A stretch of 64,000 nt of DNA from assembly GCF_030406045.1 (NCBI RefSeq), contig NZ_CP128988.1:2267438-2331437 (forward strand). The letters are read 5' to 3'. Numbering within the stretch: the stretch's first letter is position 1; every line of letters starts with the position of its first letter. Below, in pieces: positions 1 through 64,000 of this stretch. The translations under genes were made by a program, and so were the position numbers. The notes under the pieces were generated by a model that had not been told where the DNA came from, did no database searches, and saw only the letters and a program-made list of their open reading frames with translations. This DNA comes from Thiohalobacter sp. IOR34. GTDB lineage: Bacteria; Pseudomonadota; Gammaproteobacteria; Thiohalobacterales; Thiohalobacteraceae.

Positions 1-897
1 GTCACCTCCAGTGGACACGCCATGCGCTACCTGGAGCGGGAAGCAGACCTGGTGCTGGTACTGGGTGCGGGGTTCAATGAGCGCACCAGCTACCTGTGGG
101 ACGAGAAACTGCTTGCGGGGAAAAAGATCATTCAGGTCGACAATGACTCACAGCAACTGGAGAAGGTGTTTCATGCCGACCTGGTGGTCGAGGCCGATCT
201 GGGCGCCTACCTGAATGCCTTGGACGCTGCGGTGGCGCAACAGGCGATCGCCCCGAAGGCACCCGTGGATGTCACCGCATTCGTGAAACAGGTACGGCAG
301 GAGATCGACGCAGCGGGCGAGACCATATTCGATAAAAAGTTCGACCATATAAAAGCGCTGTATGCCTGGCTGGAAGAGACATTTCCCGACGGCCTGATCA
401 TGTTCGATGACAACATCGTCTTCGCGCAAAACTTCTATCGCGTCTCCACCAGAGACCGCTTCATCCCCAATACGGGAATCTCCTCGCTGGGTCATGCCAT
501 TCCGGCAGCCATCGCTGCCAGCTTCGCACTGCACGGCGCGGAAAGACGGCCGGTATTCGCCATGATCGGTGACGGGGGGTTCCAGATGTGCTGCATGGAG
601 ATCATGACGGCGGTCAACTACGGCGTGCCCCTGAACATCGTGCTGTTCAACAACGAGACCATGGGCCTCATCCGCAAAAACCAGCATCAGCACTACAACG
701 ACCGGTTCATCGACTGCGAGTTCGAAAACCCGGATTTCTCCCTGCTGGCGAAATCCTTCGGCATCAGGCATGTACGGGTAGAAGAGGTCGCTGATTTGGA
801 AGCGCTGGCCGATTCCCTGGACTTCATGAGTGGCATCAACCTCATCGAGATCCCCATCGATCGGGATGCCTACCCCAATTATTCCTCGAGGCGCTAA
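1..897 (+). CDS. Thiamine pyrophosphate-dependent enzyme, C-terminal part (5' end outside window)
   Basis: The reading frame is open from the first base, so the gene begins upstream and only the central and C-terminal domains (about 298 residues) are visible. The N-terminal visible part (DLVLVLGAGF, then IIQVDND) looks like the central nucleotide-fold domain of acetolactate-synthase-like enzymes. The C-terminal part carries the TPP/Mg signature, starting at GDGGF (about visible residue 189) and ending about 28 residues later at LFNN. These features place it in the acetolactate synthase/pyruvate-decarboxylase-like superfamily; the substrate cannot be read. It is followed after 27 bp by a glycosyltransferase-like gene on the same strand, so a role in making a precursor for a glycan or modified surface molecule is possible (inference). 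It ends with TAA at 895-897. Confidence 0.85.
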   Translation, partial: VTSSGHAMRYLEREADLVLVLGAGFNERTSYLWDEKLLAGKKIIQVDNDSQQLEKVFHADLVVEADLGAYLNALDAAVAQQAIAPKAPVDVTAFVKQVRQEIDAAGETIFDKKFDHIKALYAWLEETFPDGLIMFDDNIVFAQNFYRVSTRDRFIPNTGISSLGHAIPAAIAASFALHGAERRPVFAMIGDGGFQMCCMEIMTAVNYGVPLNIVLFNNETMGLIRKNQHQHYNDRFIDCEFENPDFSLLAKSFGIRHVRVEEVADLEALADSLDFMSGINLIEIPIDRDAYPNYSSRR

Positions 898-924
898 CAT
901 CAACGCCATGCGACCGACTCCAGA

Positions 925-2793
925 ATGACGAACAGCCGCACTCCGCATCTTGAAGACTGCCTGCTGTGTTACGGCCAAGCCGATGCGGGCCTGCGCGAGT
1001 TGCAGGCGCGGCTGCGGCGACTGCAGGCAGACAGCGACACGCCGCTCAGCGAACTCATCGCCGCCTACGACGCCTGTTACCCGCGCTTGGAAAGGGCGCT
1101 CTGGCAATGCAGCAAGGACGACGAATTTGCATCCCTGCTGGCGCGTTACCAGGCCCTTTTCCGGGAGCAGGAAAGGCTCATCCAGCAGGATTCCCGCAAC
1201 AGGCGAGCGGGCGATACCCGCCATGACTTCATCCTCGGCATACCGGTCGCCGACCGCCCCGCACACCTGCAGGCCTGCCTGGAGAGCATCCATCAGGTTC
1301 TGGAACGGTTTGGCTATGGCGGAAAACGCGACGGACGTTACGTAAAGATCCGGATTGTGGTCGCCGAAGACAGCCGCCATGAGAGGAACGTCCAGCATCA
1401 CCGGGAACTCGTCGATGAGTATCGGCAGAAAGGCTTGCAGGTCGTCCACTTCGGACAGGATGAGCAATACGCGCTCCTGCAGTCGATACCAGCAGCCGAA
1501 CGCGAACTGCTCGGCAACATCCTCACCCGGCAGCCAAAGGACAGGTTCTATCTCAAGGGGCAGGCCGCCAACCGCAACCTGTGCTACCTGAAGTTTCTGG
1601 AGCTGACGGAAGACAGGGACCGAACGCTGTATTACCTGGTCGACAGCGACCAGGCGTTCTGCGTCAACCGGCAGACCCGGCAGGGCGAGGAGGCCGTCTT
1701 TGCGCTGAACTACTTCCATATCATCGACAGGGTCTTCCGCACCACCGGGACGCTGATGTTGACCGGCAAACTGGTCGGCGACCCACCGGTCTCTCCCGCG
1801 GTGATGGCGGGTGGCTTCCTGGATGACGTCGCGGCCTTCTTTGCGGATCTGGCCGGGCGGCATGCGCACGATGCCTGCAGGTTCCATGCCCTGCCGGAAC
1901 ACCCGACTGGCGACGCCGCCTACCATGACATGGCCGGACTGTTCGGTTTTGCGCACAAAGCGGAGACATTCCCCTACCGGTGCCGGATCCAGGGCCCACA
2001 TGACCATGCCGCCTGCCTGCGGGACTTCAGCCAGCGGCTCAATGCCTTCTTCTTCGGCGAACACCCGACGCGCAGCACGCATTTTGTCTATGGCGACGGC
2101 TTCGACGCGCTCACGCCGGCGCGGACCATCTATCCCGGCAACTACGTCGTCAACTTTGCAGGACTCAAGTACATCATCCCCTTCGGTCATCTGCGGCTGC
2201 GCATGTCCGGCCCCACCGCAGGACGCCTGATCGCTGCGGAGATCGGCCATCGCTTCGCCTCCATCAACATGCCGCACCTGCATCAGCGCACCTCGCAGGC
2301 GGGTTTGCAGGACAATTTCCGGCCCGGCGTAGAGCTGGGCGGGGAAAACGTGCAGCAAGTCGATCTGTCCGACGAGTTCGAGCGCCAGTTCTTCGGTGAT
2401 CTGATGCTGTTCACGACCGAGCGTCTGGTACAGGAGAAGGATGTAAAGCAACCCTTCACGAGGGACTCGGTGAGCCCGATCCTGGCCCGGAAGGAGACGG
2501 AACTGCTGGCGCTGTACCGGCGGAACCGCCAGGCCATCGTGGAGGCAAACAGGAAGCTCGAGGAATACGTATTCCGCGGCGATCAGTGGTGGATGAAATC
2601 GGACTCGTTGGGCAATGCCATGCAGCAGCTGCGCAGCTTCATCAGCAATATCGATTACAATTTTGGCGACCAGTCACCCGCCTGGAAAAAGATCCAGTCG
2701 ATGGAACACCGTGAGATGCGCAAGCGGCAGATCATGGAGGCGTTGACCCACTACCGGCCCGAGCGCGAGGCCTGGGATCGGCTGTTTGCCTAG
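925..2793 (+). CDS. Large glycosyltransferase-like protein of unknown specificity (622 aa)
   Basis: This is a 622-residue cytosolic protein with no signal peptide or membrane segment. Residues 1-100 are helical and charged. From about residue 103 there is a GT-A-like start (LGIPVADRPAHLQACLESI), and at about 236-244 a YLVDSDQAF segment that resembles the metal-binding DxD site of family-2 glycosyltransferases. The C-terminal 150 residues are again helical. I do not recognise a named family. Its closeness to the TPP-enzyme gene upstream (27 bp) and a sulfotransferase-like gene downstream suggests a glycan or surface-polymer cluster. The stop codon TAG lies inside the CTAG end of a 253-bp repeat element. 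Coding on this strand is preferred over the long antisense frame because of the recognisable motifs. Confidence 0.7.
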   Translation: MTNSRTPHLEDCLLCYGQADAGLRELQARLRRLQADSDTPLSELIAAYDACYPRLERALWQCSKDDEFASLLARYQALFREQERLIQQDSRNRRAGDTRHDFILGIPVADRPAHLQACLESIHQVLERFGYGGKRDGRYVKIRIVVAEDSRHERNVQHHRELVDEYRQKGLQVVHFGQDEQYALLQSIPAAERELLGNILTRQPKDRFYLKGQAANRNLCYLKFLELTEDRDRTLYYLVDSDQAFCVNRQTRQGEEAVFALNYFHIIDRVFRTTGTLMLTGKLVGDPPVSPAVMAGGFLDDVAAFFADLAGRHAHDACRFHALPEHPTGDAAYHDMAGLFGFAHKAETFPYRCRIQGPHDHAACLRDFSQRLNAFFFGEHPTRSTHFVYGDGFDALTPARTIYPGNYVVNFAGLKYIIPFGHLRLRMSGPTAGRLIAAEIGHRFASINMPHLHQRTSQAGLQDNFRPGVELGGENVQQVDLSDEFERQFFGDLMLFTTERLVQEKDVKQPFTRDSVSPILARKETELLALYRRNRQAIVEANRKLEEYVFRGDQWWMKSDSLGNAMQQLRSFISNIDYNFGDQSPAWKKIQSMEHREMRKRQIMEALTHYRPEREAWDRLFA

Positions 2794-3042
2794 CCCGGAT
2801 ATTGCACCAAGGCGGCGCGCATGATCGGCGTGTAGACTGACATACAAGGCCGGGAGGCTCGCAAATGGCTCCTCACGGCGGGGTACACTTTGTGCCTATT
2901 CGATGTCAGGCCGACTCTGGCTTCGCATCTTGGGTGATCCTCCTCAAGCCATAGCAACGGCCATGACTTTTCGGACGATTACCCAAGCTGCCTTGCCAGC
3001 CTCGCCCTGAGCATCGAATCCTTGGTGCAATATCCGGGCTAG
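2790..3042. repeat. 253-bp CTAG-bounded inverted-end element, full copy 1
   Basis: The element starts CTAGCCCGGATATTGCACC and ends with the inverse GGTGCAATATCCGGGCTAG, giving about 20-bp inverted ends plus an internal imperfect hairpin in its right half. Two other copies (8709-8961 and 22616-22868) have exactly the same length. It has no coding capacity, so it looks like a MITE-type non-autonomous element. The left CTAG contains the TAG stop codon of the preceding gene, and its right end lies 4 bp beyond the stop codon of the convergent sulfotransferase-like gene. It fills the whole gap between these two genes. Confidence 0.8.
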
Positions 3043-3046
3043 CCTC

Positions 3047-3793
3047 TCACCGAGCGGCTGACGGGGGCAGGGTCACGGCATCCTTGGCGCGCGCGACGAT
3101 CAGCGTGCGGCACGCTTCGTACACCTTCCTTGCCCTCGCCAGTTCCGCGACGCCAACGGAAACATGAGAATAATCCGTCGGGGTGCGGTGTATTCTGCCG
3201 CTGTAGATGCGTTTCGATGAATCCCCCTTGCCGGCCTTGCCGGTCTGACTGAACGACTGGTAGTGTCCGGCCAACGGCGGGGACAGTTCGAGCCAGCCGC
3301 TGAGGCGCGCCAGCAGCACCTCGGGTGCGGCCTGAAACATTTCGGCATCATAGTAGTAATAGGGAGCCTTTGCACTGCTGCAGAAATCGGCAAGCCATTG
3401 CAGCCGCTCGATGTAATAGTCTGTCGCGGCAAGCGGCGAGGCATACAGCTCATCGGTTTGCTTACGGGAAAACAGATCGACGATGCTCTTGATGCTATGT
3501 GCCGGCTCCTGCAGCGCGACCAGAATCTTGCAGTCGGCCAGGCCGGCCTGTTCGAGGTCCAGGCGATAGTCGTTGTGCAGCAGCTTGTCGAAGATATAAC
3601 GGCTGCCCGTCTTCAGAGATTCAGACTCCTGAAGCACCTCGAGCTGCCTTGGGCGCGACATGCCATCCTCATAGCTGACATGCATCTCGAAGTAGCCATT
3701 GACGAGGGGGTGCGAGCCAAGAATATGGCCGGCCAGCGAGGTGAGAGCACGCATGTGGCTGAGCAGGAAAATCCGCGTATAGGAATCGGGCAT
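3047..3793 (-). CDS. Sulfotransferase-like protein
   Basis: The 248-residue product starts MPDSYTRIFLLSHMRALTSL. An upstream in-frame start at 3832 would add 13 residues, but the family-like beginning favours 3793. The early segment with 'HMRALTSLAGHILGSHP' followed by GYFEMH resembles the phosphosulfate-binding loop region of PAPS-dependent sulfotransferases (RSGTTLL...LxxHP...xxE pattern), with the usual small loop residues altered. A second conserved-looking stretch is the arginine/serine-containing region before 'KRIYSGRIHR' near the C terminus. It is convergent with the glycosyltransferase-like gene across a repeat element. It probably modifies a glycan or other surface molecule; the family assignment is moderate, because the canonical loop is degenerate. 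Confidence 0.55.
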   Translation of the reverse strand: MPDSYTRIFLLSHMRALTSLAGHILGSHPLVNGYFEMHVSYEDGMSRPRQLEVLQESESLKTGSRYIFDKLLHNDYRLDLEQAGLADCKILVALQEPAHSIKSIVDLFSRKQTDELYASPLAATDYYIERLQWLADFCSSAKAPYYYYDAEMFQAAPEVLLARLSGWLELSPPLAGHYQSFSQTGKAGKGDSSKRIYSGRIHRTPTDYSHVSVGVAELARARKVYEACRTLIVARAKDAVTLPPSAAR

Positions 3794-3964
3794 GGCGTGC
3801 AGCTTAGCGGAAACAGCTTGGTCTTGTCGCATCAGGCGCAGGCACCGTTCCAGGCTTCCTTGGCGCCAATTATTCCCTGACCATGGTTTCAGGCTAGTTG
3901 GGACATACTAGCTAATTCGAAATATCAAACGTACTTGAATGCAGGAAATGCGGTTACCCGTGCC

Positions 3965-4471
3965 CTATCTCTTATACACCTTACGCCGAAACAGGTCGTT
4001 GCGGCGGCTGACCAGGCGGTCGAGGAACAACAGGCCGTCCAGGTGGTCGATCTCGTGTTGCACGGCCCGCGCCTCGAAACCCTCCATGTCGTATTCCAGC
4101 TTGTTGCCTTCGGGATCCAAGGCTTCGAGATGGATCCTTTCTGCGCGGATCACGTTGCCGGTGTAATCGGGCACGGACAGGCAGCCCTCGCGGCCGACGG
4201 CGTAGCCATCCCACTCGGTGATCTCCGGGTTCACCAGCACCAGGTAGCCATGATTGGCTACGGGGCGTTTCATCCTGGAGACATCGACGATCACGATGCG
4301 CTGGAAACGCCCGACCTGAGGAGCGGCGATACCGACCGCACCCGGTCCGGCCAGGCGGGTCTCCTCCAGGTCGGCGATGAAGGCGCGCAGTTCCTCGTCG
4401 AAGGACTCGACGGGTTCGGATACCTGCTTGAGGCGCGAATCGGGGTAGGTGAGGATGTCGAGAACGGCCAT
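3965..4471 (-). CDS. def: Peptide deformylase
   Basis: Peptide deformylase removes the N-formyl group from nascent proteins at the ribosome exit. All three family motifs are present: GIAAPQVG at 47-54, EGCLS at 95-99 (metal ligand Cys97) and HEIDH at 139-143 (two His ligands and catalytic Glu140). The length of 168 residues is typical. The gene is not next to fmt as it is in many relatives; instead it lies 12 bp downstream of an ACT-domain regulator gene on the same strand, with which it probably shares a transcript. Confidence 0.97.
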   Translation of the reverse strand: MAVLDILTYPDSRLKQVSEPVESFDEELRAFIADLEETRLAGPGAVGIAAPQVGRFQRIVIVDVSRMKRPVANHGYLVLVNPEITEWDGYAVGREGCLSVPDYTGNVIRAERIHLEALDPEGNKLEYDMEGFEARAVQHEIDHLDGLLFLDRLVSRRNDLFRRKVYKR

Positions 4472-4483
4472 GTGTTTCCTGGC

Positions 4484-5008
4484 CTAGCCGATCATGGTGT
4501 CGATAGGCTGGATGTCGACATCGATGCCGTCTTCCCTCGTGATCACATCCAGCGCGGAACGCAGCGCCTCGACCCCCTCGCCCGCCTGGCCCTCGATGCT
4601 CATGATGTAGACAGGCCTGTCTTCGCTGCCACCGACATCCGACTGCAGGTCGAGGATGTTCAGCCCGGCCTCGGCCAGCGCTCCGGTCACCTGGGCCACG
4701 ATGCCGGCGCGGTCGGCACCGAACACGGTGATGCGCACGTCGGGAATGAGGTGTTGATGAAGATGCCCCTCGATACGATCGATGTGCAGATGCAGGCCGA
4801 GTGACTCGGTGACCGGCTCGACCAGTTCCTGCAAGGCACGTGTGCTGCCATCGTAGTAGACCATCAGCATGATGGTGAAGTTGCCGCCGAGGCGCATCAT
4901 CGCGGCCTCGCCCAGGTTGGCGCCGCCCTCGTAGAGCGCCGCGGTCAGCCGGGCGACGATACCCGGCCGGTCTTCACCGACCAACGTCAGCATGTACCAC
5001 TTGGCCAT
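4484..5008 (-). CDS. Double ACT-domain protein, glycine cleavage system regulator (GcvR-like)
   Basis: The 174-residue protein consists of two ACT domains. The first begins at MLTLVGEDRPGIVARLTAAL (residues 6-25) and the second at about 91 (RITVFGADRAGIVAQVTGAL). This architecture is that of GcvR-type regulators, which in E. coli bind GcvA and respond to glycine. No DNA-binding domain is present, so any transcriptional role would be through a partner protein. Neither gcv genes nor gcvA lie in the window. It is 12 bp upstream of def, implying co-transcription. The function is assigned by family only. Confidence 0.8.
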   Translation of the reverse strand: MAKWYMLTLVGEDRPGIVARLTAALYEGGANLGEAAMMRLGGNFTIMLMVYYDGSTRALQELVEPVTESLGLHLHIDRIEGHLHQHLIPDVRITVFGADRAGIVAQVTGALAEAGLNILDLQSDVGGSEDRPVYIMSIEGQAGEGVEALRSALDVITREDGIDVDIQPIDTMIG

Positions 5009-5074
5009 CGGATGCTCCTCATGATTCTTGCCGTTTCATTCCATTCTCGACACAAAGCGTCGCAAACGCAAAAT

Positions 5075-5111
5075 TCCAGCTCCCAGCTTCTGGCTTCTGT
5101 CTTCTGGATCA
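5075..5111 (-). repeat. Heptanucleotide array beginning at the ZIP transporter stop codon
   Basis: On the minus strand the ZIP stop codon TGA is directly followed by TCCA and then degenerate heptamers GAAGACA, GAAGCCA, GAAGCTG and GGAGCTG. The array is short but keeps strict 7-base phase. The purine-rich strand is the sense strand of the gene it follows, as at the other three heptamer loci in this window. Confidence 0.7.
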
Positions 5112-5894
5112 ATGCAACGTCGCATGCGCCAGGTAGATCACCAGCACCCCGGCGGCGATCAACGCTACCTGCTGCAGGGTGGCGGCGGCCTGCACCCGCT
5201 TGTGCAAGCCGGGGATCAGATCGGCGACGGCAATGTAGATGAAGCTTGCGGCGGCAATGGCCAGCACGTAGGGAAGGGCCTCCTGGGCCTGCTGCATGCT
5301 GTAGTAGGCCACCAGGCCGCCGATCACCGTGGTCAGGCTGGAGAGCACGTTGTAGAAAAAGGCACGGCTGCGGGAAAACCCGCTGTGCAACAACACGGCG
5401 AAATCGCCGACCTCCTGGGGTATCTCGTGCGCCGCCACTGCCAGGCTGGTGACGATACCCAGATGCACGTCGGTGAGGAAGGCCGCGCCGATCAGCACGC
5501 CGTCGACCAGGTTGTGCACCCCATCGCCGATCAGGATCAGGGTGCCGGCCGCCGGCGAATGGCTGTGACTGTCGTGCTCCGGCTGGTGGACCTCGCAGTG
5601 CGACTCGTGGCAGTGCCGCCAGAGTACCAGCTTCTCGAGCAGGAAAAAGCCGAGCACGCCGGCCAGCACCGTACCCATGATGACATGCATATCATCGATA
5701 CCTGGCGCGGCAAGGGCGTGCGGCAGAAGCGCGAGGAAGGCCGCGCCGAGCAACGCACCGATGGCGAAGCTGACGAAATGCGGCAGCAGCCGGAGCCGCA
5801 TCCTCTCGGGAAAGGCGAGGAACAGTGCAGCAGCCGCCACGCTGAGCACACCACCCAGCAGGCAGAAGAGCAGAATCCAGGTCAGCAACGGCAT
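5109..5894 (-). CDS. ZIP-family metal transporter
   Basis: This inner-membrane protein of 261 residues has about eight hydrophobic segments. The histidine-rich cytosolic loop between segments III and IV (HCHESHCEVHQPEHDSHSHS) and the paired metal-site motifs HNLVDG in segment IV and HEIPQEVGD in segment V are diagnostic of the ZIP family, which moves Zn2+, Fe2+ or related divalent cations into the cytosol. The HEIPQE version is that of the GufA/ZupT-like and LIV-1-like subgroups. It is transcribed away from pgeF's downstream end as a separate unit. The exact metal is not determined by the sequence. Confidence 0.9.
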   Translation of the reverse strand: MPLLTWILLFCLLGGVLSVAAAALFLAFPERMRLRLLPHFVSFAIGALLGAAFLALLPHALAAPGIDDMHVIMGTVLAGVLGFFLLEKLVLWRHCHESHCEVHQPEHDSHSHSPAAGTLILIGDGVHNLVDGVLIGAAFLTDVHLGIVTSLAVAAHEIPQEVGDFAVLLHSGFSRSRAFFYNVLSSLTTVIGGLVAYYSMQQAQEALPYVLAIAAASFIYIAVADLIPGLHKRVQAAATLQQVALIAAGVLVIYLAHATLH

Positions 5895-5975
5895 GGGGCC
5901 TCACTCCTCGCGGGAAAGCGCCGGATGATACCGCATCCGCCGTGGCGGGGGCGAGATATCGGCCGCTACGCCGGC

Positions 5976-6048
5976 CTATCCCGCATATTGCACGAAGGAT
6001 TCGAGTTTCAGGGCGAATCTGGCCAAGCAGTTTCAATATGCGGGCTAT
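5976..6048. repeat. Short (73-bp) derivative of the inverted-end element, flanked by CTAT direct repeats
   Basis: The ends CCCGCATATTGCACGAAGG and CAATATGCGGG are inverted relative to each other and match the 253-bp elements, but the middle is deleted to about 40 bp. Both outer sides carry CTAT, so a 4-bp target duplication is visible here in a non-palindromic form. The right CTAT supplies the TAG stop codon of pgeF on the minus strand (6045-6047). Confidence 0.7.
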
Positions 6049-6806
6049 CCCCCACCCGGCCCGGGTTCGAGCCAGATCAGGCTCGCCATGCGACCGGTAT
6101 CGCCATCGCGGCGGTAGGAGTAGAAGCGGGCCCTGTCCTCGTGGGTGCACCAGTGGCCGCCATACACCGCACGGACGCCGCGCGCCGCCAGCCGCTGCCG
6201 GGCCAGGGCATAAAGATCGGCCCGCCAGCCCCCCGCCTCCCTGTGGAAGGCCGTCGCCGCCGCCGGGTCCGCGGCAACGAAGGCGGCGCGCACCTCGTCC
6301 CCGACCGCGAAGGCACGCGGGCCGATGGCCGGCCCCAGCCATGCGAGCAGCTCGCTGCCGGGGCGATCCATGGCATCGAGGGCCGCCTCGATCACGCCGC
6401 CTGCCAGCCCGCGCCAGCCGGCATGCACCGCCGCCACCCGGCGGCCGGCACGGTCGCAGAGCAACAGCGGCAGACAATCCGCGGTAAGCACGGCGCAGAC
6501 CACGCCGGGCTGCGCGGTGGTGCTGCCATCGGCCCCGGCCGTGCCGCTCAGCCGGGCCGCATCGACGATGCCGGTGCCGTGCACCTGGCGCAGCCAGACC
6601 GGCTCGGCAGGCAACCCCAGTCGCGTCCGCAGGCGCTCGCGGTTGGCGGCCACGGCGGCGGGGTCGTCACCGACGTGATCGGCGAGGTTGAGGCTGTCAT
6701 AGGGCGGCCGGCTGACGCCACCGGCGCGGGTGGTGGTCAGCGCCCGCACGACGGCCGGCGCCGGCCAGTCCGGGATCAGCCAGTCCGCCGTTTCGTCTTC
6801 CCGCAT
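6045..6806 (-). CDS. pgeF: Peptidoglycan editing factor / purine nucleoside phosphorylase (YfiH, laccase-domain)
   Basis: The 253-residue product has the Cu/Zn-binding 'polyphenol oxidase' fold signature: the WLRQVHG stretch, LTADCLPLLL, AAVHAGWRGL, and near the C terminus GGHWCTHED. The Cys and two His residues in these motifs form the metal site. In E. coli, PgeF corrects wrong muropeptides; related proteins phosphorolyse purine nucleosides. The start at 6806 is chosen because AAGGAGGATCACGG precedes it; the frame stays open further upstream but overlaps rluD. The gene lies 61 bp downstream of rluD, the same pair as in E. coli (rluD-yfiH opposite bamD). Its stop codon is provided by a repeat element. 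Confidence 0.92.
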   Translation of the reverse strand: MREDETADWLIPDWPAPAVVRALTTTRAGGVSRPPYDSLNLADHVGDDPAAVAANRERLRTRLGLPAEPVWLRQVHGTGIVDAARLSGTAGADGSTTAQPGVVCAVLTADCLPLLLCDRAGRRVAAVHAGWRGLAGGVIEAALDAMDRPGSELLAWLGPAIGPRAFAVGDEVRAAFVAADPAAATAFHREAGGWRADLYALARQRLAARGVRAVYGGHWCTHEDRARFYSYRRDGDTGRMASLIWLEPGPGGG

Positions 6807-6867
6807 CCGTGATCCTCCTTCACGACCATGTGCCCGGTCTGCCGAACGACGGCGGGCCATGCCCCGC

Positions 6868-7827
6868 CTACCCGGCCGCGTCCTCCCGCAGGGCCGCGAG
6901 CAGGGCCTGGAAATCGGCCGGCGGCGGCGCCTCCCAGGCCATCGTCTCGCCACTTGCCGGATGGTCCAGGACCAGCCGGGTGGCGTGCAGGGCCTGGCGG
7001 CGGAAACCGTGCAGGGTCTGGCGCAGGGCCTCGCCCGCCCCGGCCGGCTGGCGCTGGCGTCCGCCATAGACCGGATCACCGACCAGCGGATGCCGCAACC
7101 AGGCCATGTGCACCCGGATCTGGTGGGTGCGGCCGGTCTCCAACGATACCCGCAGCAGGCTGTGGGCACGGAAGCGCTCCGCCACCCGGTAGTGGGTGAC
7201 GGCCGGCTTGCCGCCGTGCCTGAGCACCGCCATGCGCTTGCGGTCGACGGGGTGACGGCCAATGGGCTGCTCGACGCTGCCGCCCGCCGTCATCACGCCC
7301 CAGACCACGGCCAGGTATTCGCGGCTCACGCTGCGCGCCTGCAGCTGGGCCACCAGCGAGTGATGGGCCGTGAGGGTGCGCGCCACCACCATCAGCCCGC
7401 TTGTGTCCTTGTCCAGGCGGTGCACGATGCCGGCCCGCGGCACGGCGGCCAGGGCCGGGTCATGGTGCAGCAGGGCGTTCTGCAGGGTGCCGTCGGGATT
7501 GCCGGCCGCCGGATGCACCACCAGCCCGGCCGGCTTGTCGATCACCAGCAGCTCGGCATCCTCATGGACGATCTGCAGCGGAATGTCCTGGGCCTCGCAC
7601 CGCCGGTCCTCGGGCAGGCTGGCGGTGATCTCCACCTGCTCGCCGCCGGCCAGCTTGTCGCGCGGCCGGGTCCAGGCCCTGCCGTCGACCTGCACCGCCC
7701 CGGCCCGAACCCAGTGCTGGAGGCGACTGCGGGAATAGTCGGGAAACAGCTCGGCCAGGACCTGGTCGAGGCGCCGCCCGGCCGCCTCTGCCGGTACCCG
7801 GGCGGACAACTGCATCAGTTCTGCCAT
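6868..7827 (-). CDS. rluD: 23S rRNA pseudouridine synthase D
   Basis: The 319-residue protein begins [20 protein letters not shown] and has an N-terminal S4 RNA-binding domain (about 18-75: [20 protein letters not shown]) followed by the RluA-type catalytic domain with the signature [14 protein letters not shown] containing the catalytic Asp (about 143). In E. coli this enzyme makes pseudouridines 1911, 1915 and 1917 of helix 69. Position divergent from bamD and upstream of pgeF supports RluD rather than RluA or RluC. The frame is open upstream to 8592, but that part is antisense to bamD and is discarded. Confidence 0.95.
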
Positions 7828-7846
7828 AACCCACATACTAAGCCAG

Positions 7847-7894
7847 CCTGGATATTGCACCAAGGATTTGCCCTGAGAATCGAATCCTTGGTGC
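7847..7894. repeat. Remnant of the inverted-end element in the rluD-bamD divergent region
   Basis: CCTGGATATTGCACCAAGG and its inverse CCTTGGTGC enclose about 20 bp that end in GAATCC, as in the right end of the 253-bp elements. Terminal CTAG sequences are lost. It lies within the divergent promoter region. Confidence 0.6.
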
Positions 7895-7971
7895 TGGCGG
7901 CAGGCACCGCAGCGCGCCAATTCGGGTATACTTCCGCTTTCCTTGTCAGACGAAAAAGACGGTCGAACCCC

Positions 7972-8712
7972 ATGCCGCTGCTGCGATTGTTCCTGCTGGG
8001 ACTGCTCACCCTCAACCTGCTGGCCGGCTGCTCGCTGCTGCCCGACGAGATCGACGAAACCAAGGGCTGGTCGGCGCAGAAGCTGTATGCCAAGGCCAAG
8101 GAGAACCTCTCCGAGGGCAACTACGAGCGCGCCATCGAGCTGTACGAGAAGCTGGAGGCCCGCTACCCCTTCGGCAGGTACGCCCAGCAGGCGCTGCTGG
8201 AATCGGCCTATGCCTACTACAAGTACGACGAGCCGGACACGGCCATCGCCACCCTCGACCGCTTCATCAAGACCTATCCGCAGCATCCGCATCTGGACTA
8301 CGCCTACTATCTGAAGGGGCTGGTGAACTTCAACCGCGGCCGGAACCTGATCGACCGCTTCCTGCCGCGCGATCCCTCGGAACGCGATCCGGGCGCCGCC
8401 CGCCAGTCGTTCTTCGATTTCCAGACCTTGGTCAAGCGCTTCCCGGCCAGCCCGTACAGCAAGGACGCCACCCAGCGCATGCTGTTCCTGCGCAACAACC
8501 TGGCCAGCTACGAGGTGCACGTGGCCGACTACTACATGCGCCGTCATGCCTACGTCGCTGCCATCAACCGCGCCGAGTACGTCATCGAGCACTTTCCCCG
8601 CACGCCGGCCGTACCCGATGCCCTGGAGATCCTGATCCGTGCCTACCGGATCCTCGATCTGAACGATCTGGCCGAGGATGCGCTGCGGGTCTACCGTCTC
8701 AACTATCCCTAG
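7972..8712 (+). CDS. bamD: Outer membrane protein assembly factor BamD
   Basis: The 246-residue lipoprotein has a signal peptide with lipobox LLAGC (Cys at 20) and several tetratricopeptide-type helical repeats from about residue 35 ([20 protein letters not shown] onward) to the C terminus. BamD is an essential part of the BAM complex that inserts beta-barrel proteins into the outer membrane; it binds BamA at the periplasmic face. Length and divergence from rluD match E. coli yfiO. The TAG stop codon lies in the CTAG start of a 253-bp element. Confidence 0.96.
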
Positions 8713-8961
8713 CCCGCATATTGCACGAAGGCGGCCTTGAAAGCGTAATTTTTCCGGTATTTATCAAGGCAGTGCCCCCTTCTGCGAGCGATTGTGCCCT
8801 GTTACGGTTTGTGCCTATTCGAGTTCAGGCCAAATCTGGCGTCGCATTTTGCCCGATCCCCGTTGAACCATAGCGACGGCTATGCTTCGGCGGGCGATCG
8901 AACAAACTGCTTGGCCAGATTCGCCCTGAAACTCGAATCCTTCGTGCAATATGCGGGCTAG
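8709..8961. repeat. 253-bp CTAG-bounded inverted-end element, full copy 2
   Basis: It starts CTAGCCCGCATATTGCACG and ends with the inverse CGTGCAATATGCGGGCTAG. Length equals that of the copies at 2790 and 22616. The inner right half (CAGGCCAAATCTGGC ... GCCAGATTCGCCCTG) folds back on itself around CCATAGC/GCTATG. The left CTAG contains the bamD stop codon. With the REP pair and terminator that follow, it accounts for the 540-bp gap between bamD and glnB. Confidence 0.8.
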
Positions 8962-9019
8962 CACCAAGGCAGGCTCCGTGGGCCGGGGTGGCAGGATGGC
9001 GCGGTACCCCTTGCGCCCC

Positions 9020-9099
9020 GATCGCGGCCTGGGGGCCGCTCCTACGACAACACATATTGTGCCGCCATGCCCCGTAGGAACGGCCTCCAGGCCGCGATC
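9020..9099. repeat. REP/BIME-like inverted pair 1
   Basis: GATCGCGGCCTGGGGGCCGC is followed 40 bp later by its inverse, GGCCTCCAGGCCGCGATC, with CTCCTAC/GTAGGA at the inner ends. The spacer contains ATTGTGCCGCCATGCCCC, which recurs (inverted) in other copies. The 90 bp beyond it (9103-9193) repeat internal sequence of the 253-bp element family. Confidence 0.8.
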
Positions 9100-9205
9100 G
9101 GGAGGCCACGGCGGGCAATGCCCGGAATCAAGCGAACAGGCACAAAGCCGGGTTAATATCAGCCTGCACGCCGCTCATGCGGGCTGGCTGTAGCCTCTCC
9201 AGAAC

Positions 9206-9238
9206 GCAAAACGCCGGGCCCAAGGCCCGGCGTTTTGC
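9206..9238 (-). terminator. Rho-independent terminator of glnB
   Basis: A perfect stem AAAACGCCGGGCC / GGCCCGGCGTTTT with a 3-base loop lies 18 bp beyond the glnB stop codon. On the minus strand it ends in a T-containing tail (GTTTTGCGTT). Confidence 0.85.
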
Positions 9239-9255
9239 ATCAGGATCCCGCCGCC

Positions 9256-9627
<372 letters not shown>

Positions 9628-9678
9628 TCAACGATACCGCAAGTCGTGGTTTCAGAAAACCGCGCCACCGGCGCTGCC

Positions 9679-11325
9679 TCACTCCAACCCCTTGAGCTGT
9701 GTCTCCAGGTAACCCGAGGTGATGGGATAGCGCCGGTCGCGGCCGAAGGCACGGCGGGTGATGCGCACCCCGGGCGGCGCCTGGCGGCGCTTGTACTCAT
9801 TGCGGTCCACCATCCAGGCGACCCGGCGCACCGTCTCCGCATCGAAACCCTCGGCGATGATCTCCTCGATGCTGCGGTCCTGCTCGACGTAGCGTTCCAG
9901 AATGGCGTCCAGCAGCGGATAGGGCGGCAGGCTGTCCTGGTCGGTCTGGCCCGGCGCCAGCTCCGCCGAGGGCGGGCGTTCCAGCACCCGGCGGGGGATG
10001 ATCTCGCGCTCGCGGTTGACGAATTCTGCCAGACGGTAGACCAGCGTCTTGGGCACGTCCTTGATGGGCGCAAAGCCGCCTGCCATGTCGCCATAGAGGG
10101 TGGTGTAGCCGACTGCAACCTCGCTCTTGTTGCCGGTGGTGAGCAGGATCCGCCCGGTCTTGTTGGAGATCGCCATCAGGATCACCCCCCGGCAACGCGC
10201 CTGGATGTTCTCCTCGGTGACATCGGCCTCATAGCCGGCGAATTCGTCCTTCAGCACTTCGAGGAAGGCCTGGAACGGCCTTTCGATGGGAATCACCCGG
10301 TAGGCGACGCCGAGCCGCTCGGCCTCCGCCCGGGCATCCTCGACACTCATCTCCGCGGTGTAACGCGACGGCATCATCACCGCCTCGACCTGCCCGGCGC
10401 CGAGGGCATCCACGGCGATGGCCAGGGTGAGCGCCGAGTCGATGCCGCCGGACAGGCCCAGCACCGCGCCCCTGAAGCCGTTCTTGCGCACATAGTCGCG
10501 CACGCCCAGCACCAGCACCCGGTAGATCTTCTCCTCCATGGGGGGCCTTTCACAGATCTCGCCGGGCAGGGGACAGATGGCACCGTGGCGGCGCGCGAAA
10601 TCCACCGGGAACAGCCCTGCCTCCACCAGCGGCAGACGCCGCACCACCTCGCCCTTGCTGTCCATGACGAAAGACTGGCCGTCGAACACCAGCTCGTCCT
10701 GCCCGCCGACCAGGTTGAGATAGAGCACCGGCAGGTTGGTTTCCTGCACGCGGTCGCGGACCACATCCTCGCGTTCAGCGCCCTTGCCGGCATGGAAGGG
10801 GGAGGCGTTGATGTTGACGATCAGCTCGGCACCGGCCTCGCGCGCCTGGCGCGCCGGCCCCGGTGTCCAGATGTCCTCGCAGATGGTCAGGCCGATGCGC
10901 ACCCCCGCGATCTCCACCACCCCCGCGCCTTCGCCCGGCACGAAGTAGCGCTTCTCGTCGAACACGCTGTAATTGGGCAGATGCTGCTTGCGCACCGTGG
11001 CCAGAATGCGGCCCTCATGGATCACCGAGGCAGCGTTGTAGAGGCCGCCTCGGGCATGCTGCGGATGACCGACGATGACGTGGATCCCCCGGACGTCGCG
11101 GCGGATCCGTTCCAGGCCCTCCAGCACATGGACCTGCAGCCCCGGCCGCAGCAGCAGATCCTCCGGCGGATAGCCGGTGAGGGCCAGCTCTGGGAACACC
11201 ACCAACTGGGCGTCGAATTCATCGCGGGCACGCTCCGCCGCCTCGATCACCCGCCGGGTGTTGCCCGCCACGTCACCGACCAGCAGGTCGATCTGGGCCA
11301 TGACCACCCGCAGCGAATCACTCAT
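9679..11325 (-). CDS. nadE: Glutamine-hydrolysing NAD+ synthetase
   Basis: This 548-residue two-domain enzyme makes NAD from deamido-NAD and glutamine. The N-terminal nitrilase-type glutaminase domain shows the Glu46-Lys113-Cys149 triad (FPELALTG, RKQHLPNY, ICEDIW). The C-terminal synthetase domain has the ATP pyrophosphatase loop SGGIDS at 292-297 and TTGNKSE further on. The combination means it can use glutamine directly rather than only ammonia. It lies upstream of glnB (84 bp), an arrangement that joins NAD synthesis with nitrogen signalling, though co-regulation is not shown by sequence. Confidence 0.97.
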   Translation of the reverse strand: MSDSLRVVMAQIDLLVGDVAGNTRRVIEAAERARDEFDAQLVVFPELALTGYPPEDLLLRPGLQVHVLEGLERIRRDVRGIHVIVGHPQHARGGLYNAASVIHEGRILATVRKQHLPNYSVFDEKRYFVPGEGAGVVEIAGVRIGLTICEDIWTPGPARQAREAGAELIVNINASPFHAGKGAEREDVVRDRVQETNLPVLYLNLVGGQDELVFDGQSFVMDSKGEVVRRLPLVEAGLFPVDFARRHGAICPLPGEICERPPMEEKIYRVLVLGVRDYVRKNGFRGAVLGLSGGIDSALTLAIAVDALGAGQVEAVMMPSRYTAEMSVEDARAEAERLGVAYRVIPIERPFQAFLEVLKDEFAGYEADVTEENIQARCRGVILMAISNKTGRILLTTGNKSEVAVGYTTLYGDMAGGFAPIKDVPKTLVYRLAEFVNREREIIPRRVLERPPSAELAPGQTDQDSLPPYPLLDAILERYVEQDRSIEEIIAEGFDAETVRRVAWMVDRNEYKRRQAPPGVRITRRAFGRDRRYPITSGYLETQLKGLE

Positions 11326-11347
11326 CCGGAAAGGCCTCCATTAAAAT

Positions 11348-11493
11348 GGCCACGGAATCCACGGAAAAAAGGACTGTTGCGACTTCCATTGATGGGCCCG
11401 ATTCAAGTGGTCGATTGGCGCTATTGAACCACGGAGGACACGGAGGAACACAGGGATTTTCCTCCGTGCCCCTCTGTGCCCTCTGTGGTTCAA
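11348..11493. repeat. CCACGG-type inverted repeats between nadE and sucD
   Basis: A single CCACGGAATCCACGGAAAA copy (from 11350) is followed by a near-perfect palindrome at 11424-11493, whose arms are TTGAACCACGGAGGACACGG and its inverse ending CCCTCTGTGGTTCAA. The palindrome ends 5 bp before the sucD stop codon, so it could act as a transcription terminator hairpin for sucD, but there is no T-tract. Confidence 0.65.
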
Positions 11494-11498
11494 GGCCC

Positions 11499-12368
11499 TC
11501 AACGAAGCAGCTCTGCCATCGCCCGCCCCATCTCCGCCGGCGAGCGGACCACGGTCACGCCCGCTGCCTCCAGGGCGGCGATCTTGGCCTCCGCCGTGCC
11601 CTGGCCACCGCTGATGATGGCACCGGCGTGGCCCATGCGCTTGCCCTTGGGCGCGGTCACTCCCGCGATGTAGGCGACCACCGGCTTGCTCAGCCGCTCG
11701 CGGATGAAGGCGGCCGCATCCTCCTCGGCGCTGCCGCCGATCTCACCGACCAGGATGATGCCCTCGGTCTGTGGATCGGCCTCGAACATGGCCAGACAGT
11801 CGATGAAATCCAGCCCGTGGATGGGATCGCCGCCGATACCGACGCAGGTGCTCTGCCCCAGCCCGGCGGTGGTGGTCTGGTGCACGGCCTCGTAGGTCAG
11901 GGTGCCGGAACGGGAGACGATGCCGATCCGCCCCGGTTTATGGATCTGGCCCGGCATGATGCCGATCTTGCAGGCACCGGGGGTGATGATGCCGGGGCAG
12001 TTGGGGCCAATGAGATGGACGTCCCGCCCGGCCAGCGCCGCCTTCACCTTGAGCATGTCCAGCACCGGGATACCCTCGGTGATGCAGACGATCACCCGGA
12101 TGCCGGCATCGGCCGCCTCCAGCACCGCATCGGCGGCGAAGGGCGCCGGCACATAGATCATGCTGGCATCGGCACCGGTCGCGGCCACGGCATCGGCCAC
12201 GGTGTCGAATACCGGCCGGTCGAGATGCCGCTGCCCCCCCTTGCCAGGCGTCACGCCGCCGACCAGGTTGGTACCGTAGGCGATGGCCTGCTCGGAGTGA
12301 AAGCTGCCCTGCCTGCCGGTGAAGCCCTGGCAGATGACCCGTGTGTCACTATCGATAAGAATGCTCAT
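11499..12368 (-). CDS. sucD: Succinyl-CoA synthetase, alpha subunit
   Basis: The 289-residue alpha subunit of the TCA-cycle enzyme interconverts succinyl-CoA and succinate with nucleotide phosphorylation. The CoA-binding N terminus has [16 protein letters not shown], and the active-site phosphohistidine is His247 in KRMGHAGAI. The start at 12368 (MSILID) gives standard length; the frame is open 13 residues further. It follows sucC after an 83-bp gap, longer than the usual overlap, and the gap holds a degenerate REP half (12409-12445). Confidence 0.97.
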
Positions 12369-12451
12369 CGTCGTCCTTCTTGGTTCGTGTGGCCGCCGCT
12401 CCCGCACACAGACCCGCCCGTAGGAGCGGTCGCCAGGCCGCGGTCAGCGCC

Positions 12452-13615
12452 TCACTCCCTCGCCGCAGCCACCGCCTTCTCCGCCGCATCGGTGAGTCCT
12501 GCGGCAGTGATCACATTGAGGCCCGAACCCTCCAGCAGCGCCCGACCCTGCTCGACGTTGGTCCCCTCCAGGCGCACCACCACCGGCACCTCGACACCGA
12601 CCTCGCGCACCGCCTGGATGACGCCCTCGGCGATCAGGTCGCAGCGCACGATGCCGCCGAAGATGTTGACCAGGATGGCCCGCACCTTGGGATCGGAGAG
12701 AATCAGCTTGAAGGCCTCGGCAACCCGCTCGGCGGTGGCACCGCCGCCAACGTCGAGGAAGTTGGCCGGCTCGCCGCCATGCAGCTTGATCAGGTCCATG
12801 GTGGCCATGGCCAGCCCGGCGCCATTGACCATGCAGGCGATGTCGCCGTCGAGGGTAACGTAATTCAGGCCATGCTCGCGGGCCAGGCGTTCCTTCGCGT
12901 CCTCCTGCTCGGGGTCGCGCAGTTCGGCGAGGGCCTTCTGCCGGTAGAGGGCGTTGTCATCCAGGTTGATCTTGGCGTCCAGCGCCAGCAGGCCGCCATC
13001 CGCGGTCACCACCAGGGGATTGATCTCCACCAGACTCAGGTCCTTGTCCTGGAAGAGCCGCGCCAGACCCAGCAGGATACGGGTGAACTGGCCAACCTGC
13101 GCGCCCTCCAGCCCCAGGCCGAAGGCCAGCTTGCGGCACTGATAGGGCTGCAGACCGGCGGCCGGATCGGCATGTTCGCAGAGGATGGCCTGCGGGTCGC
13201 GGGCGGCGACCTCCTCGATGTCCATGCCGCCGCTGGCCGAGGCCATGACCACCAGCCGTTCGGCTGCGCGGTCGACCAGGGCCCCGACATAGAGTTCGCG
13301 CGCCAGGGCCAGCGGCTCCTCGATCAGCAGCGCCTCCACCGGCAGCCCCTCTGGCCCGGTCTGGGGCGTCACCAGCCGGCTGCCCAGCAGGCGGCCGGCC
13401 TCGGCCTCCAGCACCTCCAGGCTGTCGACCCGCTTCACCCCGCCACCCTTGCCACGACCACCGGCGTGCACCTGGGCCTTGAGCACCCAACCTTTCCCAC
13501 CGAGGGTCTCCGCCGCCGCCAGCACCTCGCCGGGGTTGCGCGCCAGCTCGCCGCGCGGCACCGGAATGGCGTACTCGGCAAACAGCCGCTTGGCCTGATA
13601 TTCGTGGAGGTTCAT
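12452..13615 (-). CDS. sucC: Succinyl-CoA synthetase, beta subunit
   Basis: The 387-residue protein starts [15 protein letters not shown], the family's invariant beginning. The ATP-grasp domain (residues about 9-230, with [13 protein letters not shown]) is followed by the CoA ligase domain with [10 protein letters not shown] near 320. Together with SucD it forms the alpha2beta2 or alphabeta enzyme. The upstream in-frame extension to 13759 crosses the divergent promoter region and is rejected. It is transcribed divergently from the pil regulatory genes. Confidence 0.97.
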
Positions 13616-13748
13616 CTGCGTTGCCGTCCATCCAGCCGGATAAAGGCCGCTATTTTGAAGTAAAGCCCAGAGCGGCGCAAAACCGGCGACTGCACCGAAA
13701 CACTGCGCCGAACTTGCACAGGGGGCGGGCAACCGGGAAACTAGCCCC

Positions 13749-13982
13749 ATGGGACTCATCCGCCTGCTGCTCCTCGGTCTGCTCGTCTACATCGGTTTCA
13801 GCCTCTACAAGCGCTGGCAGGCCCAGCAACGCCGCCGCAATCGCCCAGCCGCCGGCGAGGTGGGGCAGATGGTGCGCTGCGAGACCTGCGGCATCCACCT
13901 GCCGCGCGAGGAAGCGCTGTGCAGCGGCGACCACTGCTACTGCTCCGAGGCCCACCGGCAGAGTGCCCAGCAGCGCGACTGA
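13749..13982 (+). CDS. Small PP0621-family protein (membrane anchor plus zinc-ribbon-like Cys cluster)
   Basis: The 77-residue protein has one N-terminal membrane segment ([16 protein letters not shown]), a basic stretch, and four or five Cys residues in a C-terminal pattern ([22 protein letters not shown]) resembling a treble-clef or zinc-ribbon. Small proteins of this type are commonly encoded immediately upstream of pilS in gammaproteobacteria. The pilS GTG start is only 7 bp after its stop codon, so the two are translated together. The function is unknown; an accessory role in PilS signalling is a guess from position. Confidence 0.8.
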
Positions 13983-13989
13983 GGCCAGC

Positions 13990-15650
13990 GTGCTCAGCCC
14001 CTCCGCCGAACCCCATCCCCTGCCGGCCATTGCCGAGCAACGCGACGCCCTGAGCTGGAAACCGCTGCGCTTCCTCACCCTCTACCGGCTGTTGCTGGCC
14101 ACCCTGCTGTTCGTCTCCTACTTCCTGCCCGCCCGGCAGCAGGCGCTGGGCAGCGAGGCACCCTGGCTGTTCGCCATCGTCAGCCTCGCCTACCTGCTGT
14201 TCGCCCTGGCCACCGGCTTCACCGCCCGCCGACGCTGGCCGGGCTTCGCCACCCAGGTAGTCATCCAGATCCTGGTCGACATCGTCGCCATCACCCTGCT
14301 GATGCATGCCAGCGGCGGCCTGAAGAGTGGCCTCGGCATCCTGCTGGTACTGACCGTGGCCGCTGGCGCGCTGCTGCAGCCGAACCGCATGGCCTTCCTG
14401 TTTGCCGCCGTGGCCACCTTCGCGGTGTTCGGCGAACTCGGCTACCAGGCCCTCCGCGGCGAACAGGGGCTGGCCGAGGACGCGACCCGCGCCGGCCTGC
14501 TCGGCATCGCCCTGTTCGCCAGCACCGCCCTGGCCTTCTTCCTGGCCCGTCGCATCCGCGAGACCGAGGCGCTGGCGGCGCAGCGCGGCGTCGATCTGGC
14601 CAATCTCACCAAGCTCAACGAGTATGTCATCCAGCACCTGCAGGCCGGCATCCTGGTGGTCGACGCCGAGGGGCGCATCCGTCTGATGAACGACGCCGCC
14701 CGCCAGCAACTGCAACCCGCGCGGAACCAGCCGGCGGCCTACCTGGCCCAGCTCTCGCCCGCGCTGAACGAGCAGCTTCAGGCCTGGCGGGACGACCCCG
14801 GCTTCCAGCCCCGCGCCTTTCGCCCGGAAGGCTCGACCCAGAGCCTGCGGCCACGCTTCACGGCACTGGGCAACACGGCGGGCGCCGCCAGTCTGATCTT
14901 CCTGGAAGACACCGTCGCCCTCGCCCAGCAGGCCCAGCAGATGAAGCTGGCCGCCCTCGGCCGGCTCACCGCCAGCATCGCCCACGAGATCCGCAATCCG
15001 CTCGGCGCCATCAGCCACGCCGACCAGCTGCTCGGCGAGTCGCCCAACCTGGACAGTGCCGACCGGCGTCTGACCGAGATCATCCGTACCCACGCGCGGC
15101 GGGTCAACGACATCATCGAGAACGTCCTGCAGCTCTCGCGCCGGGGCACACCGCACCCCCAGGCCATCGTCCTTGCCGACTGGCTGAACGAATTTGTCGA
15201 CGACCTCGTTCATTGCGAGAATATCGCCCCGGAGCAGATCGAGGTGGAGGTCGAACCGGTCGAGCTGCAGGTCCGCTTCGACCCGGGGCAGCTGCATCAG
15301 GTGGTTGGCAATCTGCTGCACAACGCCCTCCGGCACGGCGCCCGCGACGGCCAGCCCGCCCAGGTCCGGCTGGTCGGCGGCCTGGACGCGCGGCACTGCC
15401 CCTTCCTGGATATCATCGACCAGGGACCGGGCATCGCCGCCGAGGACCAGGCACGGCTGTTCGAGCCCTTCTTCACCACCGCCGCCAATGGCACCGGCCT
15501 GGGGCTCTACCTCTCGCGTGAACTGTGCGAGAGCAATGGCGCCCAGCTCGGCTATCTGCCAGTGACCGAGGGTGGCAGCCGGTTCAGGATCAACTTCGCC
15601 CACGCCACCGGAGCGGCACGGACGGACGCAGAGGACGGCACGGGAGACGC

Positions 15651-15654
<4 letters not shown>
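13990..15654 (+). CDS. pilS: Sensor histidine kinase PilS
   Basis: The 554-residue inner-membrane kinase has about six hydrophobic segments within residues 28-190, a PAS-like domain around 205-315, the phosphoacceptor His332 in SIAHEIRNPLGA, and an ATPase domain with the N box (NLLHNALRHGA) and G boxes (DQGPGI, GTGLGLYLS). In Pseudomonas, PilS senses pilin in the membrane and controls PilR. GTG at 13990 is chosen as the start because GAGG at 13981-13984 is a good ribosome-binding site and the ORF upstream would overlap the small gene. The stop codon overlaps the pilR start (ATGA). Confidence 0.95.
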
Positions 15655-17015
<1,361 letters not shown>

Positions 17016-17298
17016 GTGCGGACCGCCCGGCGGCGGATTCATGCAGGAACGGCATCCAGGCCGCGATCCGGCTGCGACGGAAGATCGTGACGAAGTTCAC
17101 ACTTCATCCCTCTGATCCGGCCGGCAACTGACGCTGAACGTCACCCCGGGTGACCCTGATGCGCACATCCGAGTGCTCCCTGACCCTCCGCAACCGCCGT
17201 CGGGAGCCGAGGATGGAGAGACGCGGCAAACGCAAGCCTTTATTTAGCATAAAAAATCACTGACAGACCCGACACCGCCGGCCTGGTCGACAAAAAAC

Positions 17299-17314
17299 TG
17301 GCACGCCCCCTGCA
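17299..17314 (+). promoter_or_regulatory. Sigma54 (-24/-12) promoter of pilA
   Basis: The sequence TGGCACGCCCCCTGCA has GG and GC dinucleotides at exactly the 10-base spacing required by sigma54 and matches the consensus TGGCAC-N5-TTGCA at all but one position. Transcription would start near 17325, leaving a leader of about 110 nt before pilA. Two GACA (TGTC on the other strand) motifs at 17262 and 17271 are possible PilR contact points. No other clear element was seen in the 418-bp pilR-pilA gap, except a degenerate REP half at 17045-17070. Confidence 0.85.
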
Positions 17315-17434
17315 TCTACCCTGCGCAAGACCGGAAGGCATGGCTCACGACAGCCCCTAAAGCTTGGCGGGCCACGGCCGTAAACCAGACCGGTCGAGAG
17401 ATTCACCACCACCGAACACTCAAGGAGATTCACC

Positions 17435-17866
17435 ATGAAGAACACACAGCAGGGTTTCACTCTCATCGAACTCATGATCGTGGTCGCGATCATCGGCATC
17501 CTGGCCGCGATTGCCATCCCGGCTTATCAGGACTACACCGTCCGCTCCCGTGTTACTGAGGGCCTCAGCCTGGCTGCGGCTGCCAAGGCAACGGTTGCTG
17601 AAAATGCTGCCGCCGCCAACTCAAACCTGGATGCCGGCTGGACCGCACCCAGCGCCACCAGCAACGTGTCTTCCGTTGCAGTGGATAGCAGCGATGGCAC
17701 CATTACCATCACCTATACCGCCGCTGCCGGCAATGGCACCATTACCCTGGTTCCGACTGCAGGTGGTGCGGCATTGACTGCAGGCACGCCGCCGACCGAT
17801 GCAATCGCATGGGACTGCACGGGCGGAACACTTGCTGACAAATATCGTCCCAGCAATTGCCGCTAA
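17435..17866 (+). CDS. pilA: Type IVa major pilin
   Basis: The 143-residue prepilin has a six-residue leader ending in Gly7, cleaved before Phe8 by PilD. The mature N terminus [20 protein letters not shown] carries the conserved Glu at position 5. The C terminus has the disulfide-bounded D-region (Cys128 and Cys142). The central part is rich in Ala, Thr and Ser, as is usual for variable pilins. A good ribosome-binding site (AAGGAG) precedes ATG, and a strong terminator follows. It is the only pilin gene in the cluster and is preceded by the sigma54 promoter. Confidence 0.96.
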
Positions 17867-17892
17867 ACATAGAGCATCTTTCACCAGATGCC

Positions 17893-17926
17893 GAGAAGGG
17901 CACCCAAGGGGTGCCCTTCTCTTTTT
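17893..17926 (+). terminator. Rho-independent terminator of pilA
   Basis: A 13-bp perfect stem (GAGAAGGGCACCC / GGGTGCCCTTCTC) with a 3-base loop is followed by TTTTT, 27 bp after the pilA stop codon. It would separate high pilA expression from pilB. Confidence 0.93.
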
Positions 17927-17929
17927 CCG

Positions 17930-18140
17930 GACCAAAGAAAAGAGGCCAAACCATCAAATCAATGGCATCGTGGAATAATTAAAGTTATTGGCGGAAATCG
18001 CCGAAAAAGGGTTGAATAGAGATTTTATAATGACGACATGGCTTGAAGATTACGGCATTAATCTCTATTGTTTCCAGATCAAGAATTATCGTTAGTTATC
18101 AAGCAATTCTCAAACCCGAAATGGAACCAGAACTCGAGCC
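17930..18140. other. AT-rich spacer between pilA terminator and pilB
   Basis: This gap is clearly richer in A and T than its surroundings and contains GGCGGAAATCGCC (a small inverted repeat at 17990-18003) and TATAAT at 18026-18031. No matching -35 box at the right distance was seen, so a pilB promoter is likely here but not located. No ORF was found. Confidence 0.4.
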
Positions 18141-19856
18141 ATGGTAGCGGCAAACCCTTCCATCCAACTTAGCGGTCTCGCCAAACACCTTGTCATGGAT
18201 GGTCTGCTTGCCGAGGATGCCGCCCTCAAAGCCTGCGATACTGCCCAAAAAGAGCACAAACATCTGGTCAGCCATCTGGTTGGGGCCCAGATAGTATCCA
18301 GCATCGATCTGGCGAAGACAGCCTGCAAGGAATTCGGCATTCCCCTTTTCGACCTGTCCGCGATGGACCTGGAAATGGCACCGGTCAAGCTGGTCGACGA
18401 AAAGCTGATCCGCCAGCACCATGCCTTGCCACTGTTCAAGCGCGGCAACCGGCTGTTCGTCGCCGTCTCCGACCCGACCAACCTGACGGCACTGGACGAG
18501 ATCAAGTTCCACACCGGCATCACCACCGAACCGATCCTGGTCGAGGAAGACAAACTCAGCAAGGCCATCGAGCAGGTCCTCGATGCCGCCGACACCAGCA
18601 TGTCGGACCTGCTGGACGAGGACCTGGACAACCTGGACATCGTCGAGGAGGACGAGAACGACGACGCCGACCAGGAATCCGGTATCGACGACACCCCGGT
18701 GGTCCGCTTCGTCAACAAGATTCTGCTGGACGCCATCAACAAGGGGGCCTCCGACATCCATGTCGAGCCCTACGAGAAGAGCTTCCGCGTCCGCCTGCGC
18801 CAGGACGGCGTGCTGCACGAGGTGGCCTCGCCGCCCATCGCCCTGGCGCAGAAGATCGCCGCCCGCCTCAAGGTGATGAGCCGCATGGACATCGCCGAGC
18901 GCCGCATCCCCCAGGACGGGCGCATCAAGATGCAGCTCTCCAAGAACCGCGCCATCGACTTCCGCGTCAACACCTGCCCGACCCTGTTCGGGGAGAAGAT
19001 CGTGCTGCGTATCCTCGACCCTTCCAGTGCCAAGCTGGGCATCGACGCCCTGGGCTACGAGGAGGAGCAGAAGGAGCTCTATCTCAAGAACCTGATGAAG
19101 CCCTATGGCATGATCCTGGTGACCGGCCCCACGGGTTCGGGCAAGACGGTTTCGCTGTACACCGGGCTGAACATCCTCAACACCCCGGACCGCAACATCT
19201 CCACCTGCGAGGACCCGGTGGAAATCAACCTCTCCGGCATCAACCAGTGCAACATGAACCCCAAGGCGGGCTTTACCTTCGCCGAGGCCCTGCGTGCCTT
19301 CCTGCGCCAGGACCCGGACGTCATCATGGTCGGTGAGATCCGCGACCTGGAGACCGCCGAGATCGCCATCAAGGCAGCCCAGACCGGCCACATGGTGATG
19401 TCCACCCTGCACACCAACGACGCGCCCCAGACCCTGGCGCGGCTGATGAACATGGGCGTGCCGCCGTACAACATCGCCTCGGCGGTCAACCTGATCATCG
19501 CCCAGCGCCTCGCCCGCCGCCTGTGCAACAACTGCAAGCAGGTCGACGAGGTTCCGGAGGCGGCGTTGCTGAAGGAAGGCTTCAGCGAGGAGCAGATCGC
19601 CGGCCTCAAGCTGTACAAGGCCAATCCCGACGGATGTGACCAGTGCACGGGCGGTTACAAGGGCCGCGTGGGAATCTATCAGGTGATGGAGATCTCCGAG
19701 GAGATGTCCCGTATCATCATGGAGGGCGGCAATGCCATCCAGCTCGCCGACCAGGCGCGCAGGGAGGGCATTCCCGATCTCAGGGAATCCGGGCTGAAGA
19801 AGGTCATCCAGGGCATCACCAGCCTGGAGGAAGTCAACCGAGTCACCAAGGACTAA
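18141..19856 (+). CDS. pilB: Type IV pilus extension ATPase PilB
   Basis: The 571-residue ATPase powers pilus polymerisation at the inner-membrane platform. It has an N-terminal MshEN-like domain (about 1-150), an unusually acidic linker (about 158-184), and the secretion ATPase domain with Walker A GPTGSGKT at 329-336, Walker B region DPDVIMVGEIRD at 391-402 and the His box near 416-424. A four-Cys zinc motif (LCNNC and CDQC) lies in the C-terminal domain. It is followed by pilC after 6 bp. Confidence 0.97.
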   Translation: MVAANPSIQLSGLAKHLVMDGLLAEDAALKACDTAQKEHKHLVSHLVGAQIVSSIDLAKTACKEFGIPLFDLSAMDLEMAPVKLVDEKLIRQHHALPLFKRGNRLFVAVSDPTNLTALDEIKFHTGITTEPILVEEDKLSKAIEQVLDAADTSMSDLLDEDLDNLDIVEEDENDDADQESGIDDTPVVRFVNKILLDAINKGASDIHVEPYEKSFRVRLRQDGVLHEVASPPIALAQKIAARLKVMSRMDIAERRIPQDGRIKMQLSKNRAIDFRVNTCPTLFGEKIVLRILDPSSAKLGIDALGYEEEQKELYLKNLMKPYGMILVTGPTGSGKTVSLYTGLNILNTPDRNISTCEDPVEINLSGINQCNMNPKAGFTFAEALRAFLRQDPDVIMVGEIRDLETAEIAIKAAQTGHMVMSTLHTNDAPQTLARLMNMGVPPYNIASAVNLIIAQRLARRLCNNCKQVDEVPEAALLKEGFSEEQIAGLKLYKANPDGCDQCTGGYKGRVGIYQVMEISEEMSRIIMEGGNAIQLADQARREGIPDLRESGLKKVIQGITSLEEVNRVTKD

Positions 19857-19862
19857 GCGATC

Positions 19863-21083
19863 ATGGCGGAAAAGGCACTGAAACAGGGTTTGTTCGCCTG
19901 GGAGGGCACCGACAAGCGCGGCAACCGCGTCAAGGGCGAGAGCCGTGCCGCCAGCCAGGCGATGATCAAGGCCGATCTGCGGCGCCAGGGCATCACCCCC
20001 ATCAAGGTGCGCAAGAAGTCCGCCCTCGCCTCGGCCTCCAAGAAGAAGAAGATCCTGCCCAAGGACATCGCCATCTTCACCCGCCAGCTCGCCACCATGA
20101 TGTCCGCCGGCGTGCCCCTGGTGCAGGCCTTCGAGATCATCGGCAAGGGCCACGAGAACCCGGCCATGCAGGATCTGGTGCTGACCATCAAGAACGACGT
20201 CGAGGCCGGCAACAACCTGCGCGACGCCCTGGCCAAGCACCCGCTGTATTTCGACGAGCTGGTCTGCAACCTGGTCGAGGCCGGCGAGGCGGCCGGCGTG
20301 CTCGACACCCTGCTGGACAAGATCGCCACCTACAAGGAGAAGACCGAGGCGCTGAAGAGCAAGATCAAGAAGGCGCTGTTCTACCCCACTGCGGTCATGG
20401 TGGTGGCCTTCATCGTCACCGCCATCCTGCTGATCTTCGTCGTCCCCCAGTTCCAGGACCTGTTCAAAGGCTTCGGCGCCGACCTGCCCGCCTTCACCCA
20501 GATGGTCATCGGCCTGTCGGAATTCATGCAGGCCTACTGGTGGGCGATCTTCGGCGCCCTCGGCATCGCCGGCTATGCCTTCGTCCAGGCCAAGAAACGC
20601 TCGCGCAAGTTCAACCATGCCCTGGACCGGCTGGTGCTCAAGCTGCCGATCGTCGGCGCGATCATGACCAAGGCCGCCATCGCCCGCTATGCCCGCACCC
20701 TGTCGACCATGTTCGCCGCCGGCGTGCCCCTGGTGGAAGCCCTGGAATCGGTATCCGGCGCGACCGGCAACAGCGTCTACATGGAGGGCGTGCTGCGCAT
20801 GCGCGACAACGTGGCCACCGGCCAGCAGTTGCAACTGGCCATGCAGCAGACCGGCCTGTTCCCCAACATGGTGGTGCAGATGGTCGCCATTGGCGAGGAG
20901 TCCGGCTCGCTGGACAGCATGCTGGGCAAGGTCGCCGATTTCTATGAACAGGAGGTGGACGACGCCGTGGACGGCCTGTCCAGCCTGCTGGAACCGCTGA
21001 TCATGGCCGTGCTCGGCGTGCTGGTCGGCGGCCTGGTCATCGCCATGTACCTGCCCATCTTCAAGATGGGTTCGGTGGTCTGA
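19863..21083 (+). CDS. pilC: Type IV pilus inner-membrane platform protein PilC
   Basis: The 406-residue protein contains two copies of the T2SSF domain (about 70-195 and 275-398), each followed by hydrophobic helices, with the typical FTRQLATMMSAGVPLVQAFE and YARTLSTMFAAGVPLVEALE starts. It links PilB to the pilin-assembly platform. The gene lies between pilB and pilD in the standard order. Confidence 0.97.
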   Translation: MAEKALKQGLFAWEGTDKRGNRVKGESRAASQAMIKADLRRQGITPIKVRKKSALASASKKKKILPKDIAIFTRQLATMMSAGVPLVQAFEIIGKGHENPAMQDLVLTIKNDVEAGNNLRDALAKHPLYFDELVCNLVEAGEAAGVLDTLLDKIATYKEKTEALKSKIKKALFYPTAVMVVAFIVTAILLIFVVPQFQDLFKGFGADLPAFTQMVIGLSEFMQAYWWAIFGALGIAGYAFVQAKKRSRKFNHALDRLVLKLPIVGAIMTKAAIARYARTLSTMFAAGVPLVEALESVSGATGNSVYMEGVLRMRDNVATGQQLQLAMQQTGLFPNMVVQMVAIGEESGSLDSMLGKVADFYEQEVDDAVDGLSSLLEPLIMAVLGVLVGGLVIAMYLPIFKMGSVV

Positions 21084-21120
21084 TCCGCGCGCTCAGGCGA
21101 ATCCCGACCTCCGACAACAC

Positions 21121-21996
21121 ATGGATCTCGTCCACCTGCTGCAGACCCAAAGCACCTGGCTGACCGGTGCCACCGCCCTGCTCGGGCTGCTGGTCGGCAG
21201 CTTCCTGAACGTGGTTGCCCACCGCCTGCCGCTGATGATGGAACGCGAGTGGAAGGCGCAGTGCCGGGAACTGCTCGGCACAGAAGACGACACGGACGGC
21301 GAGGCCCCGCTCGACCTGCTGCGACCCGCCTCCCGCTGCCCGCACTGCGGTCACCGCATCGGTGCCCTGGAAAACATCCCCCTGCTCAGTTATCTCTATC
21401 TGCGCGGCCGCTGCAGCGGCTGCGGAACGCGCATCGCCCTGCGCTATCCGCTGGTGGAGCTGGTCAGTGCCCTGCTCTCCGGCCTGCTCGCCTGGCACTT
21501 CGGCTGGGGCTGGCCGCTGGCGGCCGCCCTGGTCTTCACCTGGACCCTGATCCCGCTCAGCCTGATCGACTTCGATCACCAACTGCTGCCGGACAGCCTG
21601 ACCCAGCCGCTGCTCTGGCTGGGTCTGCTGCTCAGCCTGCAAGGCGTCTTCGTCGACGCCCACAGCGCCATCCTCGGTGCCGCCGCCGGCTATCTCAGCC
21701 TGTGGGCGGTGTATCATCTGTTCCGGCTGCTCACCGGCAAGGAGGGGATGGGGTATGGCGACTTCAAGCTGCTCGCCGCCTGCGGCGCCTGGATGGGCTG
21801 GAAGCTGCTGCCCGTCATCATCCTGCTCTCCTCCGTGGTCGGCGCCGTGGTCGGCATCGGCCTGATCCTGATCCGCGGCCGGGACCGCAACATCCCCATC
21901 CCCTTCGGCCCCTACATCGCCGCAGCCGGCTGGCTGGCCCTGCTCTGGGGCCAGGACCTGACCGACGCCTACCTGCGCTTCGCCGGCCTGCGCTGA
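21121..21996 (+). CDS. pilD: Prepilin peptidase / N-methyltransferase PilD
   Basis: The 291-residue integral membrane aspartyl protease cleaves the PilA leader and methylates the new N terminus. The cytosolic zinc-binding pairs Cys73/Cys76 and Cys98/Cys101 and the two catalytic aspartates (Asp150 in LIDFDHQLLPD and Asp214 in GYGDFK) are present. Eight hydrophobic segments are visible. It begins 37 bp after pilC and precedes coaE, the same order as in Pseudomonas. Confidence 0.97.
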   Translation: MDLVHLLQTQSTWLTGATALLGLLVGSFLNVVAHRLPLMMEREWKAQCRELLGTEDDTDGEAPLDLLRPASRCPHCGHRIGALENIPLLSYLYLRGRCSGCGTRIALRYPLVELVSALLSGLLAWHFGWGWPLAAALVFTWTLIPLSLIDFDHQLLPDSLTQPLLWLGLLLSLQGVFVDAHSAILGAAAGYLSLWAVYHLFRLLTGKEGMGYGDFKLLAACGAWMGWKLLPVIILLSSVVGAVVGIGLILIRGRDRNIPIPFGPYIAAAGWLALLWGQDLTDAYLRFAGLR

Positions 21997-22032
21997 TTCC
22001 CCTTTCCGGGGCCGAGCCGTTACCATGCCCCC

Positions 22033-22650
22033 ATGCTGATCATCGGACTCACAGGCGGCATCGGCAGCGGCAAGTCGACCGCGGCGGAGCAATTCGCCAG
22101 CCTGGGCATTCCCGTCATCGATGCCGACGAAATCGCTCACCGGCTGGTCGAGCCTGGCAACCCGGCGCTGGACGAGATCGCCGCCACCTTCGGCGACCGG
22201 TTCCTCACCGGCGACGGCCGGCTGGACCGCGCCCGGCTGCGGCAGGCAGTCTTCGCCGACCCCGCGCAGCGCCGGCGGCTGGAGGCCATCCTCCACCCGC
22301 GCATCCGCCGGGCCATGCTGGAGGCGGCCAGGTCGCTGGATGCGCCCTACTGCCTGTTCGTGATTCCGCTGCTGATCGAGAGCGGCTGGCGTGACCTGGT
22401 CGACCGCGTCCTGGTGATCGACTGCCCGGAAACCCTGCAGCGGCAGCGGGTCCGGGAACGCGGTCTGGATGAGGCGCAGATCGACGCCATTCTCGCCGCC
22501 CAGGCCAGCCGCGAGCAGCGCCTCGCGGCTGCCGACGACATCATCCGCAACGACGGGGATCTGCAGCAGCTCAAGGAACAGGTCGGGGCGCTGCACCGCA
22601 AGTACCTCGAACTGGTTAGCCCGGATATTGCTCCAAGGCGGCCCGCATGA
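22033..22650 (+). CDS. coaE: Dephospho-CoA kinase
   Basis: CoaE phosphorylates dephospho-CoA, the last step of CoA synthesis. The P-loop GGIGSGKS is at residues 8-15, followed by VIDADEIAHRLVEPG and the lid region with RVRERG. Total length is 205 residues. The last 10 to 11 codons (from Ser-Pro-Asp-Ile) are encoded by the left end of a 253-bp repeat element: the element's TTAG lies out of frame, so translation runs into it and stops at TGA 34 bp inside. The natural C terminus was probably shorter by about 10 residues. Confidence 0.95.
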   Translation: MLIIGLTGGIGSGKSTAAEQFASLGIPVIDADEIAHRLVEPGNPALDEIAATFGDRFLTGDGRLDRARLRQAVFADPAQRRRLEAILHPRIRRAMLEAARSLDAPYCLFVIPLLIESGWRDLVDRVLVIDCPETLQRQRVRERGLDEAQIDAILAAQASREQRLAAADDIIRNDGDLQQLKEQVGALHRKYLELVSPDIAPRRPA

Positions 22651-22868
22651 TCGGCCTGCAGACTGACATACAAGGCCGGGAGGCTCGCAAATGGCTCCTC
22701 ACGGCGGGGTATGGTTTGCGCCTATTCGATCTCAGAACGCATCTGGCTGCGCATCCTGGCCGATCCCCCTTGAACCATAGCTACGGCTATGCTTCCGCGG
22801 GTGATCGGCCAGGCTGCTTTGCCAGCTCCGCCCTGAGATTCGAATCCTTGGTGCAATATCCGGGCTAG
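22616..22868. repeat. 253-bp inverted-end element, full copy 3 (left end inside coaE)
   Basis: It starts TTAGCCCGGATATTGCTCC and ends GGTGCAATATCCGGGCTAG, with the same length and internal layout as copies 1 and 2. It differs from copy 1 by scattered substitutions only. The left TTAG is not in the coaE reading frame, so the gene reads into the element. Confidence 0.8.
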
Positions 22869-22896
22869 CTAGCCCGGGCATTGTCCGCCGTGGATG

Positions 22897-22974
22897 GATC
22901 GCGGCCTGGAGGCCGCTCCTACGTACGGGGCATGGCGGCACAATATGCGTAGGAGCGGCCTCCAGGCCGCGATC
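22897..22974. repeat. REP/BIME-like inverted pair 2
   Basis: GATCGCGGCCTGGAGGCCGC...TAC and its exact inverse flank the spacer GGGGCATGGCGGCACAATAT. Together with the adjacent repeat element and a hairpin at 23050-23080 (CAGCCGGGCTGG / CCAGCCCGGCTG), it accounts for the 486-bp coaE-zapD gap. The hairpin lacks a T-tract. Confidence 0.85.
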
Positions 22975-23136
22975 GAGGTACAAGGGCGGGCACCGCCCCC
23001 ATCCTGCCACCTCGACAGATCTCACCCCACGGAGCTTGCCTTGGCGCAACAGCCGGGCTGGGCATTTGCCAGCCCGGCTGGCGTGTTGGACAATAGGATG
23101 ATCTGGTCCGACCCGCGAACTGGCGCCGCCCCACCC

Positions 23137-23907
23137 GTGTCCCACAAAGTCATCTACGAACAGCCGCTCAACGAACGCATCCGGGCCTTCCTGCGTCTCG
23201 AATCGCTGTTCCAACAGGTGCGCCACCACCTGGGCGGCACCCTCCCCTGGGACAGCCGCTCGACCATCAGCAGCATGCTGGACATCATGAACATCTTCAG
23301 CCGCAGTGATCTCAAGACCGAGGTGATGAAGGAGCTGGACCGCCACACCGCCAACCTGGCCCGGCTGGAGCAGAACCCGGACGTCGACCGCGCCCAGCTC
23401 GCCGGCCTGTTGGACGAGATCGACACCCTGATCGACGAACTGCATGCCATCAACGGACCCATCGGCGCCCATCTCAAGGGCAACGAATTCCTGGCCAGCA
23501 TCCAGCAGCGCAGCGCCATCCCCGGCGGCACCTGTGACTTCGATCTGCCCGGCTACCACTACTGGCTCCAGCTACCCGCCGAAGACCGGATCCGCGATCT
23601 GGCCGCCTGGCTGGAATGCTTCGACGTCATCGGCCGGGCGGTACGCCTGATCCTGCGCCTGACCCGTGGCAGCACCCTGTTCCGCGCCGAGCGTGCCGAG
23701 GCCGGCTTCTTCCAGAAGTCGCTCGATCCCAATGTGCCCTGCCAGATGGTCCGCGTCGCCCTGCCGGCCGGCTCACCCTGCTTCGCCGAGATCAGCGGTG
23801 GCCGTCATCGTTTCACCGTCCGCTTCATGGAGCAACCCTCGGTCAACGAGCGCGCCGCCCAGACCGGCGACAACATCGATTTCGAGCTGGCCTGCTGCAT
23901 CATCTAA
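23137..23907 (+). CDS. zapD: Cell division protein ZapD
   Basis: ZapD (YacF) cross-links FtsZ filaments at the division ring. The product is 256 residues with the family beginning SHKVIYEQPLNERIRAFLRLE, matching the length of E. coli ZapD (247). GTG at 23137 aligns with the family start; an ATG at 23098 (preceded by AGG) would add 13 residues of low-complexity sequence and cannot be excluded, because neither start has a strong ribosome-binding site. It lies between coaE and yacG, as in E. coli. Confidence 0.93.
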   Translation: MSHKVIYEQPLNERIRAFLRLESLFQQVRHHLGGTLPWDSRSTISSMLDIMNIFSRSDLKTEVMKELDRHTANLARLEQNPDVDRAQLAGLLDEIDTLIDELHAINGPIGAHLKGNEFLASIQQRSAIPGGTCDFDLPGYHYWLQLPAEDRIRDLAAWLECFDVIGRAVRLILRLTRGSTLFRAERAEAGFFQKSLDPNVPCQMVRVALPAGSPCFAEISGGRHRFTVRFMEQPSVNERAAQTGDNIDFELACCII

Positions 23908-23910
23908 CCT

Positions 23911-24008
23911 CTGATCAAATCCGGTTATAAGCCGCCAAGGGCGCCAAGAAAGCTTATGTATTCAATAAATGGCAACTTGGCGTTCTTGGCGGCTATGTCA
24001 TTTGATCA
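23911..24008. repeat. 98-bp palindromic GCCGCCAAGG element
   Basis: TGATCAAAT and GCCGCCAAGGGCGCCAAG on the left are mirrored by CTTGGCGTTCTTGGCGGC and ATTTGATCA on the right, around a 25-bp AT-rich centre. It starts 3 bp after the zapD stop codon. A half copy of the same element lies at 35468-35527. Confidence 0.75.
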
Positions 24009-24017
24009 GTTTCCCTA

Positions 24018-24147
24018 ACAGCCCGGATATTGCATCGGGATCCCGGATGATGGCGTGCCTGGACCCGCCGGGGATCGCGGCCTGGAGGCCGCTCCTACGG
24101 GGCATGGCGGCACAATATGTTGTAGGAGCGGCCTCCAGGCCGCGATC
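24018..24147. repeat. Left end of the inverted-end element followed by REP/BIME-like pair 3
   Basis: ACAGCCCGGATATTGCATC is the left end of the 253-bp family; the rest is replaced by GATGATGGCGTGCCTGGACCCGCC (split here for length) and a REP pair at 24073-24147. The same composite arrangement occurs at 35278-35411, so the REP pair probably inserted into, or travelled with, this element. Confidence 0.7.
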
Positions 24148-24264
24148 GGCGTGGTGTTGAACATTATTAACCCACCCAGGAGGCATTTCATCGCCATGTC
24201 ATCCTTGTTTTACAGCTCGAACCCCATTCATGCGAGCCGCCTTGGCGCAATAGGCGGGCCAGCC

Positions 24265-24462
24265 ATGGCCACCCCGGCAAAGCCCAAAACCGTCCCCTGC
24301 CCGATTTGCGGCAAGCCCAGCCCCTGGACACCCGACAATCCCTGGCGGCCCTTCTGTAGCGAACGTTGCAAGCTGATCGATCTCGGCGAGTGGATCTCGG
24401 AAGACAAGCGCATCCCGGGTGAACCGGCCCACCCCGACGAGGGCTCGACGCCGGAGGATTAA
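24265..24462 (+). CDS. yacG: DNA gyrase inhibitor YacG, zinc-binding
   Basis: The 65-residue protein has the two Cys pairs CPICG and CSERC that bind one zinc ion, plus the W-R-P-F segment between them. The E. coli protein binds GyrB and inhibits gyrase. ATG at 24265 gives exactly the family's usual length; upstream in-frame ATG at 24196 would add 23 residues without similarity. It follows zapD as in E. coli. Beyond it, 24470-24553 holds degenerate REP halves only. Confidence 0.95.
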
Positions 24463-24560
24463 CCCATCGCGGCCTGCTGGCCGCTGCTGGAGGCTACCGC
24501 TGTAGGGTGGGCACCGACCACCATGGCTCCGCCCCGGCCGCCAGGCCGCGATCGATGGCG

Positions 24561-25289
24561 CTACGCCTCGTCCAGATAACGCTTCAACTGCAGCGCATTG
24601 TGAAAGGCGTAGCCGTTGGCGTCGTTGTTGAAATAGGCATAGACGTCGTGCCCCGCCTCCAGCTCGCCACGAATCCGCCGCGCCTGCGCGACGAGGAACT
24701 GTGCCGAATAGGACTGGCTATAGTCGACGCCATGGTAGCGCAGATAGGTCCAGCCGGTGGTCAACACCCAGGGATGGCGGGGCAGCAGGTCGTGGATGCA
24801 GAGCGCCACACCGTGGTCACGCAGCAGCTTGTACAGCGCCTCGCCCAGCCAGCGCGCGTCACGCAGCTCCAGGACGAAGCGCAGATCGGCCGGCAGCAGA
24901 TCCAGGAATCCGGCCAGCCGCGGCAGGTTCGGAACCCAGTGTGGCGGCAACTGGACCAGCACCGGTCCGAGGTGCGGCCCCAGGCGCCACGCACGGGCGA
25001 GAAAGGTCTCCAGCGGCCCGGCCGGGTCCTTCAGCTTCTTCAGGTGGGTGGCGTAGCGGCTGTACTTGAGGGCATAGATGAAACCGGCCGGCGCGGCCCG
25101 GCGCCACTGTTCGAAGACACCGCCATCCGGCAGGCGGTAGAAGGTGTTGTTGATCTCGACCGTGCCCAGCCGTGCGCTGTAATAGCCGAACCAGTCCTGT
25201 TGCGACAACTCCGGAGGATAGACGGGGCCACGCCAATGGGGATAGCAGTAGCCGGAAGTACCGACGAACAACCTGCCCCGGCGAGCCAT
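24561..25289 (-). CDS. DUF72 (YecE-like) protein
   Basis: The 242-residue protein has the TIM-barrel DUF72 features: VGTSGYCYPHWRG at residues 9-21, the VEINNTFYRLP strand, FIYALKYSRYATH, and the C-terminal YAYFNNDANGYAFHNAL. The biochemical role of the family is not established. It is the last gene of a minus-strand run argJ - Nudix/ThiE - FixH-like - DUF72 with very short spacings (9 bp to the next gene), so it is likely co-transcribed. Confidence 0.9.
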   Translation of the reverse strand: MARRGRLFVGTSGYCYPHWRGPVYPPELSQQDWFGYYSARLGTVEINNTFYRLPDGGVFEQWRRAAPAGFIYALKYSRYATHLKKLKDPAGPLETFLARAWRLGPHLGPVLVQLPPHWVPNLPRLAGFLDLLPADLRFVLELRDARWLGEALYKLLRDHGVALCIHDLLPRHPWVLTTGWTYLRYHGVDYSQSYSAQFLVAQARRIRGELEAGHDVYAYFNNDANGYAFHNALQLKRYLDEA

Positions 25290-25298
25290 CGGCGGCGC

Positions 25299-25769
25299 CT
25301 ACTCGACCTGCGCCCGGAAGGGGAAGAGCAGCCGGCGGATGCGCTGCCCGTCGTCGACATCCAGGGTCAAGCGCCAGTCGCTGCGGCCGGAGATGCACAC
25401 CGGCAGGGTCACCTCGGCCTGCCAAACGCCTTCCCCCTGCCCGAGCAGCCGGTAGCGGTTCACCCCCATGTTCATGCCCGGCATGCTGAAATCGGCACGC
25501 ACCGATTCGACGGCCGCCGCCCCGGGACCGCTGAACTGCACGGCCAGCCGGAAGGGACGCATCACCGGCACCGGCGTCTCCAAGACCACCCGCAGCCGAA
25601 GGCCTCCATCCCCGATCTCACAGGGTCCCTGTCCGAGATCACAGTCAGCCGGCACCGCCAGGGTCTGCGTGGGCGCTGTCTCCTTGTCTCCTCCTGAATG
25701 CAGGAGGAGATAGGCCGCGGCGGCGACCACGAACAGCAGCAATCCTTGAGTGATCCGGCGGCCGTTCAT
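25299..25769 (-). CDS. Membrane-anchored FixH/YtkA-like protein
   Basis: The 156-residue protein has one N-terminal membrane segment (GLLLFVVAAAAYLLL) and an extracytoplasmic beta-sandwich-like domain with the FSMPGMNMGVNRYRL and SGRSDWRLTLDV segments. The MPGMxMG and GxWxL pattern is characteristic of FixH/YtkA-like domains, often connected to copper handling or respiratory oxidase assembly. Here two Cys residues occur early in the mature part. The gene is 4 bp downstream of the Nudix/ThiE gene. No oxidase or copper genes lie nearby, so its partner is unknown. Confidence 0.6.
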   Translation of the reverse strand: MNGRRITQGLLLFVVAAAAYLLLHSGGDKETAPTQTLAVPADCDLGQGPCEIGDGGLRLRVVLETPVPVMRPFRLAVQFSGPGAAAVESVRADFSMPGMNMGVNRYRLLGQGEGVWQAEVTLPVCISGRSDWRLTLDVDDGQRIRRLLFPFRAQVE

Positions 25770-25773
25770 CAGC

Positions 25774-26718
25774 TCAGTCTCCCTGCCAGAGGGCGCGGAT
25801 GGCAGCGATGCCCTGGGCCCCGGCGGCGCGAGCGGGCTCGAGATCCGCCCGGGTCATGCCTCCCAGAGCATACACCGGCAGCGGCGCGGCCTCGACCAGC
25901 GCGGCGAAACGCGTCCAGCCCAGCACCGGGGCCTGCGGATGGCTGAGAGTCGGCTGGACCGGCGAGAGCACAGCGAAATCCAGCCCCAGGGCCGCAGCCC
26001 GCACCAGGCCAGCGGCATCGTGGCAGGAGGCGGCGCACCAGCGGCCGGCCTCCAGCGGCCGGCTCTCCAGCGCCGCCAGCCGCCGCGCGTTGAGATGCAC
26101 GCCGGCGGCACCCACTGCCTCGACCATCTCGGGTCCGGCATTCAGCAGCAGCCTGGCCCTGGCCGCCGCACACAGCGCCTGCACCTCTCTCGCCAGCGCC
26201 CGGTAGTCAGCCAGGGGGAGGGACGGCGCGCGCAGCTGCAGCAGCCTCACCCCGCCGGCCAGGGTCCGCTCCACGGCCCGCAGGAAGGCGTCGCCACCGG
26301 CCGGCTCGGGGGTGATGGCATAGCAGTCCGGCAGGCGCAGGGCACTGTTGATCGGCCGGTTGGCGGCGGGGAAGTCGATGGCCGGCAGCGCCTCGGGGGC
26401 CACCCAGCGCAGCGGCTGCCCCTCACGGGGGGACGGCTCGCCGCGGTAGGCCTCGACCAGCCACACGTCGAGCAGCACGGCACGGTCCGGGTAGTCGTGG
26501 GGGATGCGGATCAGCGGCCGCGCCTGCTCGACGATCAGCCCCAGCTCCTCATGGATCTCGCGCACCAGGGCCTGGTAGCCGTTCTCGCCCGGCTCCAGTT
26601 TGCCGCCCGGGTACTCCCAGCGCCCGCCCTGGTGGGTGCCGGCGGCACGGCGGCTGATCAGGACCTCGCCGCGGGCATTGCGAATCACCGCCACGGCGAC
26701 CGGCAGGCGTTCGTTCAC
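25774..26718 (-). CDS. Nudix hydrolase fused to a thiamine-phosphate-synthase-like domain
   Basis: The 314-residue protein has two domains. Residues 1-130 form a MutT-type Nudix domain with the complete box GX5EX7REXXEEXGX (GGKLEPGE...REIHEELGL at about 39-61), expected to hydrolyse 8-oxo-dGTP. Residues about 135-314 resemble ThiE/TenI thiamine-phosphate synthase (GVRLLQLRAPSLP, GVHLNARRL, VLSPVQPT, ALGGM). Such fusions are found in many gammaproteobacteria in the mutT position next to secA and argJ. It starts with GTG inside the argJ stop codon (GTGA overlap). There are no other thiamine genes here, so the second domain may not serve thiamine synthesis. Confidence 0.88.
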   Translation of the reverse strand: MNERLPVAVAVIRNARGEVLISRRAAGTHQGGRWEYPGGKLEPGENGYQALVREIHEELGLIVEQARPLIRIPHDYPDRAVLLDVWLVEAYRGEPSPREGQPLRWVAPEALPAIDFPAANRPINSALRLPDCYAITPEPAGGDAFLRAVERTLAGGVRLLQLRAPSLPLADYRALAREVQALCAAARARLLLNAGPEMVEAVGAAGVHLNARRLAALESRPLEAGRWCAASCHDAAGLVRAAALGLDFAVLSPVQPTLSHPQAPVLGWTRFAALVEAAPLPVYALGGMTRADLEPARAAGAQGIAAIRALWQGD

Positions 26719-27929
26719 GTCCGGTATTCGGCGTTGATGCGCACGTAGTCGTAGGACAGGTCGGTGGTCCAGATCCGCTCCCGTGCCGAACCCCGGCCAA
26801 GCTCGATGCGGATCAGGATCTCCGCCTCCGCCATCACCGCCGCACCGGCGTCCTCGGTGTAGTCGGGGGCGCGCCCGCCCTGGCGGACGATGCAGACGTC
26901 ACCGAGGAACACCTGCACCGCATCGATATCCAGCCGGTCGAGCCCGGCCCGGCCGATGGCGGCGAGGATGCGCCCCCAGTTGGGATCGCTGGCAAACAGC
27001 GCCGTCTTCACCAGTGGCGAGTGGGCAATGGTATAGGCCACCTGCAGGCACTCGTCCGTGTCGCGGCCGCCGCCGACCTCAACGGTGACGAACTTGGTGG
27101 CCCCCTCGCCATCGCGGACGATGGCCTGGGCCAGCTCGATGCAGAGCTCACGCAGGGCAGCGGCGAAGCTGTCGTAGGCCGGACCCGCGGCGTCGATGCG
27201 CGCCCCGCCGCGACCGCTGGCGACCAGCATGCAGGCATCGTTGGTGGAGGTGTCGCCGTCGACCGTGATGCGGTTGAAGGAGGCATCCACCGCCTGGTTG
27301 AGGGCCTGCTGCAGCAGGGCGCGGTCGATCCTGGCATCGGTGGCGACGAAGCAGAGCATGGTGGCCATGTCGGGGCGGATCATGCCCGCGCCCTTGGCGA
27401 TGCCGGTCAGGGTCAGCGGCTGGCCATCGATCTCGATCCGGCGCGAGCCCCCCTTGGGCAGGGTATCGGTGGTGAGGATGCCATGCGCCGCCTCCAGCCA
27501 GGCATCTTCCTCCAGCGCCTCCAGGGTGCGGGGAATGCCGGCCAGCAGGCGATCCATGGGCAGGGGTTCGCCAATGACACCGGTCGAGAAGGGCAGCACC
27601 TCGGTGGGCGAACAGCCCGTCTCCCGGGCCAGGACCGCACAGCTCTCGCGGGCGTCGCGCAGTCCCGTCTCACCGGTGCCGGCATTGGCATTGCCGGTAT
27701 TGATCAGCAGATAGCGGGGTTCGCCGCGCTGCAGATGCTCACGCGCCACCCGCACCGGGGCGGCACAGAAGGCGTTGCGGGTGAAGACCGCGGCGCTGGT
27801 CGCTCCCTCGGCGATCTCCATCAGCACCAGGTCGCGGCGGTCCGGATACCTGATGCCAGCCTGAACCGTGCCCAGGCGGATGCCCGCCACGGGATGCAGA
27901 TGGGTGGGTGTCTTGAGTCCGACGGCCAT
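26715..27929 (-). CDS. argJ: Bifunctional ornithine acetyltransferase / N-acetylglutamate synthase
   Basis: The 404-residue precursor cleaves itself between Ala189 and Thr190 (KGAGMIRPDMATML), Thr190 becoming the nucleophile. It transfers acetyl from N-acetylornithine to glutamate in the cyclic arginine pathway. The STNDA segment near 235 is also conserved. Whether it has the acetyl-CoA-dependent activity too cannot be read with certainty. It is located between secA and the Nudix gene, as in Pseudomonas. Confidence 0.97.
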   Translation of the reverse strand: MAVGLKTPTHLHPVAGIRLGTVQAGIRYPDRRDLVLMEIAEGATSAAVFTRNAFCAAPVRVAREHLQRGEPRYLLINTGNANAGTGETGLRDARESCAVLARETGCSPTEVLPFSTGVIGEPLPMDRLLAGIPRTLEALEEDAWLEAAHGILTTDTLPKGGSRRIEIDGQPLTLTGIAKGAGMIRPDMATMLCFVATDARIDRALLQQALNQAVDASFNRITVDGDTSTNDACMLVASGRGGARIDAAGPAYDSFAAALRELCIELAQAIVRDGEGATKFVTVEVGGGRDTDECLQVAYTIAHSPLVKTALFASDPNWGRILAAIGRAGLDRLDIDAVQVFLGDVCIVRQGGRAPDYTEDAGAAVMAEAEILIRIELGRGSARERIWTTDLSYDYVRINAEYRT

Positions 27930-28009
27930 GCGGGGATCTTAACGTAGGGTGCGCACCGCGCACCAGACGTCAGAAAAGTGAACGCACGATGTTTCTACCA
28001 CCACAAACA

Positions 28010-28092
28010 CTGGCTCCTGGCTCCTGAATTCCGGCTCCTGAATTCTGAATTCTGAATTCTGAATTCTGGCTCCTGAATTCTGGCTCCTGAAT

Positions 28093-28095
<3 letters not shown>
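28010..28095 (-). repeat. Heptanucleotide array beginning at the secA stop codon
   Basis: On the minus strand the secA stop codon TAA opens directly into twelve in-phase heptamers of two types, GAATTCA and GGAGCCA (with AAATTCA and GGAGCCG as variants). No insertion or deletion breaks the 7-base phase. The purine-rich strand is the sense strand of secA. Confidence 0.85.
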
Positions 28096-30807
<2,712 letters not shown>

Positions 30808-30930
30808 GGATCCAGCTAGCAGGGAGGTTCGGCAGAATGCTGCATCATACCGTAAAGGCTGCGGAATTTGGGGGATTCCCACGGATTTTTCCACCCCTGC
30901 GGGGCGGAAGGGAACGACCTCGGCCGGGGA

Positions 30931-31854
30931 TCAGCGCCGGGCCCAGACGAATCGGGCGGGATTGATCGGCTTGCCGTGCCTGAGGATCTCGAAATGCACG
31001 TGAGGGCCGGTGGAACGCCCGGAGGACCCCATGTGGGCGATGGTCTGGCCGGGCTGGACCGTATCGCCGACCTTGACCAGCAGTTCCCGGTTGTGGCCGT
31101 AGCGGGTGACATAGCCGTTGCCGTGGTTGATCTCGACCAGCAGACCGTAACCGGAGCGCTTGCCGGCCCAGGTCACCACGCCGCCGGCGACGGCGAGCAC
31201 GTCGGATCCCAGCTTGCCGGCGAAGTCGACGCCTTCGTGCCAGGCCTTGCGGCCGGTGAAGGGGTCGGTACGCTTGCCGAAGGGCGAGGACATCCAGCCG
31301 CTCCTGACCGGACGACCGGTGGGACGCCCCCGCTTGCTCAGCTCCTTGTCGAGCAACAGCGATTCCAGGGCTACCAGCTGCTGCTCCCGATCGTCGAGCA
31401 GCCGTGACAGGGCGTCCAGCTCGGCCATGAAGTCCGGCACCGCGTAGCTGGTCACCGCCGCGCCCTGTTCCGGTCCGCCCTGCGGCGGCGGACTGGCGAA
31501 ATCGAATTCACCCTTTTCCAGCTTGGCCATGGCCACCAGGCGCTGGCCCAGCCCCTCCAGGCGCATCACCTGGCCCTGCAACTGCCCGAGGCGCAGCGCC
31601 AGGGCATCGAGATGGGCCTCGGAATCGCGCCGCGCCTGTTCCACGGCACGGCGCTGGGCCTGCATGTCGGCGCGCCAGTCGGCCAGCATGCCCGGCTCGC
31701 CGGCGCTGCCGGCTGCGCCCCACTGATAGCCGGCGAACACCAGCAGCGAGGCGACGACCAGCGCCAGCGCGCTGAGCGGCAGGTAGACCCGGGGCCGGCT
31801 CAGGTTGAGGCTGCCGGGACGGCCGTGGACATGGGTGAAGAGAATAATGTTCAT
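30931..31854 (-). CDS. M23-family peptidoglycan endopeptidase, membrane anchored
   Basis: The 307-residue protein has a membrane segment at about 24-45, a coiled-coil region (about 58-115 and 145-175) and a C-terminal LytM/M23 domain with HEGVDFAG and GPHVHFEI, containing the zinc ligands and catalytic His residues, so it is probably active. It occupies the position next to secA that PA4404 has in Pseudomonas. Periplasmic action on peptidoglycan cross-links is expected. It is read away from the divergent dciA gene. Confidence 0.92.
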   Translation of the reverse strand: MNIILFTHVHGRPGSLNLSRPRVYLPLSALALVVASLLVFAGYQWGAAGSAGEPGMLADWRADMQAQRRAVEQARRDSEAHLDALALRLGQLQGQVMRLEGLGQRLVAMAKLEKGEFDFASPPPQGGPEQGAAVTSYAVPDFMAELDALSRLLDDREQQLVALESLLLDKELSKRGRPTGRPVRSGWMSSPFGKRTDPFTGRKAWHEGVDFAGKLGSDVLAVAGGVVTWAGKRSGYGLLVEINHGNGYVTRYGHNRELLVKVGDTVQPGQTIAHMGSSGRSTGPHVHFEILRHGKPINPARFVWARR

Positions 31855-31914
31855 CTTGGCTGGCGCAATTGTACTATCCTGCTAGGGGTTTACAAATTTG
31901 GTGCCACACAGCTG

Positions 31915-32373
31915 ATGTCGACGCGCAAGCCGGTTTCTATAGGCGACTTTTTTGAACCACTTGGCAAATCGGGCCTTGCCCGCCTCACCGAGCGCAGCCG
32001 GCGCCTGGCCCGCTTCGACCGGGCACTGCGCGAACGCCTGCCGCCCGATCTGGCGCGTCATTGCCGGGTGGGCAATCTGCGCGACAACGTGTTGATTCTC
32101 TATGTGGATTCTTCCGCCTGGGCGGCGCGCCTGCGCTTCCACAGTCCGCAACTGCTGCGCCAGCTCAGGCAGGAGGGCCCGGTGAAGCCGCGCGACATCC
32201 AGGTGCGGGTGATGCCCCCCGCCGCCCCGCGTCCCCGGACGAAGGCGGCCGGACCCCGGTTGTCCAGCGACTCGGCACGGCTGCTGGAACAGACCGCCCA
32301 CGCCTTGGGTGACGAAAAACTGGCGCAGGCCCTGCGTCGCCTCGCCCGCCATGCGGCTGGAAAGGCGCGTTGA
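31915..32373 (+). CDS. dciA: DciA-like replicative helicase loader (DUF721)
   Basis: The 152-residue protein has the DUF721 domain in residues 1-95 (LARLTERSRRLARFDRALRERLP then NLRDNVLILYVDSSAWAARLRF), the family that contains DciA, the ancestral DnaB loader of bacteria without DnaC or DnaI. Its position between lpxC and the M23/secA genes is the same as that of PA4405 in Pseudomonas. The C-terminal part is basic and low complexity. ATG at 31915 is chosen; the longer frame is antisense to the M23 gene. Confidence 0.88.
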   Translation: MSTRKPVSIGDFFEPLGKSGLARLTERSRRLARFDRALRERLPPDLARHCRVGNLRDNVLILYVDSSAWAARLRFHSPQLLRQLRQEGPVKPRDIQVRVMPPAAPRPRTKAAGPRLSSDSARLLEQTAHALGDEKLAQALRRLARHAAGKAR

Positions 32374-32438
32374 GAAAACCCGGGCACGGCCGCCAGGCCG
32401 CAATCGCTGCCGGCCGGCGACCCGCAAGGATCAGGGTG

Positions 32439-33350
32439 TCAGGAGGCCGGGATGGGCTGCAGGAAGGAGATCGGCGCGGTGCTGGCGTCCTCGAAGATCA
32501 CCTCTTCCCAGGCCGACTCGTCGGCCAGCAGGTTGCGCAGCAGCCGGTTGTTGATGGCGTGGCCGGACTTGTGGCCGTGGAAGGCGCCGATCAGGCTGTG
32601 GCCCAGCAGGTAGAGATCGCCGATGGCATCGAGGATCTTGTGCTTGACGAACTCGTCCTCGTAGCGCAGGCCGTCCTCGTTCAGCACCCGGTAATCATCG
32701 ACCACCACGGCGTTGTCGAGGCTGCCGCCGAGGGCCAGCTTGCGTTCGCGCAGGCGCTCGATGTCACGCATGAAGCCGAAGGTACGGGCCCGGCTGACCT
32801 CACGCACGAAGGAGGTGGTGGAGAAATCCACCTCGGAGCACTGCGCCCGGTCGGTGAACACCGGATGGTCGAAGTCGATGGTGAAACCGACCTTGAAGCC
32901 GTCGAAGGGTTCGAAGCTGGCCCATTTGTCGCCCTCTTCCACGCGGACCGGCTTCTTGATGCGGATGAATCGCTTGGGCGCGTTCTGCTCCTCGATACCG
33001 GCGGACTGCACCAGGAACACGAAGGGGCCGGCGCTGCCGTCCATGATCGGCACCTCGGAGGCACTGAGATCGACATAGGCGTTGTCGATGCCCAGGCCGG
33101 CCAGGGCCGAGAGCAGGTGCTCGACGGTGGAGATGCGCACATCGCCCTTGACCAGGGTGGTGGAGAGCTGGGTGTCACCGACGTTCTCGGGGCTGGCCTT
33201 GATCTCCACCGGCTCCTCGAGATCGACCCGGCGGAAGATGATGCCGGTGTCCACCGCCGCGGGACGCAGGGTGAGGTAGACCTTCTCTCCGGTATGCAGG
33301 CCCACGCCGGTCGCCCGGATCACGTTCTTCAGCGTACGTTGGCGGATCAT
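32439..33350 (-). CDS. lpxC: UDP-3-O-acyl-N-acetylglucosamine deacetylase
   Basis: The 303-residue zinc enzyme carries out the committed step of lipid A synthesis in the cytosol. The zinc ligands correspond to His78 ([10 protein letters not shown]), His237 and Asp241 ([11 protein letters not shown]), and the general acid/base His264 lies in [11 protein letters not shown]. Length and numbering are nearly identical to those of E. coli. Usually ftsZ is found upstream, but here the gene is followed by the THX gene, so the dcw cluster is elsewhere. Confidence 0.98.
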
Positions 33351-33499
33351 TATCTCGTTGATTCCTCAGGCTGATGGTGTCCGGAACAGGGCCCCAATAT
33401 AAAAAGTTGCCGCATGGTAACACAGCGTTCATATAGCGAAAAGTGCGCTGGTTCACCACTCTTGAAAGCCGACCGGACGAATGACGCCATGAAACACGA

Positions 33500-33531
33500 A
33501 AGGGGCCGGCGCAGAACGCGCCGGCCCCTTC
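33500..33531 (-). terminator. Terminator hairpin downstream of the THX gene
   Basis: The stem AGGGGCCGGCGC / GCGCCGGCCCCTT with a 5-base loop lies 38 bp beyond the THX stop codon. On the minus strand it is followed by TTTCGTGTTTC, a weak T-tract. Confidence 0.7.
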
Positions 33532-33568
33532 CTGGTACTCCGCCTCGCCGGCGGGTGGACGGCGGGCC

Positions 33569-33664
33569 TCAGCCCTTCTTCTCGTCCTTCTTCTTCGGCC
33601 GCGACTTGCCGTGGGTTCCCCGCCAGATCTTGCCACGGCGGGTCCGTCTATCACCTTTGCCCAT
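33569..33664 (-). CDS. 30S ribosomal protein THX (bTHX), 31 aa
   Basis: The tiny basic protein [20 protein letters not shown] (followed by [11 protein letters not shown]) matches the bTHX/THX family seen at the head of the 30S subunit in Thermus and in many proteobacteria. It is preceded by a good ribosome-binding site (GAGGTGAG, 5 bases before ATG) and followed by a hairpin terminator, so it forms a separate transcription unit between lpxC and the dioxygenase gene. At 31 codons it falls below usual gene-calling limits. Confidence 0.88.
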
Positions 33665-33789
33665 GTCTCACCTCATGCTTGCTGATGATATCGATGAACA
33701 AAAGCCCTCGCCGATACAGGACCGGCGAAGAGCTGCGACAGGGCCCATTCTAGCGGGCCGCTGCCGGGGCCGGCAACGGCGCCACGGCC

Positions 33790-34728
33790 TCAGAGGATGC
33801 TCTCGTGGCGCACCAGGCTGGTCATGTCGGTGCCACGGATACGGTCGTAGTAGCGGGCCCGGTAGAGCAGGCGCGGCGGCTGTTCCGCGGCATCCTCGAA
33901 ACCGGCCCGGTTGTGCAGGACATTGTTGCTGACCAGTGCCATGCCGCTCTCCAGCCGACCACTCAGCAGCTGCGGCGAGTCCCCGTCGAGCAGCTCGCGG
34001 ATCCGCTGCACCGCCGCCTGCAGGGTGGCGTCGTCCTGCCATTCGATGCTGCGGGTGCGTGCCGTGTAGCGCATGTGCAGGCTGCGATACTCGGGATGAA
34101 CGGAGAATACCGGCCCCGTCTGGGCCGGCCGTGCCTCGCCGCGCGGCGGGATGGTCATCGCCGTCGGCTGCATCAGGGCGCGGATGAAATCCGGGTTCTC
34201 GTCGCGCAGCAGGAGGTAGAGCCACTCGGCATCGAGCAGCTGGTTCTCACCACCCTCGGCGGCCGGGTTCACACAGTACAGCAGCAGGCCGTGGATCTGC
34301 TGCGCCAGGGTGTTGTAGTAACCATCGGTGTGCCACTGGATTGGACGGTTGGTGTAGGGGATAAAGTCCGGATGGTCGCCCTCGGGATTGACGGTCAGGG
34401 AGGTGATGGCATCTTCGTCGGCCAGCCAGTTGTGATCCAGGCGGCAGAGGCCGAACTGTTCACCGAGCAGCCGTGGCACGGACTTGTCCTCGCCCAGCGG
34501 GGCGGCGGCGAGGATCACCATGTTGGTCCGCCGGATGCGCAGCATCGCCGCCTCGAACTCGGCCTCGCTCAGGCAGCGCGGGTCGTCCACCTCCACCACC
34601 AGATCCGCCAGCGAGCTGGGCGCATGGGCCTGCTTCCAGTCGCGCCAACGCAAATAGTCCGCCTCGCGGTCCAGATCGAAGGGATCAAAATCCACTGCCT
34701 CCGGTGAATGGGTCGGTGCGGCTGCCAT
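33790..34728 (-). CDS. TauD/TfdA-family 2-oxoglutarate/Fe(II) dioxygenase
   Basis: The 312-residue protein has the iron-binding facial triad His133-x-Asp135 (QWHTDGYYN) and His272 (NNVLHNRAGF), and an Arg about 20 residues later (LLYRARYYDR) for binding 2-oxoglutarate. These define the TauD/TfdA fold. The 2OG-dependent hydroxylation substrate is unknown: no taurine transport or sulfonate genes are adjacent. ATG at 34728 has AGGGGCG upstream; a start at 34821 would add an unrelated N-terminus. It forms its own unit. Confidence 0.85.
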   Translation of the reverse strand: MAAAPTHSPEAVDFDPFDLDREADYLRWRDWKQAHAPSSLADLVVEVDDPRCLSEAEFEAAMLRIRRTNMVILAAAPLGEDKSVPRLLGEQFGLCRLDHNWLADEDAITSLTVNPEGDHPDFIPYTNRPIQWHTDGYYNTLAQQIHGLLLYCVNPAAEGGENQLLDAEWLYLLLRDENPDFIRALMQPTAMTIPPRGEARPAQTGPVFSVHPEYRSLHMRYTARTRSIEWQDDATLQAAVQRIRELLDGDSPQLLSGRLESGMALVSNNVLHNRAGFEDAAEQPPRLLYRARYYDRIRGTDMTSLVRHESIL

Positions 34729-34873
34729 GGGAACGCCCCTGCTGTCTGTCAGGATAGTGCAGGGTAGCAAGCCCCTCTCTGCCGACCATTGACAAAGATC
34801 AACTCGGCGTTCAGGCCCCATTCAGCCACCGCGGCGCACACTGGCCACGTCAGACACCTGCCAGGAGACGTCC

Positions 34874-35281
34874 ATGAAACCGATCACACAGGCACTCGCC
34901 CCCCTGCTGCTGGCCGCCGCCCTGGGCGCCAGCCCGCTGGCACTGGCCGACCACCATGGCGATCGCTATGGCTACGCTCATGAGGATGAGGATTACCATG
35001 ACTACGGCGCCCGTCATGAGGCGCACTACTGCCCGCCGGCGCGCCGCCGGCACCGGGAAGGTCGCGTCGAGAGGGTGATCCACGCGCCGGTCATCGTGCC
35101 CGCGCCTGCCTATGGCTACCGCCAGCCGCGACAGGGCTATCGCTCCAGTACGCCGATGATTCTCGGCGGCATCATCGGCGGCCTCGCCGGCCATGAGATG
35201 GGCAAGGGCCGGGGCAAGGACATCGCCACGGCGGCGGGCATTCTGCTCGGCGGCTCGATCGGCCGGGATCTGGGGCACTAG
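34874..35281 (+). CDS. Exported glycine-zipper (17-kDa-antigen-like) protein
   Basis: The 135-residue protein has a Sec signal peptide ending around ALADHH (residues 1-25), a His/Tyr/Asp-rich region (25-60), a basic region, and a C-terminal glycine zipper (MILGGIIGGLAGHEMGKGRGKDIATAAG in two halves) like that of Rickettsia 17-kDa antigen family proteins. An outer-membrane or periplasmic location is expected, but there is no lipobox. The TAG stop codon is part of the CTAG end of a repeat element. A ribosome-binding site (AGGAGA) precedes the ATG. Confidence 0.8.
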   Translation: MKPITQALAPLLLAAALGASPLALADHHGDRYGYAHEDEDYHDYGARHEAHYCPPARRRHREGRVERVIHAPVIVPAPAYGYRQPRQGYRSSTPMILGGIIGGLAGHEMGKGRGKDIATAAGILLGGSIGRDLGH

Positions 35282-35527
35282 CCCGGATATTGCACCAAGC
35301 CCCCCGGATGATGGCGTGGCTGGACCCGCCGGGGATCGCGGCCTGGAGACCGCTCCTACGGGGCATGGCGGCACAATGTGTTGTCGTAGGAGCGGTCTCC
35401 AGGCCGCGATCGAGGCGCAAGGGGTATCGCGCCATCCTGCCACCCCGGCCCACGGAGCCAACAACACCAAGTTGCCATTTTGGCGCCCTCGGCGTCTTGG
35501 CGGCTCACAACCAGATTTGATCAGACA
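35278..35527. repeat. Composite repeat block: inverted-end element left end, REP pair 4, half GCCGCCAAGG element
   Basis: CTAGCCCGGATATTGCACC (35278) is followed by the same linker as at 24031-24072, then a REP pair (35334-35411) with spacer GGGGCATGGCGGCACAAT, then TTGGCGCCCTCGGCGTCTTGG and ATTTGATCA, the right half of the element at 23911-24008. Together with 35528-35623, where nothing else was recognised, it fills the gap before tRNA-Lys. Confidence 0.75.
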
Positions 35528-35623
35528 TTCCTTGAGTGAAGCGCAAGTCCAGGCACGCCTGGACCCGCCAAGGCCGGGCAATTGGGCGTGTGAGGGCGAA
35601 GGCAGCCGGCCTGGGGGAAAAGA

Positions 35624-35699
35624 TGGTGGGGCATGTAGGACTCGAACCTACGACCAATCGGTTAAAAGCCGAGTGCTCTACCAACTGAGCTAATGCCCC
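35624..35699 (-). tRNA. tRNA-Lys (anticodon UUU)
   Basis: The 76-nt gene reads GGGGCATTAGCTCAGTTGGT on the minus strand and closes with TGCCCC plus an encoded CCA. The anticodon loop CTTTTAA gives UUU. All arms pair (acceptor GGGGCAT / ATGCCCC; T arm GTAGG-TTCGAGT-CCTAC). In Pseudomonas a tRNA-Lys at this end of the tol-queC cluster is an attachment site for integrative elements; no integrase or duplicated 3' end is seen here. Confidence 0.97.
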
Positions 35700-35752
35700 A
35701 TGCGAGGCCGCACATCATACCGCAGCATCCCGGAATGGCAATACCGGCCGCC

Positions 35753-37594
<1,842 letters not shown>

Positions 37595-37654
37595 CGGTGA
37601 CCATGATACAGGCTCGGGCCAGAAAAAAGTGCATCGCGGACGTCCGGGGATTCG

Positions 37655-37945
37655 CGGCCGGGCGACCGCTCCCACCCTCGCATCTGCATGTCGGTTCCCG
37701 CTGTGGGACGATCGCCAGATCGCGAAAGGATCGAACCGCTATCCTGGAAATTTCTCCGAAGCGTTCCCTCTGATTCAGAGTACAGCGTGCTATACAAGGC
37801 CGCGAGGCTCGCAAAGGTGCCTTCGTCGCGGGTGATAGGTTGTGCCTGTTCGATTTACTCAGGGGGGGGCGGCCAATCGCAGCCTGGAGACCGCTCCTAC
37901 GGGGCATGGCGGCAATGTGGCAGGAGCGGCCTCCAGGCCGCGATT
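37655..37945. repeat. Repeat-rich gap recQ-yeeE: degenerate REP, element fragment and REP pair 5
   Basis: A degenerate REP-like pair (37655-37735) is followed by a 70-bp fragment of the 253-bp element interior (TACAAGGCCGCGAGGCTCGC ... GTGCCTGTTCGAT, 37790-37855) and a REP pair at 37875-37945 whose spacer GGGGCATGGCGGCAATGTGG is a shortened form of the usual one. No gene was recognised in 37595-38081. Confidence 0.65.
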
Positions 37946-37982
37946 GGTGTAGAGCTGACCAACCCGGAATTCCAAGAAGATC

Positions 37983-38014
37983 TCCAAAAAGAAACCGGCC
38001 GCAAAACGGCCGGT
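37983..38014 (-). terminator. Rho-independent terminator of the YeeE/YedE gene
   Basis: On the minus strand ACCGGCCG-TTTTG-CGGCCGGT is followed by TTTCTTTTT, 68 bp after the stop codon of the permease gene. Confidence 0.88.
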
Positions 38015-38081
38015 CCGGAGTTCGGTTCGGGTCAGGAAGCGGGCAGATCCGACCGGTCCAACCGAAGGTGGGGCGCGCCGC

Positions 38082-39308
38082 CTACATGGCCTCCAGCCGG
38101 CGCAGGCCCTTGGGCAGCAGATGCAGATCGACCAGGGCGGTGACCAGCGCCGCACCGAAGCTGGCCTCGGCTTCGTAGAGCAGCTTGTAGTACTGGATCT
38201 TCATGGTCAGGGCGCTGCCCAGGGCAATGGCGCCGAAGGCCATGAACGAACCCAGCGCCAGGGTCGAAGCGCCGGTGATGCCCTGACCAACGGTGCAGCC
38301 CATGGCAAGCACGCCACCGATGCCCATCAGCAGGCCGCCGATCACGTGGTTTGCAAAGTCCTTCAGCGAGGAGAACCACTCGATGCGGAAACTGCGGCTG
38401 AGCACGGCATAGAGGAAGGAACCCACCGCCACGCCGAGCGCCGCCAGCATGCCGAAGCTGACCAGGTGGCCGGCCAGATCGCTCAGCAGCCAGTTGTAGA
38501 GGTCACCCGAGGGCGAGACAAAGGTGTAGGACTGGGCGGCCACGTGCAGCGGCGGCTCGTCCAGGAACTCGGCTTCCTCCATCCAGCTACGGCCCAGCGG
38601 CCCGGCGGTGACATACCAGGCACCGAGGACACCGAGGCCCATGACGCCGCCACCGAGCAGGTTGTCGAGGCGCCCGCGGAAATCCGTCGAGCGCAGCGTC
38701 CAGGCCAGCAGGCCCAGGGCCAGCAGGCCGCCGATGAGGTAACGCAGGCCCAGGCTGTCCTCCCGGCCCAGGGCACCGCCGATCAGGTCGCCCAGGCCTT
38801 GGCTGGAGATGCCGAACTGGCCGAGATCGACGAACAGCGGCTGCATCCAGGGCAGGAACACCTGGCCCATGAAACTGGTGAACATCATCAGGTAGGCACC
38901 GAAGCCCATCACCAGCAGCACCACCAGCGATTTCAGGTTGCCGCCACCGATGCGCACCAGGGTCTTGTTGCCGCAGCCGCTGGCCAGGGTCATGCCGATG
39001 CCGAACAGCAGGCCGCCGAGCAGATAGCGCGGCCAGGCGAAGACTGAGGTGCGGTAGGGCGGGAAGGCCGCATCGCCGCTGACCGCCAGCCGCGCATCGA
39101 GGATGCCGCCCGCCTGCATCAGCAGCACGCCGGCGATGGCGAGGGCCATGGCGAACACCCAGGCGCGGAAGCGTCCGCTGTCACCCATGTTCACCCAGTC
39201 CGAGACCGCGCCCATGGTGCAGAAATTGGTCTTGTTGGCCACTGCCCCCATGACGACCGCAATCAGGAATCCGTACAACAACACTTGCTGAAAGATGTTC
39301 AGGTCCAT
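38082..39308 (-). CDS. YeeE/YedE-family sulfur-compound permease (duplicated form)
   Basis: The 408-residue integral membrane protein has about 10 to 12 hydrophobic segments and the family's Cys motifs TNFCTMGA (about 27-34), ASGCGNKTLVR (about 109) and AMGCTVGQGITG (about 341), which line the substrate path in thiosulfate-transporting YeeE. Each half has its own copy of the GGLLFGIG/GGLLMGIG motif. In characterised relatives it imports thiosulfate or a similar sulfur compound. No adjacent TusA-type sulfur carrier gene is seen. It has its own terminator and points away from queC. Confidence 0.88.
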   Translation of the reverse strand: MDLNIFQQVLLYGFLIAVVMGAVANKTNFCTMGAVSDWVNMGDSGRFRAWVFAMALAIAGVLLMQAGGILDARLAVSGDAAFPPYRTSVFAWPRYLLGGLLFGIGMTLASGCGNKTLVRIGGGNLKSLVVLLVMGFGAYLMMFTSFMGQVFLPWMQPLFVDLGQFGISSQGLGDLIGGALGREDSLGLRYLIGGLLALGLLAWTLRSTDFRGRLDNLLGGGVMGLGVLGAWYVTAGPLGRSWMEEAEFLDEPPLHVAAQSYTFVSPSGDLYNWLLSDLAGHLVSFGMLAALGVAVGSFLYAVLSRSFRIEWFSSLKDFANHVIGGLLMGIGGVLAMGCTVGQGITGASTLALGSFMAFGAIALGSALTMKIQYYKLLYEAEASFGAALVTALVDLHLLPKGLRRLEAM

Positions 39309-39385
39309 AACGACGCCTTCGACTCTATTGATCTATCGATCTGATGATATTGATATGCCCGACATGGGATGGCGTACCACCCCGG

Positions 39386-40072
39386 TCAGCGGTAGACGGT
39401 CGGGTCCGGCACGCCGGCTGCGGCAAAGCCCGCTGCCCGCAGGCGGCACGAATCGCACTGCCCGCAGGCCCGGCCGGCCTCGTCCGCCGCGTAACAGGAG
39501 ACGGTCAACCCGTAGTCTACGCCCAGCCGTACCCCCGTGGCGATGATCTCCGCTTTGCTCATCTCGATCAGCGGCGCGCGGATGTGCATCTGCTGCCCTT
39601 CCACGCCGGCACGGGTGGCCAGGTTTGCTAGACGCTCGAAGGCGGCGATATATTCCGGCCGGCAGTCCGGATAGCCCGAATAATCCACCGCATTGACGCC
39701 GACGAAGATGTCGGCTGCGCCCAGCACCTCCGCCCAACCCAGCGCCAGCGACAGGAAAACGGTATTCCTGGCAGGCACATAGGTCACAGGAATACCCTCG
39801 CTGGGCCGTTCGGGCACGGCGATCTGCGGGTCGGTGAGGGCCGATCCGCCAATCGCCGTGAGGTCGATGGGGATCACTTTGTGTTCAGCGACACCCTGCG
39901 CCCGGGCAACGCGTTCGGCCGCCGCCAGCTCGGCCCGGTGGCGCTGGCCGTAGTCGAGGCTCAGTGCATGGCAGGCAAAGCCCTGTTCCCGGGCCAGAGC
40001 CAGGACGGTGGCGGAATCCAGCCCGCCGGAGAGCAGCACCACGGCCCGCGGTTTCCGGGTCTGTCCGTTCAC
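39386..40072 (-). CDS. queC: 7-cyano-7-deazaguanine synthase
   Basis: The 228-residue ATP-dependent enzyme makes preQ0 from 7-carboxy-7-deazaguanine in queuosine synthesis. It has the P-loop SGGLDS at 15-20 and the C-terminal zinc-binding cysteines ([21 protein letters not shown]). It starts with GTG inside the queE stop codon (GTGA), so it is translationally coupled to queE. The longer frame upstream is antisense-like sequence within queE. Confidence 0.96.
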
Positions 40073-40746
40073 CGTCCCGCCTCGTCGCCCCACAGCGACT
40101 TGTGCAACTGGATCTGGAAGCGCACCGGCAGGCGGTCGGCGAGGATCCATTCGGCCAGCTCGCGCGGCGCCAGCTCGCCGGCGGCCGGCGAGAAGAGCAC
40201 GTCGCAGATCTCGTGCATCTCGTGGCGCCGCAACTGCTCGCATGCCCACTCGTAGTCGGCACGATTGCAGAGCACGAACTTGATCTGGTCCTGCGGGCTC
40301 AGGTGCTCCAGGTTGCAGTAGCGGTTGCGCGCCGCCTCGCCGGAGCCCGGCGTCTTGATATCGACCACCTTGACCACCCGGGGATCGACGCCGTTCACGT
40401 CCAGGGAGCCGCTGGTCTCCAGCGACACCCGGTAACCGGCATCACACAGCCGGGTGAGCAGCGGCCGGCAGGCCTTCTGGGCCAGCGGCTCGCCGCCGGT
40501 GACGCAGACCCGCCACACCCCCTGCGCCGCCACCGCCTCGAGTACCGCGTCGATCTCCAGCCAGTCGCCGCCCTGGAAGGCATAGGAGGTGTCACAGTAG
40601 CGACAGCGCAGCGGGCAGCCGCTCAGGCGCACGAAGACCGTCGGCCAGCCCACGCTGTCCGCTTCACCCTGCAGGGAAAGGAAGATTTCGCTGATCCGCA
40701 GCCGCTCGGCGGCAACCGGGACGGCGGGCGCCTGACTGTCGTTCAT
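40069..40746 (-). CDS. queE: 7-carboxy-7-deazaguanine synthase
   Basis: The 225-residue radical-SAM enzyme converts carboxy-tetrahydropterin to carboxy-deazaguanine. The 4Fe-4S ligands are Cys44, Cys48 and Cys51 ([14 protein letters not shown]), followed by the TGGEPL SAM-binding motif. It is followed by overlapping queC. Upstream, a 646-bp repeat block separates it from cpoB, whereas in Pseudomonas the genes are nearly contiguous. Confidence 0.96.
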
Positions 40747-40870
40747 GCACGCAGTCTACCCCAGCCGTCCCTGCCGGTCATGGACTCCCCCGCCGGATGC
40801 AGGGGAGTTTCGCAGGTTTTCTTAGCAGCCTGTCGGACTTAGCCCGCAGCAGCCAGGAAGCTTCCGTGTT

Positions 40871-41239
40871 TTTCCGTGGATTCCGTGGCCATCGGTCTTT
40901 TCGTGGGTTTCGCGGATTTCGTGGCCATCGTCGTTTCCGTCAACGGCAGGTGATGCCACCTCGATCGCGGCCTGGAGGCCGCTCCTACAATGTTTTCCGT
41001 GGATTCCGTGGCCATCGGTCTTTTCGTGGGTTTCGCGGGTTTCGTGGCCATCGTCGTTTCCGTCAACGGCAGGTGATGCCACCTCGATCGCGGCCTGGAG
41101 GCCGCTCCTACAATGTTTTCCGTGGATTCCGTGGCCATCGGCCTTTTCGTGGGTTTCGCGGGTTTCGTGGCCATCGTCGTTTCCGTCAACGGCAGGTGAT
41201 GCCACCTCGATCGCGGCCTGGAGGCCGCTCCTACGGGGC
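40871..41239. repeat. Three tandem 123-bp repeats in the queE-cpoB gap
   Basis: Units begin at 40871, 40994 and 41117 (TTTCCGTGGATTCCGTGGCC) and are almost identical. Each unit contains two forms of the CCACGG-type repeat, GTTTCCGTCAACGGCAGGTG, and one REP half (GATCGCGGCCTGGAGGCCGC). Since 123 is a multiple of three, open frames run through on both strands; the plus-strand frame would encode Arg/Phe/Gly-rich 41-residue repeats. I regard these frames as non-coding. Confidence 0.9.
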
Positions 41240-41396
41240 ATGGCGGCACAATGTGTGTCGTAGGAGCGGCCTCCAGGCCGCGATCGGGGGATCCACGGCG
41301 GGCAATGCCCGGAGTCGATCGAACAGGCACAAAGCCGGGTTAATACCAGCCCGCACGCCGATCATGCGCGCCGCCCTGGTGCAATATCCGGGTTAG
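41209..41396. repeat. REP/BIME-like pair 6 and right end of an inverted-end element
   Basis: A REP pair (41209-41285, spacer GGGGCATGGCGGCACAATGT) continues into CGGGCAATGCCCGGAGTCGA (as at 9113) and then into the right end of the 253-bp family, GGTGCAATATCCGGGTTAG, ending at 41396. On the minus strand this TTAG region provides the TAA stop codon of cpoB (41393-41395). Confidence 0.78.
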
Positions 41397-42199
41397 TGCC
41401 CCTCGCGGCGCATCCGCGCCAGGCGTTCGCCGGCAAGCCGCGCCGCGGTGGACCTCGGGTAGTCCTTCTGCACCTGTTCCAGCAGCCGGCGGGCCGCGTC
41501 CCACTGCTTCAGCTCGTACTGGATGAAGCCCATCTTGAGCAGGGCATCGGGCACCTTGCTGCTGGCCGGATACTGCTTGACCACCTTCTCGAACTCGGCC
41601 AGCGCCTTGTCGAACTGGCGGCTGACGTAGTAGGTCTCGGCCAGCCAGTACTGGGCATTGCCGGCATAGGCGCTGTCCGGGTAGGCGGCCAGGAAACGGC
41701 GGTAGGCCTTGCCGGCCTGGGCATAACGCCCCTCGCGGAGAATGTTGAGGGCCTGTTCATAGGCCTGGCGGACCTGTTCGGGGTCGGCCGCCGGAGCCGG
41801 TGTGGCGGGGGACGCGGCGGCCGGGGCCGTACCCGGCACCGCGCTGGCCGCCGCGGGTGGCGGTGCCGGGAGAGCCGGTGCGGCGGCGGGCGGCGTGACC
41901 GGCTGGGCGGGGGCGGCCTCCAGCCGCTGCAGGCGGCGGTCGATGTCGACATAGAGGTCGCGCTGGCGCGCCTTCAGCTGCTCGAGTTCGTGCCCCTGCA
42001 TCTCGACCTCGCCGCGCAGGCTCTGCACCTCACGCTGCAACTGTTCGAGCTGGGTCAGCATCTCGATCAAGCCACGGCTCTGCAGCAGGCGCTCCAGACG
42101 TTGCACCCGCTGCTCCAGGTCCGCCTCGCGGGCCTGCGCGGGCGCGGCGGCGAGCAGCGCCAGGACCAGCAGCCAGCTCCCTCTCAAGCCGCGCCCCAT
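41393..42199 (-). CDS. cpoB: Tol-Pal system protein CpoB (YbgF)
   Basis: The 268-residue periplasmic protein has a signal peptide (to about AQAREAD), an N-terminal trimeric coiled coil (residues about 25-95), a Pro/Ala linker and a C-terminal TPR domain (about 145-265: AYEQALNILREGRYAQAGKAY and similar repeats). In E. coli it couples Tol-Pal to PBP1B during constriction. ATG at 42199 lies 1 bp after the pal stop codon. The stop codon comes from a repeat-element end. Confidence 0.95.
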   Translation of the reverse strand: MGRGLRGSWLLVLALLAAAPAQAREADLEQRVQRLERLLQSRGLIEMLTQLEQLQREVQSLRGEVEMQGHELEQLKARQRDLYVDIDRRLQRLEAAPAQPVTPPAAAPALPAPPPAAASAVPGTAPAAASPATPAPAADPEQVRQAYEQALNILREGRYAQAGKAYRRFLAAYPDSAYAGNAQYWLAETYYVSRQFDKALAEFEKVVKQYPASSKVPDALLKMGFIQYELKQWDAARRLLEQVQKDYPRSTAARLAGERLARMRREGH

Positions 42200-42200
42200 C

Positions 42201-42764
42201 TCACTGCCCCTGGTAGACGATTTCGACCCGGCGGTTCTTTGCCCAGGCCGCCTCGTCATGGCCGGGGTCGACCGGCTTCTCCTCGCCGTAGCTCACGGTG
42301 CGGATCTGCTCCGGCGCAGCGCCCTGGAACTCCAGCAGTCGGCGCACCGCCTGGGCACGGCGTTCGCCGAGACCGATGTTGTACTCGCGCGATCCCCGCT
42401 CATCGGCATGGCCTTCGAGGACCACCCGCAGGCGGGGATTGGCGGCCAGGTAGCTGGCATGGGCGGCGATGATCTCGCGATCCTCCGGCCGCACCTCGCT
42501 GCTGTCGAAGTCGAAATAGAGGGTGCGCCGCGACAGCGGACTGCCCGGCTCGTCCAGGGCCATGCCGCTGAAGCCGCCACCGGTATCCACGCCACGACTG
42601 GTGGCAGCCTCACCGCCGGCCTCGGTAGCGGCCGGACTGCCCTGGTCCTCGACCACCGCCGGCTCGCCACCTTCCCCGCCACCCGGCCTGGGGCCGAGCG
42701 CGCCGCAACCCGCCAGCAATGCCGTCAACATCGCCGCCAGCAGCCACTTCGCTATCATCTGCAT
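42201..42764 (-). CDS. pal: Peptidoglycan-associated lipoprotein Pal
   Basis: The 187-residue outer-membrane lipoprotein has a lipobox LLAGC with Cys20, a Gly/Glu/Pro-rich linker, and an OmpA-like peptidoglycan-binding domain (about 80-187) with VVLEGHADERGSREYN and NRRVEIVY. It is the outer-membrane anchor of the Tol-Pal system and is followed at 1 bp by cpoB. Confidence 0.97.
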   Translation of the reverse strand: MQMIAKWLLAAMLTALLAGCGALGPRPGGGEGGEPAVVEDQGSPAATEAGGEAATSRGVDTGGGFSGMALDEPGSPLSRRTLYFDFDSSEVRPEDREIIAAHASYLAANPRLRVVLEGHADERGSREYNIGLGERRAQAVRRLLEFQGAAPEQIRTVSYGEEKPVDPGHDEAAWAKNRRVEIVYQGQ

Positions 42765-42839
42765 CGTCCTACTCCTTTCCAGTCTCAGTTCGTTCCCGCC
42801 GACAGACCGCGCCTGCGGCAGACATGTGCAATCCCCTGC

Positions 42840-44141
42840 TCAGCGACGCGGCAGGAAGGGCGACCAGGCCGGCTCGCGCACGTCGCCCTCCTGCAGCCGC
42901 AGACGCTGGCCGACGCGACCATCTACCGAGGCGGCCGCCAGCACACCTCGATGCCCGGCCTCGGTAGCATACAGCACCATCCGGCCGTTGGGCGCGAAGG
43001 TCGGCGACTCGTCGAGACGACCGTCGCTGAGAATCCGCAGCAGGCCGGTCTGCAGATCCAGCACCGCGATGCGGTAGGCGCCCTGGTTGCCGCGGTGCAC
43101 CATCGCCAGGCGTTTGCCGTCCGGCGAGAAATCGGGACTGGCGTTGTAACCGCCCTCGAAGGTGAGTCGCTGCGCCCGGCCGCCGTCCAGCGGGATGCGG
43201 TACAGCTGCGGCGCGCCGCCGCGATCGGAGGTGAACACCAGGCTGCGGCCGTCCGGATCCCAGACCGCCTCGGTGTCGATAGCCGGGTGGCGGGTGACGC
43301 GGCGCAGGGCGCCGTCGGCCAAGTCGAGGATGTAGATCTCGGGATTGCCGTCGCGCGACAGGGTCAGCGCCAAACGCCGGCCGTCCGGCGACCAGGCCGG
43401 CGCGCCGTTGATGCCCTCGAAGGCCGCCACCTTCTGGCGCTCGCCGCTGGCCAGGGTCTGCACATAGACCGCGGCCCGCTTGCCCTCGAAGGAGACATAG
43501 GCGATGCGCCGCCCGTCCGGCGACCAGGCCGGCGACATCAGGGGTTCGCGCGAGCTGACGATGGTCAGCGGATCGTAGCCGTCGGAGTCGGCCACCTGCA
43601 GGGCGTAGCGCCGCTGGTCGAGGGCACCGGTGGCGGTGACGTAGGCGATGCGGGTCTGGAAGGCGCCGCGTTCGCCGGTCAGGGTCTCGTAGATCAGGTC
43701 GCTGATATAGTGCGCCACCCGCCGCAGCTGGGCGCGGCCGGCGGGCACGCTGTAGCCGGCCAGCTGCCGGGCACGGAACACGTCGAACAGCTGGAACTGC
43801 ACCCGATAGCGGTCAGGCCCCTCGGCGATCAGCCGGCCGATGACCAGGTTGTCGACACCGAGCGCCCGCCAGTCGCGGAAGTTGACCGCCGCGGCCTCGC
43901 TCGGCCGGGCCAGCAGATCGGCCCGCGGCAGGGGGTTGAAGCTGCCGCTGCGCGCCAGGTCGGCAGCTACGATGGCGGCCACGTCCTGCGGCGCCGGCCC
44001 CGGGCCGTCCCAGGCGAAGGGCACCACAGCGATCGGCATGGCACCCTGCACGCCGGAGGTGATCTCGATGGTCAGGCCGGCCTGGGCCAGGCGCAGCAGG
44101 GACAGCAGCAGCACCAGGGCCAGGATCTTCAGGGCACGCAT
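42840..44141 (-). CDS. tolB: Tol-Pal system beta-propeller TolB
   Basis: The 433-residue periplasmic protein has a signal peptide ending near LAQAG, an N-terminal TolB domain (about 22-160) and a six-bladed propeller with recurring [12 protein letters not shown] / [11 protein letters not shown] motifs (about 200-430). It shuttles between TolA and Pal. Gap to pal is 75 bp. Confidence 0.97.
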
Positions 44142-44211
44142 GAATCAGTCCTCCTGTTTCCATCCCTCGCCGTCGGCAGCGACAGCATCCCAATCCCCTC
44201 TCGGCTCATGC

Positions 44212-45222
44212 TCAGGCCTTCGGCTTGAAGCGGAAGGTCAGGCTGCGAAAGCGCTCGAAGAGCTGGCCGTTCGGCGGCAGGGGCAGGGGCGAGGCCCGGT
44301 AGACCGCGGCCTCCACCGAGCGGTCGAAGGCGGTGTCGCCACTACCCTGCACGATACGCACGTTCATCACCTCGCCGCCCGGGATCAGCTGCACCTGCAC
44401 CGTGCAGGACAGGCCGACCCGGCTAGTCGACGGCTGGATCCAGTTGCGCTCCACCTTCTGCTTGATGGCCGCGACATACTCGTCCACGATGCGCTGCTCA
44501 CGCCGCGCCTGCTCCGCCGCCAGCGCCTCGCGCTCGCGGGCCAGCTGCTCCTGCAGGGCACGCTCGGCTGCCGCCCGTTTCGCCGCCTCCTCGGCCTTGC
44601 GCTTCGCCTCGGCCCGGCGCCGCGCCTCTTCCTCGGCCTTGCGTTTCGCCTCGGCCTCCGCCTTGCGCCTGGCCTCCGCCGCCGCCTTGCGTCTGGCTTC
44701 TTCCTCAGCCTTGCGTTTCGCCTCCGCCGCGCGGCGCGCCGCCTCTTCCGCCTTGCGCTGGCGGGCCAGCTCGGCGAGGCGCTTCTCCTCGGCCTGCTGA
44801 CGGCGGGCCAGCTCCTCCTGTTTGCGCTTCAGCTCGGCCAGGCGCTTGGCCTCGGCCTGCTGCTTGCGTTTCAGCTCGGCCTGACGCCGGGCCTCCTGCT
44901 CCTTCCTGCGCTGGATCTCGGCCAGCCGCTGCTGTTCCTGGCGCCGCCGCTGCTCGGCACGCTCGGCCTCCTGCTGCAACTTCTTCAGGCGCGCCTCGGC
45001 CTCGCGCTCCTTGCGCCGCTCCGCGGCCTTGAGCCGTTCCACCTCGGCACGCACCCGGGCCTCGTCCACCGCCACCGCCTGGATGGCCTTCTGCTCGGGC
45101 GGTCCCGAGGGGGCCGGCGTCACCTGCCAGTCCATGCTGAACACCAGCATCGCCAGCAACAACAGGTGCACGGCCAGGGCATAGACGACAGCGAGCGGAT
45201 CGTTCCGCAGCAGTTCCCACAT
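44212..45222 (-). CDS. tolA: Tol-Pal system protein TolA
   Basis: The 336-residue protein has a single N-terminal membrane helix (about 12-30), a very long helical domain rich in Ala, Glu, Lys and Arg (about 45-245, RKAEEEARR-type repeats) that spans the periplasm, and a C-terminal globular domain (about 250-336) with SCTVQVQLIPGGEV and DTAFDRSVEAAV. It transmits TolQR force to TolB-Pal. Stop-start spacing to tolR upstream is 3 bp. Confidence 0.96.
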   Translation of the reverse strand: MWELLRNDPLAVVYALAVHLLLLAMLVFSMDWQVTPAPSGPPEQKAIQAVAVDEARVRAEVERLKAAERRKEREAEARLKKLQQEAERAEQRRRQEQQRLAEIQRRKEQEARRQAELKRKQQAEAKRLAELKRKQEELARRQQAEEKRLAELARQRKAEEAARRAAEAKRKAEEEARRKAAAEARRKAEAEAKRKAEEEARRRAEAKRKAEEAAKRAAAERALQEQLAREREALAAEQARREQRIVDEYVAAIKQKVERNWIQPSTSRVGLSCTVQVQLIPGGEVMNVRIVQGSGDTAFDRSVEAAVYRASPLPLPPNGQLFERFRSLTFRFKPKA

Positions 45223-45225
45223 GGC

Positions 45226-45648
45226 CTACTCCGCCGGCGGCTCGGTGACCAGGCCGACGCTGGGGGCACCGGCCTGCTGCAGCAGCACCATGGCGCGCAC
45301 CACCGCGCCGTAGTTCACGGCCTGATCGCCGCGCACCAGCACCGGCGTCTTCGGCTTGTGGCGCAGCACCGCGGCGGCGCGCTGCAGCAGGGTGTCGGCG
45401 TCCACCGGCTGCCGCTCGTCGCCGAGATTGAGGTAGTAGCGCCCCTCGGCATCGACCGTCACCTCCAGCGGTTCCAGGCTGTCGGCCGGCAGCGCCTCGG
45501 CGGCAGCGCTCGGCAGTTCCACCTGCACCCCCTGGGTGAGCAGCGGTGCGGTGATCATGAAGATCACCAGCATCACCAGCATCACGTCGATGTAGGGCAC
45601 GACATTGATCTCCGCGATGGGACGTCTCTTGCTGCGCTTGCAGGCCAT
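45226..45648 (-). CDS. tolR: Tol-Pal system protein TolR
   Basis: The 140-residue ExbD-like protein has one N-terminal membrane helix with the essential Asp (VVPYIDVMLVMLVIFM) and a periplasmic domain. With TolQ it forms the proton-driven motor. ATG at 45648 is the family start (MACKRSKRRPIAEINVVPY). It follows tolQ by 4 bp. Confidence 0.96.
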   Translation of the reverse strand: MACKRSKRRPIAEINVVPYIDVMLVMLVIFMITAPLLTQGVQVELPSAAAEALPADSLEPLEVTVDAEGRYYLNLGDERQPVDADTLLQRAAAVLRHKPKTPVLVRGDQAVNYGAVVRAMVLLQQAGAPSVGLVTEPPAE

Positions 45649-45652
45649 GACC

Positions 45653-46330
45653 TCAGGATCCCAGGACCTGGCGGTGGAGGATGCTGGAGAATTCCTCCAG
45701 GAAATTGTCATAGCGGCTGATCAGCCGCTCGACGTCGTTCGAGAAGCGGTTGTAGGCGACCACTGCGGGAATGGCGGCGAACAGGCCCATGGCGGTGGCG
45801 ATCAGCGCCTCGGCGATGCCCGGCGCGACCATGCCCAGGGTCGCCTGATGCACGTTGCCCAGGGCGCTGAAGGCGTTCATGATGCCCCATACGGTGCCGA
45901 ACAGGCCGATGTAGGGACTGGTCGAACCGACCGTGGCGAGGAAGGAGAGGTTGTGCTCCAGCCGGTCCTCCTCGCGCGACAAGGCCACCCGCATGGCCCG
46001 CTGCGCCCCCTCCAGGGTGGCACTGGCGTCGGCATTGGGCTGCTTGCGCAGCCGGGCGAACTCCTTGAAGCCGGCCTCGAAGATATCGGCCATCCCCTGC
46101 ACCTCGCCCTCGCCGGCGGAGACCGACTGGTAGAGGCCGGCCAGGTCGCCACCCGACCAGAAGCGGTCCTCGAAACGTTCCGCCTCGGTCCGGGCACCGC
46201 CCAGCAACTTCCACTTGTGAAAGATGATCGCCCAGGAGGCCACCGACAGCAGCAGCAGAAGCAGCATCACGGCCTGCACCACCGGGCTGGCGCCCAGCAC
46301 CAGGTGCATCAGGGAGAGGTCAGTCGTCAT
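45653..46330 (-). CDS. tolQ: Tol-Pal system protein TolQ
   Basis: The 225-residue ExbB/MotA-like inner-membrane protein has three membrane segments (about 15-36, 132-155 and 168-190) with the conserved YIGLFGTVWGIMNAF stretch. It starts 11 bp inside the end of ybgC, so the two are coupled. Confidence 0.97.
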   Translation of the reverse strand: MTTDLSLMHLVLGASPVVQAVMLLLLLLSVASWAIIFHKWKLLGGARTEAERFEDRFWSGGDLAGLYQSVSAGEGEVQGMADIFEAGFKEFARLRKQPNADASATLEGAQRAMRVALSREEDRLEHNLSFLATVGSTSPYIGLFGTVWGIMNAFSALGNVHQATLGMVAPGIAEALIATAMGLFAAIPAVVAYNRFSNDVERLISRYDNFLEEFSSILHRQVLGS

Positions 46331-46733
46331 CCAGTATCTCCGTCAAAAGGCTGGAAGGCAGGGCGCGCGGCCGGAAGCTGCGGGCATCCAGGCAGGCGAT
46401 GCGGATCCGGCCGCTGCAGCAGGGTGCCTCGCTGCTGCCGGCCGGATAGACCACCTGCTCGAAACTGAGACTGGCGCGGCGCGCCTCGGCGAGGCGGGCG
46501 GTGACCTCCAGCGCCTGGTTGAAACGGGCCGGGCGCAGAAACTCGATCTCGGCGGCACGCACGGCGAAGATGATGCCCTGCTCCTCGCGCAGCCGGTCCT
46601 GCTCCAGACCCCGGCTGCGCAGCCACTCGGTTCGTGCCCGCTCCATGAATTTCAGATAGTTCGCGTAATAGACCACACCGCCACTGTCGGTGTCTTCGTA
46701 GTAGACCCGCACCGGCCATCGAAACTCCGCCAC
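46320..46733 (-). CDS. ybgC: Tol-Pal-associated acyl-CoA thioesterase YbgC
   Basis: The 137-residue hotdog-fold thioesterase has the family motif VYYEDTDSGGVVYYANYLKF with the catalytic Asp. YbgC is the first gene of the Tol-Pal operon and probably acts on acyl groups in phospholipid metabolism. The start is GTG at 46733, preceded by GGAAGG. It overlaps tolQ by 11 bp. Confidence 0.95.
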   Translation of the reverse strand: MAEFRWPVRVYYEDTDSGGVVYYANYLKFMERARTEWLRSRGLEQDRLREEQGIIFAVRAAEIEFLRPARFNQALEVTARLAEARRASLSFEQVVYPAGSSEAPCCSGRIRIACLDARSFRPRALPSSLLTEILDDD

Positions 46734-46854
46734 CGCCTTCCCGACCCCCGTCTATGACCGCCGCTGCCGGCAAAGATTCCGGACTGCGGTCGACTTCACT
46801 GCGCGCCTCGGCGCGGACGATAACAGAGCCGTGCGCAAGATGGCTTGACCCACA

Positions 46855-47910
<1,056 letters not shown>

Positions 47911-47934
47911 TCGGCGGACATCCACTTCATGTTA

Positions 47935-48214
47935 TTAACCCGGCAACAATGTATATCGTGTTCAGCCGTCGTGTGCCCGTCCACGGCAAGGCATCGGAAC
48001 GCCGCGGTAGCCATTCTACCGCAAGTTCCGATAACGCCGCCGTGGACGGGCACACGACAGCCTGTCTTCTGGCATCAATTCGGTCAGGGGCTCCAGGGAT
48101 GCACCGGCTCCGCGTTACGGCGCTTGACAAGGGAATGCCCCTTGCCTGCGCGCCGCGCCTTGATCCAGTACATCCCTGGAGCCCTGAACATGACATACAT
48201 TGTCGCCGGGTTAA
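47935..48214. mobile_element. 280-bp element with 31-bp terminal inverted repeats between ruvA and ruvB
   Basis: The left end (TTAACCCGGCAACAATGTAT..., 47935-47965) and right end (48184-48214) are inverted repeats matching at 28 of 31 positions. Inside are two further inverted repeats: 47968-47987 with 48039-48058 (CGTCGTGTGCCCGTCCACGG and inverse), which itself encloses nested hairpins (GCGGTAG/CTACCGC), and 48088-48101 with 48171-48184 (GGGCTCCAGGGATG and inverse). There is no ORF worth calling. The layout is that of a MITE-like non-autonomous element, or of a structured RNA. It interrupts the ruvC-ruvA-ruvB operon. Possible TA or TTAA target duplications at both ends are ambiguous. Confidence 0.7.
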
Positions 48215-48229
48215 TCGCGTGGCTTCCAT

Positions 48230-48838
48230 TCAGGACGGACGGACCGTGGCCTGCAACGCCTGGCGGATGATCGCCTCCGCCGTCAGCCCGCTGCTGTCGA
48301 TGGCCCGCACCATGCGGCTGGCCTCCGGCGGCTTGTAGCCGAGGGCGATCAGGGCACTGACCGCCTCCGCCACAGCATCGGTCGGCTGGACCACGCTGCC
48401 GGCCGCCGCGGCCGGGACCGCAGCCGGCGCCGCCCAGTCGTCGAGGCGGTCGCGCAGTTCCACCACCAGGCGCTCGGCGGTCTTCTTGCCGATGCCGGGC
48501 ACCCGGGTGAGGGCGGCACTGTCGCCCTCGCGGACACAGGCCACGAACTCGTCGGCGTTCATGCCGGAAAGGATGGCCAGGGCCAGGCGCGGCCCGACGC
48601 CGCTGATGCGGATCAGGCTGCGGAACAGGCTGCGCTCGGCGAGGCGGCCGAAGCCGTACAGGGTGTGGGCGTCCTCGCGCACCACCAGGTGGGTGTGCAG
48701 GGTAATCTCGGCACCTGTCTCCGGCAGATCGTAGAAGGTGGTCATGGGCGCGTCGATCTCGTAGCCGACGCCACCGACCTCCAGCAGCAGTTGCGGCGGC
48801 CGCTTGGCGACCAGCCTGCCGCGCAGGAAACCGATCAC
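48230..48838 (-). CDS. ruvA: Holliday junction DNA-binding protein RuvA
   Basis: The 202-residue protein starts [10 protein letters not shown] (GTG start) and has the OB-fold domain (1-63), two helix-hairpin-helix motifs ([14 protein letters not shown] and [14 protein letters not shown]) and the C-terminal RuvB-binding domain (about 155-200), after a flexible Ala-rich linker. The start overlaps the ruvC stop codon (GTGA). Confidence 0.97.
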
Positions 48839-49353
48839 CGGTAACGCCCCCGGCGGCTGCCACGGGCCGCCGCCACGCGCAGCAGGCTGGCCCGGGTGTT
48901 GGCATGACAGAGGGCCACCGCCAGGGCGTCGGCCTGATCGGCCTGCGGCCGGTCGGAGAGCTTGAGCAGCATCTGCACCATGTGCTGTACCTGAACCTTG
49001 TCTGCGCCACCGGTGCCGACCACCGCCAGCTTGATCTCACGCGGGCTGTACTCGGCCACCGGCAGCCCGGCCGCCACCACCCCGCAGATGGCCGCGCCCC
49101 GCGCCTGGCCGAGCTTCAGGGCGGAATCGGCGTTGCGCGACATGAACACCCGTTCGATGGCCACCTCCTGCGGGCGCCATTCCTCGACCAGTTCGCTGAT
49201 GCCCCGGAAGATGATGCCGAGCCGCTGCGCCAGGCCGTCCGCCTGGATGCGCAGCCGGCCGCTGTGTACGTGATCCTGGCGGGAACCCTCGACGTCGACG
49301 ATGCCGAAGCCGGTGTTCTGCGAGCCGGGGTCGATGCCGAGGATGCGGGTCAT
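48835..49353 (-). CDS. ruvC: Holliday junction resolvase RuvC
   Basis: The 172-residue endonuclease has the four acidic catalytic residues Asp8, Glu67, Asp139 and Asp142 ([27 protein letters not shown]), each one position beyond E. coli numbering. ATG at 49353 gives standard length. It lies 29 bp downstream of yebC and overlaps ruvA. Confidence 0.97.
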
Positions 49354-49382
49354 GCGCTCAGGCCCTTGCGCCGTGACCGGCA

Positions 49383-50132
49383 TCAGGCCATGGCATCCAG
49401 CACCTCGTCCGGAATGTCGGCGTTGGTGTACACCTCCTGCACGTCGTCCAGGTCCTCCAGCCGGTCGATCAGACGCATCACCTTCTCCGCGGTTTCGACG
49501 TCCAGGGGGGTGAGGGTCTCGGCGCGCATGGTGACCTCGGCGTTGTCCGGCTCGAGGCCGGCGGCCTCGATCGCCGCCTTGACCTCGGCAAAGTCCTCGG
49601 GGGTGGTCAGCACGTCGATGGAACCGTCATCGTTGGTGATCACGTCCTCGGCACCCGCCTCCAGCGCCGCCTCCATCACCGCGTCCTCGTCCACGCCCGG
49701 CGCGAAACTGAGGATGCCGGTCTTCTTGAACAGGTAGGCCACCGAGCCGTCGGTGCCCAGGTTGCCGCCGCTCTTGGTGAAGGCGTGACGCACTTCGGAG
49801 ACGGTGCGGTTGCGGTTGTCGGTCATGCAATCGACCAGCACCGCCACACCGGCCGGGCCATAACCCTCGTAGCGGGCCTCCTCGTAGTTGGCACCTTCCA
49901 GCTCGCCGGCACCGCGCTTGCAAGCCTTGTCGATGGTGTCCTTGGGAATGTTGGCTCCCAGTGCCTTGTCGACGGCGAGGCGCAGGCGCGGACAGGCGGC
50001 CGGGTCCGAGGTCTTGCACTCGCGCGCCGCCACCGTGATCTCACGGATGAGCTTGGTCCAGATCTTGCCCCGTTTCTTGTCGTTGGCGGCCTTCTTGTGT
50101 TTGATGTTGGCCCACTTGCTGTGTCCTGCCAT
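49383..50132 (-). CDS. yebC: YebC/PmpR-family transcriptional or translational regulator
   Basis: The 249-residue protein starts [20 protein letters not shown], the invariant beginning of the YebC family, and has [19 protein letters not shown] in the middle domain. Members were first described as transcription regulators (PmpR in Pseudomonas); more recent work links family members to translation of difficult proline stretches. The position next to ruvC is widely conserved. Confidence 0.95.
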
Positions 50133-50210
50133 GACTGCCTCTCGCAACACTTCAAATGGCTGGCATTTTAGCACGGCGCCGGACCGAATCGGCAGGCGCG
50201 GCCTGCTTCC

Positions 50211-50894
50211 TCAGGCTTCGGGGCAAATCTTGCAGGGACCGTCCGCATCGAACCGCCCCTGGCGCAGGAAGTGGATGGCCTCTGCCGCCACCGCCCGGGA
50301 CAGCAACAACCCGCTGTGGGTCACCGGCAGGCAGCAGCGCGCCGCCAGCAGTGGGTGAGCGGTCTCGGCCACCGCCACGGTACCATCGCTCGGCCCGCGC
50401 AGGCCGGGCAACAGCCGGCCGGGGCCCAGGGGACGGGTGCCGGCGATCAGGCCGGTCGCGGGCGGCGCCCCGGGCAGGCGCGCATCGCCCAGCAGCCCCT
50501 CGTCCCGGCTGTGGCCGAGCAGCCAGCGGCCGGGGGCGAACGCCGCCATGCGCCGCGCCAGGGCGCTGCCCCTGAGCGGGGTACCGAGCAGCACCAGCCG
50601 CTGCACCGGCAGCCCCGGCTCGTCGTGCAGCGCACGCAGGGCAACCAGGCCGCCCAGGCTGTGGGCGACGATCCCCAGCGGCTCGCCGAGGGCACGGACC
50701 TCGGCGATCAGCCGCCGCGCATTGACGGCCACCGGACGACGCACCGAAGGATAGGAAAAGAGGCGGGGAAGAAAACCGGCGCGGCGCAGCCGCCACGCGA
50801 GCAGACCCAGGCTGGCGGCCGGCATCCACACACCGTGGATCAGGAGCACGGGCTGCGGCGGTCCGTCTCCCGGCGGGGGCGAGACGGCCGCCAT
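50211..50894 (-). CDS. Alpha/beta hydrolase
   Basis: The 227-residue protein shows the alpha/beta hydrolase pattern: an oxyanion strand with LLIHGVWM (about 17-24), the nucleophile elbow AHSLGG (Ser about 99), an acidic residue in PSDGTVAVAE (about 168-177) and a catalytic His in PVTHSGLLLS (about 194). It looks like a lipase or esterase of the PGAP1/GPI-hydrolase-like type seen in many Chromatiales genomes. It ends with two Cys residues (CKIC). It starts 4 bp after the nadA stop codon, so it is co-transcribed with nadA. The substrate is unknown. Confidence 0.75.
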   Translation of the reverse strand: MAAVSPPPGDGPPQPVLLIHGVWMPAASLGLLAWRLRRAGFLPRLFSYPSVRRPVAVNARRLIAEVRALGEPLGIVAHSLGGLVALRALHDEPGLPVQRLVLLGTPLRGSALARRMAAFAPGRWLLGHSRDEGLLGDARLPGAPPATGLIAGTRPLGPGRLLPGLRGPSDGTVAVAETAHPLLAARCCLPVTHSGLLLSRAVAAEAIHFLRQGRFDADGPCKICPEA

Positions 50895-50898
50895 GGGA

Positions 50899-51999
50899 TC
50901 AGGGCGAGACCTCGAGCATCCGCTCCAGGGCCAGCCGTGCCTGGGCCGCCTCCTCTGCCGGCACCTGGATGCGGTTCACCACCCGCCCCTCGACCAGGTT
51001 CTCCAGGGTCCAGCACAGGTGCTGGGGGTCGATGCGGAACATGGTCGAGCACATGCACACCGTGGGCGACATGAAGTGCACGTTCTTGCCCTCGTGCTTG
51101 TACTGCTGGTGCAGGCGGTTGACCAGGTTCAGCTCGGTACCGACCAGCCAGCGGGTGCCGGGTGCCGAATCGCGCACCGTCCTGATGATGAATTCCGTCG
51201 AGCCGACATAGTCCGACTTCTGGCAGACCTCGAAGCTGGCCTCGGGATGGGAGACCACCTTGGCCTCGGGATACCTGGCCTTGAAGGCGTCGATGTGCTC
51301 CGGGCGGAACATCTGGTGCACCGAGCAGAAACCCTTCCAGAGGATGATCCTCGCCTTGCGGATCTGCTCCGCGCTGAGACCGCCCATCGGCAGGTCGTAG
51401 TCCCAGACCACCATTTCCTCCAACGGCATGCCCATGGCATGGGCGGTATTGCGGCCCAGGTGCTGATCGGGGAAGAACAGCACCTTGTCCCGCCGGCCAT
51501 AGGCCCATTCCAGCACATGGCGGGCGTTGGTGGAGGTGCAGACGATGCCGCCGTGACGGCCGCAGAAGGCCTTGAGGTCGGCAGCGGAATTGATGTAGGT
51601 GACGGGCGTGACCTGCTCGTCCGGCTCCAGCACCTCGGCCAGCTCGCGCCAGGCACGCTCGACCCGGGCCAGGTCGGCCATGTCGGCCATGGAGCAGCCG
51701 GCAGCCATGTCCGGGAGGATGGAGACCTGGTCGGGGCGCGAGAGGATGTCGGCCACCTCGGCCATGAAGTGCACGCCGCAGAAGACGATGTACTCGGCGC
51801 TGGAACTGGCCGCCTGGCGTGAAAGCTTCAGCGAATCGCCGCTGAAGTCGGCGTGGCGGAACACCTCCTCGCGCTGATAGTGATGGCCGAGGATGACCAC
51901 CCGCTCACCCAGCGCCTCGCGCGCCGCCAGGATGCGTGCCTCGCAGGCCGCGTCATCGAGATGGGAATAGATATCCAGCGCTTCGGCCGTTGCCGCCAT
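50899..51999 (-). CDS. nadA: Quinolinate synthase
   Basis: The 366-residue 4Fe-4S enzyme condenses iminoaspartate and dihydroxyacetone phosphate in NAD synthesis. Likely cluster ligands are Cys102 (DMAAGCSMAD), Cys225 (GFCSVHQMF) and Cys315 or Cys317 (TVCMCSTMF). ILGHHYQREEV near the N terminus is another family motif. ATG at 51999 is chosen; the upstream frame enters the promoter region. nadB and nadC are not in the window. Confidence 0.96.
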   Translation of the reverse strand: MAATAEALDIYSHLDDAACEARILAAREALGERVVILGHHYQREEVFRHADFSGDSLKLSRQAASSSAEYIVFCGVHFMAEVADILSRPDQVSILPDMAAGCSMADMADLARVERAWRELAEVLEPDEQVTPVTYINSAADLKAFCGRHGGIVCTSTNARHVLEWAYGRRDKVLFFPDQHLGRNTAHAMGMPLEEMVVWDYDLPMGGLSAEQIRKARIILWKGFCSVHQMFRPEHIDAFKARYPEAKVVSHPEASFEVCQKSDYVGSTEFIIRTVRDSAPGTRWLVGTELNLVNRLHQQYKHEGKNVHFMSPTVCMCSTMFRIDPQHLCWTLENLVEGRVVNRIQVPAEEAAQARLALERMLEVSP

Positions 52000-52149
52000 G
52001 ACAGTCCTCCGCAAATCCGAGGGTGATCCGGTTGTGGAAAATATACTAGATGAAATCCCCCGTGGCAGTACCACTTTTTGAGTAGGGGAAAGCGACGGAG
52101 ACTACCAAGATTGGGGATACAGGGGATTTTTCAAGCGGAACATCGATCG

Positions 52150-52254
52150 ATAGCCACGAAACCCAGGGAAACTCTATCCCCGCCAAGACGCGCACGGGTC
52201 CGCGAAGACAAGGGCCCGATTTCTTTGTCGTGGGTTTAGTGGGTTTCGTGGCTA
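52150..52254. repeat. Inverted CCACGAAACCCA element directly after the aspS stop codon
   Basis: ATAGCCACGAAACCCA at the left and TGGGTTTCGTGGCTAT at the right form arms of about 16 bp around 75 bp of GC-rich sequence. On the minus strand the element begins in the base right after the TAA stop codon of aspS. It is one of several CCACG-type elements in the window. The rest of the nadA-aspS gap (52000-52150) shows nothing recognisable. Confidence 0.65.
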
Positions 52255-54054
52255 TTATCCGTCAGCCTTCTCGGCCGCCGGCGGCTTGCGCAGGCGGATG
52301 CCGAGTTCCCGAAGCTGGCGCTCGCCGGCCGGTGAGGGGGCATTGGTCAGCAGGCAGGCGGCGCTCTGGGTCTTGGGGAAGGCCATGACGTCGCGGATCG
52401 AGGGCGAACCGGTCATCAGCATCACCAGCCGGTCGAGGCCGAAGGCCACGCCGCCATGGGGCGGACAGCCGTACTTGAGGGCATCGAGCAGGAAGCCGAA
52501 CTTGTCGCGCGCCTCTTCCTCGCCGATGCCGAGCTGTTTCAGCACCTCGGCCTGGACGTGGGCGCGGTAGATGCGCATCGAGCCGCCGCCGACCTCGGTG
52601 CCGTTCAGCACCATGTCATAGGCGCGCGACAGGCAGCTGCCGGGGTCCGTGGCCAGGCGTTCGATGTCCTCCTCCCGGGGGGCGGTGAAGGGGTGATGCA
52701 GCGCCGTCCAGCGGTTTTCCTTGTCGTCCCACTCGAACATCGGGAAGTCGACCACCCACAGTGGCCGCCAGCCGTGTTCGACCAGGCCAAGGTCGTGACC
52801 GAGCTGCACGCGCAGCGCGCCCAGCGCCTCGTTGACGATCTTCGCCTTGTCGGCACCGAAGAAGATCAGGTCGCCGTCCTCGGCCCCGGTGCGGGCGAGG
52901 ATACCGTCGATGGCCTCGTCCGGCAGGAATTTGAGAATCGGCGACTGCAGGCCCTCGCGCCCCTTGGCCACCTCGTTGACCTTGATGTAGGCCAGCCCCT
53001 TGGCGCCGTAACGGCCGACGAACCGGGTGTATTCGTCGATCTCCTTGCGCGTCAGGCGGTTGCCGCCGGGCACGCGCAGCGCCGCCACCCGGCCACGCGG
53101 GTCGGCCGCCGGCGCGGCGAAGACCTTGAACTCCACGCTGGCCATCAGGTCGCCGACGTCGGCCAGTTCCAGCGGGATGCGCAGGTCCGGCTTGTCGGAG
53201 CCGAAACGCGCCATGGCCTCGGCATAGCTCATCCGCGGGAAGGGATTGGGCAACGCCTCCTCCAGCACATGGGCGAACAGGTCACGGATCATCTCCTCCA
53301 TCAGCGACATGATCTCGTCCTCGTCAAGGAACGAGGTCTCGATATCGAGCTGGGTGAACTCGGGCTGGCGATCGGCGCGCAGGTCTTCGTCGCGGAAGCA
53401 GCGCACGATCTGGTAATAACGGTCCATGCCGCTCATCATCAGCAGCTGCTTGAACAGCTGTGGCGACTGCGGCAGGGCGAAGAAGTGCCCCTGGTGGGTG
53501 CGGCTCGGCACCAGATAGTCGCGCGCGCCCTCTGGCGTGGTGCGGGTCAGCATCGGCGTCTCCATGTCCAGGAAGCCGTGCTGGTCGAGGAAATAGCGCA
53601 ACTGGCGGGTGATCTCGGAACGCAGCCGCATGCGCTCGAACATCTCCGGCCGGCGCAGATCGATATACCGGTAACGCAGCCGCAGCTCCTCGCCGATGTC
53701 GTCCTCGTCGACCTGGAAGGGCGGCGTCTCGGCGGCGTTGAGGATCTCCAGTTCCTTGCCCAGCACCTCGATCTGCCCGGTCGCCATGTCCGGGTTCTCG
53801 GTGCCCTCGGGGCGACGCCGCACCCGGCCCTTGACCTGCAACACGTACTCGCTGCGCACCTTCTCCGCAATCAGGAAGGAATCCGGCGTGTCCGGATCGT
53901 AGACCACCTGGACGATGCCGCTGCGGTCGCGCAGGTCGATGAAGATCACCCCGCCGTGATCGCGCCGCCGGTGCACCCAGCCGCAGACGCTGACCTGTTC
54001 ATCGATATGGGACTCGTTCAGCTCCCCGCAATAGTGGCTGCGCATGGAACTCAT
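52255..54054 (-). CDS. aspS: Aspartyl-tRNA synthetase
   Basis: The 599-residue class II synthetase has the OB-fold anticodon-binding domain (1-105), the catalytic core with motif 2 ([14 protein letters not shown]) and motif 3 ([12 protein letters not shown]), and the bacterial GAD insertion (about 290-420). Length is typical of bacterial-type AspRS. Whether it is discriminating or also charges tRNA-Asn depends on the presence of asnS and gatCAB elsewhere. It heads the aspS-nadA-yebC-ruvC direction of genes, on the same strand. Confidence 0.97.
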
Positions 54055-54155
54055 GATGACTGCAAACTCCTGGATCCGGGGGACACCCGGACGGGCCGGG
54101 TCAAAGGCGGGAATGTTACGGCGAAGGGCTCAATGGCGCAACCGAAGCCGGAGGA

Positions 54156-54235
54156 TAGCCACGGAATCCACGGAAATATACTCGGGCTTACGGCGCCGCC
54201 ATTAACCTTCGGTGTTTTCCGTGGATTCCGTGGCC
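54156..54235. repeat. Inverted CCACGGAATCCACGG element upstream of aspS
   Basis: ATAGCCACGGAATCCACGGAAA (split: CCACGGAATCCACGGAAA at 54159) and TTTTCCGTGGATTCCGTGGCC near 54215-54235 form inverted arms of about 20 bp around 40 bp. It lies between aspS and the FmdB-like gene. Confidence 0.75.
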
Positions 54236-54260
54236 ATTGTGGACTCCGCAGCTATTAACG

Positions 54261-54536
54261 TCAGTGACAGCCGCAGCTGCCGGAACCGCAGCCGCCGGCG
54301 GGTTTGCTGTCGGAGGACTTCTTGGAGTCGGAGTCGGCGACGTTCTTCTTCTTGCCGGATTTGAAGTCGGTCTCGTACCAGCCGCCGCCCTTGAGGCGGA
54401 AACCGGCGGCCGAGATCTTCTTCTGCAGGGCGGATTCACCGCACTCGGGACAATCCTTCAGGGGTGCGTCGCTGAGCTTCTGCAGGGATTCCAGTTCGTG
54501 GCCGCAGTGGCCGCATTTGTATTCGTAGATCGGCAT
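54261..54536 (-). CDS. FmdB-family zinc-ribbon protein
   Basis: The 91-residue protein starts MPIYEYKCGHCGHELE and has the two CxxC knuckles of a FmdB/CxxC_CXXC_SSSS putative regulatory protein (CGHCG and CPECG). The second half is Lys/Ser/Asp-rich and ends in a Gly-Cys tail (CGSGSCGCH), which may bind another metal ion. Such genes are typically next to aspS in gammaproteobacteria, as here. The function is unknown. Confidence 0.88.
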   Translation of the reverse strand: MPIYEYKCGHCGHELESLQKLSDAPLKDCPECGESALQKKISAAGFRLKGGGWYETDFKSGKKKNVADSDSKKSSDSKPAGGCGSGSCGCH

Positions 54537-54638
54537 GGCTCTCACCTGTTTTCAATGGGTTACATTGCCCACGGACGCGGGGCGCGATGTTGGGCGCAAA
54601 CATGGGGGTGAGCGCCTGAAAAGTCAAGCGACGCGAGT

Positions 54639-54902
54639 TCAGGACGAACTGCCCAGTCCCAGATCGATGTCGTCCTCGGTCTCCCGGGCCGCCTCCAGCG
54701 CCTTGAGCAGCTGACGGTGCTCGTTTTCGTCGAGGCCGAATTTCACGTAGCGCTCGGCGACCTCGCAGACCCGCTCCAGCGCCGCGTTGCGCCGTGCCAG
54801 ATAGAGCAGCATGTGAGCCACACCCCGGGGATCCGCGTCCGCCTCGCGCAGGCGCTCGGCTTCGGCCAGCGCCGCCTCCATCTGCTCATTGCTCGGTTTC
54901 AT
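54639..54902 (-). CDS. Small conserved helical protein of unknown function
   Basis: The 87-residue protein (MKPSNEQMEAALAEAERLRE) is predicted helical, without Cys or membrane segments, and ends in an acidic stretch. No family was recognised. It is preceded by a good ribosome-binding site (GGAGGAAG on the minus strand) and shows coding-like third-position bias. It lies between the FmdB-like gene and the divergent ABC exporter gene. Confidence 0.65.
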   Translation of the reverse strand: MKPSNEQMEAALAEAERLREADADPRGVAHMLLYLARRNAALERVCEVAERYVKFGLDENEHRQLLKALEAARETEDDIDLGLGSSS

Positions 54903-55039
54903 GCTGCTTCCTCCCAACGCCTCCTGAACCCTACCCTACCGCAAATGCGGGATAGCGGCCATGGCATGCTGCAGACGCTTGCGGCCGCGGCAGGTTGTGT
55001 GACAATGTCGCGCCTTCGTTTCAGCCAGCAGCGAACGCC

Positions 55040-56848
55040 ATGCTCAACAGCCGGCCCACGCAGATCCCCACCACCCGCGCCAGCGATCTGAAGACGCTGC
55101 GCTCACTGCTGCCCTTCCTCTGGCGCTACCGCGGCCGGGTGGCCCTGGCTCTCGGTTTCCTGGTGCTGGCCAAGGCCGCCAATGTCGGCATCCCGCTGCT
55201 GCTGAAGGACATCGTCGACAGCCTCGATGCCAGCCGCCATGCCGGTCTCCAGCTGCCACTGGCGCTGCTGCTCGGCTACGGCCTGCTGCGCCTGGCCAGC
55301 GCCCTGTTCAACGAGCTGCGCGACGCGATCTATGCGCGGGTCCGCCACGGCGCCATGCGCAGCGTCTCGACGCGGGTGCTGGACCACCTGCACCAGCTGT
55401 CACTGCGTTACCACCTGGAACGCAAGACCGGCGGCATCGTGCGCGACATGGAGCGCGGCACCCGCGCCGTCAGCTCGCTGCTCAACTACATGGTGTTCAA
55501 CATCCTGCCGACGCTGATCGAGGTGACCATGATCGCCGGCATCCTGCTCACCAAGTACGATCCCTGGTTCGCGATCATCACCTTCGCCTCGGTGGCGGTG
55601 TACATCGGCTTTACCTTCCTGATCACCGAATGGCGCATGAAGCACCGGGTGCGCATGAATCAGATGGACTCCCTTGCCAACAGTCAGGCGGTGGACAGCC
55701 TGATCAATTACGAGACCGTCAAGTACTTCGGCAACGAGGGCCATGAGCTGCGCCGTTACGACCACAGCCTGGGTCAGTGGGAGGATGCCGCGGTGAAGAG
55801 CCAGACCTCGCTCTCGGCGCTGAACGTCGGCCAGGCCGGGATCATCGCCGTCGGCGTCACCCTGCTGATGACCCTGGCCTCCCAAGGGGTGGTCGACGGC
55901 GAGTTGACCATCGGCGACCTGGTTCTGGTCAACGCCTTTCTGCTGCAGATGTTCATCCCGCTGAACTTTCTCGGCATCGTCTACAGCCAGCTCAAGCATG
56001 CCCTGGCCGATCTCAAGCAGATGTTCGAGGTCCTGGAGACCGAACCCGAGATCCGCGACCGCCCGGGCGCCACGCCCCTGGTGGTGGGCGACGGCGAGGT
56101 ACGCTTCGAGCAGGTCCACTTCGCCTACGACCCGGACCGCCCCATCCTCAAGGGCATCAGCTTCGTCATCCCGCCGAGCCGCAAGCTGGCGGTGGTCGGC
56201 CCCAGCGGGGCCGGCAAATCGACCCTGGCGCGGCTGCTGTTCCGCTTCTACGAGGTCGAGGCGGGGCGCATCCTGATCAATGGCCAGGACATCCGTGACG
56301 TGACCCAGGCCAGCCTGCGGGCGGCGATCGGCATCGTGCCGCAGGACACGGTGCTGTTCAACGACACCCTGTACTACAACATCGCCTATGCCCGGCCCGA
56401 GGCCAGTTACGAGGAGGTGGTCGAGGCGGCCCGGCTGGCCAACATCCATGACTTCATCATCAGCCTGCCCAAGGGATACCAGACCCTGGTGGGGGAACGT
56501 GGCCTGAAACTCTCTGGCGGCGAGAAACAACGCGTCGCCATTGCCCGCGCCATCCTCAAGCAGCCGAAGATCCTGGTCTTCGACGAGGCCACCTCCAGCC
56601 TGGATTCACGTTCGGAACAGTTGATCCTCGAAGCCCTGCGCCGGGTCGCGGCCGATCACACCACCCTGGTCATCGCCCATCGCCTGTCGACCATCGTCGA
56701 TGCCGACCACATCCTGGTGATGGACGACGGGCGCATCGTCGAACAGGGCAGCCATGCCGAACTGCTGGAGAGCGCCGGCATCTACGCCCAGCTATGGCGA
56801 CTGCAGCAGCAGGAGGAAAGGGGCCAGGAGCTTGAAGCTGGGAGTTAG
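55040..56848 (+). CDS. Atm1-type ABC exporter (half transporter)
   Basis: The 602-residue protein has a six-helix ABC membrane domain (about 25-310) and an ATPase domain with Walker A GPSGAGKST (about 387-395), signature LSGGEKQR (about 491) and Walker B ILVFDEATSS (about 511-520). The NYETVKYFGNE stretch in the membrane domain is typical of the Atm1/ABCB7/HMT1 group, which in bacteria exports glutathione-linked metals or persulfides. ATG at 55040 is chosen over a TTG at 54995. The last seven residues (QELEAGS) are encoded by a heptanucleotide repeat, which also gives the TAG stop codon. Confidence 0.92.
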   Translation: MLNSRPTQIPTTRASDLKTLRSLLPFLWRYRGRVALALGFLVLAKAANVGIPLLLKDIVDSLDASRHAGLQLPLALLLGYGLLRLASALFNELRDAIYARVRHGAMRSVSTRVLDHLHQLSLRYHLERKTGGIVRDMERGTRAVSSLLNYMVFNILPTLIEVTMIAGILLTKYDPWFAIITFASVAVYIGFTFLITEWRMKHRVRMNQMDSLANSQAVDSLINYETVKYFGNEGHELRRYDHSLGQWEDAAVKSQTSLSALNVGQAGIIAVGVTLLMTLASQGVVDGELTIGDLVLVNAFLLQMFIPLNFLGIVYSQLKHALADLKQMFEVLETEPEIRDRPGATPLVVGDGEVRFEQVHFAYDPDRPILKGISFVIPPSRKLAVVGPSGAGKSTLARLLFRFYEVEAGRILINGQDIRDVTQASLRAAIGIVPQDTVLFNDTLYYNIAYARPEASYEEVVEAARLANIHDFIISLPKGYQTLVGERGLKLSGGEKQRVAIARAILKQPKILVFDEATSSLDSRSEQLILEALRRVAADHTTLVIAHRLSTIVDADHILVMDDGRIVEQGSHAELLESAGIYAQLWRLQQQEERGQELEAGS

Positions 56849-56886
56849 GAGCTGGGAGTTAGGAGCTGGGAGCTGGGAGCTGGAAG
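56834..56886 (+). repeat. Heptanucleotide array spanning the ABC exporter stop codon
   Basis: Nine in-phase heptamers (GGAGCTT, GAAGCTG, GGAGTTA, GGAGCTG, GGAGTTA, GGAGCTG three times, GAAGAGC) begin inside the coding sequence and run past it; the third heptamer supplies the TAG stop codon. The purine-rich strand is again the sense strand. Two further heptamers (GGAGCTG, GGAGTCA) occur at 57090 beyond an inserted repeat composite. Confidence 0.85.
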
Positions 56887-56905
56887 AGCGGGCAGTGCCC
56901 GCCTC

Positions 56906-57090
56906 GATCGCGGCCTGGAGGCCGCTCCTACACCATATTGTGCCGCCACGCCCCGTAGGAGCGGTCTCCAGGCCGCGATACCCGGAGTCAATCGAATAGG
57001 CGCAACCTGTACCGTTGATGGCCGCCACGGCCCTGGATAACAGGATGAACGCCGATCATACGGGCCGCCTTGGTGCAATATGCGGGCTAG
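56906..57090. repeat. REP/BIME-like pair 7 and right end of an inverted-end element
   Basis: A REP pair (56906-56980, spacer with ATATTGTGCCGCCACGCCCC) is followed by a degenerate copy of the 253-bp element right half, ending GGTGCAATATGCGGGCTAG at 57090. Heptamers flank both sides, so this composite seems to have inserted into a heptamer array. Confidence 0.75.
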
Positions 57091-57125
57091 GAGCTGGGAG
57101 TCAGAAGGGTGGGCACAGCCCGCCC

Positions 57126-57263
57126 TTCTGACTTCTGACTTCTGACTTCTGACTTCTGACTTCTGACTTCTGACTTCTGACTTCTGACTTCTGACTTCTG
57201 ACTTCTGACTTCTGACTTCTGACTTCTGACTTCTGAATTCTGGATCCCGGACCCCGGATCCTA
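57126..57263 (-). repeat. Heptanucleotide array beginning at the PilZ gene stop codon
   Basis: On the minus strand the TAG stop codon of the PilZ gene opens into GGATCCG, GGGTCCG, GGATCCA, GAATTCA and then 15 perfect copies of GAAGTCA, all in 7-base phase. The perfect part suggests recent expansion. There are no spacers, so it is not a CRISPR array. Confidence 0.93.
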
Positions 57264-57878
57264 GCCTCCACCTTCCTCTTCCTCCTCCCGCTGCCGGCGG
57301 CGCTGCTCCGTCTCCTTGCTCAGCAGGTGGCTGCAAAGCAGGTCGCGATCGTTCTCCCTGATGTACTCGTAGGAGATGGCCACCTGCCAGGGATGACTGC
57401 CGCCCATCGGCGAGCGTTCGCAGTACACCACCCGCGCCGCCATCAGGATACCGACCATGCTCGGCAACAGGACCAGCCGAAACTCGAGCAGATCGTCGGG
57501 CTGGTATTCCGTCGCCGAGGGAAACACCAGACCGCAGGCACTGACGTTGATCCGCCTCGGTTCGGCATCGATATCGGCCATGGATTCCATGACGAACAGG
57601 CGGGCCAGTTGGTTGAGCTTCTGATCCATCATCCGCAGATAGCGCCCCATCTCCGGGGCGTTGAAGGCAAACCCCTGCAGCATGCGGTTCATGATCCGCG
57701 AGTTGGAGGCAAAGGTAGCGGCCACCGTGAAGCGGTCCGGCAAGCGGTCCGCCACCCTCTCCTTCAGCCCCTCCAGCTCAGCCTCGTCGATCGGCCGGCA
57801 GCTGATGAAGGCCTCGTCCTCGACGCGGAAAAATCTGCGCCGCTCCTCGCAGGGTCGCTTCTCCTGCTCCGCTTTCAT
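57261..57878 (-). CDS. PilZ-domain protein linked to the stator genes
   Basis: The 205-residue protein has the two c-di-GMP-binding motifs of PilZ domains, RxxxR (Arg14-Arg18 in RRRFFRVEDE) and NxSxxG (Asn111 to Gly116 in NVSACGLVF), but they are about 93 residues apart instead of the usual 25-40; the insert is helical. This resembles the larger PilZ variants described in Xanthomonas that oligomerise through added helices (from memory, not checked). It is 23 bp downstream of pomB with ribosome-binding site GTGAGGAG, so it likely adjusts motor function. The acidic C terminus (REEEEEGGG) abuts the repeat array. Confidence 0.85.
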   Translation of the reverse strand: MKAEQEKRPCEERRRFFRVEDEAFISCRPIDEAELEGLKERVADRLPDRFTVAATFASNSRIMNRMLQGFAFNAPEMGRYLRMMDQKLNQLARLFVMESMADIDAEPRRINVSACGLVFPSATEYQPDDLLEFRLVLLPSMVGILMAARVVYCERSPMGGSHPWQVAISYEYIRENDRDLLCSHLLSKETEQRRRQREEEEEGGG

Positions 57879-57901
57879 GACAGTCTCCTCACCTCCACCC
57901 T

Positions 57902-59026
57902 TCAAGGCACACCCGCCGACTTCGTCCCCGCGACAGGCGGTGCGGCTACGAATGGGTCTTCATCGACCATCTGCCCGGGCTGCCGTGGGGCTGCCCCCAG
58001 GCCCGGTGTGGCCTCGACACCGGAGAGCGGCAGTTCGTTGGCCGTTTCCAGATCATCACCCTGCACGAAGAGGATCTCCACCCGCCGGTTCTTGGCCCGA
58101 TTGGCAGGACTGTCGTTGGGCACCAGCGGCTGGGTGTCGGCTCGTCCCTCGATGCTGATGCGTTGCGGCTGGATGCCGGCCTCGTCGATCAGTTCGTGCA
58201 CCACCGAGACGGCACGCGCCGCGGACAGCTCCCAGTTGGAGCGATAGCGCTCGGTGAAGATGGGAATGTTGTCGCTATGGCCAGACACCACCAGCTTGCC
58301 GTCCACGCCCTTGAGGATCTCGCCCACGCGCAGCAGGATCGGCCGGAAGGATTCACGCAGGTAGGCGCTGCCGGAGGGGAAGGAGGCCTTCTCGCGGATG
58401 CGAATGATGATCCGCTTGTCCGTGCTCTCCACCTCCACGGCCCCGCTCTTGATCTCGGCGCGCAGCGCCTTGCGAATCTGCTCGGCCGTCTTCTGCAGCC
58501 GCTTGCGCTGTTCTGCAGCCTTGCGCGCCTTGAGCAGCTCCATGGCATCCGCCTTGGGCATCATCACCAGCTCCTCGCGGGTGATCTCCTCCTGCCCCTG
58601 CTGCTTCTGGGCGCCCTTCTCCAGGCCGTCGTGCCCGGACTCGGGGCGCGAACCGCCACCCTTGCGGCCCTGCTTGCCATCGTGACTCTTGCGGCGCCTG
58701 TCCCCCGTGTCCAGGAACTGCTTCATGGTGTCGGTGGTCATCTGCTCGACGATGTTGAAGGGGGTCGGGTCGGGACGCCCGGCACTGAATTCCTGGGCGA
58801 TGATGTTGATGCCCTTGGGGGGTTCCTTGACCTTGTGCTTGCGCTGCACGCCAAAGGCCTCGCGCATGGAGCCGGCGATCTGCTTGTACTTGGCCACATC
58901 CATCTCGGAGAAGGACAGCAGCAGGACGAAGAAGCACATCAGCAGCGACATCAGGTCGGCAAAGGTCATCACCCAGGCCGGCGCACCCTCGTCTTTCTTC
59001 TTCTCCGGCGGGCACCCGTCATCCAT
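57902..59026 (-). CDS. Flagellar motor stator protein PomB/MotB-like
   Basis: The 374-residue protein has one N-terminal membrane helix with the essential ion-binding Asp24 (MTFADLMSLLMCFFVLLLSF) and a C-terminal OmpA/MotB peptidoglycan-binding domain (about 205-325: VVSGHSDNIPIF and NRRVEILF). Between them lies a long charged linker (about 108-190) with many Lys, Gly and Gln residues, longer than in E. coli MotB. With the PomA-like partner it makes the stator, probably sodium driven. It is second in the pomA-pomB-PilZ operon (30-bp gap). Confidence 0.93.
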   Translation of the reverse strand: MDDGCPPEKKKDEGAPAWVMTFADLMSLLMCFFVLLLSFSEMDVAKYKQIAGSMREAFGVQRKHKVKEPPKGINIIAQEFSAGRPDPTPFNIVEQMTTDTMKQFLDTGDRRRKSHDGKQGRKGGGSRPESGHDGLEKGAQKQQGQEEITREELVMMPKADAMELLKARKAAEQRKRLQKTAEQIRKALRAEIKSGAVEVESTDKRIIIRIREKASFPSGSAYLRESFRPILLRVGEILKGVDGKLVVSGHSDNIPIFTERYRSNWELSAARAVSVVHELIDEAGIQPQRISIEGRADTQPLVPNDSPANRAKNRRVEILFVQGDDLETANELPLSGVEATPGLGAAPRQPGQMVDEDPFVAAPPVAGTKSAGVP

Positions 59027-59056
59027 TACCGTCTATCTCCTGGAAGCTACCGCCGC

Positions 59057-59827
59057 TCAGGCGGCCTCTTTCTCATCGACCAGGTCGCGCTTGCTGGGGG
59101 GCAGATAGGTCTTCAGCAGTTCCTCCATGACCCGCGGATTGATGCCCTCCTGGATGCCGTTGATGGCCTCCAGGATAAGGTTCTTGTTGAGTCGCTCCTC
59201 CATGGTGCGATGGGCCAGCTTGTCGGCGATCGGCAGGGCGAAGGCATTGGCGATGATGGCGCCATAGAGGGTGGTGAGCAGCGCCACCGCCATGGCCGGA
59301 CCGATCTGCTTGGGGTCGTCCATGTTGGAAAGCATCTGCACCAGGCCGATCAGGGTACCGATCATGCCCATGGCCGGGGCCATGTCGCCCAGCGCCTTGA
59401 AGATCGCCTGGCCCCGCTCGTGGCGTTCGATGGTCAGGTTGATGTCCTTGTTCAGCATGCTGCGCACGAACTCCGGCTCGTGGCCGTCGACGCAGAACTG
59501 GATGCCGCGCTTGAGGAACTCGTTGCTGATCTCCTGGTTCTCCAGACCCAGCACGCCCTCCTTGCGTGCCACGTTGGCCAGCGCCACCCCTTCGCGGATC
59601 AGCTCGTCCGGATTCTCTGTCTTGTGGATGAAGGCCTTGAGCGCCACCTTGAAGGCGCCCAGAAAATGGCTCAGCGGGAACTTGATCAACACCGCCATGA
59701 CCGTGCCGCCGAGCACGATCAGCAGCGAGGGAACGTTGATGAACACCAGGGCATCGCCGCCGGTGACGATGGCGGCGATGATGATACCGAAGGCGCCGAG
59801 CATGCCGATCAGGGTTGCGAGATCCAC
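59057..59827 (-). CDS. Flagellar motor stator protein PomA/MotA-like
   Basis: The 256-residue protein starts MDLATLIGMLGAFGIIIAAI (GTG start) and has four membrane segments. The APAMGMIGTLIGLVQMLSNMDDP and GPAMAVALLTTLYGAI segments are typical of PomA, the sodium-channel version, rather than E. coli MotA (295 residues). Arg and Glu residues of the cytosolic loop that contact FliG are present in the region 85-150. It is first gene of the stator operon. The 298-bp gap to the next gene (59828-60125) shows no repeat and no clear promoter. Confidence 0.93.
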   Translation of the reverse strand: MDLATLIGMLGAFGIIIAAIVTGGDALVFINVPSLLIVLGGTVMAVLIKFPLSHFLGAFKVALKAFIHKTENPDELIREGVALANVARKEGVLGLENQEISNEFLKRGIQFCVDGHEPEFVRSMLNKDINLTIERHERGQAIFKALGDMAPAMGMIGTLIGLVQMLSNMDDPKQIGPAMAVALLTTLYGAIIANAFALPIADKLAHRTMEERLNKNLILEAINGIQEGINPRVMEELLKTYLPPSKRDLVDEKEAA

Positions 59828-60125
59828 CTGCTATCTCTCCACGTCGCTGCAGAAGTCGAGGGGAATAGCGTTGCACGGCCCGACACGGGCTGCCCGGCCG
59901 CAGGCCGATCGGCCCCGGCGACACTGTTCAGATTGCATGAGCGGCCATCCAGTCACTTTTTGCTGACAACATTCCATGGTGGCGGCCGGCCCCCGTCCGG
60001 CCCGGCTGCGGGTTCTTCACCCTCAGACCCCTTATCGCCCTCCGGCGCCGATTCTTGAGCGCCGCCCACGGCGGCAGGCATGGGTTAGAATGGGGGCCAG
60101 ACCACCCCGCGGCTGAGGACAGCCC

Positions 60126-61700
60126 ATGACAGAAGAGACTGGAAATCAAAAGCTTGACGAAACCTCGGCATCCCGCTCGCTGCGCGTGAAACGGATCGGT
60201 ATCGACACCTACCGCGAGAACGTGGCCTATTTGCACCGCGACTGCGCCGTGTACCGGGCGGAAGGCTTCCAGGCCCTTTCCAAGATCGAGATCACCGATG
60301 GCGGACGCCGCATCCTGGCCGTGCTCAACGTGGTCGACGATGACCACATCGTCAATCCCGGGGAACTGGGCCTGGCCGAGCAGGCCTTCGACCAGTTCGG
60401 CAGCGCCGAGGGCGACGCGGTGCGGGTCGCCCACGCCGAGCCACCGACCTCGATGGAGGCGGTGCGGCGCAAGATGAACGGCGAGCGGCTGGACGCCGAC
60501 GACTTTCTGGCCATTGCCCGGGACATCGTCGACAACCGCTACTCGAAGATGGAAATGGCCGCCTTCCTGGTCTCCACCGGACAGAACGGCCTGGATCGGG
60601 ACGAGATCCTCTATCTCACCCAGGCGATGGTCGCCTCCGGTGAGCGGCTCGACTGGGACGAACCGCTGGTGGCCGACAAGCACTGCATCGGCGGCATCCC
60701 CGGCAACCGCACCTCGATGCTGGTGGTGCCGATCATCGCCGCCCACGGCATGCTGATCCCCAAGACCTCGAGCCGCGCCATCACCTCACCGGCAGGCACC
60801 GCCGACACCATGGAGGTGCTGGCCGAGGTGGAACTGCCGCCCGAACGGCTGCACGAGCTGGTACGCCATCACCGTGGCTGCCTGGCCTGGGGCGGCACCG
60901 CCCAGCTCGCCCCGGCGGACGACATCCTGATCTCGGTGGAACGTCCGCTGGGCATCGACTCCCAGGGACAGATGGTCGCCTCCATCCTCTCCAAGAAACT
61001 GGCCGCCGGCTCCACCCACCTGCTGATCGACATCCCGGTCGGCCCCACCGCCAAGGTGCGGCACATGGGGCAGGCACTGGCCCTGCGCAAGCTGTTCGAG
61101 TTCGTCGGCGACCGCAGCGGCCTGCACCTGGAGGTGGTGATCACCGACGGCCGCCAGCCGATCGGCCGCGGCATCGGCCCGGTGTTGGAGGCACGCGACG
61201 TCATGCAGGTGCTGGAGAACCATCCCGAGGCGCCGGCCGACCTGCGCCAGAAAGCCCTGCATCTGGCCGGGCGCATCCTGGAGTTCGACCCGGACGTGCG
61301 CGGCGGCTCCGGTTATGCCATCGCCCGCGACATCCTCGAATCCGGCCGCGCCCTGACCAAGATGAACGCCATCATCGACGCCCAGGGGCGCCACAAGACC
61401 CGGTTCGAGCCGGGGCCGCTGCGTTTCGAGGTCTGCGCCCCGCACGACGGCCTGGTCACCGCCATCGACAACTACCAGCTGGCGCGCATCGCCCGCATCG
61501 CCGGCGCGCCGATGGGCAAGGGTGCCGGTGTCGACCTGCTGAAGAAGGTCGGCGACGACGTCAGTGCCGGCGAACCCATCTATCGGGTGCATGCCGAGGT
61601 TCGTGCCGACTTCGAATTCGCCCGCAGCCTCACCGACCGGGAATCGGGCTACAGCTTCGGTAACGAGCTGCCACCTGACGCGCCGCTGCCGCCGTTCTAG
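60126..61700 (+). CDS. AMP phosphorylase-like / thymidine phosphorylase-family protein
   Basis: The 524-residue protein has an N-terminal extension (about 20-100) followed by the nucleoside phosphorylase core with [20 protein letters not shown] (about 183-202) and the family signature [18 protein letters not shown] (about 216-233). The N-terminal extension and length are those of archaeal AMP phosphorylase (DeoA-type, about 500 residues), not of bacterial thymidine phosphorylase (about 440). AMP phosphorylase releases adenine and ribose-1,5-bisphosphate. The gene is followed 22 bp later by a PRPP-synthetase-like gene, suggesting a nucleotide-ribose pathway (inference). The substrate (NMP or nucleoside) is not decided by sequence alone. 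Confidence 0.85.
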
Positions 61701-61722
61701 CCAGCGCAACAATGAGACCGGG

Positions 61723-62628
61723 ATGAAGGACGGACACAACCCCAGGAACAGCCCGCTGCTGCTCGGTTTCCCCGAGTACGAGGCGCCGGCGCAACGTCTG
61801 GCCACGGCACTCGGCACCGACTACGCGCCGGTCGAGGTGCACCATTTCCCGGACGGTGAGAGCCGGGTACGGCTGCCGCCCAGCCTGCCAGCCGAGGTGA
61901 TCCTCTGCCGCAGCCTGAACGATCCCAATGGCCGGCTGGTGGAACTGCTGCTGGCCGCCGCCACGGCCCGGGAACTGGGTGCGAGACGGCTGAGCCTGGT
62001 CGCCCCCTATCTCTGCTACATGCGTCAGGACACCGCCTTTCACCCCGGCGAGGCGGTCAGCCAGCGCATCGTCGGCCGCTGGCTGGCCGAACACCTGGAC
62101 CGGCTGGCCACCGTCGACCCCCACCTGCATCGCACCGCGCAGCTGGCCGACGCCGTACCCGTAGCCGAGGCAATCACGCTCAGCGCCGCGCCGCTGATCG
62201 GGGCCTTCATCAAGCACCGCCTGGGCAGCCCCCTGCTGCTCGGCCCGGACGAGGAGTCGGCGCAGTGGGTGGCCTCGGCGGCCCGCCCCCACGGCCTCGA
62301 CTACGGAGTGGCCCGCAAGCAACGCCATGGTGACCTCGAGGTGGAGATCGAACTGCCGCCGCTGGCGGTGGCCGGACGTGAAGTGGTGCTGGTCGACGAC
62401 GTCGCCAGCAGCGGCCACACCCTGGCCGTGGCAGCCAAGCGGCTGCACGAGGCCGGCGCGGCAACCGTGCATGCGGTGGTCACCCATGCCCTGTTCGCCG
62501 GCGACGCCCTGGAGGTGATGCGTGAGGCCGGCATCACCTCGGTATGGAGCACCGACAGCATCCCTCACTCGAGCAACGCCATCGAGCTGGCTCCGCTGCT
62601 CGCCAGCGGCCTGCAGGCCATCTATTGA
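61723..62628 (+). CDS. Ribose-phosphate pyrophosphokinase-like protein
   Basis: The 301-residue protein has the PRPP-synthetase fold: HFPDGESRVRLP (about 41-52), CYMRQD (about 98-103), VDPHLHR (about 131-137) and the PRPP-binding loop VLVDDVASSGHTL (about 222-234). It is shorter than housekeeping Prs (about 315) and more divergent, e.g. LVAPYLCYMRQDTAF instead of the usual PYFGYARQDR. It is therefore probably a second, specialised enzyme, located directly after the AMP phosphorylase-like gene and before the DUF1614 gene (8 bp). Confidence 0.85.
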   Translation: MKDGHNPRNSPLLLGFPEYEAPAQRLATALGTDYAPVEVHHFPDGESRVRLPPSLPAEVILCRSLNDPNGRLVELLLAAATARELGARRLSLVAPYLCYMRQDTAFHPGEAVSQRIVGRWLAEHLDRLATVDPHLHRTAQLADAVPVAEAITLSAAPLIGAFIKHRLGSPLLLGPDEESAQWVASAARPHGLDYGVARKQRHGDLEVEIELPPLAVAGREVVLVDDVASSGHTLAVAAKRLHEAGAATVHAVVTHALFAGDALEVMREAGITSVWSTDSIPHSSNAIELAPLLASGLQAIY

Positions 62629-62636
62629 CCCGGCCG

Positions 62637-63296
62637 ATGTTCTCCCCCGCCTACTTCATTGCCTTCATCACCCTGCTGATCGTGCTCATGGCACTGATCC
62701 AGATCGGCCTGCTGTCGATCGCCTTCGAGAAGCTCGGCCTCTCCCCCAACACCGGTTTCCTGCTGCTGCTCGCCTCGCTGTTCGGCAGCGGCATCAACCT
62801 GCCGCTGGCCCGGGTCAGGGCCGAACCCTCCGAGCCCGGCCAGATCCCGCCCTACCTGCGTGGCCTGCTGCGCCAGCCGCCGCAACCCTTCAGCGGCCAG
62901 ACCCTGATCGCCATCAACATCGGCGGCTGCGTGATCCCTGTGGCCTTCTCCCTCTACCTGCTCAGCCATCACCCCTTGCCGCTCTCCCAGGCGCTGCTCG
63001 GCATCCTCCTGGTCAGCGCCGTAAGCTATGCCTTCAGCCGGCCCATCCCCGGTCTCGGCATCGCCATGCCGGCGCTGCTCGCGCCCATCACCGCGGCCCT
63101 CGCCGCCCTGCTCATCAACCCGGCAATGAGCCCGCCGCTGGCCTACGTCGCCGGCACCCTGGGCGTGCTGATCGGCGCCGACCTGCTGCACATGAAGGAC
63201 GTGCGCCACCTCGGCACCCCGGTGGTCAGCATCGGCGGCGCCGGCACCTTCGACGGCATCTTCATCACCGGCATCGTCGCAGTCCTCCTCGCCTGA
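62637..63296 (+). CDS. DUF1614-family membrane protein
   Basis: The 219-residue protein has about seven hydrophobic segments, starting with YFIAFITLLIVLMALIQIGL. The features GINLPLARV near 55, NIGGCVIPV near 95 and IGGAGTFDGIFITGI at the C terminus fit DUF1614, a family of unknown function. It begins 8 bp after the PRPP-synthetase-like gene and is likely part of the same transcript. A transport role for a nucleoside or ribose compound is only a guess from position. Confidence 0.8.
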   Translation: MFSPAYFIAFITLLIVLMALIQIGLLSIAFEKLGLSPNTGFLLLLASLFGSGINLPLARVRAEPSEPGQIPPYLRGLLRQPPQPFSGQTLIAINIGGCVIPVAFSLYLLSHHPLPLSQALLGILLVSAVSYAFSRPIPGLGIAMPALLAPITAALAALLINPAMSPPLAYVAGTLGVLIGADLLHMKDVRHLGTPVVSIGGAGTFDGIFITGIVAVLLA

Positions 63297-63302
63297 GCGG
63301 GG

Positions 63303-63503
63303 ATAGCCACGGAACCCGGGAGGCAGCTGAACACGCAGATTGGGCAAAGGAGCGTGGCGACGTACCCAATATCGACACCTCAACAAAAGAAATAGCCACG
63401 AAATCCACGGAAAACACGGACTTGTTTATTGCGACGCGCACGCTTCACGCGGCGTCGTGAAAGCCAAGTCCTTTTCCGTGTTTTCCGTGGGTTCCGTGGC
63501 TAT
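63303..63503. repeat. Inverted CCACGAAATCCACGGAAAA element before the SDR gene
   Basis: After a single ATAGCCACGGAACCC (63304), arms of more than 30 bp occur at 63391-63424 (AATAGCCACGAAATCCACGG and on) and 63468-63503 (ending TTCCGTGGCTATCATT) around a loop with a further hairpin (GCGACGCG / CGCGGCGTCG). It is the best-preserved member of the CCACGG-type inverted elements in the window. Confidence 0.8.
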
Positions 63504-63515
63504 CATTGCGAACCC

Positions 63516-64000
63516 ATGAACCAAGACCGGAAAAGCATCCTCATCACCGGCTGCTCCAGCGGCATCGGCCACCACTGCGCCCACGGCCTGCAAAAGCGCG
63601 GCTGGCGGGTATTCGCCGGGGCGCGCAAGGCGGAAGACGTGCAGCGGCTGAAGGACGAAGGCCTGGAGGCGCTACCACTGGACCTGGACGACAGCGCCTC
63701 CATCGCTGCGGCGGTGGACCTGGTGCTGGAACGCAGCGGCGGCCGCCTCGACGCCCTGTTCAACAACGCCGGCTACGGCCAGCCGGGGGCAGTGGAGGAC
63801 CTGAGCCGGGCAACGCTGCGCGCCCAGTTCGAGAGCAACGTCTTTGGCACCCTGGAACTGACCAACCGGATCATCCCGCTGATGCGCGCCCAGGGACAGG
63901 GGCGCATCGTGCAGAACAGCTCGGTGCTGGGCTTCGTCGCCCTGCCCTACCGAGGGGCCTACAATGCCAGCAAGTACGCCCTGGAGGGCCTCTACGACAC
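63516..64000 (+). CDS. Short-chain dehydrogenase/reductase, N-terminal part (3' end outside window)
   Basis: The first 161 codons are visible. They contain the Rossmann motif TGCSSGIG (about 11-18), NNAG (about 88-91), the catalytic Ser in QNSSVLGF and the active-site YNASK (about 148-152). The Gly pattern and Cys in TGCSSGIG resemble the SDR subgroup around E. coli YbbO-type oxidoreductases. The reading frame is still open at the window end. The substrate is not predictable. Confidence 0.9.
   Translation, partial: MNQDRKSILITGCSSGIGHHCAHGLQKRGWRVFAGARKAEDVQRLKDEGLEALPLDLDDSASIAAAVDLVLERSGGRLDALFNNAGYGQPGAVEDLSRATLRAQFESNVFGTLELTNRIIPLMRAQGQGRIVQNSSVLGFVALPYRGAYNASKYALEGLYD

Follow-up and report, generated by a model that had tools for sequence, protein, structure and literature searches.

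Related elements

ERIC/IRU of the enterobacteria and NEMIS (Correia) of Neisseria are short, gene-less repeats that occur in many intergenic copies and contain an imperfect palindrome; both duplicate TA and have ends other than those described below. YTAR is a target of IS5-type elements. Insertion sequences (IS) of the IS1380 family (NCBIfam NF033539, Pfam PF13701) have terminal inverted repeats of the CCCGSATATTGCA type and duplicate 4 bp, CTAG or CTAA. IS1380 has served as the prokaryotic outgroup for the eukaryotic piggyBac superfamily, which has CCC ends and a TTAA duplication; the relationship between the transposases is reported only as distant (PMC10813416).

The window analyzed here, a stretch of 64,000 nucleotides from Thiohalobacter sp. 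IOR34, contains copies of a 245-bp element with a 4-bp duplication on each side (253 bp when counted with both flanks). Like ERIC/IRU and NEMIS, the element is short, gene-less, multicopy, and intergenic, and it contains an imperfect palindrome; unlike them, it has a 4-bp YTAR duplication, IS1380 ends, and a hairpin that is confined to one half. It resembles the IS1380-family IS in its inverted repeats and duplications, but it is only 245 bp, lacks a transposase, and has just ~15-17 end bases in common with them. Its YTAR|CCC junction also agrees with the 4-bp TTAA-like duplication and CCC ends of piggyBac. The element is a MITE, given its short length, terminal inverted repeats, target duplication, dispersed copies, and empty site; its design is a known one, with an unusually well conserved, structured interior. 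In the literature searched, the coverage of which was partial, no IS1380-linked MITE was found.

Copies within the window

Copy 1 (2794..3038, + strand, sub-family A1) lies between CTAG at 2790..2793, whose TAG is the stop codon of the ORF at 925-2793, and CTAG at 3039..3042. Its left terminal inverted repeat, CCCGGATATTGCACCAAGG, is at 2794..2812 (+ strand), its right one at 3020..3038 (- strand), and an internal imperfect hairpin extends from 2899 to 3019 (+ strand). Copy 2 (8713..8957, + strand, sub-family B) is also flanked by CTAG on both sides, the left CTAG containing the stop codon of the ORF at 6730-8712. Copy 3 (22620..22864, + strand, sub-family A2) has TTAG on the left and CTAG on the right. 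The original prediction had placed these copies, with their flanks, at 2790-3042, 8709-8961, and 22616-22868, and they are present there with the flanks and inverted ends that it described. The terminal inverted repeats are 19 bp and near perfect, CCCG[G/C]ATATTGCAC[C/G]AAGG; two end types, CCCGGATATTGCACCAAGG and CCCGCATATTGCACGAAGG, are found among the window copies. An imperfect palindrome (73-76% over 124 nt) makes up the right half. At 245 bp the element is too short for a transposase gene, as befits a MITE.

A 73-bp derivative noticed earlier at 5976-6048 is also real. It is an internal-deletion derivative of 65 bp (5980..6044, - strand) between two CTATs (5976-5979 and 6045-6048), and 54 of its 65 bp are identical to the right end of sub-family B. 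Most of the supposed partial copies (24018, 35278, 41286-41396, and 56981-57090), together with 8961-9189 and 22873-23057, fit better as diverged sub-families of ~237-270 bp than as truncated copies of the 245-bp element. The members are located at 8961..9189 (- strand; REP-containing, ~270 bp type, adjoining copy 2), 22873..23057 (+ strand; adjoining copy 3), 24022..24258 (- strand; degenerate ends, flanks ACAG/CCAG), 35226..35459 (+ strand; REP-containing), 41202..41392 (- strand; REP-containing), and 56885..57086 (- strand). Several such diverged elements have a REP-like palindrome, and they often lie immediately next to a 245-bp copy. The REP-like repeat, GTAGGAGCGGCCTCCAGGCCGCGATC, is present eight times in the window (at 9069, 17038, 22944, 24117, 35381, 37915, 41255, and 56950). 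Other repeats in the window are heptamer tandem arrays (CTTCTGA and relatives) at 57125-57250 and 28007-28104, and three tandem 123-bp units, 96-99% identical, at 40870-41238.

Copy number and sub-families

The genome, a single contig of 2,961,281 bases, has roughly 200 copies of this gene-less element. With up to 2 mismatches allowed, the 19-bp end matches 409 times (200 forward, 209 reverse), while the reversed pattern, used as a control, has 0 matches in the whole genome. At a looser setting, the window contains 14 end matches versus 0-2 per shuffled window. A search with copy 1, in which 40 of 282 candidates were scored, gave at least 43 near-full copies. Pairing of ends was examined in 520 kb of the 2.96-Mb genome, that is, the window and fetched regions, many of which were picked around known copies; here the inverted pairs extend well beyond the three original copies, to 52 paired elements that measure 230-275 bp (243-246 bp in 44 cases).

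Each of the main sub-families comprises 5-17 members, which are 92-93% alike within and about 76-86% alike between sub-families. Because even the closest pairs are only 98% identical, no very recent move is proven. Elsewhere in the genome, four same-strand 19-bp ends (at 584398, 584526, 584654, and 584782) follow one another at intervals of exactly 128 bp, with CTGG before each, and constitute a tandem array of one-ended element pieces. A pair of ends that spans 1,561 bp (2355645-2357205) was considered as a full IS and rejected, since its open frames contain no recognizable transposase.

Target-site duplication and the empty site

Flanks of the CTAG/CTAG type are by themselves ambiguous, because CTAG is its own reverse complement and could be part of the inverted end. 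Among the 52 paired elements, identical flanks other than CTAG are observed 13 times, as against at most 8 in 20,000 permutations (0/20000 reach 13). Such flanks are direct repeats, TTAG/TTAG (4), CTAA/CTAA (3), CTAT/CTAT, CAAG/CAAG, and CTCA/CTCA, and an inverted TTAG/CTAA pair is found in none of the 52. The two sides agree at the first base (p=1.2e-6) and the last base (p=3.5e-4), and the test for inverted flanks is not significant (p=0.24). Since the flanking 4-mers match far above chance, they are true duplications of a YTAR target. A 2-bp TA duplication of the IS630 type was rejected, because the two sides agree at the outer bases too and because the pairs CTCA/CTCA, CAAG/CAAG, and CTAT/CTAT occur.

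One copy (2378411-2378655 of the genome) separates mraZ from rsmH, genes that are adjacent in most family members examined. In the relative G001, the site is empty (...CACTCTAGAAG|ATG of rsmH), and a single CTAG contains the mraZ stop codon. In the studied genome, the occupied site reads mraZ ...CCCTCTAG-[245 bp]-CTAGTG|ATG of rsmH, and both genes are intact. The empty-site evidence is thus one locus, in a relative of another genus, and it is of the kind that had been foreseen, an unoccupied site with a single CTAG. Together with the flank statistics on the 52 elements, it bears out the claim of transposition with a 4-bp YTAR duplication. A different palindromic insertion, with ends GGCCTGCTGGTGCCCGCCACACCATGG and CTAG on both sides, lies between mraZ and rsmH in another genome (G006), at the same mraZ stop codon; the two insertions are apparently independent.

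Insertion at stop codons

Genes were called with a simple codon-model gene caller made for this analysis, and by these rough calls no gene fully encloses any of 57 elements. In about a third of the full elements (19/52), the stop codon of a flanking gene lies within the duplication. Of the YTAR sites that carry no element in these stretches, 48 are in stop codons, 314 in intergenic DNA, and 43 in coding DNA; since these sites are mostly outside coding DNA, the target by itself goes most of the way to explaining why insertions spare genes. An excess at stop codons beyond that given by the target (odds ratio 3.8, p=1.5e-4) is suggestive; it depends on the rough gene calls, and the intergenic YTAR counts behind it include the ends of older copies. 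With respect to the stop-bearing gene, the element is oriented at random (10 versus 9). A YTAR target in a GC-rich genome thus steers insertions into stop codons, each of which is then rebuilt by the duplication.

The parent family

As judged by its ends and duplication, the element has IS1380, not IS5, as its parent family, the autonomous partner being missing from the studied genome. Elements of the IS1380 family were searched for through PF13701 in 369 genomes of the class. They have CCC-starting ends, and six of them (L133, L135, L136, L147, L160, and L065) have CTAG or CTAA duplications. The ends are CCCGGATATTTCAC in L133, CCCGCATTTCTCACC in L135 and L136, CCCGGATATTGCCCGAAG/CCCAGATATTGCACGAGT in L160, whose transposase is decayed, and CCCCAATTCGACATTAG in L065, which comes from the same bacterial family as the studied genome and has a CTAA duplication. 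The best match, L132, is an intact 1,637-bp IS of another gammaproteobacterium. It encodes a 448-aa transposase that scores 423.9 bits against NF033539 (cut-off 180), and its ends, CCCGCATATTGCATCA and CCCGCATATTGCACCA(A), are near-identical to those of the element over 15-17 bases. This end motif occurs exactly twice in the 2.3-Mb genome, at both ends of the IS; its two flanks, TTAG and CTGA, differ from each other and so do not make an exact duplication. The ends of the element thus equal those of IS1380-family IS, as seen with L132 (15-17 bases), L160, and L133. The genome that holds L160 (G324) also has these ends as a pair that spans 216 bp without a gene and is flanked by CGAG/CGAG, so that IS and miniature form coexist there.

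The original prediction proposed looking for a full IS with the same ends and a transposase. No autonomous IS with these exact ends was found in the studied genome or its close relatives, and near-identical ends are found with L132, in another family of the class. No IS1380 transposase was detected in the studied genome, G001, G004, or G008, either by PF13701 above the cut-off or by tblastn with the L132 transposase. Most other element-bearing genomes also lack one, although many are drafts, in which absence is weak evidence. Proteins of the studied genome with weak PF13701 matches were rejected as IS1380 transposases: they match DDE_Tnp_1 better and are without these ends.

Our preferred explanation, which we hold to be very probably correct, is that the element is an IS1380-end MITE moved by a transposase acting in trans, with a 4-bp YTAR duplication, whose copies are relics of past bursts and whose hairpin was kept among the source copies. 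An IS1380-type DDE transposase would have recognized the CCCG[G/C]ATATTGCAC[C/G] ends, as the match between the ends suggests, and would have linked the element to the staggered ends of a cut 4-bp YTAR site, giving the CTAG/TTAG/CTAA/TTAA duplications that are seen. YTAR is rare in the genes of this 66% GC genome, so that insertions fall in intergenic DNA or in stop codons, and in the latter the duplicated TAR restores the stop, as is observed. Since no such transposase can be detected in the genome today, the copies look like orphans and are probably left over from past bursts. The ~121-nt hairpin would have been kept paired among source copies and most likely aids mobilization or tolerance, as a DNA cruciform or as RNA.

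Two other origins can be weighed against this one. The original prediction had assigned the element to an IS5-like family; the YTAR target is indeed of the IS5 type, and IS5-family elements of the studied genome (L066, L068-L070, and L076) also insert at CTAG. However, a 4-bp YTAR target is common to the IS5 and IS1380 elements here and so is not diagnostic, and the IS5-family ends in this genome, GGAAC(G/C)TCTGATCAAT and GGCGTGTTAACACTAAT, start with GG and are unrelated to CCCGGATATTGCACC, in contrast to the CCC-starting ends and CTAG/CTAA duplications of IS1380 elements. Furthermore, the 19-bp end borders none of 14 DDE_Tnp_1 and 5 DUF772 loci in four genomes. Descent from an IS5-family element is therefore largely refuted and very improbable. 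Copying by segmental duplication or recombination, rather than by transposition, has virtually no likelihood: we found no support for it, and it is refuted by the 4-bp duplications, the precise empty site, and the lack of the shared extended flanks that had been named as its sign, the alignments of copies ending at the duplications. With the assignment to IS1380, the family of an abundant bacterial repeat is corrected, and IS1380, used as prokaryotic outgroup for piggyBac, is linked to MITE amplification.

The same anatomy recurs in elements from further genera of the family, from Thioalkalivibrio denitrificans, and from gammaproteobacterial MAGs. A degenerate end pattern finds 27 stretches over GTDB; the exact pattern, which is too strict, finds no match there, and plasmids and viral contigs contain no match to the element.

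The hairpin

Positions 106-226 of the element fold into one long imperfect hairpin, with z-scores of -7.3 (copy 1), -10.5, and -9.1 in the three window copies; the left part of the element has a z-score of -0.2. A consensus was derived with RNAalifold from 44 aligned hairpins (33 own, 11 foreign), in which pairing holds in 96.9% of cells. Double-sided (compensatory) changes are present at 18 of 35 pairs (122 cells), a level that 0/500 shuffles reach. When the alignment is slid by one column, pairing falls to 32-38% and compensated pairs to 1-5 versus 18. Although relatedness inflates the cell counts and the alignment also supplied the structure, the slid controls have far fewer such pairs. One-sided G-U cells are few, 16 versus 122 double-sided, as might be expected if the structure mattered as DNA or, alternatively, if arm-templated correction took place. 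Stems, as defined by sub-family consensus folds, carry 0.10 private mutations per site, fewer than the loops (0.23), the ends (0.21), and the left part (0.18), with p=0.004-0.02. The covarying hairpin raises the question of what in MITE mobilization, or in tolerance by the host, requires a structured interior.

A role in the element's own mobilization or tolerance is favored, because neither orientation nor position shows a host pattern. It is possible, if not quite probable, that the ~121-nt hairpin is a functional, structure-selected module, as DNA cruciform or RNA, and that it marks out an ancient class of IS1380-end MITEs, which would extend across the gammaproteobacteria and persist in many genomes that have no IS1380 transposase. 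The pairing might instead arise without selection, through arm-templated correction of a DNA quasi-palindrome, an account that bears on the hairpin alone and does not conflict with the MITE reading. The preponderance of double-sided over one-sided changes and the low rate of private mutation in stems speak for such correction; private stem changes are mostly uncorrected, however, and bulges and mismatches persist where correction would have removed them, so that we regard it as rather doubtful. It is unlikely that the host keeps the element because its hairpin acts in RNA stability or termination or as a structured RNA, with spread being secondary. The hairpin does covary across genera, private mutations are less frequent in its stems, and one copy does sit in the mraZ-rsmH junction with both genes intact. 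Yet the random orientation relative to stop-bearing genes and a position largely explained by YTAR occurrence argue against a host role; moreover, of 28 private stem changes, 19 break a pair and 1 is compensated, and Rfam has no match to the element above threshold.

Selection while source copies were moving, as in the IS1380-end MITE explanation, can also be followed at the ends. Mutations shared within sub-families are nearly absent from the ends (6 versus 313 inside; Fisher p=5e-10), a deficit that may be somewhat helped by the end filter, which disfavors end mutations. Private (post-insertion) mutations amount to 0.21 per site in the ends versus 0.15 inside (p=0.13), a result that this filter makes conservative. 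Since shared mutations are rare in the ends and private ones are not rarer there, selection acted on the ends while the source copies moved, not after insertion. This pattern is the mark of a mobile element.
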